DNA from: Microbacterium sp. AZCO
Lineage (GTDB): Bacteria; Actinomycetota; Actinomycetes; Actinomycetales; Microbacteriaceae
Assembly (NCBI RefSeq): GCF_039614715.1
Contig: NZ_CP154857.1
Coordinates: 3,534,001-3,598,000 of the forward strand
Length of the DNA stretch: 64,000 nt
Reading direction: 5' to 3'
Translations under genes and position numbers: made by a program
Part shown: in pieces, positions 1 to 64,000 of the stretch
How positions within the stretch are numbered: the stretch's first letter is position 1
Layout of the letters: each line of letters opens with the position of its first letter
Notes under the pieces: model-generated
Database searches by the model: none
Told to the model about the DNA's origin: nothing
What the model saw: the letters and a program-made list of their open reading frames with translations, nothing else

Positions 1-2
1 CC

Positions 3-2015
3 GAGCGCCTCACCGACCGCGCCGAGCTCGACGCGTGGCTCGCGGGAAAGATCGACGATCCGGCGCTGCCGCAGGTGGCTTCCATTCCCTTCCTCCCGGT
101 GGCGGCGGGCGAGTCGCAGACCCAGGGGATCGCCGTCGACGCCCCCGTCACGGGGCTCCTGCCCGGGGTCTACCCCGTGCGGGCGACCCTGACGACGGCC
201 GGCGAGACCTTCACGTCGACGAGCGTCGTCATCGTGCCCGACGCCGCGGCCCCGGCCTCGAACGTGGGGCTCGTCATGCCGATCACGGCCGACGCGACCG
301 CCGACGGCCTCCTCACGTCCGACCAGCTGCAGGAGCTCACCGGCCCGGAGGGCTCGCTCACCAATCAGCTCGATGCGGTCGCCGGCACCGACGCGATCCT
401 CGCCGTCGACCCGGCGATCGCGGCGGCCATCCGCGTGCTCGGCACCGCGGCGCCCGAGAGCGCGACGGCCTGGCTGGCGCGCCTCGAGACCCTGCCGAAC
501 ACGCGCTTCGCGCTGCAGTTCGGCGATGCCGACGTCGCCAGCCAGGTGCAGGCGAAGATCGTGCCGCCGCTCGCACCCCTGTCGCTGCAGGCGTACATGG
601 AGCCGGCGAACTTCACGCCCGCGCCCGGAAACCCCGCTACTCCGACGCCCACCCCCACGACCGATCCGACCGCACCTATCTACCCCGACAACGAGCAGCT
701 GCTCGACATCGGCACCGCACGGGCGGGCGTCTTCTGGCCTGCCACGGGAACCGCGGGCGGCGACGTCGTCGAGGGGCTCGGCGGTGTGCGCGTCGACGAC
801 CAGCAGGGTCTCACTCTCGTAACGTCGACCTCGACGACCGCCGGCGCCGACGGCGGCACCGTGACGGCCCGGGGCGCCGATGGCGACGATCCCGTTCTCG
901 TCTACGACGCGGCGATCTCCGGAGAGCTCCAGTCCGCATCGACGATCGATGCGGCACCTCTCCGCGGTGCCCACCTCGCCGCGGCGACCGCCTACCTCTC
1001 GTTCGCGCTCTCCGACGCCGGGGGCGCGCCGCTCCTCGTGACGGTCGACCGGGGTGAGGACCGCTCGCGCGTCGCCCTGCGCACCGCCATCTCCGCGGTG
1101 CTCGAGGCGCCGTCCGTCGCCCCGGCGACGCTCGGGTCGCTCGCCAACGCGACTCCGGAGAACGTCGAGGTGGCCGGCGTGGACGCCGACGCGGCGCGCG
1201 TCGCCGCCGTGTCGGCGCTCGTGTCGGGGGAAGACTCGCTCACGCAGTTCGCGACCATCCTCGACACCCCCGACACGATCACAGGACCCGAGCGGGCAGA
1301 CATCCTGCAGCTGCTGGGCAACGCCTGGCGCGCGCAGTCCGACGAGTGGACGACGGCCCTCGCGACGCATCGCGAAGACACCGCGACGACGCTCGACTCG
1401 GTCGGCATCCTGCGGGCGAGCCCCATCCAGCTCATCACGTCGGGCGCGGTCATCCCGGTCTGGGTGCGCAACGACCTCCCCTACCCCGTCAACGTCACCC
1501 TCTTCGCCACGCCCGACGACCTGCGCCTCGAGGTGCAGCGCACGACCCAGGTCGTTGCGCAGCCGCAGAGCAACAGCCGCGTCGAAGTGCCCGTCCAGGC
1601 CCAGATCGGCAGCGGCGACGTCACGCTGTCACTCGAGCTCCGCAGTCCCACCGGCGTCCTCATCGGCGACCCGCAGCTGCGCGAGGTGCACGTCCGCGCC
1701 GACTGGGAGGGCATCGGCATCATCGTCCTCGTCGTGCTCGCGGTCGGCTTCGTCGCGGTGGGCGTGATCCGCACGATCCTGCGGCGCCGGGGACGGAAGA
1801 AGGGGGATGCGGCACCCGCCGCCGGCGGCGAACCGTCGACGGAGCCCGCGGGCGAGGCCGACACTGCGGCGAACGCCGACCCCACGGCGGACTCCGATCC
1901 CACGGAGGACGCCGATCCCACGGCGGACGCCGATCCCACCGAGGACGCCGAGCCACCCCACGACGCCGAGCCAGAGGCATCCATCGATCCCGCCCCTGAG
2001 GAGCCCCGACCATGA
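3..2015 (+). CDS. DUF6049 family membrane protein, C-terminal part (5' end outside window)
   Basis: The reading frame is already open at the left edge, so the start lies upstream. The visible 670 residues form a long extracytoplasmic region, one transmembrane helix near bases 1709-1776, a basic stop-transfer stretch (RRRGRKKG), and an acidic repetitive cytoplasmic tail. Large proteins of this kind, directly upstream of murJ, are annotated DUF6049 in Actinobacteria; their function is unknown. The stop overlaps the murJ start by four bases (ATGA), which suggests translational coupling and a possible role near lipid II export. The family call rests on position and architecture. Confidence 0.75.
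   Translation, partial: ERLTDRAELDAWLAGKIDDPALPQVASIPFLPVAAGESQTQGIAVDAPVTGLLPGVYPVRATLTTAGETFTSTSVVIVPDAAAPASNVGLVMPITADATADGLLTSDQLQELTGPEGSLTNQLDAVAGTDAILAVDPAIAAAIRVLGTAAPESATAWLARLETLPNTRFALQFGDADVASQVQAKIVPPLAPLSLQAYMEPANFTPAPGNPATPTPTPTTDPTAPIYPDNEQLLDIGTARAGVFWPATGTAGGDVVEGLGGVRVDDQQGLTLVTSTSTTAGADGGTVTARGADGDDPVLVYDAAISGELQSASTIDAAPLRGAHLAAATAYLSFALSDAGGAPLLVTVDRGEDRSRVALRTAISAVLEAPSVAPATLGSLANATPENVEVAGVDADAARVAAVSALVSGEDSLTQFATILDTPDTITGPERADILQLLGNAWRAQSDEWTTALATHREDTATTLDSVGILRASPIQLITSGAVIPVWVRNDLPYPVNVTLFATPDDLRLEVQRTTQVVAQPQSNSRVEVPVQAQIGSGDVTLSLELRSPTGVLIGDPQLREVHVRADWEGIGIIVLVVLAVGFVAVGVIRTILRRRGRKKGDAAPAAGGEPSTEPAGEADTAANADPTADSDPTEDADPTADADPTEDAEPPHDAEPEASIDPAPEEPRP
1861..1976 (+). 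repeat. Short tandem repeat coding the acidic tail of the DUF6049 protein
   Basis: About five imperfect 18-base units (GAT-CCC-ACG-GCG-GAC-GCC type) encode repeated DPTADA/DPTEDA hexapeptides at the C-terminus. Such in-frame repeats can change copy number by slippage without breaking the gene. Confidence 0.75.
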
Positions 2016-3610
2016 GCGGCATCGCGCGCGCGAGCGCCCTCATCGGAGCCGGCACGATCGTCTCGCGCCTCACCGGACTCCTCCGCACGATCGTGCTGGT
2101 CGCGGCGATCGGCTCGGTGAGCAGCGAGGCAGGCGACGCCTTCGCGGTGGCGAATCAGCTGCCGAACAACATCTACGCGATCATCTCGGCCGGCCTGCTG
2201 ACCGCGATCATCGTGCCGCAGATCGTCAAGGCCGCCGCGCACGCCGACGGCGGCCAGTCCTTCATCTCCAAGATCCTCACCCTCGGCACCGTCGTGCTGC
2301 TCGGCACGACGGCGGTCGCGATGATCCTCGCGCCCCTCCTGGTCGTGCTCTACGCACCCGACTACACGCCGGAGCAGACGGCACTCGCGACGGCCTTCGC
2401 CTACTGGTGCCTGCCGCAGATCTTCTTCTATGGCCTCTTCGCACTCCTCGGCGAGATGCTCAACGCACGGCGCGTGTTCGGCCCGTACACGTGGGCTCCG
2501 ATCATCAACAACCTCGTGTCGATCGCGGGCTTCTCGGTCTTCATCGTGCTCTTCGGCGCCGATCACTCGTCGGTCGAGGGCTGGACCGACGGCATGATCG
2601 CCCTCGTCGCGGGCACGGCGACGCTCGGCATCGTGCTGCAGACGGTGCTGCTGCTGTTCTTCTGGCGCCGGGCGGGCCTGCATCTGCGTCCCGACTTCCG
2701 CTGGCGGGGTGTGGGGCTCAACGAGTTCGGCCGGCTCGCCTCCTGGACCTTCCTCATGGTCATCGCCGGTCAGCTCGCGGGGCTCATCCAGTCGCGGGTC
2801 CTCGCGGGCGCCTCCGGCCAGGGCGCATCGGTCTTCGCGACGCAGAACGCGTGGCTCATCTTCATGCTCCCGTACTCCGTGATCGTGCTCTCGATCGGGA
2901 CGCCCTACTTCACGCGCCTCAGTGAGCACGCCCACGCGGGGCGACACGACGACGTCCGCGCCGACATCGGCAGCAGCATCCGCACCCTCGGCCTGTTCAC
3001 GGTGCTCGCGACGGCGGCCCTGGCGGTGGCATCCATCCCCGCGTCCCGCATCTTCACCAACTCGGCACACCAGGCGCAGCAGGCCGCGCTCGTGCTCGTC
3101 TGCTTCCTCGTGTCGCTCGTGCCGCTCGCCGTCCTGTTCGTCGTGCAGCGGACGTTCTACGCGTACGACGACACGCGCACCCCCTTCTTCTTCACCCTCC
3201 TGCAGACGGCGCTCGTCATCGGCACAGCGCTCATCGCGCAGGCGACCCTTCCGGTCGAGTACCTCGCGGCCGGCGTCGCGCTCGGCCAGTCGATCTCGAG
3301 CACGATCCAGGTCATCGTCGCGACCTGGCTGCTCCATCGGCGCCTGAAGGGAATCGGCACAGGGGGATGGATGCTGGCGCTCGGACGGTTCGTGATCGCC
3401 GCCGTTCCCGCTGCCGGCGCCGGCTGGGCGACCTTCCTGCTCCTCGGGGGAGTGGACGGGTGGACGGTCTCCGACCGCTGGCTCGGCGCCATCGGCACCG
3501 CCCTCATCGGCGCTGTCTCCTCGCTCGTCTACCTCGGCGTGCTGTGGCTGCTGCGGGCGCCCGAACTCGCCGTCGTCGGTCCGATCGTGCGTCGAGTGCT
3601 GCGTCGCTGA
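2012..3610 (+). CDS. murJ: Lipid II flippase MurJ (MviN)
   Basis: This 532-residue polytopic membrane protein is predicted to flip the peptidoglycan precursor lipid II across the cytoplasmic membrane. The N-terminus (ASALIGAGTIVSRLTGLLRT) is the typical MurJ/MviN opening, followed by about 14 hydrophobic helices. It has no C-terminal kinase-like or extracellular extension of the kind found in mycobacterial MviN. The ATG overlaps the stop of the DUF6049 gene. Next downstream is trxB, the usual actinobacterial order. Confidence is high from family motifs and position. Confidence 0.93.
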   Translation: MSGIARASALIGAGTIVSRLTGLLRTIVLVAAIGSVSSEAGDAFAVANQLPNNIYAIISAGLLTAIIVPQIVKAAAHADGGQSFISKILTLGTVVLLGTTAVAMILAPLLVVLYAPDYTPEQTALATAFAYWCLPQIFFYGLFALLGEMLNARRVFGPYTWAPIINNLVSIAGFSVFIVLFGADHSSVEGWTDGMIALVAGTATLGIVLQTVLLLFFWRRAGLHLRPDFRWRGVGLNEFGRLASWTFLMVIAGQLAGLIQSRVLAGASGQGASVFATQNAWLIFMLPYSVIVLSIGTPYFTRLSEHAHAGRHDDVRADIGSSIRTLGLFTVLATAALAVASIPASRIFTNSAHQAQQAALVLVCFLVSLVPLAVLFVVQRTFYAYDDTRTPFFFTLLQTALVIGTALIAQATLPVEYLAAGVALGQSISSTIQVIVATWLLHRRLKGIGTGGWMLALGRFVIAAVPAAGAGWATFLLLGGVDGWTVSDRWLGAIGTALIGAVSSLVYLGVLWLLRAPELAVVGPIVRRVLRR

Positions 3611-3739
3611 GCATCCCGCGGCAGTGTGCTGGGCGGGTTCTCCACGGGTTCTGTGAACCCCCGTCACACCATCGGGGCGCGGAATATCGGACGCCTACGA
3701 TGGGTTGAGTCATCCGAAAAGTCATTCAAGGGGGCTGAC

Positions 3740-4726
3740 GTGCGTCACGTCATCATCATCGGTTCCGGTCCTGCGGGCTACACGGCGGCGATCTACGCCG
3801 CCCGCGCCAACCTCGAGCCGCTCGTCATCGCGAGCTCGGTCGAGGCCGGTGGTGAGCTCATGAACACGACCGACGTCGAGAACTTCCCGGGCTTCCCGGA
3901 GGGCATCCAGGGTCCCGACCTCATGACCAAGATGCAGGAGCAGGCCGAGCGCTTCGGCGCCGAGGTGGTCTACGACGACGTCGTCGACCTCGACCTCGCC
4001 GGCCCGATCAAGCGGGTCACGCTCGGCAGCGGCGCGGTGCACGAGGCGTCCTCGCTCATCTACGCGACCGGCTCCGCACACCGCAAGATCGGCATCGCCG
4101 GCGAGGAGCGCCTCTCCGGCCGAGGTGTCTCGTACTGTGCGACGTGCGACGGCTTCTTCTTCCGCGAGCGCGCCATTGCGGTCGTCGGCGGCGGCGATTC
4201 GGCGATGGAGGAGGCCACCTTCCTCACCAAGTTCGCGTCGAAGGTGTACGTCATTCACCGTCGCGAAGAGCTGCGCGCGTCGAAGATCATGCAGGAGCGC
4301 GCCTTCGCCAACCCGAAGATCGAGTTCGTGTGGAACAGCGAGGTGGCCGACATCCTCGGCGACGAGGCCGTCACCGGGGTCGTCCTGCGCTCGACGATCG
4401 ACGGCACGCTCAGTGAGCTGCCGCTCGAGGGCGTCTTCGTCGCGATCGGCAACGACCCGCGCACGCACCTCGTGCACGACAAGCTCGAGCTCACCCCGGC
4501 TGGCACGATCTGGGTCGACGGCCGTTCGTCGCGCACGTCTCAGCACGGCGTCTTCGCCGCGGGAGACGTCATCGACCCGACCTACCGTCAGGCCGTCACC
4601 GCGGCCGGTAGCGGCACCGTCGCGGCACTCGACGTCGAGCACTTCCTCGCGTCGATCGGCGATGCGGGCGCGCCCGACGCGGATGCCGACCAGATCGAGG
4701 GTCTCGCCGAGGTCGACGCGGCCTGA
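3740..4726 (+). CDS. trxB: Thioredoxin-disulfide reductase
   Basis: This 328-residue FAD/NADPH flavoprotein reduces thioredoxin. It has the FAD-binding GSGPAGYTAAIYAAR near the N-terminus, the redox CATC motif at Cys133 and Cys136, the NADP-binding GGGDSAMEEA, and a C-terminal FAD motif (GVFAAGDVID). The GTG at 3740 is preferred over upstream in-frame starts because it begins right at RHVIIIGSGPAG and follows a purine-rich site (CAAGGGGG). trxA follows after 73 bases, so the pair is probably co-transcribed. Confidence 0.95.
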   Translation: MRHVIIIGSGPAGYTAAIYAARANLEPLVIASSVEAGGELMNTTDVENFPGFPEGIQGPDLMTKMQEQAERFGAEVVYDDVVDLDLAGPIKRVTLGSGAVHEASSLIYATGSAHRKIGIAGEERLSGRGVSYCATCDGFFFRERAIAVVGGGDSAMEEATFLTKFASKVYVIHRREELRASKIMQERAFANPKIEFVWNSEVADILGDEAVTGVVLRSTIDGTLSELPLEGVFVAIGNDPRTHLVHDKLELTPAGTIWVDGRSSRTSQHGVFAAGDVIDPTYRQAVTAAGSGTVAALDVEHFLASIGDAGAPDADADQIEGLAEVDAA

Positions 4727-4799
4727 CAGACGTCCGGGAACACTTTCCGGCACCCTCGCGTTGTCACAGTCGAAGGTTTCTGACGAAGGAGAACCCCCA

Positions 4800-5123
4800 A
4801 TGACCGCCAAGGCCACCAGCTCCAGCACCTGGAACGAGGACGTCCTGCAGGCCGACGGCCCCGTGCTCGTCGACTTCTGGGCGGAGTGGTGCGGACCGTG
4901 TCGCATGGTCTCGCCCATCCTCGACCAGATCCAGACCGAGCACCCCTCGAAGATCACGATCCTGAAGCTCAACGTCGACGAGAACCCCGACCTCGCGATG
5001 AAGTACCAGATCACCTCGATCCCCGCGATGAAGGTCTTCAACAAGGGTGAGGTCGAGACGACGATCATCGGTGCCAAGCCGAAGTTCGCGCTCGAGCAGG
5101 ACCTCGCGAGCTACCTCGCGTAA
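4800..5123 (+). CDS. trxA: Thioredoxin
   Basis: This is a 107-residue thioredoxin with the canonical WCGPC active site (Cys31 and Cys34), the upstream VLVDFWAEW strand and the cis-Pro loop (ITSIPAMKVF). It reduces cytoplasmic disulfides using TrxB. The ATG follows a strong GAAGGAGAA ribosome binding site. The gene ends just before a strong rho-independent terminator, so it closes the murJ-trxB-trxA stretch. Confidence 0.96.
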   Translation: MTAKATSSSTWNEDVLQADGPVLVDFWAEWCGPCRMVSPILDQIQTEHPSKITILKLNVDENPDLAMKYQITSIPAMKVFNKGEVETTIIGAKPKFALEQDLASYLA

Positions 5124-5142
5124 AGGCCCACGGCTTTCACGG

Positions 5143-5187
5143 CCCCGGTCGTCGGTGGAGTTCCTCCACGACGACCGGGGCTTTTCT
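5143..5187 (+). terminator. Rho-independent terminator after trxA
   Basis: A near-perfect stem (CCCCGGTCGTCG...CGACGACCGGGG) with a further TGGAG/CTCCA extension is followed by CTTTTC. It sits 20 bases past the trxA stop and separates the thioredoxin genes from the accessory cassette. Confidence 0.85.
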
Positions 5188-5363
5188 CATGCTCGGGATG
5201 CTGATCGGGCTGCACCTCCGGTTCATGCCGTTCGGGGCATCCTGGATTTCTGCGGCCGATTTCGAGAAGGATGTCGATATCGGTGTTCCTCGTACGACGC
5301 ACTGGATGAGCGGGCCGAGTGGCTCGATCCGGGCGGACGTCCGATGAGATCAAGGAGAACGAG

Positions 5364-5795
5364 ATGCGCTGGATGCTGATCATGCAGGTCGAGCCCGAAG
5401 CGGCCGCCCGGGCGGCCGAAGAGCTCGATCTGGCCGAGGTGGTCCAGGTGATGGGCGCCTACAACGAGGAGCTGCAGAAGGCGGGCGTCTTCCTGTCGGC
5501 CGAGGGACTGTCCGACGCGAGCGAGGGCTTCCGCGTCGACTTCTCGTCGCAGCCGCCTGTCGTCACCGACGGTCCCTACGCCGAGGCGCGGGAGATCTTC
5601 ACGGGCTTCTGGATCCTCGAGGTCGCCAGCCGCGAGGAGGCGGAGCACTGGGCTCGCAAGTGCCCGCTCGGCCCCGGCACGTCACTCGAAGTGCGTCGCG
5701 TGCAGGAGCTGTCCGACTTCATCACCGAGGGTGAGGACGACGCCGTCAGCGAATGGGCCAGCAAGGCACAGGAGTGGCGCGCGGCCAACGCCTGA
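5364..5795 (+). CDS. YciI/DGPF-domain protein
   Basis: This 143-residue protein of the YCII-related (DGPF) family contains the family signature DGPYAEAREIFTGFWILEV, which gives the family its name. The biochemical role is unsettled. The start MRWMLIMQVEPE matches family N-termini and follows AAGGAGAACGAG. DGPF proteins are the known genomic partners of ECF42-type sigma factors, and such a sigma factor lies downstream at 6229-7485; the two probably form a regulatory pair. A minus-strand gene lies between them, which is less usual. Confidence 0.9.
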   Translation: MRWMLIMQVEPEAAARAAEELDLAEVVQVMGAYNEELQKAGVFLSAEGLSDASEGFRVDFSSQPPVVTDGPYAEAREIFTGFWILEVASREEAEHWARKCPLGPGTSLEVRRVQELSDFITEGEDDAVSEWASKAQEWRAANA

Positions 5796-5824
5796 CGGCG
5801 TTCGACGGGCACCGGATGTCGCGG

Positions 5825-6172
5825 CTACGACGCGTCGGCACGCACCACCGCATCCCAGCGGCGGTGCGTGTTGGCGTCTCCGAGCAGGCGCCACACGGCG
5901 CGCGTCAGGGGAGGATAGTCGAGCGCGATCTGGCGGAGGACCCGGTAGTGGCGAGCCGCGTTGGGGCGCGCACCCCCGTCGGCCTGGATGTTCTCGGCAC
6001 GGAGCGTGAAGACGACGAGCTCGTCGACGGTCGGGAGGTCTTCCATGAACTCCCACGGATCTTCGCCGGCGCGCAGGCGCTCGTGAACGAGCACCGAGAG
6101 CTCATCGGCCGCCTCCGCGCGCAGCAGCTCGAGACTCGCCCTCCGGCGGGGGGTGTCGTCGCGCGTCGCCAT
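5825..6172 (-). CDS. Hypothetical protein, 115 aa
   Basis: I do not recognise a family. The protein is soluble and charged (RASLELLRAEAADELSVLVHERL...), without membrane segments or metal motifs. The codon pattern is consistent with coding, and it is read opposite to its neighbours, between the YciI gene and the ECF42-type sigma gene. Its start lies about 57 bases from the sigma gene start, so the two share a divergent promoter region. Confidence 0.6.
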   Translation of the reverse strand: MATRDDTPRRRASLELLRAEAADELSVLVHERLRAGEDPWEFMEDLPTVDELVVFTLRAENIQADGGARPNAARHYRVLRQIALDYPPLTRAVWRLLGDANTHRRWDAVVRADAS

Positions 6173-6228
6173 TCCTCCACCCTACGGGGAGCGTCCGACG
6201 TGCGGGTTCTCGATCGGGAGGTTCCGCG

Positions 6229-7485
6229 GTGAGCGAATCCGGCCACGCCCGGCGTGCGGTTGAGGCAGTATGGCGCAACGAGTCGGCGCGCATCGTCGCG
6301 GCCCTCACCCGTCAGATCGGCGACTTCTCGTGGGCGGAAGATCTCGCTCAGGAGGCGCTCGTGGAGGCCTTGGGCTCGTGGCCGACGGCCGGCATCCCCG
6401 ACAACCCGGGCGCCTGGCTCCTCACCGTCGCCAAAAGGCGCGCGATCGACGGGTGGCGCCGGCAGGAGCGGCTCGCACAGCGGGTCGACCTCATCGGTCA
6501 CGATGCCCTGCTCGCCGAACGTGAGCACCCCGTCGAGGCGGCGGGGGATCCGGACCGCATCGACGATGACGTGCTGCGTCTCGTGTTCGTCGCGTGCCAC
6601 CCGGTGCTGACGCCCACGGCGCGCCTGGCCCTCACGCTCCGCACGGTCGCGGGTCTCACGACGGAGCAGATCGCGCGCGTCATGCTGCTGAGCGTGCCGA
6701 CCGTGCAGCAGCGGATCGTCCGCGCCAAGCGGGCCCTCGCCGAGGCCGACGTGCCCTTCGAGATTCCCGGACGCGCGGACCGCCCCGCACGCCTCGCCAG
6801 CGTTCTGCAGGTCGTCTACCTCCTGTTCACCGAAGGATATGCGCCCGCGGACGGGGAGCATCCGACCCGGCCCGACGTCGCCAGGGAGGCCGTTCGCCTC
6901 GCCCGCCAGCTTGCCGCGCTCGCCCCTCGCGAGCCGGAGGTCTACGCCCTCATCGCGCTGATGGAGTTCCAGTCCTCCCGCTTCGCGGCCCGGTCCGACG
7001 CCGAAGGTCTGCCCCTCACGCTCGCCGAGCAGGACCGCAGTCGCTGGGACCGGTCGGCCATCGACCGCGGTCGGGCCGCCCTCGCGAAGGCCCAGTCCTT
7101 CGACCGGGGCCTTGGCTACTACGGGATCCAGGCAGCGGTCGCCGAGTGCCACGCGATCGTCCCCTCCGCGGACGACACCGACTGGGCCCGCATCGTCAGC
7201 CTCTACGACGCTCTGCTGACGCTCGCGCCCTCACCGGTCGTACGCCTCAACCGCGCGGTCGCGGTGTCGATGCTCGACGGCCCCGCCGTCGCGCTGCCTC
7301 TCGTGGAGGAGCTGGAGCCCGAGCTTTCCGGGTTCCGGCCCTTCCATGGCGTGCGGGCCGAACTCCTCGAGCGTCTGGAGGTTCGGGATGCCGCGTCCGC
7401 CGCGTTCCTCCGCGCAGCCGAGCTCCCCGGCAACGCGGCCGAGGCGACGGTGCTCCGCCGCCGCGCGGCTGCCCTGACCGCGTAG
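6229..7485 (+). CDS. ECF42-type RNA polymerase sigma factor with DUF6596/TPR-like C-terminus
   Basis: This 418-residue protein has sigma-70 region 2 (FSWAEDLAQEALVEAL near residues 28-50), region 4 (LTTEQIARVMLLSVPTVQQR near 145-165), then about 230 further residues beginning VLQVVYLLFTEGYAP, typical of DUF6596/ECF42 sigma factors. In this group the long helical C-terminus replaces an anti-sigma factor in control, which is established for the family in general. No anti-sigma gene is present here. The GTG start has GGGAGG upstream. The likely target is the upstream YciI gene. Confidence 0.9.
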   Translation: MSESGHARRAVEAVWRNESARIVAALTRQIGDFSWAEDLAQEALVEALGSWPTAGIPDNPGAWLLTVAKRRAIDGWRRQERLAQRVDLIGHDALLAEREHPVEAAGDPDRIDDDVLRLVFVACHPVLTPTARLALTLRTVAGLTTEQIARVMLLSVPTVQQRIVRAKRALAEADVPFEIPGRADRPARLASVLQVVYLLFTEGYAPADGEHPTRPDVAREAVRLARQLAALAPREPEVYALIALMEFQSSRFAARSDAEGLPLTLAEQDRSRWDRSAIDRGRAALAKAQSFDRGLGYYGIQAAVAECHAIVPSADDTDWARIVSLYDALLTLAPSPVVRLNRAVAVSMLDGPAVALPLVEELEPELSGFRPFHGVRAELLERLEVRDAASAAFLRAAELPGNAAEATVLRRRAAALTA

Positions 7486-7507
7486 CCCCGGCGGTGCCGG
7501 TCGCGGA

Positions 7508-7567
7508 CCAGACCTCGGTCCCCGAGGCTGTCGCGGGCCAGACCTCGGTCCCCGAGCTTGTCGAGGG
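7508..7567. repeat. Two direct copies of a 30-bp GGTCCCCGAGCTTGTCGA-type repeat
   Basis: The unit starts CCAGACCTCGGTCCCCGAG and ends in CTGTCGCGGG in copy 1 or CTTGTCGAGGG in copy 2, with copies head to tail. A related copy (CGGTCCCTGAGCTTGTCGAAGGG) lies at 39962-39984. This looks like a dispersed intergenic repeat family. It fills the gap between the sigma gene and parB. Confidence 0.7.
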
Positions 7568-7590
7568 GTCGACGTCCAGCCCGAGGCGCG

Positions 7591-8565
7591 TCAGGCCGCG
7601 CCGAACCCGCTCTCGCCGAGCTCCTCGAGGATCCGGTTGAGATCCTGGATGCTGGCGAAATCAATGCTGATCTGGCCTTTCTTGGCCGTCAGCGCGATCC
7701 TCACGCGGGTGTTCAGTCGATCTCCGAGTCGCTCGGCGACCTCGTCCAGGTGTCCTCGCCGCGTTCCGGCGTGGGGCTTCGTGGCGCGCGAGCCCCCGGC
7801 ATCCGGACCCTTCGCCGCGGCCTCCGCCGCGCGCACCGAGAGGTCCTCGTTGACGATCTTGTCGGCGAGCCGCTGCATCGAGTCGTTGTCGTGCAGGGAG
7901 AGAATCGCGCGCGCGTGCCCGGCCGTGAGCACGCCCGCGGCAACGCGCTGCTGCACGGGCACGGGGAGCTTGAGCAGGCGGATGGTGTTGCTGATCTGAG
8001 GTCGCGAGCGACCGATGCGGGAGGCGAGCTCTTCCTGCGTGATGCCGAAGTCCTCGAGCAGCTGCTGGTAGGCGGATGCCTCTTCGAGGGGATTGAGCTG
8101 GCTGCGATGCAGGTTCTCGAGCAGGGCGTCCCGGAGCAGGTGCTCGTCGGCCGTGTCGCGGATGACCGCGGGGATCGAATCCAGCCCTGCCTCGCGCGCG
8201 GCGCGGGTGCGCCGCTCGCCCATGATGAGCTCGTAGGTTCCCTCACCCGTGTCGCGCACGACGACGGGCTGCAGCACTCCGAATTCCCGCACGCTGTGCA
8301 CGAGCTCCGCGAGGTCCTCGGGGTCGAAGACCGTGCGGGGCTGGCGGGGGTTGGGGACGATCGAGTGCGGGTCGATGTGCGCGAGTCGTGCGCCGGGGAC
8401 CTCGAGCAGCTGCTCGACGCTCTCCTCGTCCTCTCGCTCGATGACGGCCGTCGCCGTCGCGGCGGTGCCCCGCGGGAAGAGGACGTCGACGGGACGCTCG
8501 TCGTTCGCCTCGCTCGTCGGGATGAGGGCTCCGATGCCTCGGCCCAGTCCTGTGCGCTTGGCCAT
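7591..8565 (-). CDS. parB: Chromosome partitioning protein ParB
   Basis: This 324-residue CTP-dependent DNA clamp loads at parS. The N-terminus AKRTGLGRGIGALIP is typical of actinobacterial ParB. It has the ParB/Srx-type CTP-binding region with GERRTRAAREAGL, the helix-turn-helix ITQEELASRIGRSRPQISN that reads parS, and a C-terminal dimerisation end (ISIDFASIQDLNRILEEL). The ATG overlaps the parA stop by one base (TGATG). Its target sites are abundant upstream: see the parS entries from 9490 to 15583. Confidence 0.95.
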   Translation of the reverse strand: MAKRTGLGRGIGALIPTSEANDERPVDVLFPRGTAATATAVIEREDEESVEQLLEVPGARLAHIDPHSIVPNPRQPRTVFDPEDLAELVHSVREFGVLQPVVVRDTGEGTYELIMGERRTRAAREAGLDSIPAVIRDTADEHLLRDALLENLHRSQLNPLEEASAYQQLLEDFGITQEELASRIGRSRPQISNTIRLLKLPVPVQQRVAAGVLTAGHARAILSLHDNDSMQRLADKIVNEDLSVRAAEAAAKGPDAGGSRATKPHAGTRRGHLDEVAERLGDRLNTRVRIALTAKKGQISIDFASIQDLNRILEELGESGFGAA

Positions 8566-9506
8566 CAGGAACGTCCTTCTCTCTGTGGTGCGGTGTCGTG
8601 CGCGATGATCTCGACGGCGGCCTCGCGGTAGGCGATGGCGCCGGCCGACTGCCCATCGTAGGCGATGACCGTCTGCCCGAAGCTCGGCGCCTCGGACACG
8701 CGGACCGATCGCGGAATCACGGTCTGCAGCACTTCGTTGGGGAAGTGCTGGCGGACTTCGTCGGCGACCTGCTGGGCGAGGCGTGTTCGCCCGTCGTACA
8801 TCGTCAGCAGGATCGTCGAGAGGAAGAGGCGCGGGTTGAGGTGCTTCTGGATCATCCGGACCGTGCCGAGCAGCTGGCTCAGGCCTTCCAGGGCGTAGTA
8901 CTCGCACTGGATGGGAATGAGCAGCTCATGCGCGGCCGCGAAGGCGTTGATCGTGAGCAGCCCGAGCGACGGAGGGCAGTCGATCAGGACGAAGTCGAGA
9001 CGCTCGTCGAGGCTCCCGAGATAGTCGTCGAGAGCAGTGCGAAGCCGATGTTCGCGCGCCACCTGGGAGACGAGCTCGATCTCGGCACCGGCCAGGTGGA
9101 TCGTGCTGGGGGCGCACAGCAGGTTCGGCGACTCGGGACTCGTCTGGATGATGTCGGCCAGCGGGAACTCGTCGATGAGCACGTCGTAGACCGACGGCGT
9201 GTCTGCGGTGTGCGGCACCCCGAGCGCGGTGGACGCGTTCCCCTGAGGATCGAGGTCGATCACCAGAACGCGGGCACCCACCGACGCGAGTGACGCCGCG
9301 ATGTTGACGGTCGTGGTGGTCTTGCCAACGCCGCCCTTCTGGTTGGAGACAGTGAGAACGCGCGTGTTTCCGGACAGTTCGACGTCGACCGTCTCGAGAG
9401 CGCGTCGTCGCGCTGTGAGATCTGCGAGTTCTCTAGCGATGGGACTGTCGTCGAACGAGAAGGATGCCGCGGCCTCGGCGTTCTCGGGCTGTTTCACGTG
9501 AAACAC
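8565..9506 (-). CDS. parA: Chromosome partitioning ATPase ParA
   Basis: This 313-residue ParA/MinD-type ATPase has the deviant Walker A NQKGGVGKTTTTVNIA, the switch region VLVIDLDPQGNAST and the FVLIDCPPSLGLL strand. It positions ParB-parS complexes. The GTG start at 9506 is notable: codons 1-6 (V/M-F-H-V-K-Q) are themselves a perfect parS site, so ParB loading overlaps translation initiation and probably transcription initiation. It is transcribed leftward with parB. Confidence 0.95.
   Translation of the reverse strand: MFHVKQPENAEAAASFSFDDSPIARELADLTARRRALETVDVELSGNTRVLTVSNQKGGVGKTTTTVNIAASLASVGARVLVIDLDPQGNASTALGVPHTADTPSVYDVLIDEFPLADIIQTSPESPNLLCAPSTIHLAGAEIELVSQVAREHRLRTALDDYLGSLDERLDFVLIDCPPSLGLLTINAFAAAHELLIPIQCEYYALEGLSQLLGTVRMIQKHLNPRLFLSTILLTMYDGRTRLAQQVADEVRQHFPNEVLQTVIPRSVRVSEAPSFGQTVIAYDGQSAGAIAYREAAVEIIAHDTAPQREGRS
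9490..9505. promoter_or_regulatory. parS site, perfect 16-mer, inside the parA start
   Basis: TGTTTCACGTGAAACA is an exact match to the bacterial parS consensus (TGTTNCACGTGAAACA). It covers parA codons 1-6. Confidence 0.95.
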
Positions 9507-10678
9507 TCTCCCTTTCGCGTGCCGTCAGAGCCTCCCCTCCACTCTAGCCGCGTGCACCCCCACGCCCGCCCCGCACCGCTCTGGGAGCGAGAATCGGCCC
9601 GCCTTTTCGTCTGCCCCGAGTGGTTGACAGGCTCCTCAGCCCTCCTCGAGCCAGCTACTTCGTGCGAGCGCAGCTCTCAGCAGGCCCCGCTTCTCATGGG
9701 GGCCCGCGGCTCCACCCAGCAGCCGCGGGTTCCGACTCCCGCGCAAGAAGCACGAGCTCCCACTTGGGTGCCCACACGATGACGGCGTTCTTCGGGCCGG
9801 CCAAGGGCCCCAGCCGATGAAGGGGGACCGCTCCTCCTACGCTCTACACGTCCTCGATGGCCGAGGATAAGTGAATCCGCGTATCGAAACCCGCGTCGGA
9901 CCCCTGCGCCACGCTGGGAGATGCACATCGTCGAACTATCAACGCCCGGGATTCGCTCGTCCGGCTTTGACGGTGACGCGAGCGAGCATCCTGAGGATGC
10001 CAGAGAGAACACCGCGGCGCGATCGTGGCGCCTCAACGACGGAGCGGCAGCGGCATACGCGGGTCGTCGAAGAGGCGCGCAGCGCCGTTCCCCTCCACCG
10101 ATGCCTCACCGGCGCGTTGCGCCTGGCCGACCATCGCACTGACTGTCTGCGCTGTTGCCGCCCTGATGGTCGACGAGACGCGCACCCAGGCGAGACTCGT
10201 AGCCGGCTGGCCCTTTACACGCCGACGAGTCTGCCCGGACCGGCAGGCAGCGCGCTGCTGCCGGGTGTCGCTGTCGAGCTCGGTACTGCTGCCCAGGCTT
10301 TGGACCGAGATTCCCACTCGCTCTCGTGCCGAGGGCGGAGCGACGGCGATTGCGGCCGCAAGGCTCGAGTACGCTGTCGATGCCATCAGCGACGCTCGGA
10401 AACGACTCGACGCGGGGTGTCCCCGATGGCTCGCAACAGTTTTCGGGCGACAGCCACCAGGCGCGCTCCGGCCTTCTCCACCGCGGCGCGGCTTCGCAAA
10501 GGTGTGGCGCGGCCCGCTCCTTCGCGCCATGCGAGTCGTTCTGGCGGCAAGCATCGACAAGCTTCTCGTCTCTGTTGTCGGATGATGCAAATGCCCCCGG
10601 TCCCGCCGTCGGTCACCGGCGGCGGGTGGAGGACGGCTCTGGCCAGCGTTGGCGGGTCTGCCCAAGGTACTCGACCGA
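9507..10678. other. Gene-poor stretch upstream of parA
   Basis: I see no convincing gene in this 1.2 kb. Open frames on both strands have poor codon patterns (arginine/serine-rich, no conserved motifs) and base composition is visibly less GC-biased at third positions than in neighbouring genes. It presumably holds the parAB promoter near 9510-9560. It may be decayed coding DNA or structural spacer within the parS region. Confidence 0.6.
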
Positions 10679-10694
10679 TGTTTCACGTGAAACA
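10679..10694. promoter_or_regulatory. parS site, perfect 16-mer
   Basis: TGTTTCACGTGAAACA is an exact consensus match, 1.19 kb from the parA parS and about 140 bases past the stop of the P-loop gene. Confidence 0.95.
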
Positions 10695-10835
10695 TTAGTA
10701 GTTTGCGCCGCGCGGGGCCTTGGGTCCGGCGTTTGCGGATGCTCTCGACTGGCGGCGGAGCGACCTCACGCGCTTGGTGGAGCATGCGCAGGCCTCTGCT
10801 GACCGCGCGGTTCTGCTGAACGTTCTCCGGGCGCT

Positions 10836-11384
10836 CTACGCGCTCAGCCAGCCGGCGTTGACCAGAATCTCGTGCGCGATCTCCGCGACGGTGCGGTCGT
10901 CGGTGGCGATGCGCACGACGGCTTCGTTCGCGGCGTCGAGTCGTCGCGCTGCGAGGCTGCTGCGGCCGATGTGCTCGTCCAGCGCCGAGCCGATCTCTCG
11001 CTGCGAGAGTCGATGGGCTGCTGTCGCGTCGGTTGCGGTCAGCAGGACCGCGGACGAGTGAGTTTCGCCGCCCAGTGCGGCGGACAGTTCGGCAATCTGC
11101 AGCACGCTCACGCTGTTGGTGAAAATCAGACGCGAGTAGCCGGCGGCTCGGTAGTTCTTCCACATCGCCGCGAGGTTCTGCTCCGCGAGCTTGATGCCGT
11201 CGCGCCAGGGTTGAGGATATGCCTGATCGAGGTTGTCGCCCTCGATGAGTGCATGGCGGATGTCGGCGCGGGCCAAGATCTGCGAGACCTCCGCAGCCAC
11301 GGACGACTTGCCCACTCCCGAGCGGCCGCCGATGAAGATGACGTCCGTCGGGGTGTCCGTCTGCATCTGCTCATCCTGTCGCAT
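10836..11384 (-). CDS. P-loop nucleotide kinase-like protein
   Basis: This 182-residue protein opens with a clear Walker A (IFIGGRSGVGKSSVAAEVS) followed by HALIEGDNLDQAYP, resembling small-molecule kinases of the shikimate/adenylylsulfate/chloramphenicol-phosphotransferase type. A lid-like region contains AAHRLSQREIGSALDEH. Substrate unknown. It may start at 11384 or at the second Met (11366). It is the only convincing gene in the long parS-rich stretch and has no operon partners. Codon use is less GC-biased than the core genes around it, which may indicate acquisition. Confidence 0.8.
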   Translation of the reverse strand: MRQDEQMQTDTPTDVIFIGGRSGVGKSSVAAEVSQILARADIRHALIEGDNLDQAYPQPWRDGIKLAEQNLAAMWKNYRAAGYSRLIFTNSVSVLQIAELSAALGGETHSSAVLLTATDATAAHRLSQREIGSALDEHIGRSSLAARRLDAANEAVVRIATDDRTVAEIAHEILVNAGWLSA

Positions 11385-12330
11385 GGCGCGATGGCGCCAG
11401 CTCTCGTTAGGTGCGCCGGTGCAGCGTTGCCCCAGCCGGAAAGCAGCTTGATGGTCGCTCTCGGACCTGTCCGAGCGGGGCGCGATCCCACGCCGTTCCT
11501 TCAGCTCGTTAAGGGATTGCCCGACGACGCTGCACTCACCGTGAACTCGCCGCTGGGCATGGCCGAACTCGACCGGCTGGCCGTGCTACTCGCGTCGGTC
11601 CGCGATCTGGGCGCCGCATTCGAGGAGCGTCGCGGCGATGCCACGACCTCGCAGCGGTAGAGCGGGACTCATTCGACGCGTAGCGCTTGTCCGCCAGCAT
11701 GAGGTCTGGACGGATCTGAGGACGGCCTCCTCCGACCGGCACACGAATCCGCTCGCGAGTCGCAGCCAGCATGCTGGTGTCGGCAGCCTCGTCAGGAGTA
11801 GGACCAAGAGCGAGGCCGCGGCCCGTCCGTCCAGTCGCAGAACGGGCGACTCTTCGTGGTCAGCCGCGGCGAGGCGGCCGATCACGCGATGAGCGGGCTG
11901 GGTCCTGAACCTCATGTGGTTCGACAGGGCCCCCGCGGCGCGGGGAGAGTGGCGCCGGGCTGGTACACACCGGCGATGACACAATCGATCGGGGCAACCC
12001 AGTGCGAGTCGTCGGACTGTGGCGCGAGAGAGTGGGCCCTCTCTAGCGCCGGCACCCAGACACCTGCCGGAGCCAGCGGTTGATGGTCTGGTAGATCCCG
12101 TTCCGTTCTCTCCGAAGCGCTCTGGAACGTCGTGTCAGGGTGCACCGCTCCGGAAGGGACGCGCCACCCCCTCAGAGACCGTCCGGCGCTCCACCGGTGG
12201 CCGAGCCGCGGCCTTCCTCTCGCGAACGGCGCGGCCGAGCATCGCCCACACCTGGTGCGAGACCACATTCATGCGCGCCGAGTTGCTAAACGAGAAGCTT
12301 CGTGGGACGACGTCACGGGGGAGAGGATGG
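11385..12330. other. Gene-poor stretch with a possible GNAT remnant
   Basis: About 0.95 kb without a convincing intact gene; the open frames have weak codon bias. The only protein-like signal is the possible acetyltransferase fragment described separately. Confidence 0.5.
11586..11984 (-). pseudogene. Possible GNAT acetyltransferase remnant
   Basis: The minus strand near 11586-11665 reads LPLRGRGIAATLLECGAQIA, which fits the acetyl-CoA-binding R-G-x-G-I-A/G motif and following helix of GNAT proteins, and then ends in a stop. The upstream part of the frame has no recognisable GNAT strands, so if real the gene is truncated or frameshifted. The evidence is weak and rests on one motif. Confidence 0.22.
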
Positions 12331-12346
12331 CGTTTCACGTGAAACA
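12331..12346. promoter_or_regulatory. parS site, one outer mismatch
   Basis: CGTTTCACGTGAAACA differs from consensus only at the outermost base. Confidence 0.9.
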
Positions 12347-12575
12347 TCGACCAGTTGGCCAACGCAATGAGGGACCATCGTCGGCCGCACCGCGCAGATC
12401 CTGTTCACGTTCAACATCGATTCGCCGAGGTGAGCCTTCTTCCACCTCGCGACGAGGAGGCGGCGAGCGGGATGAGCCGGAGCCATGCACGGCACGGCAC
12501 GGCCCATCGTGGGGTCGAACGGGGGCGCGAAGCCCTCCGTAATTGGAGATGCGTCGCGGGTGCACGGCGGTGCGC

Positions 12576-12591
12576 CGTTTCACGTGAAACA
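12576..12591. promoter_or_regulatory. parS site, one outer mismatch
   Basis: CGTTTCACGTGAAACA is identical to the copies at 12331 and 13463. Confidence 0.9.
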
Positions 12592-13462
12592 TCGGATTCG
12601 CCAATACATCGAGACGTGAGTCTGCTTCCCACCTCGCGACGAGGAGGCGGCGCGGGAGTCGGCCCGAGGCCATACACGCCGCGCCCACCGAGACGGTGGA
12701 ACACGGGCTCGAAGGACGTCAGTGTGAAGGCTCAGTGGCGTGGTGCGCCGCGTGGATTCGTTTCACCCGAAACGTCGGCGCGCGGGACACCGAGAAGCGG
12801 GCATGCTTCCCACCTCGCGAAGGGTGGCGCGAATGGGCCAGGCGAGGCACACCACGCCCGCTCAAGCGGTGGATCGCGGGCACGAAGGACCTCGGTAGTG
12901 AGGGCTCCGTTGTGGTTGCGTTGCGCGGATTCGTTCACGTGAAGCGTCGGAGCGCCGAGACACCGCGAAGCGGGCATGCTTCCCACCTCGCGAAGGGTGG
13001 CGCGAATGGGCCAGGCGAGGCACACCACGCCCGCCGAAGAGGTGGAACGCGGGCACGAAGGACCTCGGTAGTGAGGCCTCCGTTGTGGTTGCGTTGCGCG
13101 GATTCGTTCACGTGAAGCGTCGGAGCGCCGAGACACCGCGAAGCGGGCATGCTTCCCACCTCGCGAAGGGCGGCGGCGCGAATAGGCCAGGCGAGGCACA
13201 CCACACCCACTCAAGCGGCGGAAGTGGGAACGAAGGACCTCGGTAGTCGTCAGGGCTCCGTTGTGGGGGCGTTGCGCGGATTCGTTCACGTGAAGCGTCG
13301 GAGCGCCGAGACCCCGCGAAGCGGGCATGCTTCCCACCTCGCGAAGGGCGGCGGCGCGGATGGCCCAGGGTAGGCGCACCACGCCCACTGATGCGGTGGA
13401 ACGTGCGCACGAAGGACCTCGGCGGTGGAAGAGGGATGCGCCGTGGGTGCGCTGCGGTAACG

Positions 13463-13478
13463 CGTTTCACGTGAAACA
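13463..13478. promoter_or_regulatory. parS site, one outer mismatch
   Basis: CGTTTCACGTGAAACA closes the repeat array on the right. Confidence 0.9.
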
Positions 13479-14928
13479 TCGGTGCCCGGATACGCCGAGC
13501 GGTGAGCCCGCTTCGACCTCGCGAGCGTAGACGGGCGAAACGGGCCGGGTATGGAAAGCCACGCCGGCAAGGTCGTGGAACGCGGCCGCGAACTTGGCTC
13601 GATGATTGGCGTAGTGGGCCGCAGACAAGGGGACGCTCCCTGAGACCGTACCTACCTCCCTGCGCGAGGGGTCGTGATGAGCCCGGCGACATATGCGGCG
13701 TCACCTCCGCGTAAGAAGGCGGCGAAGGGGCGCGTCAGCAATCGCGGCACCGAGCTCACGAACGTCACGTGGCATCGGGGGTGACCTTCGGGCATCTCAC
13801 GGCCACGCAGCGGCGAACTCAGCTCCGGGCGTTGCAATCGCAGCGCGATGGAAGTCGTCGCTGACGATGGGTTCGCATTCAGCCGGCGGATCGGAACCGT
13901 CGTGTACGGGGACAGCATGGGCGACATCGCCGATCCGCCCCGGCCTGCTCCTCATCCTTCAGAGATGTCAGTGCGGCCGTTAACGGACAGCGCGGCATTC
14001 TCACCTACGGAGTAGGACGGCGACCGGCCGGCGGGTGCATGCGAGGCGGCACATCGAAGTCGGGCGTCCACCGGCTGGCGAACCCGATCGGGGAAATCCG
14101 CGCCGCAGCTCGAACAGCCGCCGGACGACCAATGGCGCAATGTCCGCGCAAGAATCGCGACCGGCGCAGTTCACCACCTACCCGCATATGTCTCAGCGAG
14201 GCTTTTGCAAGGGTCGAGGTGAGCTGCCTCGCAAATTTCGATTGGGTGAGCGCTTCGGAAGAACCGGGAGGAGGATCGATGGGCTCGGGGAAGACGCGCC
14301 CCGTCCGCGCCCTGGCGGCGCCAGCCGACCGGATCGTGATGGCCGTCTTGAGACGAATCGCGATACTCGCTTCGTCGCGCACGCGATCACCACCGGGAGG
14401 CCGCCTGGCGAGCGTATGCGCGTCAAAAGATGCGCATACCGCGGGCACGAGAGTCGGGCGCACCGTGTCTCGATTCGCGCGCCGTGCGCGCTGATCGATT
14501 GCCGGCCAAGAGAGAGTCGGGTGATGGTCGACCTGAACAGCGTCGAGAGACTGATTCGCGCACTTCGGGATGACCGGGGAGCGATCGATCGTGTCATCGG
14601 CAGACGCACTCGACCTGTACTTCACCGGGGTAGTACTGGCGGCTTTGTAGGAGAGCGCCCCTATTCGGGACGGGCTGCGTTCGCACACTGGCCGATTTTT
14701 TGGCCAACCGGTAAGACGGTGAAACGATAAGCTTCGCCGCGAATCAAGCGCGATCTCAACAGATCTCGAAGCACGCACAGAGTCGGCTAAGACCACGAAG
14801 CGGCGACCGACGCCGTTCGCCCGACCCAAGGTCGCACTGACAGCCATACGCCCGCTTCACGGGCCAACTGAGTCCCCACGCAAGAAAGCGCGCCGAAAAG
14901 GCCGGCGTGACCCGACGAAGGAACCCGC
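13479..14928. other. Gene-poor stretch between the parS array and rsmG
   Basis: No frame in this 1.45 kb has a recognisable domain; overlapping open frames on both strands have weak codon bias. The first about 140 bases continue the repeat-unit homology. An operator-like inverted repeat lies at 14414-14439. Confidence 0.55.
14414..14439. repeat. Perfect inverted repeat GTATGCGC-N10-GCGCATAC
   Basis: Arms GTATGCGC and GCGCATAC are perfect complements with a 10-base spacer, about two helical turns between arm centres, the geometry of a dimeric repressor operator. No gene lies near it. Confidence 0.5.
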
Positions 14929-15564
14929 TCAGCGAGCGGCGCGGCGCACCGTGCCCCGGACCACGCGCGTCGGCTCGGCAAGCAGCTCGGCACCGACGAT
15001 CTCGACGCGGGCGTCGGTGATGCCGAACTTGCGGAGAGGCTTCGCAGCGGCCTCGATCTCATTGTCGGCGCTCGCACCCTTGAGGAGGATGAGTTCACCG
15101 CCGTCGCGCACGAGGGGAGCAGTGATCGGCACGAGGGTGCGCAAAGCGCTCACGGCGCGAGCGGTCGCAGCATCCAGCACCGGCCCACGCTTCCAGTCCT
15201 CGGCACGCAGCCGGAGCACCTCCACGTTGTCGAGACCCAGCTCAGTCGCCTGCTCCGTGAGCCAAGCGACGCGGCGCTCCATCGGCTCGATGAGGATCCA
15301 CTCGACGTCGGGCCGCGCGATCGCGAGCACCAGGCCCGGAAGTCCCGCGCCGGACCCGACGTCGCCCACCCGCCCGGAGAACAGGGGAGCGACCACCGCG
15401 CTGTTGAGCACGTGTCGTGACCACAGCCGCGGCGGCTCGAGCGGACCGATCAGGCCACGCTCTTCACCCTGTTCGGCGAGAGCCTGGGTGAAGGCCCGGG
15501 CCAGCTCGATCCGGTCACCGAAGATCTCTGCGGCAGCAGCGGGCTCGGCTTCGTAGGAAGTCAT
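14929..15564 (-). CDS. rsmG: 16S rRNA (guanine(527)-N7)-methyltransferase RsmG
   Basis: This 211-residue SAM-dependent methyltransferase modifies G527 of 16S rRNA (E. coli numbering). Motifs: VGDVGSGAGLPGLVLAIARP (SAM loop), EWILIEPMERRVAWL, and ATARAVSALRTLVP before the catalytic region. It has the family's usual position between jag and parA, and usual length. The ATG is preceded by a parS-like site (15568-15583), mirroring the arrangement at parA. It is read leftward with jag and yidC. Confidence 0.94.
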   Translation of the reverse strand: MTSYEAEPAAAAEIFGDRIELARAFTQALAEQGEERGLIGPLEPPRLWSRHVLNSAVVAPLFSGRVGDVGSGAGLPGLVLAIARPDVEWILIEPMERRVAWLTEQATELGLDNVEVLRLRAEDWKRGPVLDAATARAVSALRTLVPITAPLVRDGGELILLKGASADNEIEAAAKPLRKFGITDARVEIVGAELLAEPTRVVRGTVRRAAR

Positions 15565-15567
15565 CGA

Positions 15568-15583
15568 CGTTCCACGTGAAACG
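15568..15583. promoter_or_regulatory. parS-like site just upstream of rsmG
   Basis: CGTTCCACGTGAAACG keeps the full TTNCACGTGAAAC core and differs only at the two outermost bases. It lies between the jag stop and the rsmG start. Confidence 0.8.
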
Positions 15584-16111
15584 TCAGGCGCGACGGATCA
15601 CGGTGTGACGGTCGGCGCCCTCGCCGTACGACTCCGAGACGAAGCCGCGATCCGCGACGATGTCGTGCACGAGCTTGCGCTCGTAGCTCGACATCGCGGG
15701 AAGGGAGGCCTGGGTCGCACCGTCATCGAGGCGTGCGATCGCCCGGTCGACGAGCACGGCGAGCTCCTGCTCACGCGTGTTGCGTGACCCGCCGATGTCG
15801 AGGATGAGGCGCGAGAACCGGCCGGTGCGGTTCTGCACCGCGATGCGGGTCAGCTCCTGCAGCGCCTGGACGGTGTCGGGCGACGAGAGCAGCGCGAGCG
15901 ATCCCTTGTCGTCAGCCTCGATCGAGACGTAGGCGCGGCCGGCCCGGACGTCGAGGGCCAGGTCGCCGTCGATGTCGGCGATGTCGAGCAGCTCCTCGAT
16001 GTAGTCGGCGGCGATGTCGCCTTCCTGCTCGAGCTGCTCGACGGTCGCGGCGACGCGCTCGGTGGTGGCGGAGTCGACGGGGTCAATCGTGGTCATGGCG
16101 TCCTCGGTCAT
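15584..16111 (-). CDS. jag: RNA-binding protein Jag/KhpB (R3H domain)
   Basis: This 175-residue protein has an acidic N-terminus, a KH-like central domain (VQALQELTRIAVQNRTGRFSRLILDIGG near 80-110) and a C-terminal R3H domain (MSSYERKLVHDIVADRGFVSESYGEG split by the conserved R/H). Jag/KhpB binds RNA and is linked to envelope growth. It sits in the usual yidC-jag-rsmG order. The start could be the first Met (16111) or the sixth residue (MTTIDP, 16096); the second is closer to family length. Confidence 0.9.
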   Translation of the reverse strand: MTEDAMTTIDPVDSATTERVAATVEQLEQEGDIAADYIEELLDIADIDGDLALDVRAGRAYVSIEADDKGSLALLSSPDTVQALQELTRIAVQNRTGRFSRLILDIGGSRNTREQELAVLVDRAIARLDDGATQASLPAMSSYERKLVHDIVADRGFVSESYGEGADRHTVIRRA

Positions 16112-16154
16112 GGGTCGAAACGATGTGATCGGTCAGCGGTGGGCGAGGCGCGGC

Positions 16155-17330
16155 TCAGGTGTTGGCCGCGCCGGGCTTGGCACCCGGCGCGTCACCCGAG
16201 GACGCGCCCGGCTTGCCGGGCGAACCCGAGCCGCCGGACGAGCCGGATCCGCCCGTGCCCGGTCCCTTTTGACCCTGCTTCTTGGCGCGCTGCTTGCTCA
16301 CCGGCTGCTGACGCTTGGGAGCCGCGGCGCGGGCACGCTCGGCCTCCTCGAGGAGACGCTGCTGCTCGGCCTGGTACTTGTCCATCGAGACGACCTTGCC
16401 GGACGAGTCGATCGCCTTGCCCTTGCGTGCGAGGCGCTCCTCACGGGCCTTGGCGGCTTCCGAGCCGGGGGTCGGCATCTCGCGGATGACGAGGAACTGC
16501 TGACCCATCGTCCACAGGTTGCTGACGAACCAGTAGATGACGACACCGAGCGGGAAGAAGACACCCGAGAACACGAAGCCGAGGGGAAGGATCCAGAGCA
16601 TGATGCGCTGCATCTGGTACGCCTGGCCCGTCTTGGCTTCGGGGGAGAGGTTCTTCGAGATGATCTGGAGCTGGGTGAAGAACTGCGAGGCGATCATGAG
16701 CACGACCAGCGTCACGAGGATGATGATCGCCGTCGTGTTGTTCTGGTTGATGGCGTCGATGAGCGTCTCGTGCAGGGACGCCACACCGAACAGCTTCGCG
16801 TTGTAGAACTCAAGCGTCAGCTCGGGCGTGAGGGGTCCGACACCGCCCTGTCCGTTCTCGGCATGCAGCTTGATGGAGCTGAGCGTCGAGTACAGCGAGA
16901 AGAAGACGGGCATCTGCACGAGGAGCGGCAGACAGCTCGAGACCGGTGTGGTGCCGTGCTTCTTGTAGAGCGCCATGGTCTCGCGGCTCATCGCCTCACG
17001 AGACAGCTGGTCCTTCTTGCCCTTGTACTTCTCCTGAACTTTTCGCAGTTCAGGGGCGATTTCCATCATCTTTCGCTGGCTCTTGATCTGCCGGACGAAG
17101 AGAGGGATGAGCGCCGCACGGACGACCACGACGAGGCCGATGATCGCGAGCACCCAGGTGACGCCCGCGGCCGCGGGCAGACCGATGAAGGTGAAGATCG
17201 CGTGCCACGCGACGAGGATCAGCTCGACGACCCACTTCAGCGGCCACAGGATGGTGCCGAGCAGGTCGAAGCCGCCGCCCGACGCCGCCGGGGCGGGGGT
17301 GCTCGTGGCCAGGTGCAACAGATCCAGCAC
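16155..17330 (-). CDS. yidC: Membrane protein insertase YidC
   Basis: This 391-residue protein inserts membrane proteins alone or with SecYEG. It has the five-helix Oxa1/YidC core: a first helix (WVVELILVAWHAIFTFIG), a cytoplasmic hairpin rich in charges (KSQRKMMEIAPELRKVQEKYKGKKDQ), then LPLLVQMPVFFSLYSTL and three more helices. It lacks the large periplasmic domain of Gram-negative YidC, as expected. The C-tail is basic and then Gly/Ser/Pro-rich. It is immediately followed downstream by jag and preceded by yidD. Confidence 0.95.
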   Translation of the reverse strand: MLDLLHLATSTPAPAASGGGFDLLGTILWPLKWVVELILVAWHAIFTFIGLPAAAGVTWVLAIIGLVVVVRAALIPLFVRQIKSQRKMMEIAPELRKVQEKYKGKKDQLSREAMSRETMALYKKHGTTPVSSCLPLLVQMPVFFSLYSTLSSIKLHAENGQGGVGPLTPELTLEFYNAKLFGVASLHETLIDAINQNNTTAIIILVTLVVLMIASQFFTQLQIISKNLSPEAKTGQAYQMQRIMLWILPLGFVFSGVFFPLGVVIYWFVSNLWTMGQQFLVIREMPTPGSEAAKAREERLARKGKAIDSSGKVVSMDKYQAEQQRLLEEAERARAAAPKRQQPVSKQRAKKQGQKGPGTGGSGSSGGSGSPGKPGASSGDAPGAKPGAANT

Positions 17331-17333
17331 GGA

Positions 17334-17684
17334 TCAGTCCTTTCGAAGGGGCACGACGAAACCGTGCGGGGTCAGGTCGTATCGGAAACGCCGATGGGGC
17401 GGGACATCATCCACGCCGCCCTGCGCCCACGGATGGCAGCGGGCGAGCCGCGCCGCGGTGAGGGCGCTGCCCTTAACGAGCCCGTACTGCTGCACGGCCC
17501 CGACGGCGTAGGCGGAGCATGACGGGTAGTACTTGCACACATCGCCGTACGTGTGGGAGATCGTCGCCCGATACGCGTGCAGAAGAGAGAGGCCCAGGTT
17601 GCGCGGGATCAGCGGCACGGCCCGGAGGGCGTCGGATGCCTCGAGCCTGCCCTCGCCGAGGGCGTACGCAGGGAGGACGCTCAT
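17334..17684 (-). CDS. yidD: Membrane protein insertion efficiency factor YidD
   Basis: This 116-residue protein has the YidD signature CKYYPSCSAYAVGAVQQYGLVKG and RLARCHPWAQGGVDDVP, with the conserved cysteines. It is a small membrane-associated helper of YidC. The stop is three bases from the yidC start, and its ATG overlaps the rnpA stop, so rpmH-rnpA-yidD-yidC-jag-rsmG is one leftward transcription unit. Confidence 0.94.
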   Translation of the reverse strand: MSVLPAYALGEGRLEASDALRAVPLIPRNLGLSLLHAYRATISHTYGDVCKYYPSCSAYAVGAVQQYGLVKGSALTAARLARCHPWAQGGVDDVPPHRRFRYDLTPHGFVVPLRKD

Positions 17685-18019
17685 GCCGCGGCCCTGCGGG
17701 CGAGGCAGCGCTGGACTTCGTCGCGCAGCTCGGAGAAGTCGGCGGTCGCCGCGGAGGGAAGGGCGCGGATGACGACATCCGATCCCGGGCGGACACCGGA
17801 GAGCGACTCATGGCACACGGCCTTCAGCCGTCGGCGCACAGTGTTGCGCACGACGGCTGATCCGACTTGCTTGCTCACGATGAATCCGAAACGCGATGCG
17901 CGCTGGTCATCAGAGGTCACGACATACGTGACCGTGTGCGCGGCCGCACAACGACGGCCCCGACGGACGACGGCCTTGTACTCCGCTCCGCGGGTGAGTC
18001 GGTTCGGCCTCGCGAGCAC
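17681..18019 (-). CDS. rnpA: Ribonuclease P protein component
   Basis: This is the 112-residue protein subunit of RNase P. The N-terminus LARPNRLTRGAEYKAVVRRGRR and the RNR-type motif (VVRNTVRRRLKAV) are diagnostic. The GTG at 18019 matches the family start. It lies nine bases after rpmH and overlaps yidD. Confidence 0.95.
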   Translation of the reverse strand: MLARPNRLTRGAEYKAVVRRGRRCAAAHTVTYVVTSDDQRASRFGFIVSKQVGSAVVRNTVRRRLKAVCHESLSGVRPGSDVVIRALPSAATADFSELRDEVQRCLARRAAA

Positions 18020-18028
18020 CGCTCGATG

Positions 18029-18166
18029 TCAGGCCGAGAGCTCGGTGCGGCCCTTGGCGCGCCGCGCCGACAGGATGGCGCGGCCGGCACGCGTGCGCAT
18101 GCGGGCGCGGAAGCCGTGCTTCTTGGCGCGACGACGGTTGTTGGGCTGGAAGGTGCGCTTGCTCAT
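18029..18166 (-). CDS. rpmH: 50S ribosomal protein L34
   Basis: This 45-residue basic protein begins [19 protein letters not shown], the universal L34 sequence, and ends GRTELSA. It is the first gene of the leftward rpmH-rnpA-yidD-yidC unit and diverges from dnaA. Confidence 0.97.
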
Positions 18167-18476
18167 GGAGATCACTTCCGGATCGGTGTCACCGGGAGGC
18201 TCAAGAATCCGGGGACGACGTGCTTACAGGGAACTGCCGCGAGGGCATAAGTCAACCGACTAAGGCTACGTCGAGTCGCCTGAGAACTCAAACTGAGACA
18301 CCGGGATGGGCATTATGCACACCGGGGACCGGGACGCTGGCACCGACACGCAGCCGGATCTACAGTGGAGTTTGCTCACACGACGCCCGCTGACTAGCGT
18401 GTCTCCGGCAGTTATCCACAGGCACGGGATGTCGCTTTCCCTGATCCTGAGGCGCATCACAACACCCGGGGGGGCC
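18167..18476. promoter_or_regulatory. rpmH-dnaA divergent promoter region with a DnaA box
   Basis: These 310 bases contain no gene. A consensus DnaA box (TTATCCACA, 18412-18420) lies 57 bases before the dnaA start, consistent with dnaA autoregulation. The region must hold promoters for both directions; I cannot assign -10 elements with confidence. Confidence 0.8.
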
Positions 18477-19910
18477 ATGTCTCAGCACGACATTCCAGAT
18501 GTACCAGTCTGGGCAGCCGTGCTCGGTGAGCTCGTCGTCGACGATCGCGTCACGCCGCAGCTCCACGGGTTCCTCAACCTGGCGGTGCCTCAGGGCGTCA
18601 TGAGCGGCACGCTCTACCTCGACGTGCCCAACGATCTCACCGCGGCGCAGATCAACAAGCGCATGCGCGCGCCGATCATGGAGGCGCTGGCCCGCGTGCC
18701 GCAGGGCGAGCCTGTCGCGACGACGTTCCGCGTCGTGGTCAACCCCGAGCTCGCCGACCAGCACCTCACGGCGCCGATCCCGGTGCAGTCCGCCATCCAG
18801 CCCGAGCCGCTTTCCGCGCCGGCGCCCGGAGCCGTGCTGCGTCCGCGCATCGACGAGCCCGTCGACACAGCATCCGCCCGCTCCGACTCGCGACTGAACC
18901 CGAAGTACACGTTCGACAACTTCGTCATCGGGCAGTCCAACCGCTTCGCCCATGCCGCGGCGGTCGCGGTCGCGGAGGCGCCGGCCAAGGCATACAACCC
19001 GCTCTTCATCTACGGCGACTCGGGACTCGGCAAGACGCACCTCCTGCACGCCATCGGCGACTACGCGATGAGCCTGTACTCCGGCATCCGGGTGCGCTAC
19101 GTCTCGAGCGAAGAGTTCACGAACGACTTCATCAACTCGATCGCGAACAACCGCGGCTCCGCATTCCAGGCGCGGTATCGGGATGTCGACATCCTCCTGA
19201 TCGACGACATCCAGTTCCTGCAGGGCCGGGCCGAGACGCAGGAAGCCTTCTTCCACACGTTCAACACGCTTCACGACCACGACAAGCAGGTCGTGATCAC
19301 GAGCGATGTGCCCCCCAAGCACCTGACCGGCTTCGAAGACCGCATGCGCAGCCGCTTCGAGTGGGGCCTCATCACCGACGTGCAGGCTCCCGACCTCGAG
19401 ACCCGCATCGCGATCCTCCGCAAGAAGGCGCAGAGCGAGCGTCTGCACATCCCCGACGAGGTGCTCGAGTACATCGCGACTGTCGTGTCGTCGAACATCC
19501 GCGAGCTCGAGGGCGCCCTCATCCGCGTGTCGGCCTTCGCGAGCCTCAATCGCTCGACGCTCGACATGTCGCTCGCGCAGACGGTGCTCCGCGACATCAT
19601 CGATCAGGACGACGCCAACGTCATCTCGCCGACCGACATCATCACCGCGACGGCCGCCTACTTCAAGCTGTCCGTCGACGACCTGTACGGGTCGAGCCGG
19701 TCTCAGGCCGTCGCAACGGCCCGTCAGATCGCGATGTACCTGTGCCGGGAGCGCACGAGCCTCTCGCTGCCGAAGATCGGCCAGCTCTTCGGCAACCGCG
19801 ATCACACGACGGTCATGTATGCGTACAAGAAGATCAGCGACCTCATGAAGGAGCGCCGCTCGATCTACAACCAGGTCACCGAGATCACGGCCTCGCTCGG
19901 CCGCCGCTGA
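18477..19910 (+). CDS. dnaA: Chromosomal replication initiator protein DnaA
   Basis: This 477-residue AAA+ initiator has an N-terminal DnaB-interaction domain, a variable linker (about 95-135), the nucleotide-binding domain with Walker A GDSGLGKTHLL and Walker B LLIDDIQFL, and domain IV with the box-recognition helix FGNRDHTTVMYAYKKI near the C-terminus. The ATG at 18477 (MSQHDIPDV) follows GGGGGGCC. Upstream in-frame Mets would add sequence across the DnaA box and are unlikely. Confidence 0.97.
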   Translation: MSQHDIPDVPVWAAVLGELVVDDRVTPQLHGFLNLAVPQGVMSGTLYLDVPNDLTAAQINKRMRAPIMEALARVPQGEPVATTFRVVVNPELADQHLTAPIPVQSAIQPEPLSAPAPGAVLRPRIDEPVDTASARSDSRLNPKYTFDNFVIGQSNRFAHAAAVAVAEAPAKAYNPLFIYGDSGLGKTHLLHAIGDYAMSLYSGIRVRYVSSEEFTNDFINSIANNRGSAFQARYRDVDILLIDDIQFLQGRAETQEAFFHTFNTLHDHDKQVVITSDVPPKHLTGFEDRMRSRFEWGLITDVQAPDLETRIAILRKKAQSERLHIPDEVLEYIATVVSSNIRELEGALIRVSAFASLNRSTLDMSLAQTVLRDIIDQDDANVISPTDIITATAAYFKLSVDDLYGSSRSQAVATARQIAMYLCRERTSLSLPKIGQLFGNRDHTTVMYAYKKISDLMKERRSIYNQVTEITASLGRR

Positions 19911-20397
19911 CGCCGCTCGCCCACCCGTCGACGCCCTCGGGGCGTCGGCCTCTTCGGCGCGCCCGGGCGACGTCGGAGTGCGGCGTGACAGAAGGCGTCA
20001 TATGCCTCAGAAAGTGCTTGACACCCCTGTCGCAGCGGGCCAATATAACCGTTCTTCACAGTGTGGAAAACCTGTGGATAACTCGATTCGGCTGCGGAAA
20101 GTTGTGAACGACAGACGAATGGCTGTGGACGGCGGGACCGATTCCGGGATGCCGGAAGGTGAGCGTCATCCACACCCTCCGCAGCGCGTCCACATCTCAC
20201 ACGCGTGTAGTTCCGTTGTGCCGTCTGGCATCGCCCGAGTTATCCACACTTTCCACAGCTGTTAACACCATGACAAGAAACTTTTGATGAAGAGCAGATC
20301 CGATCACCTCGGCGGTGAGGGACCGGGTCTTGGGGTGCCGGTCGAACAGGGCACTAGCATGGGTACCCCAAGCCCCAAGGACGACAAGGGAGCGCCA
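19911..20397. other. Chromosomal origin of replication oriC
   Basis: This dnaA-dnaN gap carries clustered DnaA boxes: TGTGGATAA (20073-20081), TCATCCACA (20166-20174), TTATCCACA (20240-20248), and weaker ones such as TGTGGAAAA (20062-20070) and CTTTCCACA (20249-20257). Local AT-rich patches lie at 20040-20060 and 20258-20295 (GTTAACACC, GAAACTTTTGATGAAG), either of which could be the unwinding element. Genes diverge from here. Confidence 0.92.
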
Positions 20398-21549
20398 GTG
20401 AGGTTCCACGTCAATCGCGATGTCTTCAGCGAAGCCGTGTCGTTCGTGGTCAAGCTGCTCCCGCAGCGCAATCCCCAGCCGATCCTGGCGGGCGTCCTCA
20501 TCGAGGCCGGCGACGACGGGCTGTCGCTCGCCGCGTTCGACTACGAGGCTTCTGCGCGCACGACGATCGAGGCGACCGTCGACGAGCCGGGCACGATCCT
20601 CGTCCACGGCCGTCTGCTGTCCGAGATCGCGAGCCGTCTGCCCAACGCCCCGATCCAGATCGAGGTCGATGACGACGGCGGCATCCTGCTGACGTGCGGC
20701 TCGGCGCGCTTCACGCTCGCCTCGATGCCCGTGCAGGAGTACCCGGCCATCCCCGAGGTCACCGGCGAGTCCGGCCTCGTCCCGTCGGAGGACTTCGCGA
20801 CGGCCATCGCCCAGGTCGCCTTCGCGGCATCGCGCGACGACGTCACCCCCGTCCTCACGGGCGTCCAGCTCGAGGTGGCCGGCACGCAGCTGAGCCTCGT
20901 CGCGACCGACCGCTATCGGGTCGCGCTCCGCGAGATCCCGTGGGATGGCGGCACCGTGGCATCCGACGAGTCGACCACCGCGCTCGTCCCCGCGCGCACC
21001 CTGACGGAGGTCGGCAAGACCTTCGCCCACGGCGGCAACATCTCGATCGCGTTCTCGGGTTCCGGCGACCGCGAGATCATCGCCTTCACGGCGGGCAACA
21101 AGACGGTGACGTCGCTGCTCATCAAGGGCAACTTCCCGCCCGTGCGCCGCCTGTTCCCCGAGCAGACCGAGCACCACGCCGTCGTCAACACGGCCGAGCT
21201 CGCCGAGGCGGTGCGCCGTGTGTCGCTCGTGCTCGACCGCTCCGCGCCGCTGCGGTTCACGTTCACGGCCGACAGCGTGTCGATGGATGCCTCGGGCACC
21301 GAGCAGGCGCGGGCGTCCGAGTCCGTCGACGCGACGCTGGTCGGCGACGAGGTCACCCTCGGACTCAACCCGCAGTATCTGCTCGAGTCGCTCGGCGCCG
21401 TGAAGAGCGAGTTCGCCCGCATCACCTTCACGTCGAGCGAGAACGCCAACAAGCTCAGCCCCGTGCTCATCACCCCGCAGACCTCGGTCGACAAGGGCGG
21501 CGACGGCGAGTTCAAGTACCTGCTGCAGCCCAACCTGCTCCTCCGCTGA
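20398..21549 (+). CDS. dnaN: DNA polymerase III subunit beta (sliding clamp)
   Basis: This 383-residue clamp subunit starts RFHVNRDVFSEAVSFVVKLLP, matching actinobacterial DnaN. It has three repeated clamp domains with typical VPARTLTEVGK and NPQYLLESLG segments and the C-terminal LLQPNLLLR, close to the usual ending. GTG at 20398 was chosen because homologous proteins begin there; an in-frame ATG at 20359 would add 13 residues. Confidence 0.95.
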   Translation: MRFHVNRDVFSEAVSFVVKLLPQRNPQPILAGVLIEAGDDGLSLAAFDYEASARTTIEATVDEPGTILVHGRLLSEIASRLPNAPIQIEVDDDGGILLTCGSARFTLASMPVQEYPAIPEVTGESGLVPSEDFATAIAQVAFAASRDDVTPVLTGVQLEVAGTQLSLVATDRYRVALREIPWDGGTVASDESTTALVPARTLTEVGKTFAHGGNISIAFSGSGDREIIAFTAGNKTVTSLLIKGNFPPVRRLFPEQTEHHAVVNTAELAEAVRRVSLVLDRSAPLRFTFTADSVSMDASGTEQARASESVDATLVGDEVTLGLNPQYLLESLGAVKSEFARITFTSSENANKLSPVLITPQTSVDKGGDGEFKYLLQPNLLLR

Positions 21550-21595
21550 CGCCGAGGGACCGCCCGGCGTCAGAGGCCCGAACTAGGGTTGAGGC

Positions 21596-22754
21596 GTGAT
21601 CGTGGAGCAGCTGAGTCTCATCGACTTCCGCAACTATGCGGCCGCCGACGTCACTCTCGGCCCCGGTCCCAACGTCTTCATCGGCCGGAACGGCCAGGGC
21701 AAGACGAATCTCGCCGAAGCCATCGCCTTCTTCGCGACGCTGGGCTCCCACCGGGTCTCGAACGACGCCCCGATGGTGCGGCACGGAGCGGATGCCGCGA
21801 TCGTCCGCGCCCGTCTCGCCCACGGCGAGCGTCGGGTGCTCCTCGAAGCGCAGGTCAATCGGCAGGGCTCCAACAAGGCGCGCGTCAACGGCGCCGCCGT
21901 GAAGACGAACGAGCTTCCGCGCTACGCGCAGGTCGTGCTCTTCGCCCCGGAGGACCTCCAGATCGTGCGGGGCGATCCGTCGTCGCGCCGCCGGTTCGCG
22001 GATCAGCTCCTCGTGCAGCGTTCGCCGCGCATGAGCGCGGTGCTGTCCGACTACGACCGCGTTCTCAAGCAGCGCACGGCTCTGCTCAAGTCGGCGCGCG
22101 CCCGCGGCATCCGCGGCGACGCCCTCTCGACTCTCGACGTCTGGGACGACAAGCTCGTGAGCCTCGGCACCCAGGTCATCGAGGCCCGCCTCGCCCTCGC
22201 CGCCGAACTGGCAGCGCCGCTCGCCGCCGCCTACACGCAGATCGCCGGGGCCGACCACAGTCCCGAACTGGAATGGGCGATGTCGGTGCAGGGCGGAGAC
22301 CCCGAGGAGGGCGACGCGCAGGAAGAGAAAGTGGATGCTGCAGCATCCACTCCTCGCATCGCGGAGCTGTTCGGCGCCGCCCTCGCCGCCAAGCGCTCGG
22401 CCGAGCTCGATCGAGGCCTCACGCTCGTCGGCCCGCACCGGGACGATCTCGTGCTGCGGGTGCGCGGACTTCCCGTGAAGGGCTATGCCTCGCACGGCGA
22501 GTCGTGGTCGGTCGCCCTCGCGCTGCGCCTTGCGTCCGCCGAGCTGCTGCGCGCCGAATCCCGGCTCGGCGACCCCGTGCTGATCCTCGACGACGTGTTC
22601 GCCGAGCTCGATGCCGATCGACGCACGCGCCTGGCCGAGCTCGTGGCCGATTTCGAGCAGGTCGTGGTGACGGCAGCCGTCGAAGAGGACGTGCCCGCCG
22701 GCCTGCGGGCGCACGTCGTGCGAGTCGAGGCGGGACGCATCCTGGAGTCCGCGG

Positions 22755-22762
<8 letters not shown>
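21596..22762 (+). CDS. recF: DNA replication/repair protein RecF
   Basis: This 388-residue SMC-like ATPase loads RecA at gaps. The N-terminus IVEQLSLIDFRNYAAADV and Walker A FIGRNGQGKTNLAEAIAFF are typical, the signature motif region contains ASHGESWSVALALRLASAELL, and Walker B is PVLILDDVFAELD. It lies 46 bases after dnaN and overlaps the start of the DciA-like gene by eight bases. Confidence 0.95.
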
Positions 22763-25411
<2,649 letters not shown>

Positions 25412-25475
25412 CGGCCGCTCTGCGGCCCGGCGAGGCATCCCTCCACTCCCGTGACATCGCGACGGAAAGAAGCAC

Positions 25476-28066
<2,591 letters not shown>

Positions 28067-28070
<4 letters not shown>

Positions 28071-28471
28071 GCACGGTAGCCGACAAGCTCGCCAAGAAAT
28101 CCAGCCACAAGACGAGCGCGAAGCAGGTGCGCCTGCGCCTCGTCTACATCGACTTCTGGTCGGCCGTTAAGCTGTCGTTCCTCGCGGCGGTCGCGATCGC
28201 GGTCGTCACCATCGTGTCGTTCTTCCTCGTCTTCATGGTCGTGCAGACGACCGGCCTCATCGGCCGCCTGGACGAGTTCTTCCAGAGCATCTCCGACGGC
28301 AGCGTCTCTCTCACGAGCTTCATCGGCCTGCCCCAGGTCATGGCGGTGGGTGCGATCGTCGCGATCCTCAACCTCATCGTCGTGACGGTGCTGGGTGCGG
28401 TCATCGCGGGCATCTACAACCTGGCCGTGAAGGTCACCGGCGGTCTGCTCGTGGGCTTCACCAGCAACTGA
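28067..28471 (+). CDS. DUF3566 membrane protein
   Basis: This 134-residue protein has a basic N-terminus, a first helix ([22 protein letters not shown]) and a second ([23 protein letters not shown]). DUF3566 proteins follow gyrA in many Actinobacteria; the function is unknown. It is translationally coupled to gyrA. Confidence 0.9.
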
Positions 28472-28483
28472 CGTCCGGATTCG

Positions 28484-28526
28484 GGATGCCCCGTCCCGGC
28501 GCATGACGCGCCGTGGCGGGGCATCC
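28484..28526 (+). terminator. Hairpin terminator after the gyrA-DUF3566 unit
   Basis: Stem GGATGCCCCG / CGGGGCATCC with an inner loop that itself contains a GGCGC/GCGCC stem, 13 bases past the stop. There is no long T tract; it may work for both strands. Confidence 0.6.
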
Positions 28527-28605
28527 GTCATTCTGACGGGAGCGGGAGGGATGCCGCGCCCCGGCCGCCGCTCGCGAATGCGCTGTTGCGTCGGCGCGAA
28601 GCTGA

Positions 28606-29319
28606 CTAAGCCACCGTGGTGCCGAGCCAGGTGCCGATGAGCCAGGTGACCGCGAGGGCCAGCGCTCCGCCGATGACGAGCCGGATGACCGCGCGGCCGC
28701 GGCGCGCACCGCCGAGGCGGGCCGAGACGGAGCCGGTGATCGCGAGGGCGATCAGCACGGCGACGAAGGTGACCGGCACGCGCCACGCCGGCGGCGGCAG
28801 GAGGATCGCCAGGAGCGGCAGCAGCGCACCTAGCGTGAATGAGATCGCGGACGAGATCGCCGCGTGCCACGGGTTGACCAGATCGTCCTGGTCGAGGTGC
28901 AGCTCGACCTCCAGGTGCGCCGCGAGCGCGTCGTGCGCGGTGAGCTCGGTGGCGACCTGGCGGGCGGTCGCTTCACTGAGCCCGCGGTCGCGATAGAGCT
29001 GCGTCAGCTCCTCGAACTCCTCGTCCGGCATCTCGGCGAGCTCCCGCCGCTCCTTGGCGATCAGCGCGCGCTCGGAGTCGCGCTGGCTGCTCACCGACAC
29101 GTACTCCCCGAGCGCCATCGAGATCGCGCCACCCACGAGACCCGCGATGCCGGCGAGCAGCAGAGCAGGGGTGTCGGTCGTCGCACCGGCGACGCCGACG
29201 ACGAGGGATGCCACCGAGACGATGCCGTCGTTGGCGCCGAGCACACCCGCGCGGAGCCAGTTGAGCCGCTGGCCGATGCTGTTGGTGTGGGCTTCTCCGA
29301 GATGCGATGCGTCGGACAC
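28606..29319 (-). CDS. VIT1/CCC1 family transporter
   Basis: This membrane protein of about 237 residues has the VIT/CCC1 opening RLNWLRAGVLGANDGIVSVASLVVGVAGA, a second helix with GLVGGAISMALGEYVSVSSQ, a long cytoplasmic helical segment and three C-terminal helices. The family moves Fe2+/Mn2+ out of the cytoplasm. GTG at 29319 (VSDASHLGE) is chosen; a TTG at 29331 would add four residues. It stands alone, convergent with the gyrA unit. Confidence 0.9.
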   Translation of the reverse strand: MSDASHLGEAHTNSIGQRLNWLRAGVLGANDGIVSVASLVVGVAGATTDTPALLLAGIAGLVGGAISMALGEYVSVSSQRDSERALIAKERRELAEMPDEEFEELTQLYRDRGLSEATARQVATELTAHDALAAHLEVELHLDQDDLVNPWHAAISSAISFTLGALLPLLAILLPPPAWRVPVTFVAVLIALAITGSVSARLGGARRGRAVIRLVIGGALALAVTWLIGTWLGTTVA

Positions 29320-29423
29320 GCGCCCAGTCAATCACCACACGCCCGGAGTGCGAGCTCGATTCGTGAAAACGGCGCGCGTCCGGTAAAGTCTTGCAGGTTG
29401 ACGGCTCACGGGCCGGCACGATC

Positions 29424-29497
29424 GGGGCTATAGCTCAGGCGGTTAGAGCGCTTCACTGATAATGAAGAGGTCCCAGGTTCAAGTCCTGGTAGCCCCA
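29424..29497 (+). tRNA. tRNA-Ile (GAT)
   Basis: This 74-nt cloverleaf has acceptor GGGGCTA/TAGCCCC, D-arm with AGCTCAGGCGGTTAGAGC, anticodon stem-loop CTTCA-CTGATAA-TGAAG with anticodon GAT at 29458-29460, and T-arm GGTTCAAGTCC. The 3' CCA is not fully encoded. It is paired with tRNA-Ala 12 bases downstream. Confidence 0.97.
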
Positions 29498-29509
29498 CAA
29501 CACAGCCCC

Positions 29510-29582
29510 GGGGCCTTAGCTCAGTTGGTAGAGCGCCTGCTTTGCAAGCAGGATGTCAGGAGTTCGAATCTCCTAGGCTCCA
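29510..29582 (+). tRNA. tRNA-Ala (TGC)
   Basis: This 73-nt tRNA has the anticodon loop TTTGCAA (anticodon TGC, 29543-29545), acceptor GGGGCCT/AGGCTCC with the alanine-identity G3-U70 pair, and T-arm AGTTCGAATCT. CCA is encoded (29583-29585). Its 3' tail is repeated downstream at 29723-29747. Confidence 0.97.
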
Positions 29583-29747
29583 CCATGTGCGAGAAGCCGG
29601 CCCGAAGGGTCGGCTTCTCGCACATATACGGGCACAGCGATTCGAACGGGCGGCGAAGCCGCGTTCGACGGGCCCCCGCAGAGGCTCCGCGCGACGCGAA
29701 GCGGCGCGTGGAGAAGCGGGGACTCCTAGGCTCCACCATGTGCGAGA
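29570..29747. repeat. Duplicated tRNA-Ala tail enclosing a palindromic element
   Basis: A 25-base sequence (CTCCTAGGCTCCACCATG plus TGCGAGA) at the 3' end of tRNA-Ala (29570-29594) recurs exactly at 29723-29747, offset 153 bases. Between the copies, at 29680-29713, is the hairpin-forming motif AGAGGCTCCGCGCGACGCG-AA-GCGGCGCGTGGAG. The same motif lies between duplicated tRNA-Leu tails at 54122-54156. Confidence 0.85.
29586..29624 (+). terminator. Hairpin after tRNA-Ala
   Basis: Perfect 14-bp arms TGTGCGAGAAGCCG and CGGCTTCTCGCACA start one base after the encoded CCA. There is no T tract, but this is a strong stem likely to end or process the tRNA transcript. Confidence 0.7.
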
Positions 29748-29805
29748 CCTACGCCCGGGCCCCCGCCGCCGGCCGCTTCTGGTTTCGACGTGGATAGGGT
29801 GAAGC

Positions 29806-30231
29806 ATGGACCTGCGCGTCGCGGCCTACGCCATCATCGTCGACGACGAACGGGGGATGCTGCTCGCTCACTGGATCGAGGGGCGCCGCGCCGCATGGAC
29901 CCTCCCGGGCGGCGGTCTCGAGCCGGGGGAAGACCCTGAACGCGCCGCACGCCGCGAGGTCAAGGAGGAGACGGGCTACCGCGTCGAGATCCAGGAGCTG
30001 CTCGGCATCCATTCCCGGGTCATCCCCGCGTCGCGACGCGTCTCGGGGAACGGCGAGACTCCCCTCCATGCGCTCCGCATCGTCTATCGCGCGCGCGTCA
30101 CGGGCGGGCGGCTGCGCAACGAGGTCGACGGGTCGACCGACCGCGCCGACTGGTTTCCGCTCGCATCGATAGACGGCCTGCAGCGGGTCAAACTCGTCGA
30201 CATCGCGCTCAGCATGGCCGGTGTGCGCTGA
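29806..30231 (+). CDS. NUDIX hydrolase
   Basis: This 141-residue protein has a complete Nudix box: GGGLEPGEDPERAARREVKE-ETGY (G-x5-E-x7-REVKEETG). It hydrolyses a nucleoside-diphosphate-linked substrate not identifiable from sequence. The N-terminus VAAYAIIVDDERGMLLAHW is the usual first strand. Single-gene unit downstream of the tRNA pair. Confidence 0.92.
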   Translation: MDLRVAAYAIIVDDERGMLLAHWIEGRRAAWTLPGGGLEPGEDPERAARREVKEETGYRVEIQELLGIHSRVIPASRRVSGNGETPLHALRIVYRARVTGGRLRNEVDGSTDRADWFPLASIDGLQRVKLVDIALSMAGVR

Positions 30232-30237
30232 ATCGAC

Positions 30238-30717
30238 TCAGCGCTCCTCGATCTCCTGGGAGATGTCGGCCACCGTCGCACCATAGGAGGCGATGAGGTC
30301 GTCGGCCTGCACGAAGAGGCTGTAGCCGTGCGCTCCCGCGCCCATCGCGATGCGCTCGCCGACGATGCGCTCGTCGGCGAACACGGGCCACTCGGTCTCG
30401 CTGCCGATCGGCACGATCGTTCCGCGCTCGTACCCGGTCGCCGCGAGCGCGCGGGCCGGGTCGGGCAGCTGCAGCTTGTTGACACCCACGACCGAGCGCA
30501 GCTTCGGCCAGGAGATCGCCCGATCACCCGGAACGAGCGCGAAGAGGTACGTGTCATCGCTCCGTTTGACGACGAGCGTCTTCACGATCCTCGCGGGAGG
30601 GATGCCGAGAAGCTCGGCCGCCTCGGGAAGGCTCTTCGCCGCCGGGCGCTCGCGGATCTCGATGTCGAGTCCGCGAGCGGATGCCGCGTCTCGGACGCGC
30701 GACGTCGGGTCGGTCAC
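30238..30717 (-). CDS. YbaK/EbsC-type aminoacyl-tRNA deacylase
   Basis: This 159-residue protein of the YbaK/ProX editing family has EAAELLGIPPARIVKTLVVK with the conserved Lys, YLFALVPGDRAISWPKL, and GYERGTIVPIG. The family hydrolyses mischarged tRNAs such as Cys-tRNA(Pro). GTG at 30717 (VTDPTSRV) is preferred to an upstream ATG that would overlap the neighbouring gene. The gene begins seven bases after the stop of the preceding gene, so the two may be co-transcribed. Confidence 0.85.
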   Translation of the reverse strand: MTDPTSRVRDAASARGLDIEIRERPAAKSLPEAAELLGIPPARIVKTLVVKRSDDTYLFALVPGDRAISWPKLRSVVGVNKLQLPDPARALAATGYERGTIVPIGSETEWPVFADERIVGERIAMGAGAHGYSLFVQADDLIASYGATVADISQEIEER

Positions 30718-30724
30718 TCCCGGT

Positions 30725-31249
30725 TCAGGCGTCGGGCGCGCGCAGCGGGTCGTCGGCAACCCACAGCTCGTCGTCGGCGCGGAGCGTCTGCCACGCGGCG
30801 TACGCGACGCCGAGGGCAGCGGCCACGCCCAGGATGATGGCGATCACGCCGCCGGCGCCGATGCTCTTCTTCGGCGGCTCGATCACGGGAAGGTGCGCCG
30901 GCGAGAAGGAGAAGCCGCGGCCGGAGGCGAACTTCGAACGCGTGTCGTTCGCGGCATCCCATACGGACAGGGCCGATCCGACGACCGCACCCGCGGCGGG
31001 AACGACCTTGTCGTTGACCAGGTGCCGCGAGACCGAGATGCCCTTGTCGACATACGGGGCGGCGTACTTGCCGTACGTGTCCTTGGCCTGCGGCACGAGC
31101 TGCTCGCGGCTGTAGTTGCCGAGCTGGCGCCGCGCCTCCTTCGCCACGGTGGCGGCTTCGCCCACGAGAACCTGCTGCGACTCCCACAGTCGGTTCGCCT
31201 GGGTCTGGAGCTTGCGGAGTTCCTTCTTGCGCTTGCGGCTGAGGCTCAC
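30725..31249 (-). CDS. Single-pass membrane protein of unknown function
   Basis: This 174-residue protein begins with a very basic helix (LSRKRKKELRKLQTQANRLWESQQ), has a charged helical middle, and a C-terminal transmembrane helix (GAGGVIAIILGVAAALGVAYAAW) followed by an acidic tail. I recognise no enzymatic motif. GTG at 31249 is preceded by AGGGAGGGCC. It is divergent from the peptidyl-prolyl isomerase gene. Confidence 0.75.
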   Translation of the reverse strand: MSLSRKRKKELRKLQTQANRLWESQQVLVGEAATVAKEARRQLGNYSREQLVPQAKDTYGKYAAPYVDKGISVSRHLVNDKVVPAAGAVVGSALSVWDAANDTRSKFASGRGFSFSPAHLPVIEPPKKSIGAGGVIAIILGVAAALGVAYAAWQTLRADDELWVADDPLRAPDA

Positions 31250-31345
31250 GGGGCCCTCCCTGTCGATGGGGGTGTGGTCCTCCCCATCTTGCCAGACAGG
31301 GCCTGGCCCGGGAGGGGTTGCGCAGAAACCTGGAACAATGTACCC

Positions 31346-31903
31346 ATGCCCACGCCTACCGCGGTCGCGACCCTGCACACCAACCACGGCGACATCGTCG
31401 TCAACCTCTTCGGAGACCACGCTCCTCGCACGGTGAAGAACTTCGTCGGTCTCTCCGACGGGACCGGCGAGTGGAAGGACCCCTCGACCGGCCAGCCGGG
31501 CGACGGACCCCTCTACAACGGCGTCGTCTTCCACCGCATCATCCCCGGCTTCATGATCCAGGGCGGAGACCCGCTGGGCACCGGCACCGGCGGCCCCGGG
31601 TACACCTTCAACGACGAGATCAGCCCCGAGCTGACGTTCCAGAAGCCCTACCTCCTCGCCATGGCGAACGCCGGCCTCCGCCGCAACGCCATCACCGGCC
31701 AGCCCGAGGGCACGAACGGCTCGCAGTTCTTCATCACGACCGACCCCACGCCGTGGCTGCAGGGCAAGCACACGATCTTCGGCGAGGTCGCCGACGATGC
31801 GTCGCGCCAGGTCGTCGACGCGATCAGCGCGGTGCCGACCGCCGCGGGGGACCGTCCGATCGAGCCCGTCGTCATCGACTCGATCGACATCGCCGCCGCC
31901 TGA
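31346..31903 (+). CDS. Cyclophilin-type peptidyl-prolyl cis-trans isomerase
   Basis: This 185-residue cytoplasmic cyclophilin has the active-site segments FHRIIPGFMIQGGDP (catalytic Arg), GTNGSQFFITTDPTPWL and HTIFGEV. No signal peptide is visible. It catalyses Xaa-Pro isomerisation during folding. Its position just before the rhomboid gene and near crgA is typical of Actinobacteria. Confidence 0.94.
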   Translation: MPTPTAVATLHTNHGDIVVNLFGDHAPRTVKNFVGLSDGTGEWKDPSTGQPGDGPLYNGVVFHRIIPGFMIQGGDPLGTGTGGPGYTFNDEISPELTFQKPYLLAMANAGLRRNAITGQPEGTNGSQFFITTDPTPWLQGKHTIFGEVADDASRQVVDAISAVPTAAGDRPIEPVVIDSIDIAAA

Positions 31904-31925
31904 GACCCCGGCTGCGCCCTCGCCC

Positions 31926-32852
31926 GTGACCACGGACGCGTTCCGTCGCAACAGCGACAACTTCTGCTACCGGCATCCTGACCGCGTGAGCTTCGTGCTC
32001 TGTCAGCGATGCCTGCGCACCATCTGCGCCGAGTGCCAGACGCAGGCGCCTGTCGGGGTCATCTGTCCCGAGTGCATGCGCGAGCAGCAGAGTGCGCGAT
32101 CGGATGCCCAGCGCAAGGCCGAACGGCGCTGGGCATCACGGCCGCGCGCGGTGACGGTGTCGGACTCGCGTCCCTACGCGACGTACGGCATCATCCTCGC
32201 GACGGCCGTGGTGTTCGTGCTGCAGCTCGTGATCCCGGGCAAGTTCGTCGAGACGTGGCTCGCCTTCAACAGCCTCTTCGTCGATCCCACGAGCCCGGCG
32301 CCCCTCCAGCCCTGGCGCCTGCTGACTGTCGCCTTCGTTCACGACGGGTTCTGGCACATCGCGCTCAACATGCTCGCCCTGTATCTGATCGGGCGAAGTC
32401 TGGAGCCGCTCCTGGGGCACTGGCGGTTCGTCGTGCTCTACTTCCTGAGCGCACTCGGCGGATCGGTCGCCGTCGCTCTGCTCGCACCCGGCGTGTGGGT
32501 CGTCGGGGCCTCGGGTGCGATCTTCGGCCTCTTCGGCGCTCTCCTGGTGATCGGGCGGCATATCGGGGCGGATATCCGCACGATCGCGATCCTCATCGCG
32601 ATCAACTTCTTCTGGCCGTTCGCCATCGCGCTCATCAGCAGCATCGGGCGCGGCTCCTTCACGGATGCGCTCGCAACGATCGCCGTGTCGTGGCAGGCCC
32701 ACCTCGGCGGCCTGCTCACGGGTGGGCTCGTCGGACTCATCTACGCGCGCACGCGCACGGCCGCTCGGCGGTCGGCGCAGATCTGGCTGCTCGTCGGAAC
32801 GGCGGTCGGTCTCCTCGCACTTCTCGCGATCCCGGTGCTGTTCTACCGGTAG
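31926..32852 (+). CDS. Rhomboid family intramembrane serine protease
   Basis: This 308-residue protein has an N-terminal zinc-binding head (CYRHPD, CQRCLRTICAECQ, CPECMRE) and six hydrophobic segments with the catalytic serine in GASGAIFGLFGALL and the catalytic histidine in SWQAHLGGLLTGG. HIALNMLALYLIGR is the conserved helix 2. It cleaves transmembrane substrates. GTG at 31926 follows the isomerase stop by 22 bases; co-transcription is likely. Confidence 0.92.
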   Translation: MTTDAFRRNSDNFCYRHPDRVSFVLCQRCLRTICAECQTQAPVGVICPECMREQQSARSDAQRKAERRWASRPRAVTVSDSRPYATYGIILATAVVFVLQLVIPGKFVETWLAFNSLFVDPTSPAPLQPWRLLTVAFVHDGFWHIALNMLALYLIGRSLEPLLGHWRFVVLYFLSALGGSVAVALLAPGVWVVGASGAIFGLFGALLVIGRHIGADIRTIAILIAINFFWPFAIALISSIGRGSFTDALATIAVSWQAHLGGLLTGGLVGLIYARTRTAARRSAQIWLLVGTAVGLLALLAIPVLFYR

Positions 32853-32873
32853 TCCGGCCCGCCGCTCGGCAAG

Positions 32874-32882
32874 TTATCCACA
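32874..32882. promoter_or_regulatory. Isolated consensus DnaA box
   Basis: TTATCCACA lies 22 bases past the rhomboid stop, followed by a second partial match (GTCCACAGG). It is 12.6 kb from oriC, between convergent genes. Confidence 0.65.
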
Positions 32883-32937
32883 GGCTCGTCCACAGGTGGG
32901 GATGAATCACACCCGTGTAATTAGCCCTCGGGATGAC

Positions 32938-32974
32938 AAAAAAAAGGCCGAGACACGACGTGCGTGTCTCGGCC
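32938..32974 (-). terminator. Rho-independent terminator of crgA
   Basis: On the minus strand a perfect 12-bp stem (GGCCGAGACACG/CGTGTCTCGGCC) is followed by a run of eight T (32945-32938). It lies 22 bases past the crgA stop. Confidence 0.92.
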
Positions 32975-32996
32975 GAGAAGATGAGGGATGCCGCGG

Positions 32997-33233
32997 CTAG
33001 CGCCAGCGTGTCGTCATGAGGAAGCCGATGAAGGCGATGCCGAAGCCGATCACGAGGTTCCACGGTCCGATGCCGGGGATCGGGTACTGCATTCCGCTGA
33101 GGTAGAAGACGAGCACCCAGAGGAGCCCGAGCAGCATCAAGCCGATCATGATGGGCTTGAACCAGACGGGATTCGGGGCGGCTTCGCCCTCGCTGCGCTC
33201 GACGAGGTCTTCGTCTCTGCCAGATCGTGCCAT
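32997..33233 (-). CDS. crgA: Cell division protein CrgA
   Basis: This 78-residue protein with two transmembrane helices (WFKPIMIGLMLLGLLWVLVF; WNLVIGFGIAFIGFLMTTRW) has the conserved CrgA pattern PNPVWFKP and GPWNL. CrgA helps coordinate FtsZ ring and peptidoglycan synthesis in Actinobacteria. It has its own terminator and diverges from the sortase gene. Confidence 0.93.
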   Translation of the reverse strand: MARSGRDEDLVERSEGEAAPNPVWFKPIMIGLMLLGLLWVLVFYLSGMQYPIPGIGPWNLVIGFGIAFIGFLMTTRWR

Positions 33234-33285
33234 TCGGACAGTCTACCGCCAGGCTTCTTTAGGACTGGCTGACTAAAATCCCCCT

Positions 33286-34080
33286 GTGGATGAGGAATCC
33301 GGGGGGCCCCCGCGCGAGCGTGCGCGCACGCGTCCGCGTCGGCGCGCCTCGTTCGTCGGCGTCCTCGGCGAGGTCCTCATCACGGCCGGCGTCGTCGTTC
33401 TCCTCTACGTCGCATGGCAGATGTGGGTCGGCGACCTGATCTACGGCGCCGAGCGCAGTGCACAGGCCCAGGAGTACAGCGACTCGTGGCAGCAGGAGTA
33501 CGAGGCGCAGCATCCCTCGCCGTCGTCGTCCGAGTCGAGCACCCCCGCCCCCGCGCCGGCCGACGTGACCGCCGATCCCATCGCCCTTCCCCAGCCCGAG
33601 GACGCGCAGGTCTTCGGCACCATGCACATCCCGCGGTTCGGGGCGGACTATGCCGTGCCGATCGCCGGCGGCATCACCCGTGCCCACACGCTCGACCCCA
33701 TCGGCATCGGGCACTACCCGGGTACGCAGATGCCGGGCGACGTCGGCAATGTCGCGCTCGCGGCGCATCGCACGACGTGGGGCAAGCCGTTCAACCGCAT
33801 CGCCGACCTGCACGTCGGCGACGCCATCGTCATCGAGACGCCGGACGGCTGGTACACCTACCGGTTCCGCACGCTCGAGTACGTCAAGCCGAGCGCGGTC
33901 GAGGTGCTCCTCCCCGTGCCGCAGATGACGGGCGTGGCGGCGAACGGCCGGTATCTCACGATGACGAGCTGCAGCCCCATGTACTCGCTCGCGGAGCGGA
34001 TCGTGGCGTACAGCGTCTTCGATTCGTTCACCCCGCGATCGGCCGGTGCGCCGACCTCGCTGACGGCGGGAGCCGCCTGA
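33286..34080 (+). CDS. Class E sortase
   Basis: This 264-residue membrane transpeptidase has a basic N-terminus, one transmembrane helix (VLGEVLITAGVVVLLYVAW), a Ser/Pro/Glu linker, then the sortase fold. The catalytic His is in NVALAAHRTTWG, the Cys in LTMTSCSPMYS and the Arg in SLAERIVAY. The position between crgA and pabA is the conserved location of class E sortases in Actinobacteria. The stop overlaps the next start (TGATG). Confidence 0.92.
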   Translation: MDEESGGPPRERARTRPRRRASFVGVLGEVLITAGVVVLLYVAWQMWVGDLIYGAERSAQAQEYSDSWQQEYEAQHPSPSSSESSTPAPAPADVTADPIALPQPEDAQVFGTMHIPRFGADYAVPIAGGITRAHTLDPIGIGHYPGTQMPGDVGNVALAAHRTTWGKPFNRIADLHVGDAIVIETPDGWYTYRFRTLEYVKPSAVEVLLPVPQMTGVAANGRYLTMTSCSPMYSLAERIVAYSVFDSFTPRSAGAPTSLTAGAA

Positions 34081-34235
34081 TGTACGCAGCGCTCTGGCGC
34101 ATCCTGCCCGGCCCGTGGTGGGTGCGGACGATCATCCTCCTGATCGCCGTCGCGGCGATCCTGTACGGGCTCTTCTTCTACGTGTTCCCCTGGGTGAGCC
34201 AGTTCGTGAACCCGCAAGAGGTCACGGTCGAGTGA
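34080..34235 (+). CDS. Small single-pass membrane protein
   Basis: This 51-residue protein (YAALWRILPGPWWVRTIILL, then a helix ending FFYVFPWVSQF and EVTVE) is translationally coupled to the sortase by TGATG and overlaps the next gene by four bases (GTGA). Small proteins of this type sit between sortase and pabA in related genomes; the function is unknown. Confidence 0.85.
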   Translation: MYAALWRILPGPWWVRTIILLIAVAAILYGLFFYVFPWVSQFVNPQEVTVE

Positions 34236-34870
34236 CCGACGCGGCGGGGCGGGGCATCCTCGTGGTGGACAACCACGACAGCTTCGTCCACACCCTCGTG
34301 GGCTACCTGCACGAGCTGGGCGCGCGCACGACCCTGGTCGAGGCCGATGCCGTCACCGACGCACCCTCCGCGATCGCCGGGTATGACGGTGTGCTCGTCT
34401 CTCCCGGGCCAGGGACGCCCGAGCGCGCGGGGGCGTCCGTCGCCGTCGTCGGCGTGGCGGCTGAGCGCGGCATCCCTCTTCTCGGCGTCTGTCTCGGCCA
34501 TCAGGCGATCGGTGTCGCCTTCGGCGCGGCGGTCGACCAGGCGCCCGAGCTCATGCACGGCATCACGTCCCTCGTGCACCACGACGGAGGCGCGCTCTAC
34601 GCCGGGCTCCCCGACCCGTTCGTCGCCACGCGCTACCACTCGCTCGCGATCGAGCCCGAGACGATTCCGGCCGCGCTCGAGGTGACGAGCCGCACCGACG
34701 GCGGGGTCGTCATGGGGGTCCGGCACCGCGCACTGCCGATCGAGGGCGTGCAGTTCCACCCCGAGAGCGTGCTCACCGACGGGGGCTACCGGCTGCTGGG
34801 CAATTGGCTCGAGACGGTCGGGATCCGGGATGCCGCGACCCGCGGTGCATCGCTGAGCCCGCGTCGCTGA
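34232..34870 (+). CDS. pabA: Aminodeoxychorismate/anthranilate synthase glutamine amidotransferase subunit
   Basis: This 212-residue class I glutamine amidotransferase has the opening LVVDNHDSFVHTLVGYLHELG, oxyanion segment SPGPGTPERAG, nucleophile Cys in PLLGVCLGHQAI, and the His/Glu pair in VQFHPESVLTD. It supplies ammonia for aminodeoxychorismate (folate) or anthranilate (Trp) synthesis. The isolated location next to pknB, with no trp genes nearby, is the usual place for the copy named pabA/trpG in Actinobacteria. GTG start overlaps the upstream stop. Confidence 0.88.
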   Translation: MTDAAGRGILVVDNHDSFVHTLVGYLHELGARTTLVEADAVTDAPSAIAGYDGVLVSPGPGTPERAGASVAVVGVAAERGIPLLGVCLGHQAIGVAFGAAVDQAPELMHGITSLVHHDGGALYAGLPDPFVATRYHSLAIEPETIPAALEVTSRTDGGVVMGVRHRALPIEGVQFHPESVLTDGGYRLLGNWLETVGIRDAATRGASLSPRR

Positions 34871-34938
34871 ACCGGCGTCGGCCTTCGGCGCTGAACGGGC
34901 GTCAGCCTGCCGCGCTGAACCGGCGTCAACCTGCCGCG
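34867..34938. repeat. Three tandem 24-bp repeats between pabA and pknB
   Basis: Three head-to-tail copies of a unit reading CTGAACCGGCGTC then about 11 bases ending in GCG, starting at 34867, 34891 and 34915. The first covers the pabA stop and the third the pknB stop, and every copy contains a TGA on the minus strand at the position of the pknB stop. Confidence 0.8.
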
Positions 34939-36644
34939 GGAGGGCCCGAGCAGAACGTCAGGGTGATGGTCGAATGCACGGGCACGTCACCGGGAGCGAG
35001 GGACTGCCCGCCCTGCTTCACCGTCGGCGGACTCGTCGCGGGACACGTCGTGTCTTCCTGCGTCTCCACCGTGAGGCCGATCGTCGGCGCTTCGAGCGCG
35101 GCCTTCGCGGCATCCACTGTGTAGCCCGTGTAGTCGACGATCGTGACGTTGCCCGTCGCGACGACGAGGTTCACGACGGTGCCGAGCGGCACGCTGCTGT
35201 TCGAGGCGGGGTCGGCCGAGATGACCGTATCGGCCGCGAGACCCGGGTCGTTGCGGGGAGTCACGGCGCCCACGGAGAGCCCGAGATCCTGCAGCGCGGA
35301 CCGGGCCGCATCCTCGCTGAGCCCCTCGAGCGGCGGGATCGTCGCGGTCTGCACGCCCTCCGAGACGTACACCTTCACCTGCTGACCCTGAGCGACCGAG
35401 GTTCCCGCGTCGGGGTCGGTGCGGATGACGTTCCCCTCCGCGACGTCGGAGCTCGGCTCGTCGACGCGATAGGCGAGGAGATCCTCGTCCTCGAGCACCT
35501 GGTTCGCCCGGTCGTACGTCATGTCGGAGACGTCGGGCACGATGCGCGAGGTCGAGGGAACCGGGTTCGAGGGGCGGATCGTCAGCACCCAGAAGAGCAC
35601 CGAGATGAGCAGGACCGCGAGCACGGCGACGCCGGCCCAGATCCATGCCACGGGCGGGCCCGCCTGCGTGCGCTTCATGGTCGTGTCGGTGCTGAGCTGG
35701 CGGAGCGACCGTGCGGTCTCGGCGGCCTGCCGGGGGTTCGGCCCGTACAGCTCGCTCGTCAGCGCACCCAGCTGGCGCTTGGAGGGCACCTTGCCGTCGA
35801 CCGTCGCATCGAGCGCCTCACGGAAGGACGCGGCATCCTGATACCGCTGGAAGGGGTCCTTCGCGAGAGCCCGCAGGGCGACGGCGTCGAGCGAGCGGGG
35901 CACGGTCTCGTTGATCTCGGACGGCGCGACGGGAGTCTCGCTCACGTGCTGGTACGCCACGGCGACGGGAGATTCGCCCCGGAAAGGCTGGCGACCGGAG
36001 AGCAGCTCGTAGAGCACGACACCGGTCGAGTAGAGGTCGGCGCGCCCGTCCACCGGCTCGCCCTTGGCCTGCTCGGGCGAGAAATACGCGGCCGTGCCGA
36101 GGATCTGCGTCGTCTCGGCGACGGTCGACGACGAGTCGGACACGGCGCGGGCGATGCCGAAGTCCATGACCTTGACCTGACCGGAGTCGGTCACCATGAC
36201 GTTGCCCGGCTTGATGTCGCGGTGCACGACACCTGCGCGGTGCGAGTACTCGAGCGCCTCGAGGATGCCGTCGACGTAGCGCACGGCATCCGCGACCGGG
36301 ACCGGACCGGCGGAGATCACGTCTTTCAGGAGCTTGCCCTTGACGAGCTCCATGACGATGAACGGCACCGGCCGCACCGTGCCGTCGGCGCCCATCTCGC
36401 TGTCCTCGCCGGCGTCGTACACGCGGACGATGGCGGGATGCGACATGCGGGACGCCGCCTGCGCCTCGAGACGGAAGCGGGTGCGGAACGCGTTGTCGTC
36501 GGCGAGGTCGCGCTTGAGGACCTTGATGGCGACGACGCGGCCGAGCGTCAGGTCGTAGCCGCGGTAGACACTCGCCATACCGCCTCGGCCGATGAGCTCG
36601 TCGACGCGATAGCGCCCCGAAAGCACGCGCGGCTCAGCTGTCAA
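34926..36644 (-). CDS. pknB: Serine/threonine protein kinase PknB with PASTA domains
   Basis: This 572-residue receptor kinase has the kinase domain (1-275) with glycine loop IGRGGMASVYRG, catalytic [10 protein letters not shown] and DFGIARA, a juxtamembrane region, one transmembrane helix (WIWAGVAVLAVLLISVLFW near 330-350) and three extracytoplasmic PASTA repeats that bind muropeptide/lipid II. The likely start is TTG at 36644 with AGGGGAG eight bases upstream; the nearby ATG is out of frame. It is the last gene of the leftward fhaA-to-pknB unit. Confidence 0.94.
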   Translation of the reverse strand: MTAEPRVLSGRYRVDELIGRGGMASVYRGYDLTLGRVVAIKVLKRDLADDNAFRTRFRLEAQAASRMSHPAIVRVYDAGEDSEMGADGTVRPVPFIVMELVKGKLLKDVISAGPVPVADAVRYVDGILEALEYSHRAGVVHRDIKPGNVMVTDSGQVKVMDFGIARAVSDSSSTVAETTQILGTAAYFSPEQAKGEPVDGRADLYSTGVVLYELLSGRQPFRGESPVAVAYQHVSETPVAPSEINETVPRSLDAVALRALAKDPFQRYQDAASFREALDATVDGKVPSKRQLGALTSELYGPNPRQAAETARSLRQLSTDTTMKRTQAGPPVAWIWAGVAVLAVLLISVLFWVLTIRPSNPVPSTSRIVPDVSDMTYDRANQVLEDEDLLAYRVDEPSSDVAEGNVIRTDPDAGTSVAQGQQVKVYVSEGVQTATIPPLEGLSEDAARSALQDLGLSVGAVTPRNDPGLAADTVISADPASNSSVPLGTVVNLVVATGNVTIVDYTGYTVDAAKAALEAPTIGLTVETQEDTTCPATSPPTVKQGGQSLAPGDVPVHSTITLTFCSGPPAAG

Positions 36645-36711
36645 CGGTCATCTCCCCTGGGTGGAACAGTTGCCAGCCTAACGGACGGGCCCGACGTGGC
36701 CCTGCTGCCGG

Positions 36712-38466
36712 TCAGGGGGTCGGAGCCGCTCCGGGGGTCGGGGTCGAGTCAGAGCCGCCGGCAGGCTGGATCTGCGCCGTCGCCTCCGATGAGGAGCCCG
36801 AAGTGCGCTTCTCGCCGTTGCCCGTGCAATCGACCGTGTACGTCAGGATGATCGTCTGTCCCGCGGGGCCCGCGGTCAGCTCGCCGTCCCGGTCGTTGCC
36901 GCCGAAGGAGATCTGGGTGACGTTCTGACCGCCCGACGAGAAGGTTCCGTTCACGACGGTGAAGTTGTACGCGCTCGGCGAGCCGGACCCCGACGGGCAC
37001 GAGTACCCGGGCCACGTGAAGTTGACAGTCTCGCCGGTCACGGCGGGTGTCGTCGAGATGATCGGCGCTCCCGGCTGCGGCATCGCGACCTGGTCGGCGT
37101 AGTACGTCAGCGTCAGGAGCGTCGTCGGCTCGATGCGGCCCGAGGGGTCGACCTGGTAGACGACGCCGACCTGGTCGCCCGTCGACGCGGCATTGCCGGG
37201 GACGCACGACACGGACTGCACACCGGCGGCCTTCGCGGCCGCGCTCGCGGCGTCGCATTGCTGGCCGCTCAGATTCAGCGCGTCGATGTCGATGCGCGTC
37301 ACCGTCGGCGTCGGGGTCGGCGTCTGGGACTGCGTCTGCGACGCCGAGGGAGTCGTCGGTGCGGGTTCGGGATCGCCGTTGTTGGCGAAGATCGCCCACA
37401 ACGTGCCGCCCAGCACGAGCAGGAGGAGCGCGATGAGGGCGATGAGCGGCCACGTCCAGGGGCTGCGCTTGCGCTTCTGCGGCTCGTCCTCGACGGCGGT
37501 CATCGTGCTCGTGCTCGTGACGACGCCTGCGCCGGGGAGCAGGCGCGTCGCGGCCGACGTGTCGGTCGCGCCGAGCAGCTGCGTCATGTCGTCGCCGACG
37601 GCGACACCGGACGCGATGGCGGGAACGGCGGCGGCCGCGGCGGACACATCGCCTCGCCGGAGCGCGGTCGCGGCGCGTGCGACGGCCGACGCCGAGGCGG
37701 GGCGGTCCTCCGGCTTCTTGGCGATCATCGCCATGACGAGGTTCTGCACCGGCACGGCGACGGTCGGCGGCAGCGGCGGAGGCTGCTCGTTGATCTGCGC
37801 CATGGCGATCGCCACCTGCGACTCGCCCGTGAAGGGGCGCTTTCCCGCGAGGCTCTCGTACGCGACGATGCCGAGCGAGTAGATGTCGGTCGCGGGGGAG
37901 GCCGGGTGCCCCGACGCCTGCTCGGGCGAGAGGTACTGCACCGTGCCCATGACCTGCCCGGTCGCCGTCAACGGCACCTGGTCGGCGATGCGTGCGATGC
38001 CGAAGTCGGTGATCTTGACGCGCCCGTCGGGCGTGATCAGGAGGTTGCCCGGCTTGATGTCGCGGTGCACGAGGCCAGCCGCGTGCGCGGCCTGCAGCGC
38101 CGCAGAGGTCTGCGCGACGATGTCGAGCGTCTTGTCGGTCGAGAGCGAGCCGTCGCGTTCGAGGATCGTCGAAAGGGCCTCGCCGGGGACGAGCTCCATG
38201 ACGAGGAAGGCGGAGCCGTTCTCCTCGCCGTAGTCGAAGACGCTCGCGATGCCCTCGTGGTTGACGAGCGCGGCGTGGCGGGCCTCGGCGCGGAAGCGCT
38301 CGAGGAACCCCGGGTCGCCCATGTACTCGTCTTTGAGGATCTTGATGGCGACGGTGCGCCCGATGACATGGTCGGTGGCCTCCCAGACCTCGCCCATGCC
38401 GCCGATCGCGATCCGTGAATCCAGCTCGTAGCGCCCGCCGAAGGTCGCACCCTGCGTCGGTCTCAT
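36712..38466 (-). CDS. pknA: Serine/threonine protein kinase PknA
   Basis: This 584-residue kinase has the glycine loop [26 protein letters not shown] (ATP lysine), [13 protein letters not shown] and DFGIARI. The kinase domain is followed by a cytoplasmic linker with basic KRKRSPW, one transmembrane helix ([21 protein letters not shown]), a Thr/Pro linker and an extracytoplasmic domain with weak PASTA-like character. It probably phosphorylates division and wall-synthesis proteins. The ATG overlaps the pbpA stop (ATGA). Confidence 0.93.
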
Positions 38467-39923
38467 CGTCCCAGCACCGCCTCCATGACCTTCTTCGCGA
38501 TGGGCGCCGCGATCGTATTGCCGCTGCCCGACTGCCCTTGCCCGCCGCCATTCTCCACGACCACCGCCACGGCGACCTGCGGATCGTCCGCAGGGGCGAA
38601 CCCGGTGAACCACAGCGAGAACGGCTTGGTGCTTCCGTTCTCCGCGGTCCCGGTCTTACCGGCCACTTCGACGCCGTCTATTCTTGCACCCGACGCCGCG
38701 CCGTCACTGACATCCGCGACCATCATGGAGGTCAGCTCGGAGGCGAGGCTCGCCTCGAGCGCACGGCCGAACTCCTTGTTGTCGAACGTCTGCTGCACCG
38801 TGAGATCCGGCGCGATGACACTGTCGACCATCCGCGGGCTCATGACCATGCCGCCGTTGGCGATTCCCGCCGAGACCATCGCCATCTGCAGCGGGGTCGC
38901 GGTGACCTGACCCTGCCCGAACCCGCTGAGCGCCGTCTGCGCGTCATCCTGGATCGTGCGCGGATACCCCGACGGCGTCGAGACGAGCGGCAGCTGGAAC
39001 GACTGGTTGAAGCCGTACTTCTCCGCCTCGTCGCGGATCGCCGTGTCGCCCAGCTCCACGGCGAGCTCCGCGAACGGGATGTTGCAGCTCAGCCGCAGCG
39101 CGTCGGCGATCGTGACGGTCTCGCCCGGACCGCACGTGCCGCCCGAGGCGTTGTAGACGACGCTCGACGACTGCGGCAGCGTGTACGACGCGGGGTTGGG
39201 CAGCGTCGACTGCGACGTGTAGTCGCCCGACGCGAATGCGGCCGATGCCACCACGAGCTTGAAGGTCGAGCCGGGCGGGTTGAGGTCGCCGCCGATCGAG
39301 CGGTTGAAGAGGGGATGCGCGGGGTCGGCGTCGAGTCCGTCGTAGTAGGAGTTGGCGGCCTTCACGTCGTGGCTCGCGAGGAGGTTCGCGTCGAACGTCG
39401 GGCTCGACACCATCGCGAGGATCCTGCCCGTGGACGGCTCGATCGCGATGACGGCACCCTGCTGCGACCCGAGCGCGTCGAACGCCGCCTTCTGCACCGT
39501 GGCATCCAGCGACAGCACGACGTTCGATCCGCGCTGCGGCTGACCCGTGACGATCTGCTCGATGCGGGAGAGGAACTGCGAGCCGGCCGTTCCGCTCAGC
39601 ACCTGGTTCATCTCGAGCTCGATGCCGGTCGCCGAGCCGAGGGCCGGGTTGATCCAGCCCGTCACCTGGCTCCACATCGGGACGTCGGTGTAGACGCGCT
39701 GCCAGCTGTAGACGTCGTTCGACGGCACCGACGACGCGATGGCGGCGCCGCTCGCGATGATCGATCCGCGCTGCACCTGGTACGAGTCGTACAGCGCCCG
39801 CGTGTTGCGCGGGTTCTCGGCGAGGGTCTCGGCCTGAACGACCTGGATCCAGCTCGTCGAGGCGAACAGCGCGAGGAACATGATCAGCATCAGGATGCTG
39901 AGGCGCTTGAGCTCCTTGGTCAC
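38463..39923 (-). CDS. pbpA: Penicillin-binding protein PbpA (transpeptidase)
   Basis: This 486-residue class B penicillin-binding protein has an N-terminal membrane anchor ([19 protein letters not shown]), a dimerisation domain, and the transpeptidase motifs SxxK in PPGSTFKLV, SxN-type in SCNIPFAEL and KTGTAEN. It cross-links peptidoglycan with its RodA/FtsW partner, which is the adjacent gene. GTG start at 39923. It is an obvious beta-lactam target. Confidence 0.94.
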
Positions 39924-39961
39924 GTCGCACCTCCGCTCGCGAGCAGACGTCGGCCGCGACC

Positions 39962-39984
39962 CGGTCCCTGAGCTTGTCGAAGGG
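39962..39984. repeat. Dispersed repeat CGGTCCCTGAGCTTGTCGAAGGG
   Basis: A single copy in the short gap between pbpA and rodA, closely related to the repeat pair at 7508-7567. Confidence 0.6.
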
Positions 39985-39992
39985 TGGTCATG

Positions 39993-41396
39993 TCAGCCGA
40001 TCACCACCCGGGGCCGGCTGCGCACGGCGTCGGAGATGCGCAGGAGGAGCGCCACGATGAGCCAGTTCGCGACGAGCGACGAGCCGCCCGCAGCGAGGAA
40101 GGGGGTCGTGAGGCCCGTCAGCGGGATGATGCGCGTCACGCCGCCGACCATGATGAACACCTGCAGCGCGATCGTGAACGACAGCCCCGTCGCGAGGAGC
40201 TTGCCGAAGTCGTCGTGTCCTGCCAGGCCGATGCGGATGCCGCGGCTCGCGAAGACCATGTAGAGGCACAGGATGGCGAAGACTCCGATGAGCCCGAGCT
40301 CCTCGCCCAGGCTGGGGAGGATGTAGTCGCTCTGCGACAGCGGGGTCAGGTAGGGGCGGCCCTGGCCCAGCCCCGTGCCGATGAGCCCTCCCTGGGCGAG
40401 CCCGAAGATGCCCTGCACCAGCTGGTAGCTGCCGCCGTTGGCGTCGATCACCGCGGGGTTGAAGGCATCCAGCCAGTTCGTGAACCGTCCCTGCACGTAC
40501 GGCAGCACGCGCGAGGCGAGGAAGGCGCCCGCGACGGCGAGGCCGACGCCGATCACGACCCAGCTCGTCTTGCCGGTCGCGACGTAGAGCATCGCGACGA
40601 ACATGCCGAAGATGAGCAGGCCCGTGCCGAGGTCGCGCTGCAGCACGATGATGGCGAGCGAGACGAGCCAGATGACGAGGAGCGGGCCGAGCTCACGCGG
40701 GCGCGGCCAAGTGATCCCGAGGAACCTCGTGCCCACCGAGGTGAGCGACTCGCGGGTGCGCACGAGGTAGCCCGCGAAGAAGATCGCCAGGGCGATCTTG
40801 GCGAGCTCGCCCGGCTGGAACGAGAAGATCCCCAGGTCGACCCAGACATCCGCGTTCGCGTCCGCACCGAGGCCCGGAATGATCGGCAGCAGGAGCAGCA
40901 GGATGCCGACGAGGCCGGCGATGTAGGTGTACCGGAAGAGCACGCGATAGTTGCGCAGGAAGATCACGATCACGATCGCGCCGATCACCGCGATCGCGGT
41001 CCAGGCGAGCTGACGCGTCGAGGCGGCATTCCACCCGTGCAGCTTGAGGGCGATGTCGATGCGGTAGATCATCGCGAGACCGATGCCGGTGAGCAGCGTC
41101 GCGATCGGCACGACGAAGGGGTCGGCATCCCGTGCCCTCAGTCGGAGCACGATGTGCAGGGCGATCACGAGCGCCGTCAGGCCGCCGCAGTAGACGAGGA
41201 ACGTGCTGTCGATCGCGGAGGTCGCGCCGAGCTGCACGAGCGCGATCGCGCCGCCGTTGATCACGAAGGCGAAGACGAGCAGTGCGAGCTCGCGGTTGCG
41301 CTGCGTCTGCGGAACCCGGATGCGGCGGAGGGCCCGGACGACGGCGGTGTCGGTGGAGACCGCCGCGGTTCCCGCCGGTGGCGTGGTGGCGCTCAT
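39993..41396 (-). CDS. rodA: FtsW/RodA-type peptidoglycan glycosyltransferase
   Basis: This 467-residue SEDS-family membrane protein has about twelve helices. Family motifs are WVDLGIFSFQPGELAKIALAIFF split around the conserved QPGE, LQRDLGTGLLIFGMF (catalytic Asp region) and GMVVPPLPFVSYG-equivalent ITRIIPLTGLTTPFLAAGGSS. It polymerises lipid II with PbpA. The ATG overlaps the pstP stop. RodA is the usual name at this position. Confidence 0.93.
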   Translation of the reverse strand: MSATTPPAGTAAVSTDTAVVRALRRIRVPQTQRNRELALLVFAFVINGGAIALVQLGATSAIDSTFLVYCGGLTALVIALHIVLRLRARDADPFVVPIATLLTGIGLAMIYRIDIALKLHGWNAASTRQLAWTAIAVIGAIVIVIFLRNYRVLFRYTYIAGLVGILLLLLPIIPGLGADANADVWVDLGIFSFQPGELAKIALAIFFAGYLVRTRESLTSVGTRFLGITWPRPRELGPLLVIWLVSLAIIVLQRDLGTGLLIFGMFVAMLYVATGKTSWVVIGVGLAVAGAFLASRVLPYVQGRFTNWLDAFNPAVIDANGGSYQLVQGIFGLAQGGLIGTGLGQGRPYLTPLSQSDYILPSLGEELGLIGVFAILCLYMVFASRGIRIGLAGHDDFGKLLATGLSFTIALQVFIMVGGVTRIIPLTGLTTPFLAAGGSSLVANWLIVALLLRISDAVRSRPRVVIG

Positions 41397-42631
41397 TCGC
41401 TCCCTCCCGTCGGCTGGGCGAGGCTCGCGACGATGCGCTGCGCCTCCTGCAGAGAGGCGGCCGAGATCGTCTGCTCGACGGCGGCGCGCGTGAACTCGGT
41501 GAGATCGTCGAGGGGGATGCCGGTGTCCTGATAGGGCGTAGAAAGCGAGATCGGCCCGATGTCCTGCTGGATGCCGCGGTAGATCACGACGCTGTCCTCG
41601 TCGGCGCCGACGAAGTAGCGCGTCTGGGTCCACTGGTACCCGAGGAAGGCGCCGAAGGCGAGCAGCAGGACCGCGAGGGCGGCGCCCACGATCCAGCCGA
41701 GACGCCGGCGACGCGCACGGCGGCGGTCCTCCTCGATGAGCTCCTCGAGGAACTCGGGCGCCGGCTCGAAGTGCGTCGGCTCGTTCGCGGCCTGGCGCAC
41801 GGGATGCAGCCAGCTCGAGCGGCCCGACCGCGCGGCCGGCACCTCGATGCCCACGGGATTGGAGGCCGACCCGACGATCGTGGCGGTGCCGGAGAACACG
41901 GGATGCTGCCCGCCCACGTCGACGAGGACGATCGTGACGTTGTCGGGCGCCCCGCCGTCGAGGGCGTGCTTCAGGAGGATGTCGGCCGTCCGCCCCGGCG
42001 GCAGGCCCTGCGCGAGCGCCTTCGCCGTGTGCGGGTCGTCGACGACACCCGAGAGCCCGTCGGAGCAGAGCAGCCAGCGGTCACCCGGCTGCGTCGGCAT
42101 GATGAACGTGTCGACCTCGGGGTCGGTGTCCATGTCGCCGAGCACGCGCATGAGCACGGAGCGGCGCGGGTGGTACCGGGCCTCCTCGGGCGTGATGCGG
42201 CCCGAGTCCACGAGACGCTGCACGAACGTGTGGTCGGTCGTGATCTGGGTGAGGGTGTCGTCGCGGTACAGGTAGATGCGCGAATCGCCGATGTGGGCGA
42301 TGACGGCGTACTGGTCGACCATCACGAGCGCGCTGACGGTCGTGCCCATGCCGGCCAGCTCGGGCCGGATCCGGACGGTGTCGCTCAGTTCGCCGGCGGC
42401 ATCCGAGATGGCGTCGCGGAGGGCGAGCTCGGCCTCGGACGTCGTCGTGTAGGGGTGATCGAGGGCCTCGAGGCGCGCGATCGCCAGGCTCGACGCGACG
42501 TCGCCGCCCGCGTGCCCGCCCATGCCGTCGGCGACCACGAACAGGTTCGAGCCGGCATAGCCGGAGTCCTGGTTGTTGGAGCGCACCTTGCCGGTGTGCG
42601 AGATCGCAGCGCTCGAGCCCTGGAAGACCAT
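41393..42631 (-). CDS. pstP: PP2C-family serine/threonine phosphatase PstP
   Basis: This 412-residue phosphatase has the PP2C metal motifs (TGKVRSNNQDSG, VVADGMGGHAGGDVAS, AHIGDSRIYLY, LLCSDGLSG, PDNVTIVLVD), then a basic linker (RRRARRRRLG), one transmembrane helix and a short outer domain. It reverses PknA/PknB phosphorylation. It sits between fhaB and rodA in one leftward unit. Confidence 0.95.
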   Translation of the reverse strand: MVFQGSSAAISHTGKVRSNNQDSGYAGSNLFVVADGMGGHAGGDVASSLAIARLEALDHPYTTTSEAELALRDAISDAAGELSDTVRIRPELAGMGTTVSALVMVDQYAVIAHIGDSRIYLYRDDTLTQITTDHTFVQRLVDSGRITPEEARYHPRRSVLMRVLGDMDTDPEVDTFIMPTQPGDRWLLCSDGLSGVVDDPHTAKALAQGLPPGRTADILLKHALDGGAPDNVTIVLVDVGGQHPVFSGTATIVGSASNPVGIEVPAARSGRSSWLHPVRQAANEPTHFEPAPEFLEELIEEDRRRARRRRLGWIVGAALAVLLLAFGAFLGYQWTQTRYFVGADEDSVVIYRGIQQDIGPISLSTPYQDTGIPLDDLTEFTRAAVEQTISAASLQEAQRIVASLAQPTGGSE

Positions 42632-42650
42632 GTGAGGGGAGGCCGCCCGC

Positions 42651-43181
42651 TTACTTCCGCAGCTCGAACGTCGTGGCGCCGACCTTGATCGGGGCGCCGA
42701 CGATCACCGGGACGGGCGTCGTGACGCGCACCCCGTCATGCCACGTGCCGTTGGTCGAGTCGAGGTCCTGGATCATCCACTGGTCGCCCCACAGGAGCAG
42801 CCGCGCGTGATGGCTCGAGGTGTAGTCGTCGCGCACGACGAGGCCCGACTCGCTCGAGCGCCCGATCGTCAGCGGCTCCGTCCCGAGCGGCAGCTCGAGG
42901 CCGGTCTTCGGACCGCTCGTGATGACGATGCGCGAGACGGTGGCCGTCGTCGCCTTGCCGCCCTTGACGGCAGCCGCCGGCTTGACGGACGGAGCCGCGG
43001 CGGTGGGGGCGGATGCCGAGCTCGAGGTCGGCCCCGGCGTCGCCGCGGCCTGGGGCTCCGGCATCCTGCGCACCTTGACGCCGAAGAGATCGGCCCGCAG
43101 CGAGTAGACGACGGCGAACACGAACGCCCACAGCAGCACGAGGAAGCCGATGCGCAGGAGGAGGAGCGTGAGCTCGCTCAC
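42651..43181 (-). CDS. fhaB: FHA domain protein FhaB (FipA-type)
   Basis: This 176-residue protein has an N-terminal transmembrane helix (LLLLRIGFLVLLWAFVFAVVY), an Ala/Pro linker and a C-terminal FHA domain with GRSSESGLVVRDDYTSSHHA and DLDSTNGTWHDG. FHA binds phosphothreonine made by PknA/PknB. GTG start overlaps the fhaA stop by four bases. Confidence 0.92.
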   Translation of the reverse strand: MSELTLLLLRIGFLVLLWAFVFAVVYSLRADLFGVKVRRMPEPQAAATPGPTSSSASAPTAAAPSVKPAAAVKGGKATTATVSRIVITSGPKTGLELPLGTEPLTIGRSSESGLVVRDDYTSSHHARLLLWGDQWMIQDLDSTNGTWHDGVRVTTPVPVIVGAPIKVGATTFELRK

Positions 43182-43924
43182 GGCAGAGGCCCTCCCTCGC
43201 GGAGGTCGAACGCGCGCGTCACATCGGACGGCAGCGGCGGCTTCGGCGGAGTCGGCGGAGCCGCCTGCGCGACGACGCGGAAGACGATGTCGGTGCGCCC
43301 GATCGTCACCGTCGAGTCGGGGGTGAGCGCCGCCTCGCCGACCTTGCGCCCGTTGAGCAGCGTGCCGTTCGTCGAGCCGAGGTCGCGGACCATCGCGCGC
43401 TCGCCGTCCCACAGGATCTCGACGTGCTTGCGGCTCGTGCCGGCGTCGGAGATCGTGATGTCGGCGTCGCTCCCGCGTCCGATCACCGTGCGCGACTTCA
43501 CGAGCGGATGCCGTCGCCCCTCGATGTCGACGACGCCGCGCCACGACACCGTGCCCTGCGCCGTCGAGGAGTCGACCCGGAGCGTGCCGGTGGCCAGCTG
43601 GTCGTCACGCGCGATCGTGATCGTGACGGGACCGGCGAAGCTGTAGCCCTGCGCCTTGGCGTGCTTGTGCACGAGCGCGTCGAGCTCGTCGCCGAGCGCG
43701 GGGCCGATCGTGCGCATCTTGTCGTCGTCGGAGGGCGCGAGCCGCACCGTGAACGTGTTCGGCGCCAGGATGCGGTCGCGGCTCACGACGGCAGCCTTCT
43801 TGTCGAGCTCGCTCCGCAGCGCAGACGCGATTTCGACAGGCTGGATGCCGCTGCGGAAGGTTTTCGCGAACGCGCTGTTCACTGCGCGCTCGAGCCCCTT
43901 CTCGAAGCTGTCAAGTAGTCCCAC
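43178..43924 (-). CDS. fhaA: FHA domain protein FhaA (DUF3662)
   Basis: This 248-residue protein has an N-terminal DUF3662 domain (LLDSFEKGLERAVNSAFAKTF...PVEIASALRSELD) and a C-terminal FHA domain (GRGSDADITISDAGTSRKHVE; LGSTNGTLLNG). It is the first gene of the fhaA-fhaB-pstP-rodA-pbpA-pknA-pknB unit. GTG start at 43924. Its promoter must lie in the 144 bases before tRNA-Leu. Confidence 0.93.
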   Translation of the reverse strand: MGLLDSFEKGLERAVNSAFAKTFRSGIQPVEIASALRSELDKKAAVVSRDRILAPNTFTVRLAPSDDDKMRTIGPALGDELDALVHKHAKAQGYSFAGPVTITIARDDQLATGTLRVDSSTAQGTVSWRGVVDIEGRRHPLVKSRTVIGRGSDADITISDAGTSRKHVEILWDGERAMVRDLGSTNGTLLNGRKVGEAALTPDSTVTIGRTDIVFRVVAQAAPPTPPKPPLPSDVTRAFDLREGGPLP

Positions 43925-44068
43925 AAGACTCCTCAGGCAGGCGGACCGGTGCGTACATGCTAGTCACTGAGCCTGGGACGCCCGTGGATCGTCCCCAGCC
44001 GATTCGGGCCGCGGCGGGCTCCGTGTTATCCTCGGGAGGTTGATCCGCGGCGTCTCGGCGCCCGGTTC

Positions 44069-44152
44069 GCGCGAGTGGCGGAATAGGCAGACGCGCTGGC
44101 TTCAGGTGCCAGTGCCCGAAAGGGCGTGGGGGTTCAACTCCCCCCTCGCGCA
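44069..44152 (+). tRNA. tRNA-Leu (CAG), target of the integrated element
   Basis: This 84-nt class II tRNA has acceptor GCGCGAG/CTCGCGC, D-arm TGGCGGAATAGGCAGACGC, anticodon stem-loop CTGGC-TTCAGGT-GCCAG (anticodon CAG), long variable arm TGCCCGAAAGGGCG and T-arm GGGTTCAACTCCC. The element is integrated in its 3' end; the gene remains complete because attL restores the tail. Confidence 0.96.
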
Positions 44153-44153
44153 C
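44133..44153. repeat. Left attachment site (attL core) in tRNA-Leu
   Basis: TTCAACTCCCCCCTCGCGCA plus C is identical, 21 of 21 bases, to 54011-54031. It covers the T-arm and acceptor 3' strand, the usual crossover place for tyrosine integrases. Confidence 0.92.
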
Positions 44154-44214
44154 AGCGAAGAATCGGCCCCCGACCTGGGATTTCCTAGGCGGGGGTCGTT
44201 TCGCATCTGGGGCG

Positions 44215-44233
44215 ATGCAACAACCTGTGCAAC
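44215..44233. promoter_or_regulatory. Recombinase arm-type site pair, left end
   Basis: TGCAAC occurs twice with starts 12 bases apart (44216 and 44228), between attL and the integrase stop. The same pair with the same spacing occurs at the right end (53872 and 53884). Confidence 0.6.
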
Positions 44234-44241
44234 AACGCCGA

Positions 44242-45462
44242 TCACGACGCGCCTCCGATCAGCCCAGCGAGCCGCGAAACGGCGTCCCGCTGCATCGTCG
44301 GCGTGACGTGGCTGTAGATGTTCATCGTCGTCGAGATGTTGGAGTGGCCGAGGCGCTCCTGAACCACCTTCGGGTGCACGCCGAGCTCAAGGAGCAGCGT
44401 CGCGTGCGTGTGGCGCAGGCCCTTGAGCGTGAGGCGCGGCAACTCGTCGACGCCGAGCGCCGCACGAGCCTTCGCGACGCGATGATCCCAGCGTCGGCCG
44501 ATGTCGTCGGGCTTGCGCAGCCGGCCCTCATAGTCGCCGAACACGTAGGCGTCAGGCCGGGCGAGCGCGAGCGCGATGCTTCCCCGAGTCGCCTTCCAGC
44601 GCCGCAGCACGTCGACCGTCTCCGGGTCGATGTCGATCGGCCGCGCCTGGCCGGTCTTCGTGCTCTTGATCGTGTCGCGCGCCGTCGTGTCGGCCGCTCG
44701 TCGCACAGCGATGCGACCCGTGCTCAGGTCGACGTCGCTCCACCGCAGCGCGAGAGCTTCGGATCGGCGCATGCCCGTCCACGCGTACACGTGCCAGAGC
44801 GCATAGAAGTCGTCGGCATAGGTAACCTGCGACCACTCGAGGAACGCGCGCAGCTCGGCCGCACTCCACACCTGAATCTCGGGCTTCTGCGACCGCACCT
44901 GCTTGCCCGTGGGCGCCTTCACGGTGCGCCGCTTCTTGGCAACGTTGACGGTCACGTGACCGTCGTCGAGCGCGGCATTCAGCATCGCGCCGATGAGCAC
45001 GTGCACCTTCTGGACGGTATTGGCTGAGAGGCCGGCGCCGGGCGCCTTGTTGTCGCGGCGCCCGTGATCCTCCAACGCGCGGTAGTGCTTCGCCAGCGCC
45101 GTCGCTGTCAGCTTGTCGAGCCTCACCGATCCGAGCTGCGGGGTGACATGGTTGCGAACGATCTTCCGGTAGCCCTCGATCGTGGACGCTTCGAGCGTCA
45201 GCGAAGCCAGCCACTCCTCGGCATAGTCGCCGATCGTGGGGGTGCCGCGCTGGGCGAGCCGACCATGAGCGCGGAGCTTGCGTCGAGCATCCTGCAAAGC
45301 ATCGTCGGCCTCCGACGCTGTGCGATATCCGCCCTTGCCCTGCGGGCGCGTACCCAGCTCGGGCCGCTCGGGATCGATCGGCGCGCGCAACTGCCAGCGC
45401 CAACGCTGGCCGGTCTTCGTCGTGTAGGGCGTGATCGAGCCTACGCCGCGCCGGCGACTCAT
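44242..45462 (-). CDS. Tyrosine-type site-specific integrase
   Basis: This 406-residue phage-type integrase has an N-terminal arm-binding region (YTTKTGQRWRWQLRAPI), a core-binding SAM-like domain (TIGDYAEEWLASLTLEASTIEGY) and the catalytic domain with Arg in TGMRRSEALALRW, HxxR in KGLRHTHATLLL, His/Trp box in RLGHSNISTTMNIYSHV with the nucleophile Tyr. It is transcribed toward attL and ends 89 bases from it, the classic arrangement for an element using that att site. The ATG overlaps the stop of the upstream gene. Confidence 0.93.
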   Translation of the reverse strand: MSRRRGVGSITPYTTKTGQRWRWQLRAPIDPERPELGTRPQGKGGYRTASEADDALQDARRKLRAHGRLAQRGTPTIGDYAEEWLASLTLEASTIEGYRKIVRNHVTPQLGSVRLDKLTATALAKHYRALEDHGRRDNKAPGAGLSANTVQKVHVLIGAMLNAALDDGHVTVNVAKKRRTVKAPTGKQVRSQKPEIQVWSAAELRAFLEWSQVTYADDFYALWHVYAWTGMRRSEALALRWSDVDLSTGRIAVRRAADTTARDTIKSTKTGQARPIDIDPETVDVLRRWKATRGSIALALARPDAYVFGDYEGRLRKPDDIGRRWDHRVAKARAALGVDELPRLTLKGLRHTHATLLLELGVHPKVVQERLGHSNISTTMNIYSHVTPTMQRDAVSRLAGLIGGAS

Positions 45463-46046
45463 GGCTGATCCCCGTGAGTCTTGATCCGCTCGACCCAGTA
45501 TCGGGCGGTCGTTGACGGCAGGCCCAGCTGATCCCGGAGCAGGGCGGCGGGCCCTGCACCCATCAGTCGTGCGGCGCGCACGACCGCGACGAGGCCCCGC
45601 AGCGCATCGCCTTCGGGCAAGCGGTAGCGACCTTCGGATGTTGGCTGTGCGTCGCTCCGGAGATCGTTGAGCACGCTGGCGATATTCCTCCGGTCAAAGA
45701 CGCCGTTCGGCGACCAGTTAATGACCGAGAGCGTCGCCGCCGTGAAGAGCGCGCGAAGGTGGATCGCGCGGAGCGCATCGGAGTCGATCCGCTCGTCTTC
45801 GGACGACGTGACTGTGAGCCCTGTCACGCCCACCGACTCTCCGATCCGATCAACGACGATCTCGACGCGATATGACCCGCGTTGCGACACCGCACGCGAC
45901 GGCGCGGCGATCCAGAGGTCCGGAGCGACCCAAGCCGGCGCACCGTCCGAGTAGAAGGACGTGAGTTCAAGCCGACCCGGATCATCGGCGAGCGACCGCA
46001 GCACCTCGTCCAGTCCCGCTTCGTCCTTGCCGTCGTTCACACGCAC
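45459..46046 (-). CDS. Hypothetical protein coupled to the integrase
   Basis: This 195-residue protein matches no family I recognise. It is soluble; its C-terminus (DQLGLPSTTARYWVERIKTHG) looks like a helix-turn-helix. It overlaps the integrase start by four bases (ATGA), so the two are translated together; a role as regulator or accessory factor of integration is inferred. It is divergent from the excisionase-like gene. Confidence 0.75.
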   Translation of the reverse strand: MRVNDGKDEAGLDEVLRSLADDPGRLELTSFYSDGAPAWVAPDLWIAAPSRAVSQRGSYRVEIVVDRIGESVGVTGLTVTSSEDERIDSDALRAIHLRALFTAATLSVINWSPNGVFDRRNIASVLNDLRSDAQPTSEGRYRLPEGDALRGLVAVVRAARLMGAGPAALLRDQLGLPSTTARYWVERIKTHGDQP

Positions 46047-46155
46047 ACGTTATCCACAACAGACCGCATCTGCAACTATCGCGGTGTCGTCAGATAGGTG
46101 TAGCATCACTTCAATCAGGCACAATCGCGAAACAAACAGATTGGAGTGAGCGCGA
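46047..46155. promoter_or_regulatory. Divergent control region of the element, with a DnaA box
   Basis: It contains a perfect DnaA box TTATCCACA (46050-46058) and an inverted repeat CTATC-N12-GATAG at about 46077-46098, between the leftward integrase unit and the rightward block. GGAG at 46143-46146 serves the excisionase-like gene. Confidence 0.6.
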
Positions 46156-46356
46156 ATGGACGAACTGCTCACGACAGCCGAAGCCGCCGAGTATCTGAGG
46201 CAGACACCCTCGGCGCTCAATCAGTGGCGTGTCGCTCGGCGCGGTCCCAGGTTCGTGCGCATCGGTAAGCGGGTTCTCTATCGCCAGTCCGACCTCACCG
46301 CGTTCGTCGACGCCTCTGTCGTCGTAGAGCGCGCAGTCGTCGCGGAGGCGTCGTGA
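46156..46356 (+). CDS. Excisionase-like helix-turn-helix protein
   Basis: This 66-residue protein with a MerR-like/HTH_17 fold reads LTTAEAAEYLRQTPSALNQWR, then RRGPRFVRIGKRVLYRQSDL. This is the common form of Xis proteins in actinobacterial elements. It is the first gene of the rightward block, facing the integrase, and overlaps the next gene by four bases. Confidence 0.85.
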   Translation: MDELLTTAEAAEYLRQTPSALNQWRVARRGPRFVRIGKRVLYRQSDLTAFVDASVVVERAVVAEAS

Positions 46357-46655
46357 TGCTGACCATTGAGGAACTCAGAGCGTCCACGAGAGCCGTGGTG
46401 ACTGTTAGGGATGCCGCCGCCTTGCTCGGAGTCGACCCGCGGACGCTGACGAATGCGCTCTCGATCCACGGTGGCCCAATTCGCGCTGTTCGAGTAGGCC
46501 GGCGCGTTGTCATCCCGAGGACTGGGCTTGTTGAGTACATCGAGCCGAGCGCGCCTGAGGTCGCTCCGGCGATCGAGCAGCCTGGATCGGACACCGCGAG
46601 CATTGTCCGCGCAAAGCTCATCGAGCTGCTGTGCGAATTGGAATCAGCGCAATGA
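46353..46655 (+). CDS. Helix-turn-helix DNA-binding protein
   Basis: This 100-residue protein has VVTVRDAAALLGVDPRTLTNAL and GPIRAVRVGRRVVIPRTGLVEYI, a second excisionase/MerR-like winged HTH. Start GTG at 46353 or ATG at 46356. It may be a regulator of the block or a second Xis. Confidence 0.78.
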   Translation: MMLTIEELRASTRAVVTVRDAAALLGVDPRTLTNALSIHGGPIRAVRVGRRVVIPRTGLVEYIEPSAPEVAPAIEQPGSDTASIVRAKLIELLCELESAQ

Positions 46656-46807
46656 TCGCCGGTCGACTTCTCGCGCTGTCGCTGGCCGTCTTCGTTGCCG
46701 CAACCATTGTCGGCGGCGGCTTCAACGGCCTGTCCCTACTAGGCGTGCTCATTGTCATCGGCGCAATAGCGGAAGGCATCCAGTCTGAGGGCGAACGGGG
46801 CGCGTGA
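46652..46807 (+). CDS. Small membrane protein, 51 aa
   Basis: The frame MIAGRLLALSLAVFVAATIV...GVLIVIGAIAEGIQSEGERGA gives two short hydrophobic segments. It starts at ATGA overlapping the previous stop and ends overlapping the next start, so it fits the tightly coupled chain. Function unknown. Confidence 0.65.
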   Translation: MIAGRLLALSLAVFVAATIVGGGFNGLSLLGVLIVIGAIAEGIQSEGERGA

Positions 46808-47388
46808 TGGGGGCACGGCTCGTCAAGCATGCGATCGCATTCGCGGTCGACGTCCCATTGCGCGGCAACGAGTTCCGGCTCCTTGTGCACATGGCCGTGA
46901 CAGCGCTCGACGAAGATGACCCCCCTCGCTACTTCGACTCCCGCGAATCATCCGCACTCGCGCTCGGTAGGCGCGTTCCCGACGTAGGCGCACCTGAGGC
47001 GAACGCCGAGCGCGCCGCGGCCTTCCAAGCGGTCAAGGTCGCGGTCGCGGGCCTGGTCGCGGTCGGGGCGGTGCGGCGACTGAAGTCCGGCAAGTCGGGT
47101 CAGCGGGCCGAATTCGCTGTCGCACTCGACCTCGCCGCCGCCCAGCGATCCGCCGAGTATCGCAAGCGCCGAGGGGTACGGAATTCCTACCCCGGCACGG
47201 TACGGAATTCCTACCCCAGTCAGTACGGAATCTCTACCCCTGAGGGGTACGGGACTCCTACCCCCAAGGAACCACTGAGGAACCACAAGGACCAGACGAC
47301 AGGACACAGGGCATCCAGTCCCAGCACCACCTCACTTGCCCCTGTGGATAAGTCGGACGTCAGCGAAGATCGCGAGGCGGCGGCATGA
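46804..47388 (+). CDS. Candidate replication protein with embedded iterons
   Basis: This protein of 193-194 residues starts GTG at 46804 or ATG at 46807. The N-terminal part (LVKHAIAFAVDVPLRGNEFRL) and middle (FQAVKVAVAGLVAVGAVRRLKSG) resemble a winged-helix initiator/HTH protein found in actinobacterial phages and plasmids. The C-terminal part is low-complexity and encoded by four iteron-like repeats (see separate entry), followed by a DnaA box. A replication role is inferred from the repeats, not from a clear family match. Confidence 0.65.
   Translation: MMGARLVKHAIAFAVDVPLRGNEFRLLVHMAVTALDEDDPPRYFDSRESSALALGRRVPDVGAPEANAERAAAFQAVKVAVAGLVAVGAVRRLKSGKSGQRAEFAVALDLAAAQRSAEYRKRRGVRNSYPGTVRNSYPSQYGISTPEGYGTPTPKEPLRNHKDQTTGHRASSPSTTSLAPVDKSDVSEDREAAA
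47173..47264. repeat. Four iteron-like repeats inside the replication-protein candidate
   Basis: Consensus GGTACGGAATTCCTACCCC, near-palindromic. The TACGG element starts at 47177, 47201, 47224 and 47248, spacings 24, 23 and 24 bases. Because one spacing is 23, copies 1-2 are read as VRNSYP while copies 3-4 are read in another frame as YGISTP and YGTPTP: the DNA is conserved, not the peptide. This indicates protein-binding iterons. Confidence 0.85.
47343..47351. promoter_or_regulatory. DnaA box beside the iterons
   Basis: TGTGGATAA (reverse of TTATCCACA), a perfect match, 79 bases downstream of the last iteron. Iterons plus a DnaA box is the layout of theta-type plasmid origins. Confidence 0.75.
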
Positions 47389-47624
47389 GCAGAAGCTTCA
47401 CGAATGTCGTCGACCTCGATTCGCGGCGTCGCGCATCCCGGCATCCGAGCGCCTGCGACGACGCCGCGTGCGCGGAGGGCTGCATCAACGACGAGACGTA
47501 CTGTCCGTACGCCAAGAAGATCGCGGGTGTGGACGTGCGGCAGATCGGGATCCACCACCTTGAGGCGCTCATCCTCGCGTCGGCCAAAGAGATACAGCAG
47601 CGGCGAGAGGGGCGGCAGTCGTGA
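47385..47624 (+). CDS. Small Cys-containing protein, 79 aa
   Basis: It reads VVDLDSRRRASRHPSACDDAACAEGC... with four clustered cysteines (CDDAACAEGC...YCPY), possibly metal-binding, and a C-terminal helix. I recognise no family. It overlaps both neighbours by four bases. Confidence 0.7.
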   Translation: MSRSFTNVVDLDSRRRASRHPSACDDAACAEGCINDETYCPYAKKIAGVDVRQIGIHHLEALILASAKEIQQRREGRQS

Positions 47625-47977
47625 TCCCGATAGTCATCCACGTCGATCGCGCCACACTCGCGCAGCTCGAACGCATCGCTGAGCGACGAGGCTCGACGCC
47701 GCGCGACGTGATCGTCAGTCACCTTCGCGCCAGCCTCGATCCGACCCGACCCATCCGAGTGAACACAACGCGCTCGACGACGACGCATGACGTCGACGAG
47801 TGGGAGCGCCTCGCTCGCGCAGGCGTGACCAACAACGCCATCGCCGACCGGTTCGGCGTGAGCAAGTCGCTCGTGTCCCGGTACCTGCTCGAACGGGGAG
47901 TGCGCCGCAAGCGACGGACCGTCACAACCCCAAGCTCTTCGGCGGATCCACACAATCAAGGAGGGTTTTCTTTATAG
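47621..47977 (+). CDS. DNA-binding protein with ribbon-helix-helix-like and HTH parts
   Basis: This 118-residue protein has an N-terminal segment IPIVIHVDRATLAQLERIAERRG resembling a ribbon-helix-helix, and a C-terminal HTH (RAGVTNNAIADRFGVSKSLVSRYLLERG) of resolvase/Hin type. It is the last gene of the coupled chain 46156-47977 and probably a regulator. Confidence 0.72.
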   Translation: MIPIVIHVDRATLAQLERIAERRGSTPRDVIVSHLRASLDPTRPIRVNTTRSTTTHDVDEWERLARAGVTNNAIADRFGVSKSLVSRYLLERGVRRKRRTVTTPSSSADPHNQGGFSL

Positions 47978-48078
47978 GAAGCACACACACCTCTCGCCTC
48001 CGGCTGTGAAGTATCCCCCCGAAAACCGACACACCAAGCGCTCGTAATCCCTGAGCCGAATCCCCGAAAGGAACCGCA

Positions 48079-48864
48079 ATGCCGATCCTCACCAAACGCG
48101 CAGCAACCGCGCCCGCGCCCGCGCCTGACCGCCCGGACTACCCCGAACTCATCCGCCCCGGTGGCATCCCCGACGACCTGTGGAGCGAGGGGCTCGCGGC
48201 CGGCGCCGCAGCCGACCCCTTCGCAGAACCCGACAGCATGCATGGCATCGCCCTTACCGTCGCCGCCGCATACCTCGATGCCACGGAAGGGCCATTGCCG
48301 GATCGCCCTCCCATGGGCCCGACCGATCGCGACATCGAAGAGTGGTACGGGCGCGATCAGCTGGGCCTCCCCGTCGGTAGCCCGAAGGAGGGGAACCCGC
48401 GCAACTCCCTCTTCGCCGATCACTACGTGCGCGTCGAGGAACGACGTGCACGTCTCAAGGAGCTCGCCGCCGACATCATGCGGGAGCCAGCGCGGCGCAT
48501 CGCGGTCTATCAGCACCACGTCGCGATCGGTGTCGCCGCGCAGATGATGGCCAACCGGAAGCAGGATGAAGCGAACGCCGCCGCGTACGCCGCCGTCTAC
48601 GAGTGCCCGTGGTGCGGTCGGAGCGACTATGCACAGATCGGCGCAGTCCAGCCGCGCACGCTGCTTCCCAGCCACCAAACGAACCAGTATCCGCCCGCGC
48701 CGCACATTCGCACGTGCGAAGCCTGCTGGGTGATCGCGCACCAGCAGTACGTCGCGCAGCTCGCCGCCGAGAGGATCACCGATGACGGCCGGACGCGCAC
48801 GCAGCTCGTCGCGGAGCGCCTCGCCGAACTTCGCGCCACCGGCCTGACCGAGGCCGGCAAGTGA
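48079..48864 (+). CDS. Hypothetical protein with zinc ribbon, 261 aa
   Basis: The N-terminus is Pro/Ala-rich; the middle is helical (VRVEERRARLKELAADIMREP...VAIGVAAQMMANRK); a four-Cys zinc ribbon follows (ECPWCG...RTCEAC). The ATG follows GAAAGGAACC. I recognise no family; proteins of this look occur in actinobacterial prophage regions. It overlaps the next gene by four bases. Confidence 0.72.
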   Translation: MPILTKRAATAPAPAPDRPDYPELIRPGGIPDDLWSEGLAAGAAADPFAEPDSMHGIALTVAAAYLDATEGPLPDRPPMGPTDRDIEEWYGRDQLGLPVGSPKEGNPRNSLFADHYVRVEERRARLKELAADIMREPARRIAVYQHHVAIGVAAQMMANRKQDEANAAAYAAVYECPWCGRSDYAQIGAVQPRTLLPSHQTNQYPPAPHIRTCEACWVIAHQQYVAQLAAERITDDGRTRTQLVAERLAELRATGLTEAGK

Positions 48865-49592
48865 CCACCGGGGCGCCACAGGAGGCCGAGGCCATGGTGT
48901 GTGCCTGCGGTGCCCCGGTCTTCATCCGCAAGACCGGCGAATGCCGGCGCTGCTACCGCTCGCGTTGGGAACAGGAGCGGACGGCGGAACGGCTCGCAGG
49001 CGCATGTGCGACGTGCGGCGGGTCGCCTGTGATTGTTGCCTCGTCGCGGCTCTGCGCGTCATGTGCCGCGACGATGCGGTCGGAAGCAGGGAAGAAGGGT
49101 AGTCGCGCAGCACTCCGCAGCCGTCCATTCCGCCTCAGCGCGCCCAACACGTTCCAGTCCGCCCATGCTGTCGTGCGGCGAACGCGCGGGCGCGCCGACG
49201 CCTGGACGTGCCTCGGATGCAAGGCCCGACAAGCCGACCACTGGGCGTACAGGCCAGGCGGACCACGGGAGCGAACAACGGTCGACGTGCACGGCATTCA
49301 GCGAACGTGGTCACCAGACCCCGCCGACTACGACGCGCTCTGCCGGGCCTGCCATCGCCTCCGTGACCACGGGGAGCCGCTCAGCGACGCGGACGCGCGA
49401 GAGCAGCGGAGGCGCTGGAGTGCCGCGCACTACAACCGCCAGACAGCGACCGAGGACGGCCGCGCCGCTTACCGGGCGCGGAAGCAAGCCGAGAAGTACC
49501 GCAGAGAACAGCGTCAAGCCAACCTTGACGCCCAACCGAAAGGAAACCCCACCATGTCCACAGCGTCCAACGCCACGAAAGCGGGTGCATGA
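48861..49592 (+). CDS. HNH-like zinc-finger protein, 243 aa
   Basis: It has three CxxC pairs near the N-terminus (CACG, CRRCY, CATCG, CASC) and an HNH-like centre with CLGCKARQADHWAY...DYDALCRACHRLRDH. The second half is a basic helical tail. It may be a nuclease or DNA-binding protein; the catalytic HNH triad is not clear. It overlaps the tape-measure-like gene. Confidence 0.7.
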   Translation: MTTGAPQEAEAMVCACGAPVFIRKTGECRRCYRSRWEQERTAERLAGACATCGGSPVIVASSRLCASCAATMRSEAGKKGSRAALRSRPFRLSAPNTFQSAHAVVRRTRGRADAWTCLGCKARQADHWAYRPGGPRERTTVDVHGIQRTWSPDPADYDALCRACHRLRDHGEPLSDADAREQRRRWSAAHYNRQTATEDGRAAYRARKQAEKYRREQRQANLDAQPKGNPTMSTASNATKAGA

Positions 49593-50677
49593 TGGCCGGC
49601 GGCTACCAGGTAGGCATCGCCTCCGAAACCAAGGCCTTCAAGCAAGGCGTCGACTCCGGCATCATCAAGCCGCTCGAAGACGCGCAGAAGGAGCTCATCG
49701 AACTCGGCCGATCGAAGGGGCCGGATCAGCTTGAGCAGAGCATGCGCGACGCGCAGAAGCTGACACAGGACCTCGCCGAGGAGACGAAAAGAACCGCGCG
49801 CGCGATCGAAACCGAGTACCGGAAGGCGGGCGACTCTGCCAAGAACGGCTTCGATAGCGTCAAGGACGAAGCGCGGCAGTCAGGAGCGGAGGCCGCGGCA
49901 AGCTTCTCCGGCGAGTTCACAGACATCCAGGACGTAGCACAGGAGACCCTCGCGAACCTCGGCCCGGCCGGCATCGTCGGCGCGGTCGGAATCGGTGCCA
50001 TAGCCGGTGTCGCGACGGCCGCCGTTGAGGCGTGGAACGAGAAGATCCAGGGCATCAAGGACTCGACAGCCGACATGTGGCAGCAGGCCGCAACCGAGGG
50101 ACAGGCGTTCCTCGACACGTCAGCGATCCAGGCCGAAGCACACCGCATCCTCTGGGATGACGCCTACAAGGCGGAAATCGATGCGGCCGAGCAAGCCGGC
50201 GTCACACGTACCGACTTCGCGATCGCACTCGCCACGGGCGAGGGCGAGATCTACAACCAGGTGCACCAGCAGCTGATCGCCGCCGAGAAGGAGAAGCAAC
50301 AGGAGGCCCTCCGTACACAGGGCGTCTTCCGCGACAACTACGACGCCCAGGTCTTCGCCGAGCAGCAGGAGGCCAATGGCGTCAACGCGAGCATCGACCT
50401 TCTCGAGGAGAAGGCGAAAGCGATCGATGAGAACAAGCGCAAAGCCGCTGACGCCGCGTCCGTCACCGCAACCCTGGGCGAGCAGGAGCGCGACCAGATC
50501 CAGCGCACTCGCGACGCCGACCAGCAACGCTGGGAAGCCTACGCCAAGGCCCGCGAGAAGGCAGCCGCACCGATCGTCGTCCCGATCATCCCCGACGACA
50601 CTGCCGTTAGGAACTACGTGCCGCCTCGCAAGCAGGCGGTCATCGAGTACAAGGCCCAGCAGACAGCATGGCAGTAA
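49589..50677 (+). CDS. Short tape-measure-like coiled-coil protein
   Basis: This 362-residue protein begins AGGYQVGIASETKAFKQGVDSG, strongly like the start of actinophage tail tape-measure proteins, then has long helices (KGPDQLEQSMRDAQKLTQDL...), a hydrophobic Gly/Ala segment (GPAGIVGAVGIGAIAGVATAA) and another coiled coil. Real tape measures are usually far longer and lie among tail genes; none are present here. It could be a decoy, a remnant or a satellite tail-length factor. Confidence 0.65.
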   Translation: MMAGGYQVGIASETKAFKQGVDSGIIKPLEDAQKELIELGRSKGPDQLEQSMRDAQKLTQDLAEETKRTARAIETEYRKAGDSAKNGFDSVKDEARQSGAEAAASFSGEFTDIQDVAQETLANLGPAGIVGAVGIGAIAGVATAAVEAWNEKIQGIKDSTADMWQQAATEGQAFLDTSAIQAEAHRILWDDAYKAEIDAAEQAGVTRTDFAIALATGEGEIYNQVHQQLIAAEKEKQQEALRTQGVFRDNYDAQVFAEQQEANGVNASIDLLEEKAKAIDENKRKAADAASVTATLGEQERDQIQRTRDADQQRWEAYAKAREKAAAPIVVPIIPDDTAVRNYVPPRKQAVIEYKAQQTAWQ

Positions 50678-50991
50678 CCTCACTCCCCGTGTCCGCGCTC
50701 CTGGACGCGATCCCGCTCGAACCGCCCAGCAGCGGCCACCACCGGACCGTCTCAGTGCTGGCGGACTCCTACGGTCTTGCGGGTTCCATCTGGATCGTGA
50801 CGGGCTGGACGACTGAGGGCGAGGCGAAGATCCAACGCGCGCCTGACTCTCGCCCTCTCGTCGCACCGGCCATCTGGCTTGCGGTAACCGCCATCGAGTA
50901 TGCGGCCGCGGCGACCGGGCGCGACATCGCAGAGGTGATCTTCGATCTCAGGGGACTACTTGGTGATGCGGAGGGCGGGCAAGAGAGCTGA
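50668..50991 (+). CDS. Hypothetical protein, 107 aa
   Basis: I recognise no family. The sequence (LLDAIPLEPPSSGHHRTVSV...) has no motif; a hydrophobic stretch near LVAPAIWLAVTAIEYAAAA may be membrane- or core-forming. It overlaps the tape-measure-like gene by 10 bases, so it is likely co-expressed. Confidence 0.65.
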   Translation: MAVTSLPVSALLDAIPLEPPSSGHHRTVSVLADSYGLAGSIWIVTGWTTEGEAKIQRAPDSRPLVAPAIWLAVTAIEYAAAATGRDIAEVIFDLRGLLGDAEGGQES

Positions 50992-51140
50992 TCGCGGACG
51001 AGAACTGTACGGCGACGCTGACCGAAACCCCGCGCGGACGTCGCCCTCGCCTGCTCAGCATGGGACACTGTGTGAACGAGAAGATGATCGAGCATGTGAA
51101 CTAAGAAATGGTCGAAAAAATACTCCAATAGCGAAATAGC

Positions 51141-51169
51141 TTGATACTTTGGGGCATGTTTCGTAACGT
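51141..51169 (+). promoter_or_regulatory. Putative promoter of the Fic gene
   Basis: TTGATA (51141-51146), 17-base spacer, TAACGT (51164-51169), in an AT-rich patch unlike its surroundings. The expected start point is about 51176, the GTG itself, so the mRNA may be leaderless; no ribosome binding site is visible. Confidence 0.5.
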
Positions 51170-51175
51170 CTACTC

Positions 51176-52345
51176 GTGGCTATCCCCGACCGGTTTCCGT
51201 TCTTAAGCTTCTCGTTTGACCCCAGCACCCTCTCCCCGGATATCTGGATGCTTCTGGGCGAAGCAATGAGCAAGTGCCAGCATCTAGCAGGGGCACCGCT
51301 CAAACCGGAGGCGGCCAAGTCCCTCGCGTCCGTCTACCTCGCGCGCGGGGTAGCGGCTACGACGGCCATCGAAGGGAACACTCTTTCGGCGACCGAAGTG
51401 CAACAGATCGTAGACAAGGGGTCCGCCGACGTCCCCGAATCGCGCACCTACCTCGAACGAGAGGTACAGAACGTCTTGGGCGCCATCCGCGAGCTCGACG
51501 CCGCGCTTCAACTCGGAGAACGCCCGCAAATCGACGTTGCCCGTCTGTGCAGCCTCAATGCCAAAGTGCTCGACGGCATCCCCGACAAGCCGGAGGTCGT
51601 CCCCGGCCATATCCGTGAGCACGATGTCGTCGCTGGCACCTACAAGGCACCGCATTGGACGGAGGTCCCCGATCTCCTGGAACGATTTGTGCGGTGGCTT
51701 GAGGAGCTCCGAGACGGGCTTGATATGCGCACTCGCGAGGAAGATCGCTTCGTCAATGCCTTCCTGAGTGCTGTGCTCTCGCATCTATACATCGCTTGGA
51801 TTCATCCCTTTGGCAACGGCAACGGCCGACTCGCACGACTTGTCGAGGTCCAGATCTTGTCGGAATCCGGGGTCGTCCCGCTTGTCGCGACTAATCTGCT
51901 CTCCGACCACTACAACAAGACGCGCGACGCGTACTACCTTGCCCTCAACGCCGCGCAGAAAGACATCGGCGCCTTCGTGCGCTACGCCGCACGAGGATTC
52001 GTAGATGAACTGCGTGAGCAGATCGCGGTGGTCCGTCGCGAGAACGTGTTGATCCACTGGGAGAGCTACGTCCACCAAATCTTCAAGGAGCAGCCGAGGA
52101 CTCAGACGCGCGATCGTCAGCGAGAGGTGGCTCTGACGATGGTCACGGGCGCTGAGGTTTCTCCGGAGGCGCTCACCGATCTTTCGACGTCTCTAGCGCG
52201 TCAGTACGCGACTGCCGGTCCGAGGACACCCGCCCGCGACCTCAACGACCTGGTCAAGCTCGGACTGTTCGTCAAGGTCGGGCATCGCCGATTCCGCGCA
52301 CGCCGCGAGATCATCGAAGCCTTTATTCCACCCACATTCCATTAG
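51176..52345 (+). CDS. Fic family protein (AMP-transferase type)
   Basis: This 389-residue protein has an N-terminal Fic-associated domain, the inhibitory motif TTAIEGN ((S/T)xxxE(G/N)) near residue 62, and the catalytic motif HPFGNGNGRLAR near 210. A C-terminal winged helix (LNDLVKLGLFVKVGHRRF) ends the protein. Fic enzymes usually transfer AMP to target hydroxyls; the built-in glutamate suggests self-restraint (class II layout), so no separate antitoxin is needed. The gene lies apart from the preceding block with its own AT-rich upstream region, typical of an accessory cargo gene. Confidence 0.92.
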   Translation: MAIPDRFPFLSFSFDPSTLSPDIWMLLGEAMSKCQHLAGAPLKPEAAKSLASVYLARGVAATTAIEGNTLSATEVQQIVDKGSADVPESRTYLEREVQNVLGAIRELDAALQLGERPQIDVARLCSLNAKVLDGIPDKPEVVPGHIREHDVVAGTYKAPHWTEVPDLLERFVRWLEELRDGLDMRTREEDRFVNAFLSAVLSHLYIAWIHPFGNGNGRLARLVEVQILSESGVVPLVATNLLSDHYNKTRDAYYLALNAAQKDIGAFVRYAARGFVDELREQIAVVRRENVLIHWESYVHQIFKEQPRTQTRDRQREVALTMVTGAEVSPEALTDLSTSLARQYATAGPRTPARDLNDLVKLGLFVKVGHRRFRARREIIEAFIPPTFH

Positions 52346-52640
52346 GACGACCGGCATCCAGGGCGTCCGCAATGTCGCGCAGCTCGCGTGCCAGCTGAGC
52401 GGGATCGGCTCTCTCGATCACGCATTGGCGATCCGTCGCTAGCGTGTAAGTCGTCGGGGCGCCGCCGATCCGCGCCAGGTAGAGCGCGAAGCCGTGCGGC
52501 AGCTCGACGCCCTCCGATGTGTGCTCCCAGTCCTCTGGGCCTTGACTATCGCCGCCGTGGCTGACCCAACGGCCCTCGCACCACGGCACGGGGCAATCGA
52601 TCCGGCGAGCGAGCAGGGACCTCTCATCCTCGCTCATCAT
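52323..52640 (-). CDS. Small protein of phage type (DUF6907-like), 105 aa
   Basis: It contains CPVPWCEGRWVSHGGDSQ, followed by GVELPHGFALYLARIGG and a helical C-terminus (DPAQLARELRDIADALDAG). The C-W-C/H pattern resembles small DUF6907-type proteins in actinobacterial elements; this assignment is tentative. It overlaps the Fic gene end by 23 bases on the other strand and the recombinase stop by four bases, so it is read with the recombinase. Confidence 0.65.
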   Translation of the reverse strand: MMSEDERSLLARRIDCPVPWCEGRWVSHGGDSQGPEDWEHTSEGVELPHGFALYLARIGGAPTTYTLATDRQCVIERADPAQLARELRDIADALDAGRPNGMWVE

Positions 52641-53854
52641 CGGCCGCTCACCGACTCGACAAGCGCGCGCATCTTCTCGTCGCTCACGCGCACGTACCGC
52701 TGAGTGGTAGCAGGCGAGGCGTGCCCGAGTAAGCGCTGGACCGTAAGCACGTCTCGATCGACGTTGTAGGCACGTGTGGCGAACCGGTGTCGGAGAGTGT
52801 GCATGGTCACCCCGGGTGGGAGCAGCTCGGCGATCTGCTTGCCCATGTAGCGCGCTGAGAGGTGGCCCTCTCGCGCCACGTGCGCCTGCTTCTCGACGAT
52901 CCGGCCCGGGAAGAGATAGCCCACCGGTTGACTCCGCAAGGCGACGCTCAGCGACTCAGGAAGCGGAAGGACTCTGATCTTCGCGCCCTTCCCGTGCACC
53001 GTGAGCGTCCATTGACCCCGTGCGTCTTGACGGATGTCGCTTGAGTGCACGCGTGCAACCTCGGCTCGCCGCATGCCCAACTCCGCGGCGAGGCGCAGAG
53101 CGAGCGTCCAGCGTTCATCGGCGGCTGCGAGTGCGCCGGCGTATTCGTCGTCTGTCGCCGGGCGCGCAACCGGATCGGCACCCTTGATCTTGGGCAGACG
53201 TTGCGTCGGGTCGTCCTCCACCGTGATCCGCTCCGTGTCGACGGCCCAGCCGTAGAACGTGCGGAGCAGGCTCTTTCGGTTTCGCCGGGTCTCCCGCGCC
53301 CATCGCTTGCCGGCCATCCACTCGAATAGGTCATCGACGGTCAGTTCGAACGGTCCACGGCTCGCGTGATCCCGCGCAAAGGTGCGCAGCTGCTCGCCCC
53401 ACGCGCGCACCGTCTCTGGCTGCATCCCCCGCGACCACAGATGCCGCTCGAACGCGATGATCGGTTCTTCCCACTGGGGCGGTACGGGGAGCTTCAGGGA
53501 TTGATGGGTGACGGTCTCGGTCGGGTCGGCCGTGGCCCGGCCGGCTTCGAGTCCCCACCTGTAGAAGCTTCGAAGCGCCGATCGCATCGAGGTTTGGGTC
53601 GACGAGGCGAGTCCCTCAATGCTGAGCAACCACTCACCGACCTGACGCTCGGACACATGCCACGGTGAGACCCCCGCGAAGAGAGCGAATCGGCGAAGGT
53701 GCTTCACGCGCGTGCGCACGAGCCCCTCGCTCACGCGCCGTTCCTGGGATGCCCGGTAGGCATCAAGGGCGTCGATCCAGCGTGCCGCCGTCGTGGGATC
53801 AAGTGACCGCGCTCCATGCCACATGCCCTTGGTGCTGGGCGGGTTCGGATTCAT
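52637..53854 (-). CDS. Second tyrosine recombinase (XerC/D-like)
   Basis: This 405-residue protein has two SAM-like core-binding segments, then the catalytic domain: Arg in ELGMRRAEVARVH, Lys strand TVHGKGAKIRVLPLP, HxxR in HTLRHRFATRAY, His box LLGHASPATTQRYVRV with Tyr nucleophile. The start is the ATG at 53854 (NPNPPSTKG) after GGGAAGAAC. It sits at the right end of the element beside arm-type repeats. It may resolve replicated forms or act as a second integrase. Confidence 0.9.
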   Translation of the reverse strand: MNPNPPSTKGMWHGARSLDPTTAARWIDALDAYRASQERRVSEGLVRTRVKHLRRFALFAGVSPWHVSERQVGEWLLSIEGLASSTQTSMRSALRSFYRWGLEAGRATADPTETVTHQSLKLPVPPQWEEPIIAFERHLWSRGMQPETVRAWGEQLRTFARDHASRGPFELTVDDLFEWMAGKRWARETRRNRKSLLRTFYGWAVDTERITVEDDPTQRLPKIKGADPVARPATDDEYAGALAAADERWTLALRLAAELGMRRAEVARVHSSDIRQDARGQWTLTVHGKGAKIRVLPLPESLSVALRSQPVGYLFPGRIVEKQAHVAREGHLSARYMGKQIAELLPPGVTMHTLRHRFATRAYNVDRDVLTVQRLLGHASPATTQRYVRVSDEKMRALVESVSGR

Positions 53855-53870
53855 TGTTCTTCCCTTCTCT

Positions 53871-53904
53871 ATGCAACGAGCCATGCAACACCGACGTTGC
53901 ATGG
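53871..53904. promoter_or_regulatory. Recombinase arm-type sites, right end
   Basis: ATGCAAC at 53871 and 53883 (12 bases apart) and an inverted copy GTTGCAT at 53896. The last two form a perfect 9-bp inverted repeat, CCATGCAAC-N6-GTTGCATGG (53881-53904). The site overlaps the promoter region of the second recombinase. Confidence 0.65.
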
Positions 53905-54010
53905 TGTCGAATCTGGATGTGCGTCGACAGATGCGCCAGTCGCGCGAGGGCTTGTCCTGACAGGGAAGAGCGACCCTGTGTGCACCTCAATGCACGCACA
54001 GGGGGAACAG

Positions 54011-54031
54011 TTCAACTCCCCCCTCGCGCAC
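54011..54031. repeat. Right attachment site (attR core)
   Basis: Exact 21-bp copy of the tRNA-Leu 3' end (44133-44153). Beyond it resume the tRNA's original downstream sequences. Confidence 0.92.
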
Positions 54032-54192
54032 GAAATGACATCGGCCCCCGGTTACGGGGGCCGATGTCGTTTTCTGTTCGAGGGGCTGCTGCGAACCTCC
54101 CCGGGGCGGGCCCCTGCCGCCAGAGGCTCCGCGCGACGCGCCAGCGGCGCGTGGAGTGGGCGGTAGGGACAACTCCCCCCTCGCGCACGAAA
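54013..54192. repeat. Duplicated tRNA-Leu tail enclosing the same palindromic element
   Basis: CAACTCCCCCCTCGCGCACG plus AAA at 54013-54035 recurs at 54170-54192, offset 157 bases. Between lies AGAGGCTCCGCGCGACGCG-CCA-GCGGCGCGTGGAG (54122-54156), matching the motif beside tRNA-Ala except for the 2-3 base centre. Confidence 0.85.
54037..54073 (+). terminator. Rho-independent terminator, original downstream of tRNA-Leu
   Basis: Perfect 14-bp stem GACATCGGCCCCCG/CGGGGGCCGATGTC, loop GTTA, then GTTTTC. It was presumably the tRNA-Leu terminator before the element inserted. Confidence 0.88.
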
Positions 54193-54232
54193 GAGAAGGC
54201 TCCCCGGTCACGGGGGGGCCTTCTTCTCTTTC
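54189..54232. terminator. Hairpin after the second tRNA-Leu tail copy
   Basis: Long stem GAAAGAGAAGGC.CCCCG / CGGGG..GCCTTCTTCTCTTTC with one bulge. It lies 10 bases before the GNAT stop and may serve the minus strand too. Confidence 0.7.
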
Positions 54233-54241
54233 GCGCAGAGG

Positions 54242-54733
54242 TCAGATGCCGTCCAGGGTCGGCACGAGGGTGAAGAGGACGACTTCGACCTCTCGCCCCA
54301 CTCCGGGAGCGAACGACGGCGTGCGCGACACCTCGGTGAAGCCGCAGCGCTCCAGCACCGCGATGAAGGCGGCGTTGTCCGCCGACGCGCGGGCGAAGAG
54401 AGGGCGGATCGGCTCGCGGGCGATGAGCAGTCGCAGCGCGGCCGTCGCGACGCCGCGGCCCCATGCGTGCCGCGCGATCCAGAAGGTCACCTCGCGGTCG
54501 CCGTCGACGGTGAAGAGGGCCGCCGTGCCGGCGAAGCCGCCGCGCTCCGTGACGACGAAGGTGTCGACGTCGCTCGATGCGCGCTCGCGCCCGATCCACG
54601 TGTCGAACGCGCCGCGGTCGTCGGGATCGGACGCCGTGAACGCGGCCTGAGCGATCGCCTCGGGGTCGCGCATCATCTCGTAGACGGCGTCGAGGTCGTC
54701 GTCGTCGAGGTCGCGCAGCTCGATGTGGCCCAC
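54242..54733 (-). CDS. GNAT family N-acetyltransferase
   Basis: This 163-residue protein has IELRDLDDDDLDAVYEMM at the N-terminus, acetyl-CoA loop ARHAWGRGVATAALRLLI and the C-terminal NAAFIAVLERCGFTEV, the RimJ-type layout. Substrate unknown. GTG at 54733 (VGHIELRD) is preferred; an upstream Met at 54796 would overlap the GntR gene. Confidence 0.88.
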   Translation of the reverse strand: MGHIELRDLDDDDLDAVYEMMRDPEAIAQAAFTASDPDDRGAFDTWIGRERASSDVDTFVVTERGGFAGTAALFTVDGDREVTFWIARHAWGRGVATAALRLLIAREPIRPLFARASADNAAFIAVLERCGFTEVSRTPSFAPGVGREVEVVLFTLVPTLDGI

Positions 54734-54773
54734 GCGCCCCACGCTAGCGAAGGCGCGTGGACGCGGGGAAGCG

Positions 54774-55415
54774 TCAGGACAGGCCGTGCTGGGCACGCAG
54801 CGCGCGCTCGGCGCGCTCGCCGTCGCGCTCGACCATGGCCGCCCGGAACTCCTCGTAGCCTGCGCTGCGCTGGACGGGGCACTCGACGTACGGGTGCCAG
54901 CCGGCGAGATTGCGGCGGATGACGAGCTCGGCCTCGCGCATGACCCGCACGAAGGGCCGGTTCCGCGCCGCGAGCGTCAGGGTCTCGAAGAGCCGCGCGC
55001 TCCCGTCGATGATGCCCATGCGGTCGTCGGAACGGGATGCCTCGATGACGCGGTCGACCTGGCCGAGGACGTCGTCGAGCTCCTCGTCGCTGATCCGGTC
55101 CGCCGCGAGGCGGACGATGCTCCCCAGCAGCAGCACGACGAATTCGTGCGTCTCGCCGATGAGACCGGGATCCGGCATCGTGACGCGCGTGTAGCGGTTG
55201 GGCGCCACCTCGACGAGACCCGTTCGCTCGAGTCGCTGCAGCGCCTCGCGCACGGGGGTCCGGGAGACGCCGAGCCACCGCGCGAGCTCTTGGTCGCGAA
55301 GGTGCTCGCCGGGCTTGAGGCGTCCGTCGAGGATCGCCTCGCCGATCGCGGCGTACACCTCGTCTCCGAGCACGGTGCCGCGCGGGTCCACGGGCATGAG
55401 CGGAACGGTGGTCAT
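54774..55415 (-). CDS. GntR family transcriptional regulator (FadR/FCD type)
   Basis: This 213-residue repressor has an N-terminal winged helix (YAAIGEAILDGRLKPGEHLR, ELARWLGVSRTPVREALQRL) and an all-helical FCD ligand domain. The effector is not identifiable. ATG at 55415 was chosen; a GTG at 55424 is an alternative. It precedes the GNAT gene by 40 bases and may be co-transcribed with it. Confidence 0.9.
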   Translation of the reverse strand: MTTVPLMPVDPRGTVLGDEVYAAIGEAILDGRLKPGEHLRDQELARWLGVSRTPVREALQRLERTGLVEVAPNRYTRVTMPDPGLIGETHEFVVLLLGSIVRLAADRISDEELDDVLGQVDRVIEASRSDDRMGIIDGSARLFETLTLAARNRPFVRVMREAELVIRRNLAGWHPYVECPVQRSAGYEEFRAAMVERDGERAERALRAQHGLS

Positions 55416-55744
55416 GGGCGACACAAGTGTACGTCGGGTGAACGCGGCCGCACGTCGGTGACCTCGAACCTTCAAGGAGGACTGATATATCGGTAGAGTG
55501 TGCGCTGTCACGCTTCTGCGTGGCCTATCCGGGGGGATCCGTCGGCGCCCGGGCCTCGAAGCGTCATGCTCGGCCCGGGCGTTCGATGGTTTTCCGCCCG
55601 CTTTCCGCGGCAGAGGCGGCGACCATTTCGGCCGTGCAACATTTCCGTCACCTTCCGAAACGGGGCTATGTCGTGTCCCCGGCCGTCGATAGCGTGTACC
55701 TGTCGGCACGATCTGTGTCGTCGAAGAGCGTAGAACGGCATTTC
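55416..55744. other. gntR-cspA divergent intergenic region
   Basis: These 329 bases have no gene. They hold the gntR promoter and a long leader or promoter region for the cold-shock gene. A strong AAGGAGG-like sequence at 55472-55479 serves no visible start. I see no clear riboswitch. Confidence 0.5.
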
Positions 55745-55954
55745 ATGAGCACGCAGGGCACCGTCAAGTGGTTCAACTCGGAGAAGGGCTTCGGCTTCAT
55801 CGCGCCGGATGAGGGTGGCGCAGACGTGTTCGCGCACTACACCGCCATCCAGGCCGGCGGCTACCGCTCCCTCGAGGAGAACCAGCGCGTGGAGTTCGAG
55901 ATCGCGCAGGGCCCCAAGGGACTGCAGGCCGAGAACATCCGCCCCCTCGCCTGA
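55745..55954 (+). CDS. Cold-shock protein (CspA family)
   Basis: This 69-residue OB-fold RNA chaperone has RNP motifs KGFGFIAPD and DVFAHYTAI, with the start [13 protein letters not shown]. It binds single-stranded RNA/DNA. There is no strong ribosome binding site directly before the ATG and the leader may be long, as in many csp genes. A GACCCCC/GGGGGTC hairpin lies 38 bases after the stop. Confidence 0.95.
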
Positions 55955-55992
55955 CCCGCGAGCACAGCCGCCCGTCCGTCCTCGGCTCATGA

Positions 55993-56010
55993 GACCCCCT
56001 TCCGGGGGTC
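55993..56010. terminator. Hairpin between cspA and the DUF2156 gene
   Basis: GACCCCC-TTCC-GGGGGTC, perfect 7-bp stem, no T tract, between convergent genes. Confidence 0.55.
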
Positions 56011-56049
56011 GACCGTGATGGATGCGGCGGCTTTTGTGCTGCCCGGACG

Positions 56050-58074
56050 TCAGTCCTTTTCGCCGCGCACGAGTTCGAGTCCGGCGCTCGCGAATTGACG
56101 CAGCGTCGCATCGGGCAGGAAGGCGCGGGTCAGTCCCGCGGCGATCCGCGTGAGGTCGGTCTCGTCGCGGTAGAGGAGATACATCGTCTCGTACCGCGGG
56201 TGGAACTTCTCCTTGAATCGGTGCAGCGACCGGAAGCCGTAGACCGGCTCGAGCATTTCGGCGAGTTTGTCGGTGAGGTCGGCGATGGGGCCGGCATCCT
56301 CCGGATAGTCGTGCGTCAGCGGGGCACCGGAGAGCGACAGGATCTGCGCTCCCTCGTCGGAGAAGTGCCGGGCGGACGATCCGATGAGGTATTCCATGAC
56401 AGGCCCGAAGCCGCCTTCGCGCCGACGCATGAGGTCGAGCGTCCAGCCGTGCACCTCGCCGCCGCCACCGTAGACGGGCAGCCACGACAGGAATCCGTCG
56501 ACGTCGCCCTTCGGTGAGATCGCGAGGGCGAGCCGCACCTCGGGATCCGCCGCCTCGTCGAGCGTGCCGAGCGTGAAGCCCATCTCGGGGAGACCCTTGT
56601 CGCCCACCCACATCTCGGAGATCGCGCGCAGCTGCTGCTGGATGCCCCAGGGCTCGTCGGCGAGCCGCGTCAGGCGGAACGTCATCTCCTCCCGGCCTGC
56701 GCGGTTGAGCGACGACCGCACGGAGTTCCACTGCTTGCCCGTGAAGGCGAGGCCGGGGAGGTCGACGATCGTGTCGTCGGCGACGACGAGGCTGCGCCAT
56801 CCCTCCGGCACCGCCGCTCGCGTCTGCTCGCCGGCGCTGAAAAAGCAGGGGATGAGGGCCGCCCGCTCCGCACCCTCGATGAACTCCCGGACGGACGCGG
56901 GACGGGATGCCGCGGGCCCCAGCGGGTCGGCGAGCACGATGGCCACGCCCGACCGCCGCTGATACGCGACGATGCCGTCGGAGGTGCGGAAGTAGTCGTT
57001 GCCGTCCCACGTCGTCATCCACGAGAGGGTTCCGCCCCCGTCGCTGCGCAGCAGCTCCTTGACCTCGTCGACGGTCGGCGCCGGCTGCGCCCCGAGCCGC
57101 GCTCTGCGCTTCGCGCGGAAGGCGCGGCGCACCCAGACGAGATAGACGAGGAAGAGGAGCCACAGGGTCGACGTCGCGATGGACACGCTGAAGTCTCCGA
57201 GCGTGGCCTGCACGCCGCCGGCACCGGAGAGGAGGAGCGCGACGAGCAGTGCGGCGATGACGACGTTGAAGATCGCCCAGCCGACCGTCCACCCCCACGC
57301 CCAGCGACGGCCGCGCCGCAGTCCGTCGGCGAAGAAGAGGGCGACCGCGGCGTCGATCGCGGCATCCACCCACGGTCCGTCGACCGCATCCGTGTGGCCG
57401 AAGACCCCGTTCGTGGGCGTGAGCACCGTGAGCACCTCGATGGCGCCGAGCGAGAGGGCGACCACGAAGGCGATGAGGCGCTGCTCGCGGATGGTCGTCC
57501 GTTGGATGCGCAGCGACCGGTCGACGAAGAGCACCAGCGCGACGGCGAGGGCGTGCTCGAGGTCTTCCACGCCTCCCCAGAACAGCAGCGCGACCGTCAC
57601 GAAGCCGAGCAGGACGAGCCACGCCCGCACGCGCCAGGGCTGCGGGAGGAGCCCGAGCGCCGCCGCGATGCAGGCGAAGGTTCCGCCTGAGGGGCCCACG
57701 TCGAGGACGAGCGCCTGCGCCTGCGCCCAGGGCCAGGGCGTGAAGGAGAAGACGAGGAGGAAGAGCACCGCGAAGAGCTGTCCGACGCTGAAGTACGCGA
57801 GGGCGACGCGGCTGCCCCGGCGGAACTCGAGGAACCCCATGCCGATGAAGGTCGGGAGGGTCAGGAGGTAGACCCACGGCTGAGTGACGAAGAAGGTGCC
57901 CGTCACGGGCGTCCACCAGCGTCCTTCGGACAGGGCGGGCAGGCCGTACGCGACGACGTCGAACGTCGAGGAGTCCTCGAAGGGCTGCCAGAGTCCCTGC
58001 CAGACGACGCCGGCGACGAGCAGGAGCGCGATCAGGGTCAGCGTCGCGGGGACGCGCCCGAGCACTCGCATCAT
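56050..58074 (-). CDS. MprF-like protein: rhomboid-like membrane domain plus DUF2156
   Basis: This 674-residue protein has about eight to ten helices in the first 330 residues, including a rhomboid-like part (RWWTPVTGTFFV, GPSGGTFACIAAALGLL), then a C-terminal DUF2156 acyltransferase-type domain (YFRTSDGIVAYQRRSGVAIV, WNSVRSSLNRAGREEMTFR, FKEKFHPRYETMYLLY). DUF2156 is the catalytic domain of lysyl-phosphatidylglycerol synthases; such proteins modify membrane lipids with amino acids. Whether the rhomboid-like part is an active protease is doubtful. It overlaps the upstream gene (ATGA). Confidence 0.82.
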   Translation of the reverse strand: MMRVLGRVPATLTLIALLLVAGVVWQGLWQPFEDSSTFDVVAYGLPALSEGRWWTPVTGTFFVTQPWVYLLTLPTFIGMGFLEFRRGSRVALAYFSVGQLFAVLFLLVFSFTPWPWAQAQALVLDVGPSGGTFACIAAALGLLPQPWRVRAWLVLLGFVTVALLFWGGVEDLEHALAVALVLFVDRSLRIQRTTIREQRLIAFVVALSLGAIEVLTVLTPTNGVFGHTDAVDGPWVDAAIDAAVALFFADGLRRGRRWAWGWTVGWAIFNVVIAALLVALLLSGAGGVQATLGDFSVSIATSTLWLLFLVYLVWVRRAFRAKRRARLGAQPAPTVDEVKELLRSDGGGTLSWMTTWDGNDYFRTSDGIVAYQRRSGVAIVLADPLGPAASRPASVREFIEGAERAALIPCFFSAGEQTRAAVPEGWRSLVVADDTIVDLPGLAFTGKQWNSVRSSLNRAGREEMTFRLTRLADEPWGIQQQLRAISEMWVGDKGLPEMGFTLGTLDEAADPEVRLALAISPKGDVDGFLSWLPVYGGGGEVHGWTLDLMRRREGGFGPVMEYLIGSSARHFSDEGAQILSLSGAPLTHDYPEDAGPIADLTDKLAEMLEPVYGFRSLHRFKEKFHPRYETMYLLYRDETDLTRIAAGLTRAFLPDATLRQFASAGLELVRGEKD

Positions 58075-59336
58075 CAGCCTCCCGTCGCCTCGAAGTCTGC
58101 CAGCGCAGTGGCGTCTTCGGCATCCCTCATCGCGCGACGGGCGGAGTCGAGGGCGGCGACCGGGTCCTGCGCCTGCCGGGCGTCGGCCAGTTCGCGCTGT
58201 GCGGACAGCAGACGCAGGCGCGCCGAGGCGGCCGAGCGCGAGTGGGCGACGGATGCCTCGGCCTGCGCGATCGCGCCGCGCGCGGCCGCGAGCGTTCCCG
58301 GCAGCGCGGTGCGGGCGCCGCGGAGCCGCTGCTGCGCGGTGTGCGCATCGCCGAGGGCGAGGTCGAGTCGATCGCGCAGCCGCGCGATGCGGTCGACGGT
58401 GCGGGTGGGATGCGTCGCCGCGGCGGGCTCGAGCGCGTCGAGCTGCGCCGTCACGGCGCGCAGCTCCGAGCCGAGGCGAGCCGCGTCGTCGGGCTCGAGG
58501 TGCTCCCGCGTCACGAGCGCCTGACGGAGCGCGCCGCGGGCGGCCGCGAACTCGTCGGGCAGAGCCTGCGCCGCCTGGGTCACCAGGCGGTGGGTCTCCT
58601 CGAGCGTGCGGGCGTCGGCCTCGGCGAGCCGGAGCGACCGCTCGGCCGCCGCGAGGTCGGCCAGCGCGCTGCGGGAGGGGTCGTCGGCTTCATCGGCGGC
58701 GCGGGCGAGCAGCCGTTCGGCGGCATCGGCCTCGGAGAGCGCGGACTCCGCGGCGCGCGCGGCATCCCTCCACTCCTCTTCCGCGAAGCGCGACCGCAGC
58801 TCGTCGACGAGCTTGCGGGGATCGCCCATCGAGGCGCGGAGGCCCGTGAGCCGCGCCCGCTCGGCGTCGATCTGCTGCGCCGCCGAGACGTTCGCGGCGA
58901 CCCACCCGGCATGCTCGTCGCGCGCCCGCACGATGATCGAGAGCGCCTCCGACGTCTTGCGCTCGATCCGCGTCGCGACGCGGCGGATCTCGGCGGGCGT
59001 GACGTCGGGCTCGCCTGCGGCGCGGTACTCGTCGAACGCGGCATCCCGCGCGTGCTGCGCCGTGAGTCGAGCGCGGCGGAGGGATGCCGGGGCCCCGCCG
59101 CCGTACAGCGCACCGGACAGCCCCACCTCCAGCTCGAGCTCGGCGACGGCGTCGTCGAGGCGCACGAGGGACGCGCCCGCGCGCTCGCGCTCGGCGAGGG
59201 CGGCCGCACGCGCCTTTGGCGAGCGGCGCGCGCGCCGCACCGCCCACGCCGTGATCGCGATCGCCAGTGCGGTGACGCCGAACACCACGAGCGCCGGGAT
59301 GACCCACCCCAGGACGCTCGCGACGGCGTCAGGCAT
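58074..59336 (-). CDS. Membrane-anchored coiled-coil protein
   Basis: This 420-residue protein has one N-terminal helix (VLGWVIPALVVFGVTALAIAITAW) followed by long Ala/Arg/Glu-rich helical segments (LDDAVAELELEVGL, LAAAERSLRLAEADARTLEETH). I recognise no enzymatic domain. It is coupled with both neighbours: its start overlaps the HAD stop and its stop overlaps the DUF2156 start. Confidence 0.75.
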   Translation of the reverse strand: MPDAVASVLGWVIPALVVFGVTALAIAITAWAVRRARRSPKARAAALAERERAGASLVRLDDAVAELELEVGLSGALYGGGAPASLRRARLTAQHARDAAFDEYRAAGEPDVTPAEIRRVATRIERKTSEALSIIVRARDEHAGWVAANVSAAQQIDAERARLTGLRASMGDPRKLVDELRSRFAEEEWRDAARAAESALSEADAAERLLARAADEADDPSRSALADLAAAERSLRLAEADARTLEETHRLVTQAAQALPDEFAAARGALRQALVTREHLEPDDAARLGSELRAVTAQLDALEPAAATHPTRTVDRIARLRDRLDLALGDAHTAQQRLRGARTALPGTLAAARGAIAQAEASVAHSRSAASARLRLLSAQRELADARQAQDPVAALDSARRAMRDAEDATALADFEATGG

Positions 59337-60012
59337 CGGCGTCCCCGACGAGCAGCAGCGCCCGCAGCTCCTCGACGGTGTCGACGGCGGCCTGCGCGCC
59401 GTCGGCCTCGTGCGGCCAGCTGAAGCCCCACCGCACGAAGATGACCGGCACACCGTGCTCCGCACCGCCTTCGACGTCGTGGTGACGGTCGCCGACGAGC
59501 ACGGGACGGCTCGTGTCGACCCCCGCCGCCGCGAGCCGCCGCAGCGCCTCGGCGACGATGTCGGACTTCGCGCTCAGCGTGCGCTCGTCGAGCGTCGCGC
59601 CGACGATCGAGGTGATATAGGGCTCGAGGCCGAAGTGGTCCATGAGCGCCTGCACCTGGATCTCCGGCTTGGAGCTCGCCGTGGCCTGTGCGATGCCGTT
59701 CGCCGAGACCTCGGCGATGAGGTCGGCGATGCCCGGGAAGAGCTTGGCGCCCGTCGTGTACCCGTCGGCCTTGCCGAGTGTGCGGTAGAACGAGACAGCC
59801 TCGGAGGCTTCGGCCGGCGTCATGCCGACGTTGGCCTGGAACGACTCGTACATCGGCGGACCGATCCAGTGCACGAGCTCGGCGCGCGTCGGACGCGGCT
59901 TGCCGAAGTGCTCGAGGGCGATGGTGAGGCGGCGGAGGATTCCGTCGGAGGCATCGACCACCGTCCCGTCCACGTCCCACAGGACGCAGGTCCACGGCGA
60001 TCGGGTAGGCAT
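59329..60012 (-). CDS. HAD family phosphatase
   Basis: This 227-residue phosphatase has the nucleophile motif VLWDVDGTVVDAS, a helical cap, motif II ATASSKPE, and motif IV LVGDRHHDVEGG. It resembles phosphoglycolate phosphatase-like enzymes; substrate unknown. First gene of a three-gene leftward unit. Confidence 0.9.
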   Translation of the reverse strand: MPTRSPWTCVLWDVDGTVVDASDGILRRLTIALEHFGKPRPTRAELVHWIGPPMYESFQANVGMTPAEASEAVSFYRTLGKADGYTTGAKLFPGIADLIAEVSANGIAQATASSKPEIQVQALMDHFGLEPYITSIVGATLDERTLSAKSDIVAEALRRLAAAGVDTSRPVLVGDRHHDVEGGAEHGVPVIFVRWGFSWPHEADGAQAAVDTVEELRALLLVGDADA

Positions 60013-60085
60013 GGGATCAGCCTAGGGGCGGGCCGTGTCGCGCACCCGTCGCCCGGATGACGCGGGCGTGACGCGTCGGTCTCGT

Positions 60086-60367
60086 TCAGCCGTCGCGGCG
60101 CAGCCGCTCGGCGATCGCCGAGAGCCGCGACGGCTCGGCGCGGAGAGAGGGGGACCCTCCGGAGAGCTCGTCCAGCGCGTCGGCGACGGCGGTGCGCGTG
60201 CGCCGGTCGGATTCGCCCGCCGCCACCGCTGCGGCCTGAGCGCTCTCGGCCTTCGCCCGGCTCGCGAGCGAGATGCGCAGCGCCTGGTACGCGATGAGCG
60301 CCCCCGCGACGGCGGCTGCGGCCGCGACGCCCGCGAAGATCGTGTTGAGCACGTCGAGCACCGTCAT
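60086..60367 (-). CDS. Small membrane protein, 93 aa
   Basis: One N-terminal helix (FAGVAAAAAVAGALIAYQAL) and a charged tail (ALDELSGGSPSLRAEPSRLS). Function not recognised. It lies between nucS and the HAD gene. Confidence 0.65.
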   Translation of the reverse strand: MTVLDVLNTIFAGVAAAAAVAGALIAYQALRISLASRAKAESAQAAAVAAGESDRRTRTAVADALDELSGGSPSLRAEPSRLSAIAERLRRDG

Positions 60368-60421
60368 GGCCTGGATCGTACCCGCGCCCGCCGACAGCGC
60401 CGGGGCGCGGCATCCACTCTT

Positions 60422-61138
60422 CTAGAAGAGGGTCGGGATGCCGTTGTCCACACCCTTCATCGCGTCGTAGTCGAGCACGACGGTGTCGATGCCGCGGTCG
60501 CCCGCGAGCGTCTTGGCCTGCGGTGCGAACGCCTGCGCGGCGAGCACTCCGCGGACGGGCTTGAGGTGCGGGTCGCGGTTGAGCAGCTCGAGGTAGCGCG
60601 TGAGCTGCTCGACGGCGTCGATGCCGGCGCGGCGCTTGACCTCGACGGCGACGTGCCGCGGCTGCGCCTCGTGCTCGAGCGTGAGCGTGGTGCGGAGCAT
60701 GAGGTCGACGGGGCCGATGGCGGTCGGGAACTCGCGACGCACGAGCGCCAGGTCGTCGCCGATGACGTCGACCTGCTCGGCGAGGAGACGCTGCAGATCG
60801 GCCTCGACGCCGTCCTTGATGAGCCCGGGGTCGACGCCGAGGTCGTGGCTGGCGTCGTGGATGACCTCGTGGATGCGCACGAGCAGCGCGTCGCCCGTCT
60901 TGACGTGGGTCACGCGCCACACCTCGACGACGCCTTCGGCCGCGGTCTCGGCGTCGGGCTCCTCCACGGCGAGCGTGCAGGGCGGGCTCATCCAGTTGAG
61001 CGGCTTGTACGACCCGCCGTCCGAGTGGACGAGCAGGCTGCCGTCGCCCTTGTGCACGAGAAGCCGCGTCGCGAGCGGCAGGTGCGCGTTGAGGCGCCCC
61101 GTGTAATCGACGGAGCAGCGGGCGATGACCAGACGCAC
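60422..61138 (-). CDS. nucS: Mismatch-specific endonuclease NucS (EndoMS)
   Basis: This 238-residue protein has NucS family sequence: [20 protein letters not shown] at the N-terminus, [19 protein letters not shown], and the RecB-like nuclease core with [18 protein letters not shown]-type [10 protein letters not shown] and [18 protein letters not shown]. It replaces MutSL mismatch repair in Actinobacteria. GTG start at 61138. Confidence 0.94.
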
Positions 61139-61166
61139 CCGAAGAGCCTAGCCGCGCGAGGTGGGA

Positions 61167-62405
61167 TCAGTGCGCGGCGGAGTGGCCGGCGCCGACCTTC
61201 GACCCGGCGATCGGCTTGGCCGCCCCCGACGCGAGGCCCGAGAGGGCGATGAGGGCGACGAGGATCCAGAGGGTCGGCAGCAGGCCGATCTCGTGGCTGA
61301 TCCAGCCGAGGATGGGCGGGCCGCACAGGAACGCGATGTACCCGATCGTCGCGGCGGCGCTGACCGAGGCGGCCGCCTTCGTCGGATCGTCGGCGGCGGC
61401 CGACATGCCGAGCGGGAAGCCGAGCGACGCACCCATGCCCCACAGCGCGACGCCGATGAGGGCGATCGGCCAGGTCGGCGCGAGGATGAAGACGACCAGG
61501 CCCGCGCCGGCGGTGATGGCGAGGATGCGGAGCGTCCAGACGCGTCCGAAGCGGTCGACGAGCGGTCCGCCGAGCGCCCGCACCGCCGTCATCGCGACGG
61601 AGAAGACGGTGAGGGCGATCGCCCCCTGCGCCTGCGTGCCGTCGTGCCCGTCGACGACCGCGAGCGGGAGCCAGTCGTTGGCGCCGCCCTCGGCGAACGC
61701 CATGCCGAGCATGATCGCCCCGATGGCGTACGTGCGCGGGTCGCGCCAGACGGCCGCGATCGCGGCGAAGCGTTCGCGGCGGGTGACCGACGGCACGTCG
61801 CCCGGGGTGTCCTCCGTCGCCTCGCGCCGGGGGACGAAGACGACGGCGACCGCTCCGCCCGCGACGACGATCGCCGCGACGATCCACAGGTGCGGCGCGA
61901 CCCCGACGCCCCACGCCGTCATCGCGACGCCGACGCCGGCACCGGCCACCGTGCCGAGGCTGAAGAAGGCGTGGAAGAGCGGCATGATCGTCTTCCCGGT
62001 CGCCTGTTCGACCGCTGCGCCTTCGACGTTCATCATGACGTCGGTCGAGCCCATGCCGAGCCCCATGAGGGCCAGCCCCACGGCCGTCACGGCGAACGAC
62101 GTCGTCGTCTGGGCGCCGAGGCCTACCGCCAGGATGCCGACCGCGAAGATCGAGAGGCTCACGAGGAGACCGCGCCGCGCGCCCCATCGGGCGAGGATGA
62201 CGTTGGCGAGCGAGAGGCCGAGGATCGACGCGGCTCCCGATGCGAACAGCAGGAGCCCGACTTCGAAGTCGTTGATGCCGAGGTTGGCCTTGACCGCGGG
62301 AACCCGCGACGCCCACGTCGCGAAGCCGAGACCTGTCGCGAAGAAGATCGCGAAGATCGCGGTGCGCCAGGCGACGATCTGCCGGCGGGAGAGCGCGGTA
62401 TCCAT
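61167..62405 (-). CDS. MFS transporter
   Basis: This 412-residue transporter has twelve helices, WASRVPAVKANLGI typical of a subgroup of sugar/multidrug MFS proteins, and the inter-domain motif LVDRFGRVWTLR. Substrate unknown. It is divergent from a LacI regulator with an operator in between, so regulation by that LacI protein is likely and the substrate may be a sugar. Confidence 0.88.
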   Translation of the reverse strand: MDTALSRRQIVAWRTAIFAIFFATGLGFATWASRVPAVKANLGINDFEVGLLLFASGAASILGLSLANVILARWGARRGLLVSLSIFAVGILAVGLGAQTTTSFAVTAVGLALMGLGMGSTDVMMNVEGAAVEQATGKTIMPLFHAFFSLGTVAGAGVGVAMTAWGVGVAPHLWIVAAIVVAGGAVAVVFVPRREATEDTPGDVPSVTRRERFAAIAAVWRDPRTYAIGAIMLGMAFAEGGANDWLPLAVVDGHDGTQAQGAIALTVFSVAMTAVRALGGPLVDRFGRVWTLRILAITAGAGLVVFILAPTWPIALIGVALWGMGASLGFPLGMSAAADDPTKAAASVSAAATIGYIAFLCGPPILGWISHEIGLLPTLWILVALIALSGLASGAAKPIAGSKVGAGHSAAH

Positions 62406-62418
62406 CCGACCATGGTAC

Positions 62419-62430
62419 CGAATCGATTCG
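62419..62430. promoter_or_regulatory. Palindromic LacI-type operator
   Basis: CGAATCGATTCG is a perfect palindrome with the AATCGATT core common to LacI-family operators, centred in the 59-base gap between the divergent MFS and lacI-type genes. Confidence 0.75.
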
Positions 62431-62464
62431 ATGCCGGGGAACCGGGCAGAGTACGATCATCGGG

Positions 62465-63508
62465 ATGAGCACGAGACGCGCCACGATCGCAGACGTCGCC
62501 CGCGAGGCCGGCGTCTCGCCGTCGACGGCCTCCGTCGTCTTCAGCGGCAAGACGCCCGTCTCCGAGGCGACGCACCGCCGCGTGCTCGACGCCGCGAAGT
62601 CGCTGGGCTACACCGGTCCCGATCCCCGCGCCGCCTCGCTGCGCCGCGGCCGGTCGGGAATCGTCGCCGTCGTCTTCGAGGAGCACCTCGGCCGCGCCTT
62701 CCAGGACCCCGTGAAGATCCTCATGATGGACGGGCTCACCGACAGCGTCGCCGGCATGGGGGCGGGCCTGCTGATGCTCCGCGACCAGGACCCGGAGTCC
62801 AACGCCCCGTCGCTGACGACGGCTCCCGTCGACGCCGCCGTGCTGGTCGGATGCAGCGGGATGCTGCGCGAGTCGCTCGACGTCGTACGGGCACGCGGCA
62901 TCCCGGTCGTCGTCATCGAGGGTGATGCGGGCAGCGAGGTTCCGCGCATCGGCCTGGACAACCGCGAGGCGCAGCGCCAGATGGCGAGCCACGTGCGCGG
63001 ACTCGGGCATGATCGCGTCGCCCTCGTGACGCTGCCCGTCCGCACGGGGTGGGAGCGCGGCTGGATCGACGACGAGTCCCGCGTCTCGGTCGACGTCACG
63101 CGCGACCGCCTGCTCGGTGCGCGCGACGTGTTCCCGGATGCGCCGGCCTTCGCCGCGGCGGGCAGCTTCATCGACGAGGGGCTCGCGGCCGGTCGCGTGC
63201 TGTTCGCCGACCCCGCCGAACGGCCGACGGCCGTGCTCGCGCAGAGCGATCTGCTCGCCGCCGGCGTCATCCGGGCAGCGGAGGAGGCGGGCCTCCGCGT
63301 GCCCGAGGACGTGAGCGTGACGGGGTTCGACGGGATCGTCGTCGACGGACTCGCGCCCTACGAGCTCACGACGATGTGGCAGCCGTCGACCGACAAGGGG
63401 CGCGCCGCGGGGGAGGCCATCGTCGCGATGCTGCAGGGCGGGGAGGCGGCATCCATCGCCTTCACCTGCACATTCCGTGAGGGGAATACCACCGCTCCGC
63501 CCGCCTGA
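62465..63508 (+). CDS. LacI family transcriptional regulator
   Basis: This 347-residue regulator has an N-terminal HTH (ATIADVAREAGVSPSTASVVFSG) with hinge helix, then a periplasmic-binding-like sensor domain (VPRIGLDNREAQRQMASHVRGLG, VTGFDGI). It is divergent from the MFS gene and likely represses it. Confidence 0.92.
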   Translation: MSTRRATIADVAREAGVSPSTASVVFSGKTPVSEATHRRVLDAAKSLGYTGPDPRAASLRRGRSGIVAVVFEEHLGRAFQDPVKILMMDGLTDSVAGMGAGLLMLRDQDPESNAPSLTTAPVDAAVLVGCSGMLRESLDVVRARGIPVVVIEGDAGSEVPRIGLDNREAQRQMASHVRGLGHDRVALVTLPVRTGWERGWIDDESRVSVDVTRDRLLGARDVFPDAPAFAAAGSFIDEGLAAGRVLFADPAERPTAVLAQSDLLAAGVIRAAEEAGLRVPEDVSVTGFDGIVVDGLAPYELTTMWQPSTDKGRAAGEAIVAMLQGGEAASIAFTCTFREGNTTAPPA

Positions 63509-63604
63509 TCCGGGTGGATCCGGGGCTGTCCGCCGCGCCGCCGGTAGACTGTCAGGACACCCGGACGCCCGTGCCCTTGGCCGCGACCCCTGAGGAGGCC
63601 GCGT

Positions 63605-64000
63605 ATGCTCCTGCTCCTCGGCGCGTTCGCGGTGGCGCCGCTCCTGCTGCCGTGGCTCGTCGCGAGGATCGGGGCGCGTGCCTTCCTGGTCGCCGCCGTC
63701 CTGCCCGCGATCGCCTTCGTCCAGGCCGCCCTGGAGACCCGGAACGTGCTCGACGGGGAGATCCCGTTCGAGACCTACGACTGGATCCCGGCGCTCGGCA
63801 TCCAGCTGTCCATGCGGATGGACACCCTCGGCTGGCTCCTCGCGCTCATCGTGACCGGCGTCGGCGCGCTCGTCATGCTCTACTGCCGCTGGTACTTCCG
63901 AGACAAGGCGGACGCCAAGGGCGCCGAGGGTCTCGGTCAGTTCTCCGCCGTGCTCCTCGCCTTCGCGGGCGCGATGTACGGGCTGGTCCTGACCGACGAC
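63605..64000 (+). CDS. Na+/H+ antiporter subunit A (MrpA/MnhA), N-terminal part
   Basis: The 132 residues visible begin LLLLGAFAVAPLLLPWLVAR and contain the MrpA-type segment LSMRMDTLGWLLALIVTGVG...YCRWYF. The gene runs off the right edge. MrpA is the large proton-channel-like subunit of a multi-subunit antiporter, so mrpB-G genes probably follow. Confidence 0.85.
   Translation, partial: MLLLLGAFAVAPLLLPWLVARIGARAFLVAAVLPAIAFVQAALETRNVLDGEIPFETYDWIPALGIQLSMRMDTLGWLLALIVTGVGALVMLYCRWYFRDKADAKGAEGLGQFSAVLLAFAGAMYGLVLTDD

Follow-up and report, generated by a model that had tools for sequence, protein, structure and literature searches.

Chromosomal parS sites lie near oriC in several copies per chromosome, and some of them are degenerate or unbound, as described in the available portions of papers on Corynebacterium glutamicum, Caulobacter, Myxococcus and Streptomyces (PMC7083940, PMC10387095, PMC3778016, PMC7333895). 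Each intact parS is an established entry site for ParB-CTP clamps (PMC8299390, PMC10387095). A single parS suffices for chromosome architecture in C. glutamicum, according to the accessible text of that study (PMC7083940), and the benefit of many sites is therefore not evident. On plasmids, the centromere of F (sopC, or parS-F) is given in the source excerpt as a run of twelve tandem repeats, each of 43 bp, in which ten inverted-repeat ParB sites of 16 bp are found (PMC6238139). Tandem centromere repeats on plasmids and parS clusters on chromosomes are thus already known; for a chromosomal parS cluster composed of satellite-like units, no precedent was found in the open-licence literature. Eukaryotic centromeric satellites lie next to the segregation site and consist of tandemly repeated units of 150-300 bp, with a uniform core, diverged edges and fast turnover, and a short conserved protein box may persist within an otherwise drifting unit.

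The DNA analysed here (the window, 64,000 nucleotides) is part of a single-contig Microbacterium chromosome of 4,231,970 bases. The locus of interest lies near oriC, between parA (8565..9506, minus strand; Pfam AAA_31 and CbiA) and rsmG (gidB; 14929..15564, minus strand; Pfam GidB), which forms the other border of the interval. Beyond parA lies parB (minus strand; Pfam HTH_ParB, ParB_N and ParB_C), whose ORF is listed as 7591..8907 and, because it overlaps parA, probably starts further in. On the rsmG side of the block follow jag, yidC, dnaA and dnaN, of which dnaA (18306..19910, plus strand; Pfam Bac_DnaA) marks the oriC neighbourhood. The 4.23 Mb chromosome has five intact parS, all of which fall within the window. 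Two of these lie outside the block: one (9491-9504) shares bases with the opening codons of parA (MFHVKQ), and the other occupies 10680..10693 (no strand) in the same interval. A one-mismatch form (GTTCCACGTGAAAC, T to C; 15569..15582, no strand) is located between rsmG and the R3H (jag) gene. In a 16-mer parS scan allowing up to three mismatches, six sites were found in the window against 0.02 expected, three of them inside the block. Two marks of a chromosomal ParABS centromere, near-exact parS palindromes and an adjoining parAB and oriC, are present.

Within the interval, a repeat search groups eight parS-like 20-mers into one family, with start-to-start distances of 70, 175, 183, 172, 173, 178 and 181 bp. 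The first is an intact 14-mer at 12332..12345 (no strand), 70 bp ahead of a head-to-tail row of seven homologous units (12400-13637, plus strand). These are 172-183 bp long, and each starts with a parS or a damaged parS. Unit u1 (12400..12574, 175 bp) begins with a damaged site at 12402-12415 (four mismatches, counted from the letters); u2 (12575..12757, 183 bp) carries an intact parS at 12577-12590; u3 (12758..12929, 172 bp) has two mismatches at 12760-12773, where the centre CACGTG has become CACCCG; u4 (12930..13102, 173 bp) has three mismatches at 12932-12945, with changed arms and the central TTCACGTGAA retained; u5 (13103..13280, 178 bp) and u6 (13281..13461, 181 bp) repeat the u4 lesion at 13105-13118 and 13283-13296; and u7 (13462..13637, about 176 bp), the most diverged, again starts with an intact parS at 13464-13477. 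The units were aligned by their parS-like heads, the end of u7 being placed by the period, with no boundary seen there. In this alignment the inner units u3-u6 are 76-91% identical to each other, and the outer units u1, u2 and u7 reach 49-68% identity in comparisons with the remaining units, all above the shuffled-unit control (mean 25%, maximum 41%). Unequal exchange leaves tandem arrays with just such a uniform middle and diverged edges, and homologous head-to-tail units with a core more alike than the edges are marks of a satellite-type array. Tandem Repeats Finder reports 12623-13422 with a period of 173, 4.5 copies and 87% matches, the sole row with a period above 60 among 15 in the 64 kb. 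Short-period tandem repeats also occur elsewhere in the window, at 1867-1973 (18 bp), 7496-7563 (30 bp), 34865-34938 (24 bp) and 47175-47264 (24 bp).

Three of the eight sites are intact (12332, 12577, 13464) and five are damaged, in the order intact, damaged, intact, four damaged, intact. The damage is of three kinds: that at 12402, that at 12760, and the one shared by 12932, 13105 and 13283, so that three of the five damaged sites are a single lesion, CGTTCACGTGAAGCG, in three copies. The genus has 109 parS sites with a single mismatch, and 52 of them have T4 changed to C (GTTCCACGTG), the change also carried by the site at 15569. It gives a form present on both arms of the Myxococcus parS consensus in the available portion of its description (PMC3778016). 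Outer positions 1, 2 and 3, those altered in the three-mismatch block sites, account for 4, 12 and 11 of the 109 changes, and the two central positions altered at 12760 for 9 each. An earlier note, made from the letters of this DNA, had proposed eight parS-like sites in one block and homologous DNA between them, to be checked by a tandem-repeat search; the repeat family, the unit identities and the period-173 array bear this out. Its regular spacing from the second site on also holds, with a range of 172-183 rather than 173-183 bp, and its unit heads are found in all seven units but not at the first site (12332), which heads no full unit. It was right that the outermost sites (12332 and 13464) are intact and that CGTTCACGTGAAGCG occurs three times; however, five sites rather than four inner ones are damaged, 12402, the second, included, and the 12760 lesion differs from the rest.

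Compared with the described systems, the block resembles chromosomal parS clusters in consisting of parS palindromes near parAB and oriC. It departs from them in that its sites head head-to-tail units with spacer DNA of their own; the consulted portions of those papers describe parS sites as clustered or separated and mention no homologous tandem units. Like F sopC, as far as the source excerpt goes, the block is a tandem array with ParB sites in its units, not every unit having one, although in the block this is judged by sequence only. Unlike sopC, with its 43-bp units on a plasmid, it is chromosomal and built of 172-183 bp units with canonical parS, and the arrays of other Microbacterium species have other periods; its contig is the 4.23 Mb chromosome, and the block DNA has no plasmid match. 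With eukaryotic centromeric satellites it shares the unit length, the uniform core and diverged edges, the conserved box in a drifting unit and the fast turnover. It differs in having seven units where those satellites have thousands and in that parS is a sequence-specific loading site.

The window unit is private to its species, as is usual for satellites: a search of 365 other Microbacterium genomes, in which two candidates per genome were scored, gave no extended match to the block, only pieces of 23-50 bases in 13 of them. The phenomenon, in contrast, recurs. Of 198 genomes searched, 189 had a ParA match, and 137 of these were hand-picked by rank of ParA similarity from a list that was not followed to its end, most matches at contig ends being left out; after four of 138 stretches whose contig ended before rsmG were dropped, 134 parA-rsmG intervals remained (133 relatives and the window), each including 60 bp of parA. 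A tandem array with a period of at least 60 is present in 38 of the 134, and one with parS-like sites (up to three mismatches) in register in 26, the window included, with at least three sites in register in 15 intervals, at least four in nine and at least five in five. One run comprises 11 sites about 290 bp apart, eight of them intact. Two further positions are also commonly occupied by a parS with at most one mismatch, namely the 40 bp around the start of the parA match (100/134 stretches) and the rsmG-jag gap (99/134). Relatives without any repeat, which the earlier note had named as speaking against it, are indeed found as regards the window unit and the 108 of 134 intervals in which no array with parS in register is detectable, whereas arrays of this kind occur in 25 other intervals.

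The units of other species can have partial copies in relatives, and their numbers differ between species whose interval DNA is partly homologous. Counting copies with at least 45% of the unit covered, one unit occurs four times in L126, once in L125 and not at all in L127, with two, three and three copies in L136, L138 and L128; a second has five copies in L173, three in L161, one in L128 and none in L238; and a third has four in L151 and one in L157. Furthermore, 69 of 586 pairs of neighbouring parS from the same genome have flanks more homologous than the 99.9% level of between-genome pairs.

Within these arrays parS appears to be held by selection while the spacers drift, judging from copy-to-copy divergence, which is 0.051 in the 14-bp parS core and 0.149 in the rest of the unit. 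The core is the less divergent in 27 of 31 arrays (Wilcoxon p 1.2e-5), which come from 24 genomes, overlap in some cases and are therefore not independent, and the requirement for a parS-like consensus favours conserved arrays. A consensus unit with parS (up to two mismatches) is present in 31 of 55 arrays, against an expectation under random placement of 19.7 when each array is collapsed to one copy (P 0.0007) and of 21.7 when it is left uncollapsed (P 0.004), and in 16 of 30 arrays of at least 2.5 copies, against 10.8 expected (P 0.028). The window array is an exception, its inner units having lost parS. With divergences of 0.107 in parS and 0.148 in the spacer (rank 0.28), it keeps the site little better than the spacer, so the argument for selection rests on the other species.

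The reading that accounts best for these observations, and is probably correct, is that tandem duplication enlarges these parS clusters, which afterwards decay in the manner of satellites, as part of the Microbacterium chromosomal centromere. On this reading a stretch of about 175 bp with one parS was multiplied head to tail in the parA-rsmG interval, probably through unequal exchange or slippage during replication, after which the copies diverged. Intact parS, given the known mechanism of ParB, would load ParB-CTP clamps, and the extra sites may raise or buffer this loading, the cluster presumably being kept by selection as a whole. Such redundancy would make single sites expendable, so that some decay, and one decayed unit was itself multiplied, yielding three of the damaged inner sites; the same process of duplication and decay has run in other Microbacterium species. 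Of the two readings offered in the earlier note, the one in which the region expanded by duplication and its sites then decayed is supported by the uniform core and diverged edges, the 25 other intervals, the varying copy number and the stronger conservation of parS than of spacer. The locus shows one route to a parS cluster, tandem duplication with parS retained, at several ages within one genus.

The main rival, which we consider unlikely, is neutral repeat turnover, whereby the interval tolerates tandem repeats and parS is copied along without benefit. In its favour, 36 of 106 Microbacterium intervals longer than 1 kb hold an array, and in 24 of the 55 arrays from parA-rsmG intervals the unit has no parS within two mismatches, which implies that the interval breeds repeats anyway and that the enrichment of parS is modest. 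The loss of parS from the window's inner units is likewise consistent with it, as is the finding that, where spacer divergence exceeds 10% (21 arrays), a mean of 21% of the other 14-bp windows are at least as conserved as parS. It is weakened by the conservation test, in which the divergence of parS is one third of that seen elsewhere in the unit, and by the over-representation of parS units among the arrays. The 1.09 Mb examined beyond rsmG contains no arrays, but this DNA is mostly coding and hence no test of neutral turnover.

A rather improbable alternative is that selection acts on spacing itself, favouring parS about 140-190 bp apart for bridging or clamp traffic, with tandem duplication as the means of obtaining it. 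Such distances are near one DNA persistence length. The median length is 151.5 bp for units with parS (32, with up to three mismatches, counting that of the window), compared with 95 bp for the 23 units without (Mann-Whitney p 6e-5), and this excess of length goes beyond size bias (P 0.017); units of 156 bp also occur in an array of another genus. The longer parS units offer a weak hint of selection on spacing. However, parS-unit periods range from 75 to 293 bp, and spacings that follow one another are hardly more similar than after permutation when all genomes are taken (P 0.06) and no more similar in those without arrays (P 0.20), the latter result leading us to reject regular spacing as a rule in such genomes.

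The second reading of the earlier note, a graded loading array in which damaged sites bind ParB weakly and act as spacers, brakes or decoys for clamps, finds little support and seems very improbable. The retained centre of the three-mismatch sites is compatible with residual binding, and a Myxococcus parS with two substitutions, in the accessible part of that report, is still bound, with affinity about 10-fold lower but not zero (PMC3778016); moreover, 24 of the 95 copies in the 31 arrays are imperfect. The other 71 are intact, though, and 12 of the 31 arrays are intact throughout. The block itself has three unrelated lesions, with three of its five damaged sites derived from one duplicated lesion, and in C. 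glutamicum no ParB was recruited to degenerate parS that had three or more mismatches, as stated in the portion of that study available (PMC7083940). The damaged inner sites are thus mostly one broken unit multiplied and probably not decoys, and on comparison with these characterized sites the damaged sites most likely load little or no ParB. Nor is intactness at the ends a rule: in other arrays 22 of 24 end sites and 30 of 42 interior sites are intact (Fisher p 0.066, in a test biased in favour), and the pattern was rejected on this basis. An assembly artefact is scarcely credible for units 9-51% diverged in a single-contig genome with similar structures in 25 other genomes.

Other identities for the block were considered and set aside. 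As for a protein-coding repeat, none of the ten interval ORFs tested for this, four of which overlap the block, has a Pfam family above its cut-off, and there is one insignificant match (E 0.29). A structured RNA is not indicated by Rfam, which gave no match for 9000-19000 at E up to 1. A promoter or terminator array was rejected with no promoter-like site and three terminator-like sites against 2.1 expected in 11600-14950, and a plasmid or phage origin with no match of the block DNA in plasmids or phages. The element CCACCTCGCGA, considered as a genus-wide partner of parS, has six copies in the window interval and one copy in a single one of the 133 others. Outside the block, the interval contains a 182-aa P-loop kinase-like ORF (10836-11384) with an APS_kinase match just above the cut-off and weak matches to other AAA families, the only Pfam-matching ORF among those tested in the interval.

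Comparison with 60 other genera of the family (hand-chosen from 84 found, mostly higher-scoring, and examined on the parA-rsmG side only) reveals a marked difference in the interval, whose medians are 1953 bp with five intact parS in Microbacterium and 195 bp with one intact parS elsewhere. Among the other genera, one of 60 intervals holds an array and none an array with parS in register. Most of these intervals are short, which may by itself explain why arrays are so rare in them; when only intervals longer than 1 kb are compared, arrays are present in one of 13, and in 36 of the 106 from Microbacterium (p 0.062). The genome total of intact parS has a median of three in the 84 other genera, incomplete genomes included, and six in 31 Microbacterium. 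In the 25 Microbacterium genomes compared (of 35 with totals), none of the 162 intact parS falls outside the range from the start of parA to 700 bp beyond rsmG, and 149 are within the parA-rsmG interval proper. The corresponding figure for the 56 other genera with a known total is 85 of 190, and only three of the 56 have all their intact parS there. In 31 of the 56, however, all intact parS lie within the stretch fetched near parA; having parS close to parA is thus widespread in the family, and a compact arrangement does not in itself distinguish Microbacterium. The genus is set apart by a long interval that holds most of the sites.

On a broader reading, which we hold tentatively, the Microbacterium centromere may be a satellite-like locus, with an interval about ten times longer than in sister genera that contains nearly all intact parS, subject to species-specific tandem duplication, homogenisation and decay, with parS under selection and perhaps a preferred unit near 150-190 bp. 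If so, bacteria would have a counterpart of centromeric satellites, and parS clusters in general could arise in this way. The natural arrays of intact and broken sites provide material for testing how ParB loading depends on the number and spacing of sites.

Among 80 ParA loci of named genomes, two of them Microbacterium, no array with at least two parS was found, and the 42 of these loci that were listed have no array with a period of at least 60. In another genus, the L326 interval contains a 180-bp array of 4.6 copies (about 2.3-3.2 kb) whose unit has no parS, only a look-alike with five mismatches, GTGTCACGGAATCC. G466, likewise from a genus of the family other than Microbacterium, has a 156-bp array of 2.6 copies and 79% matches at 1343-1749 of its stretch (L334). 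Four intact parS, 157, 158 and 172 bp apart, are present there, three of them within the array, which is situated across parA from rsmG, on the flank where one would expect parB.
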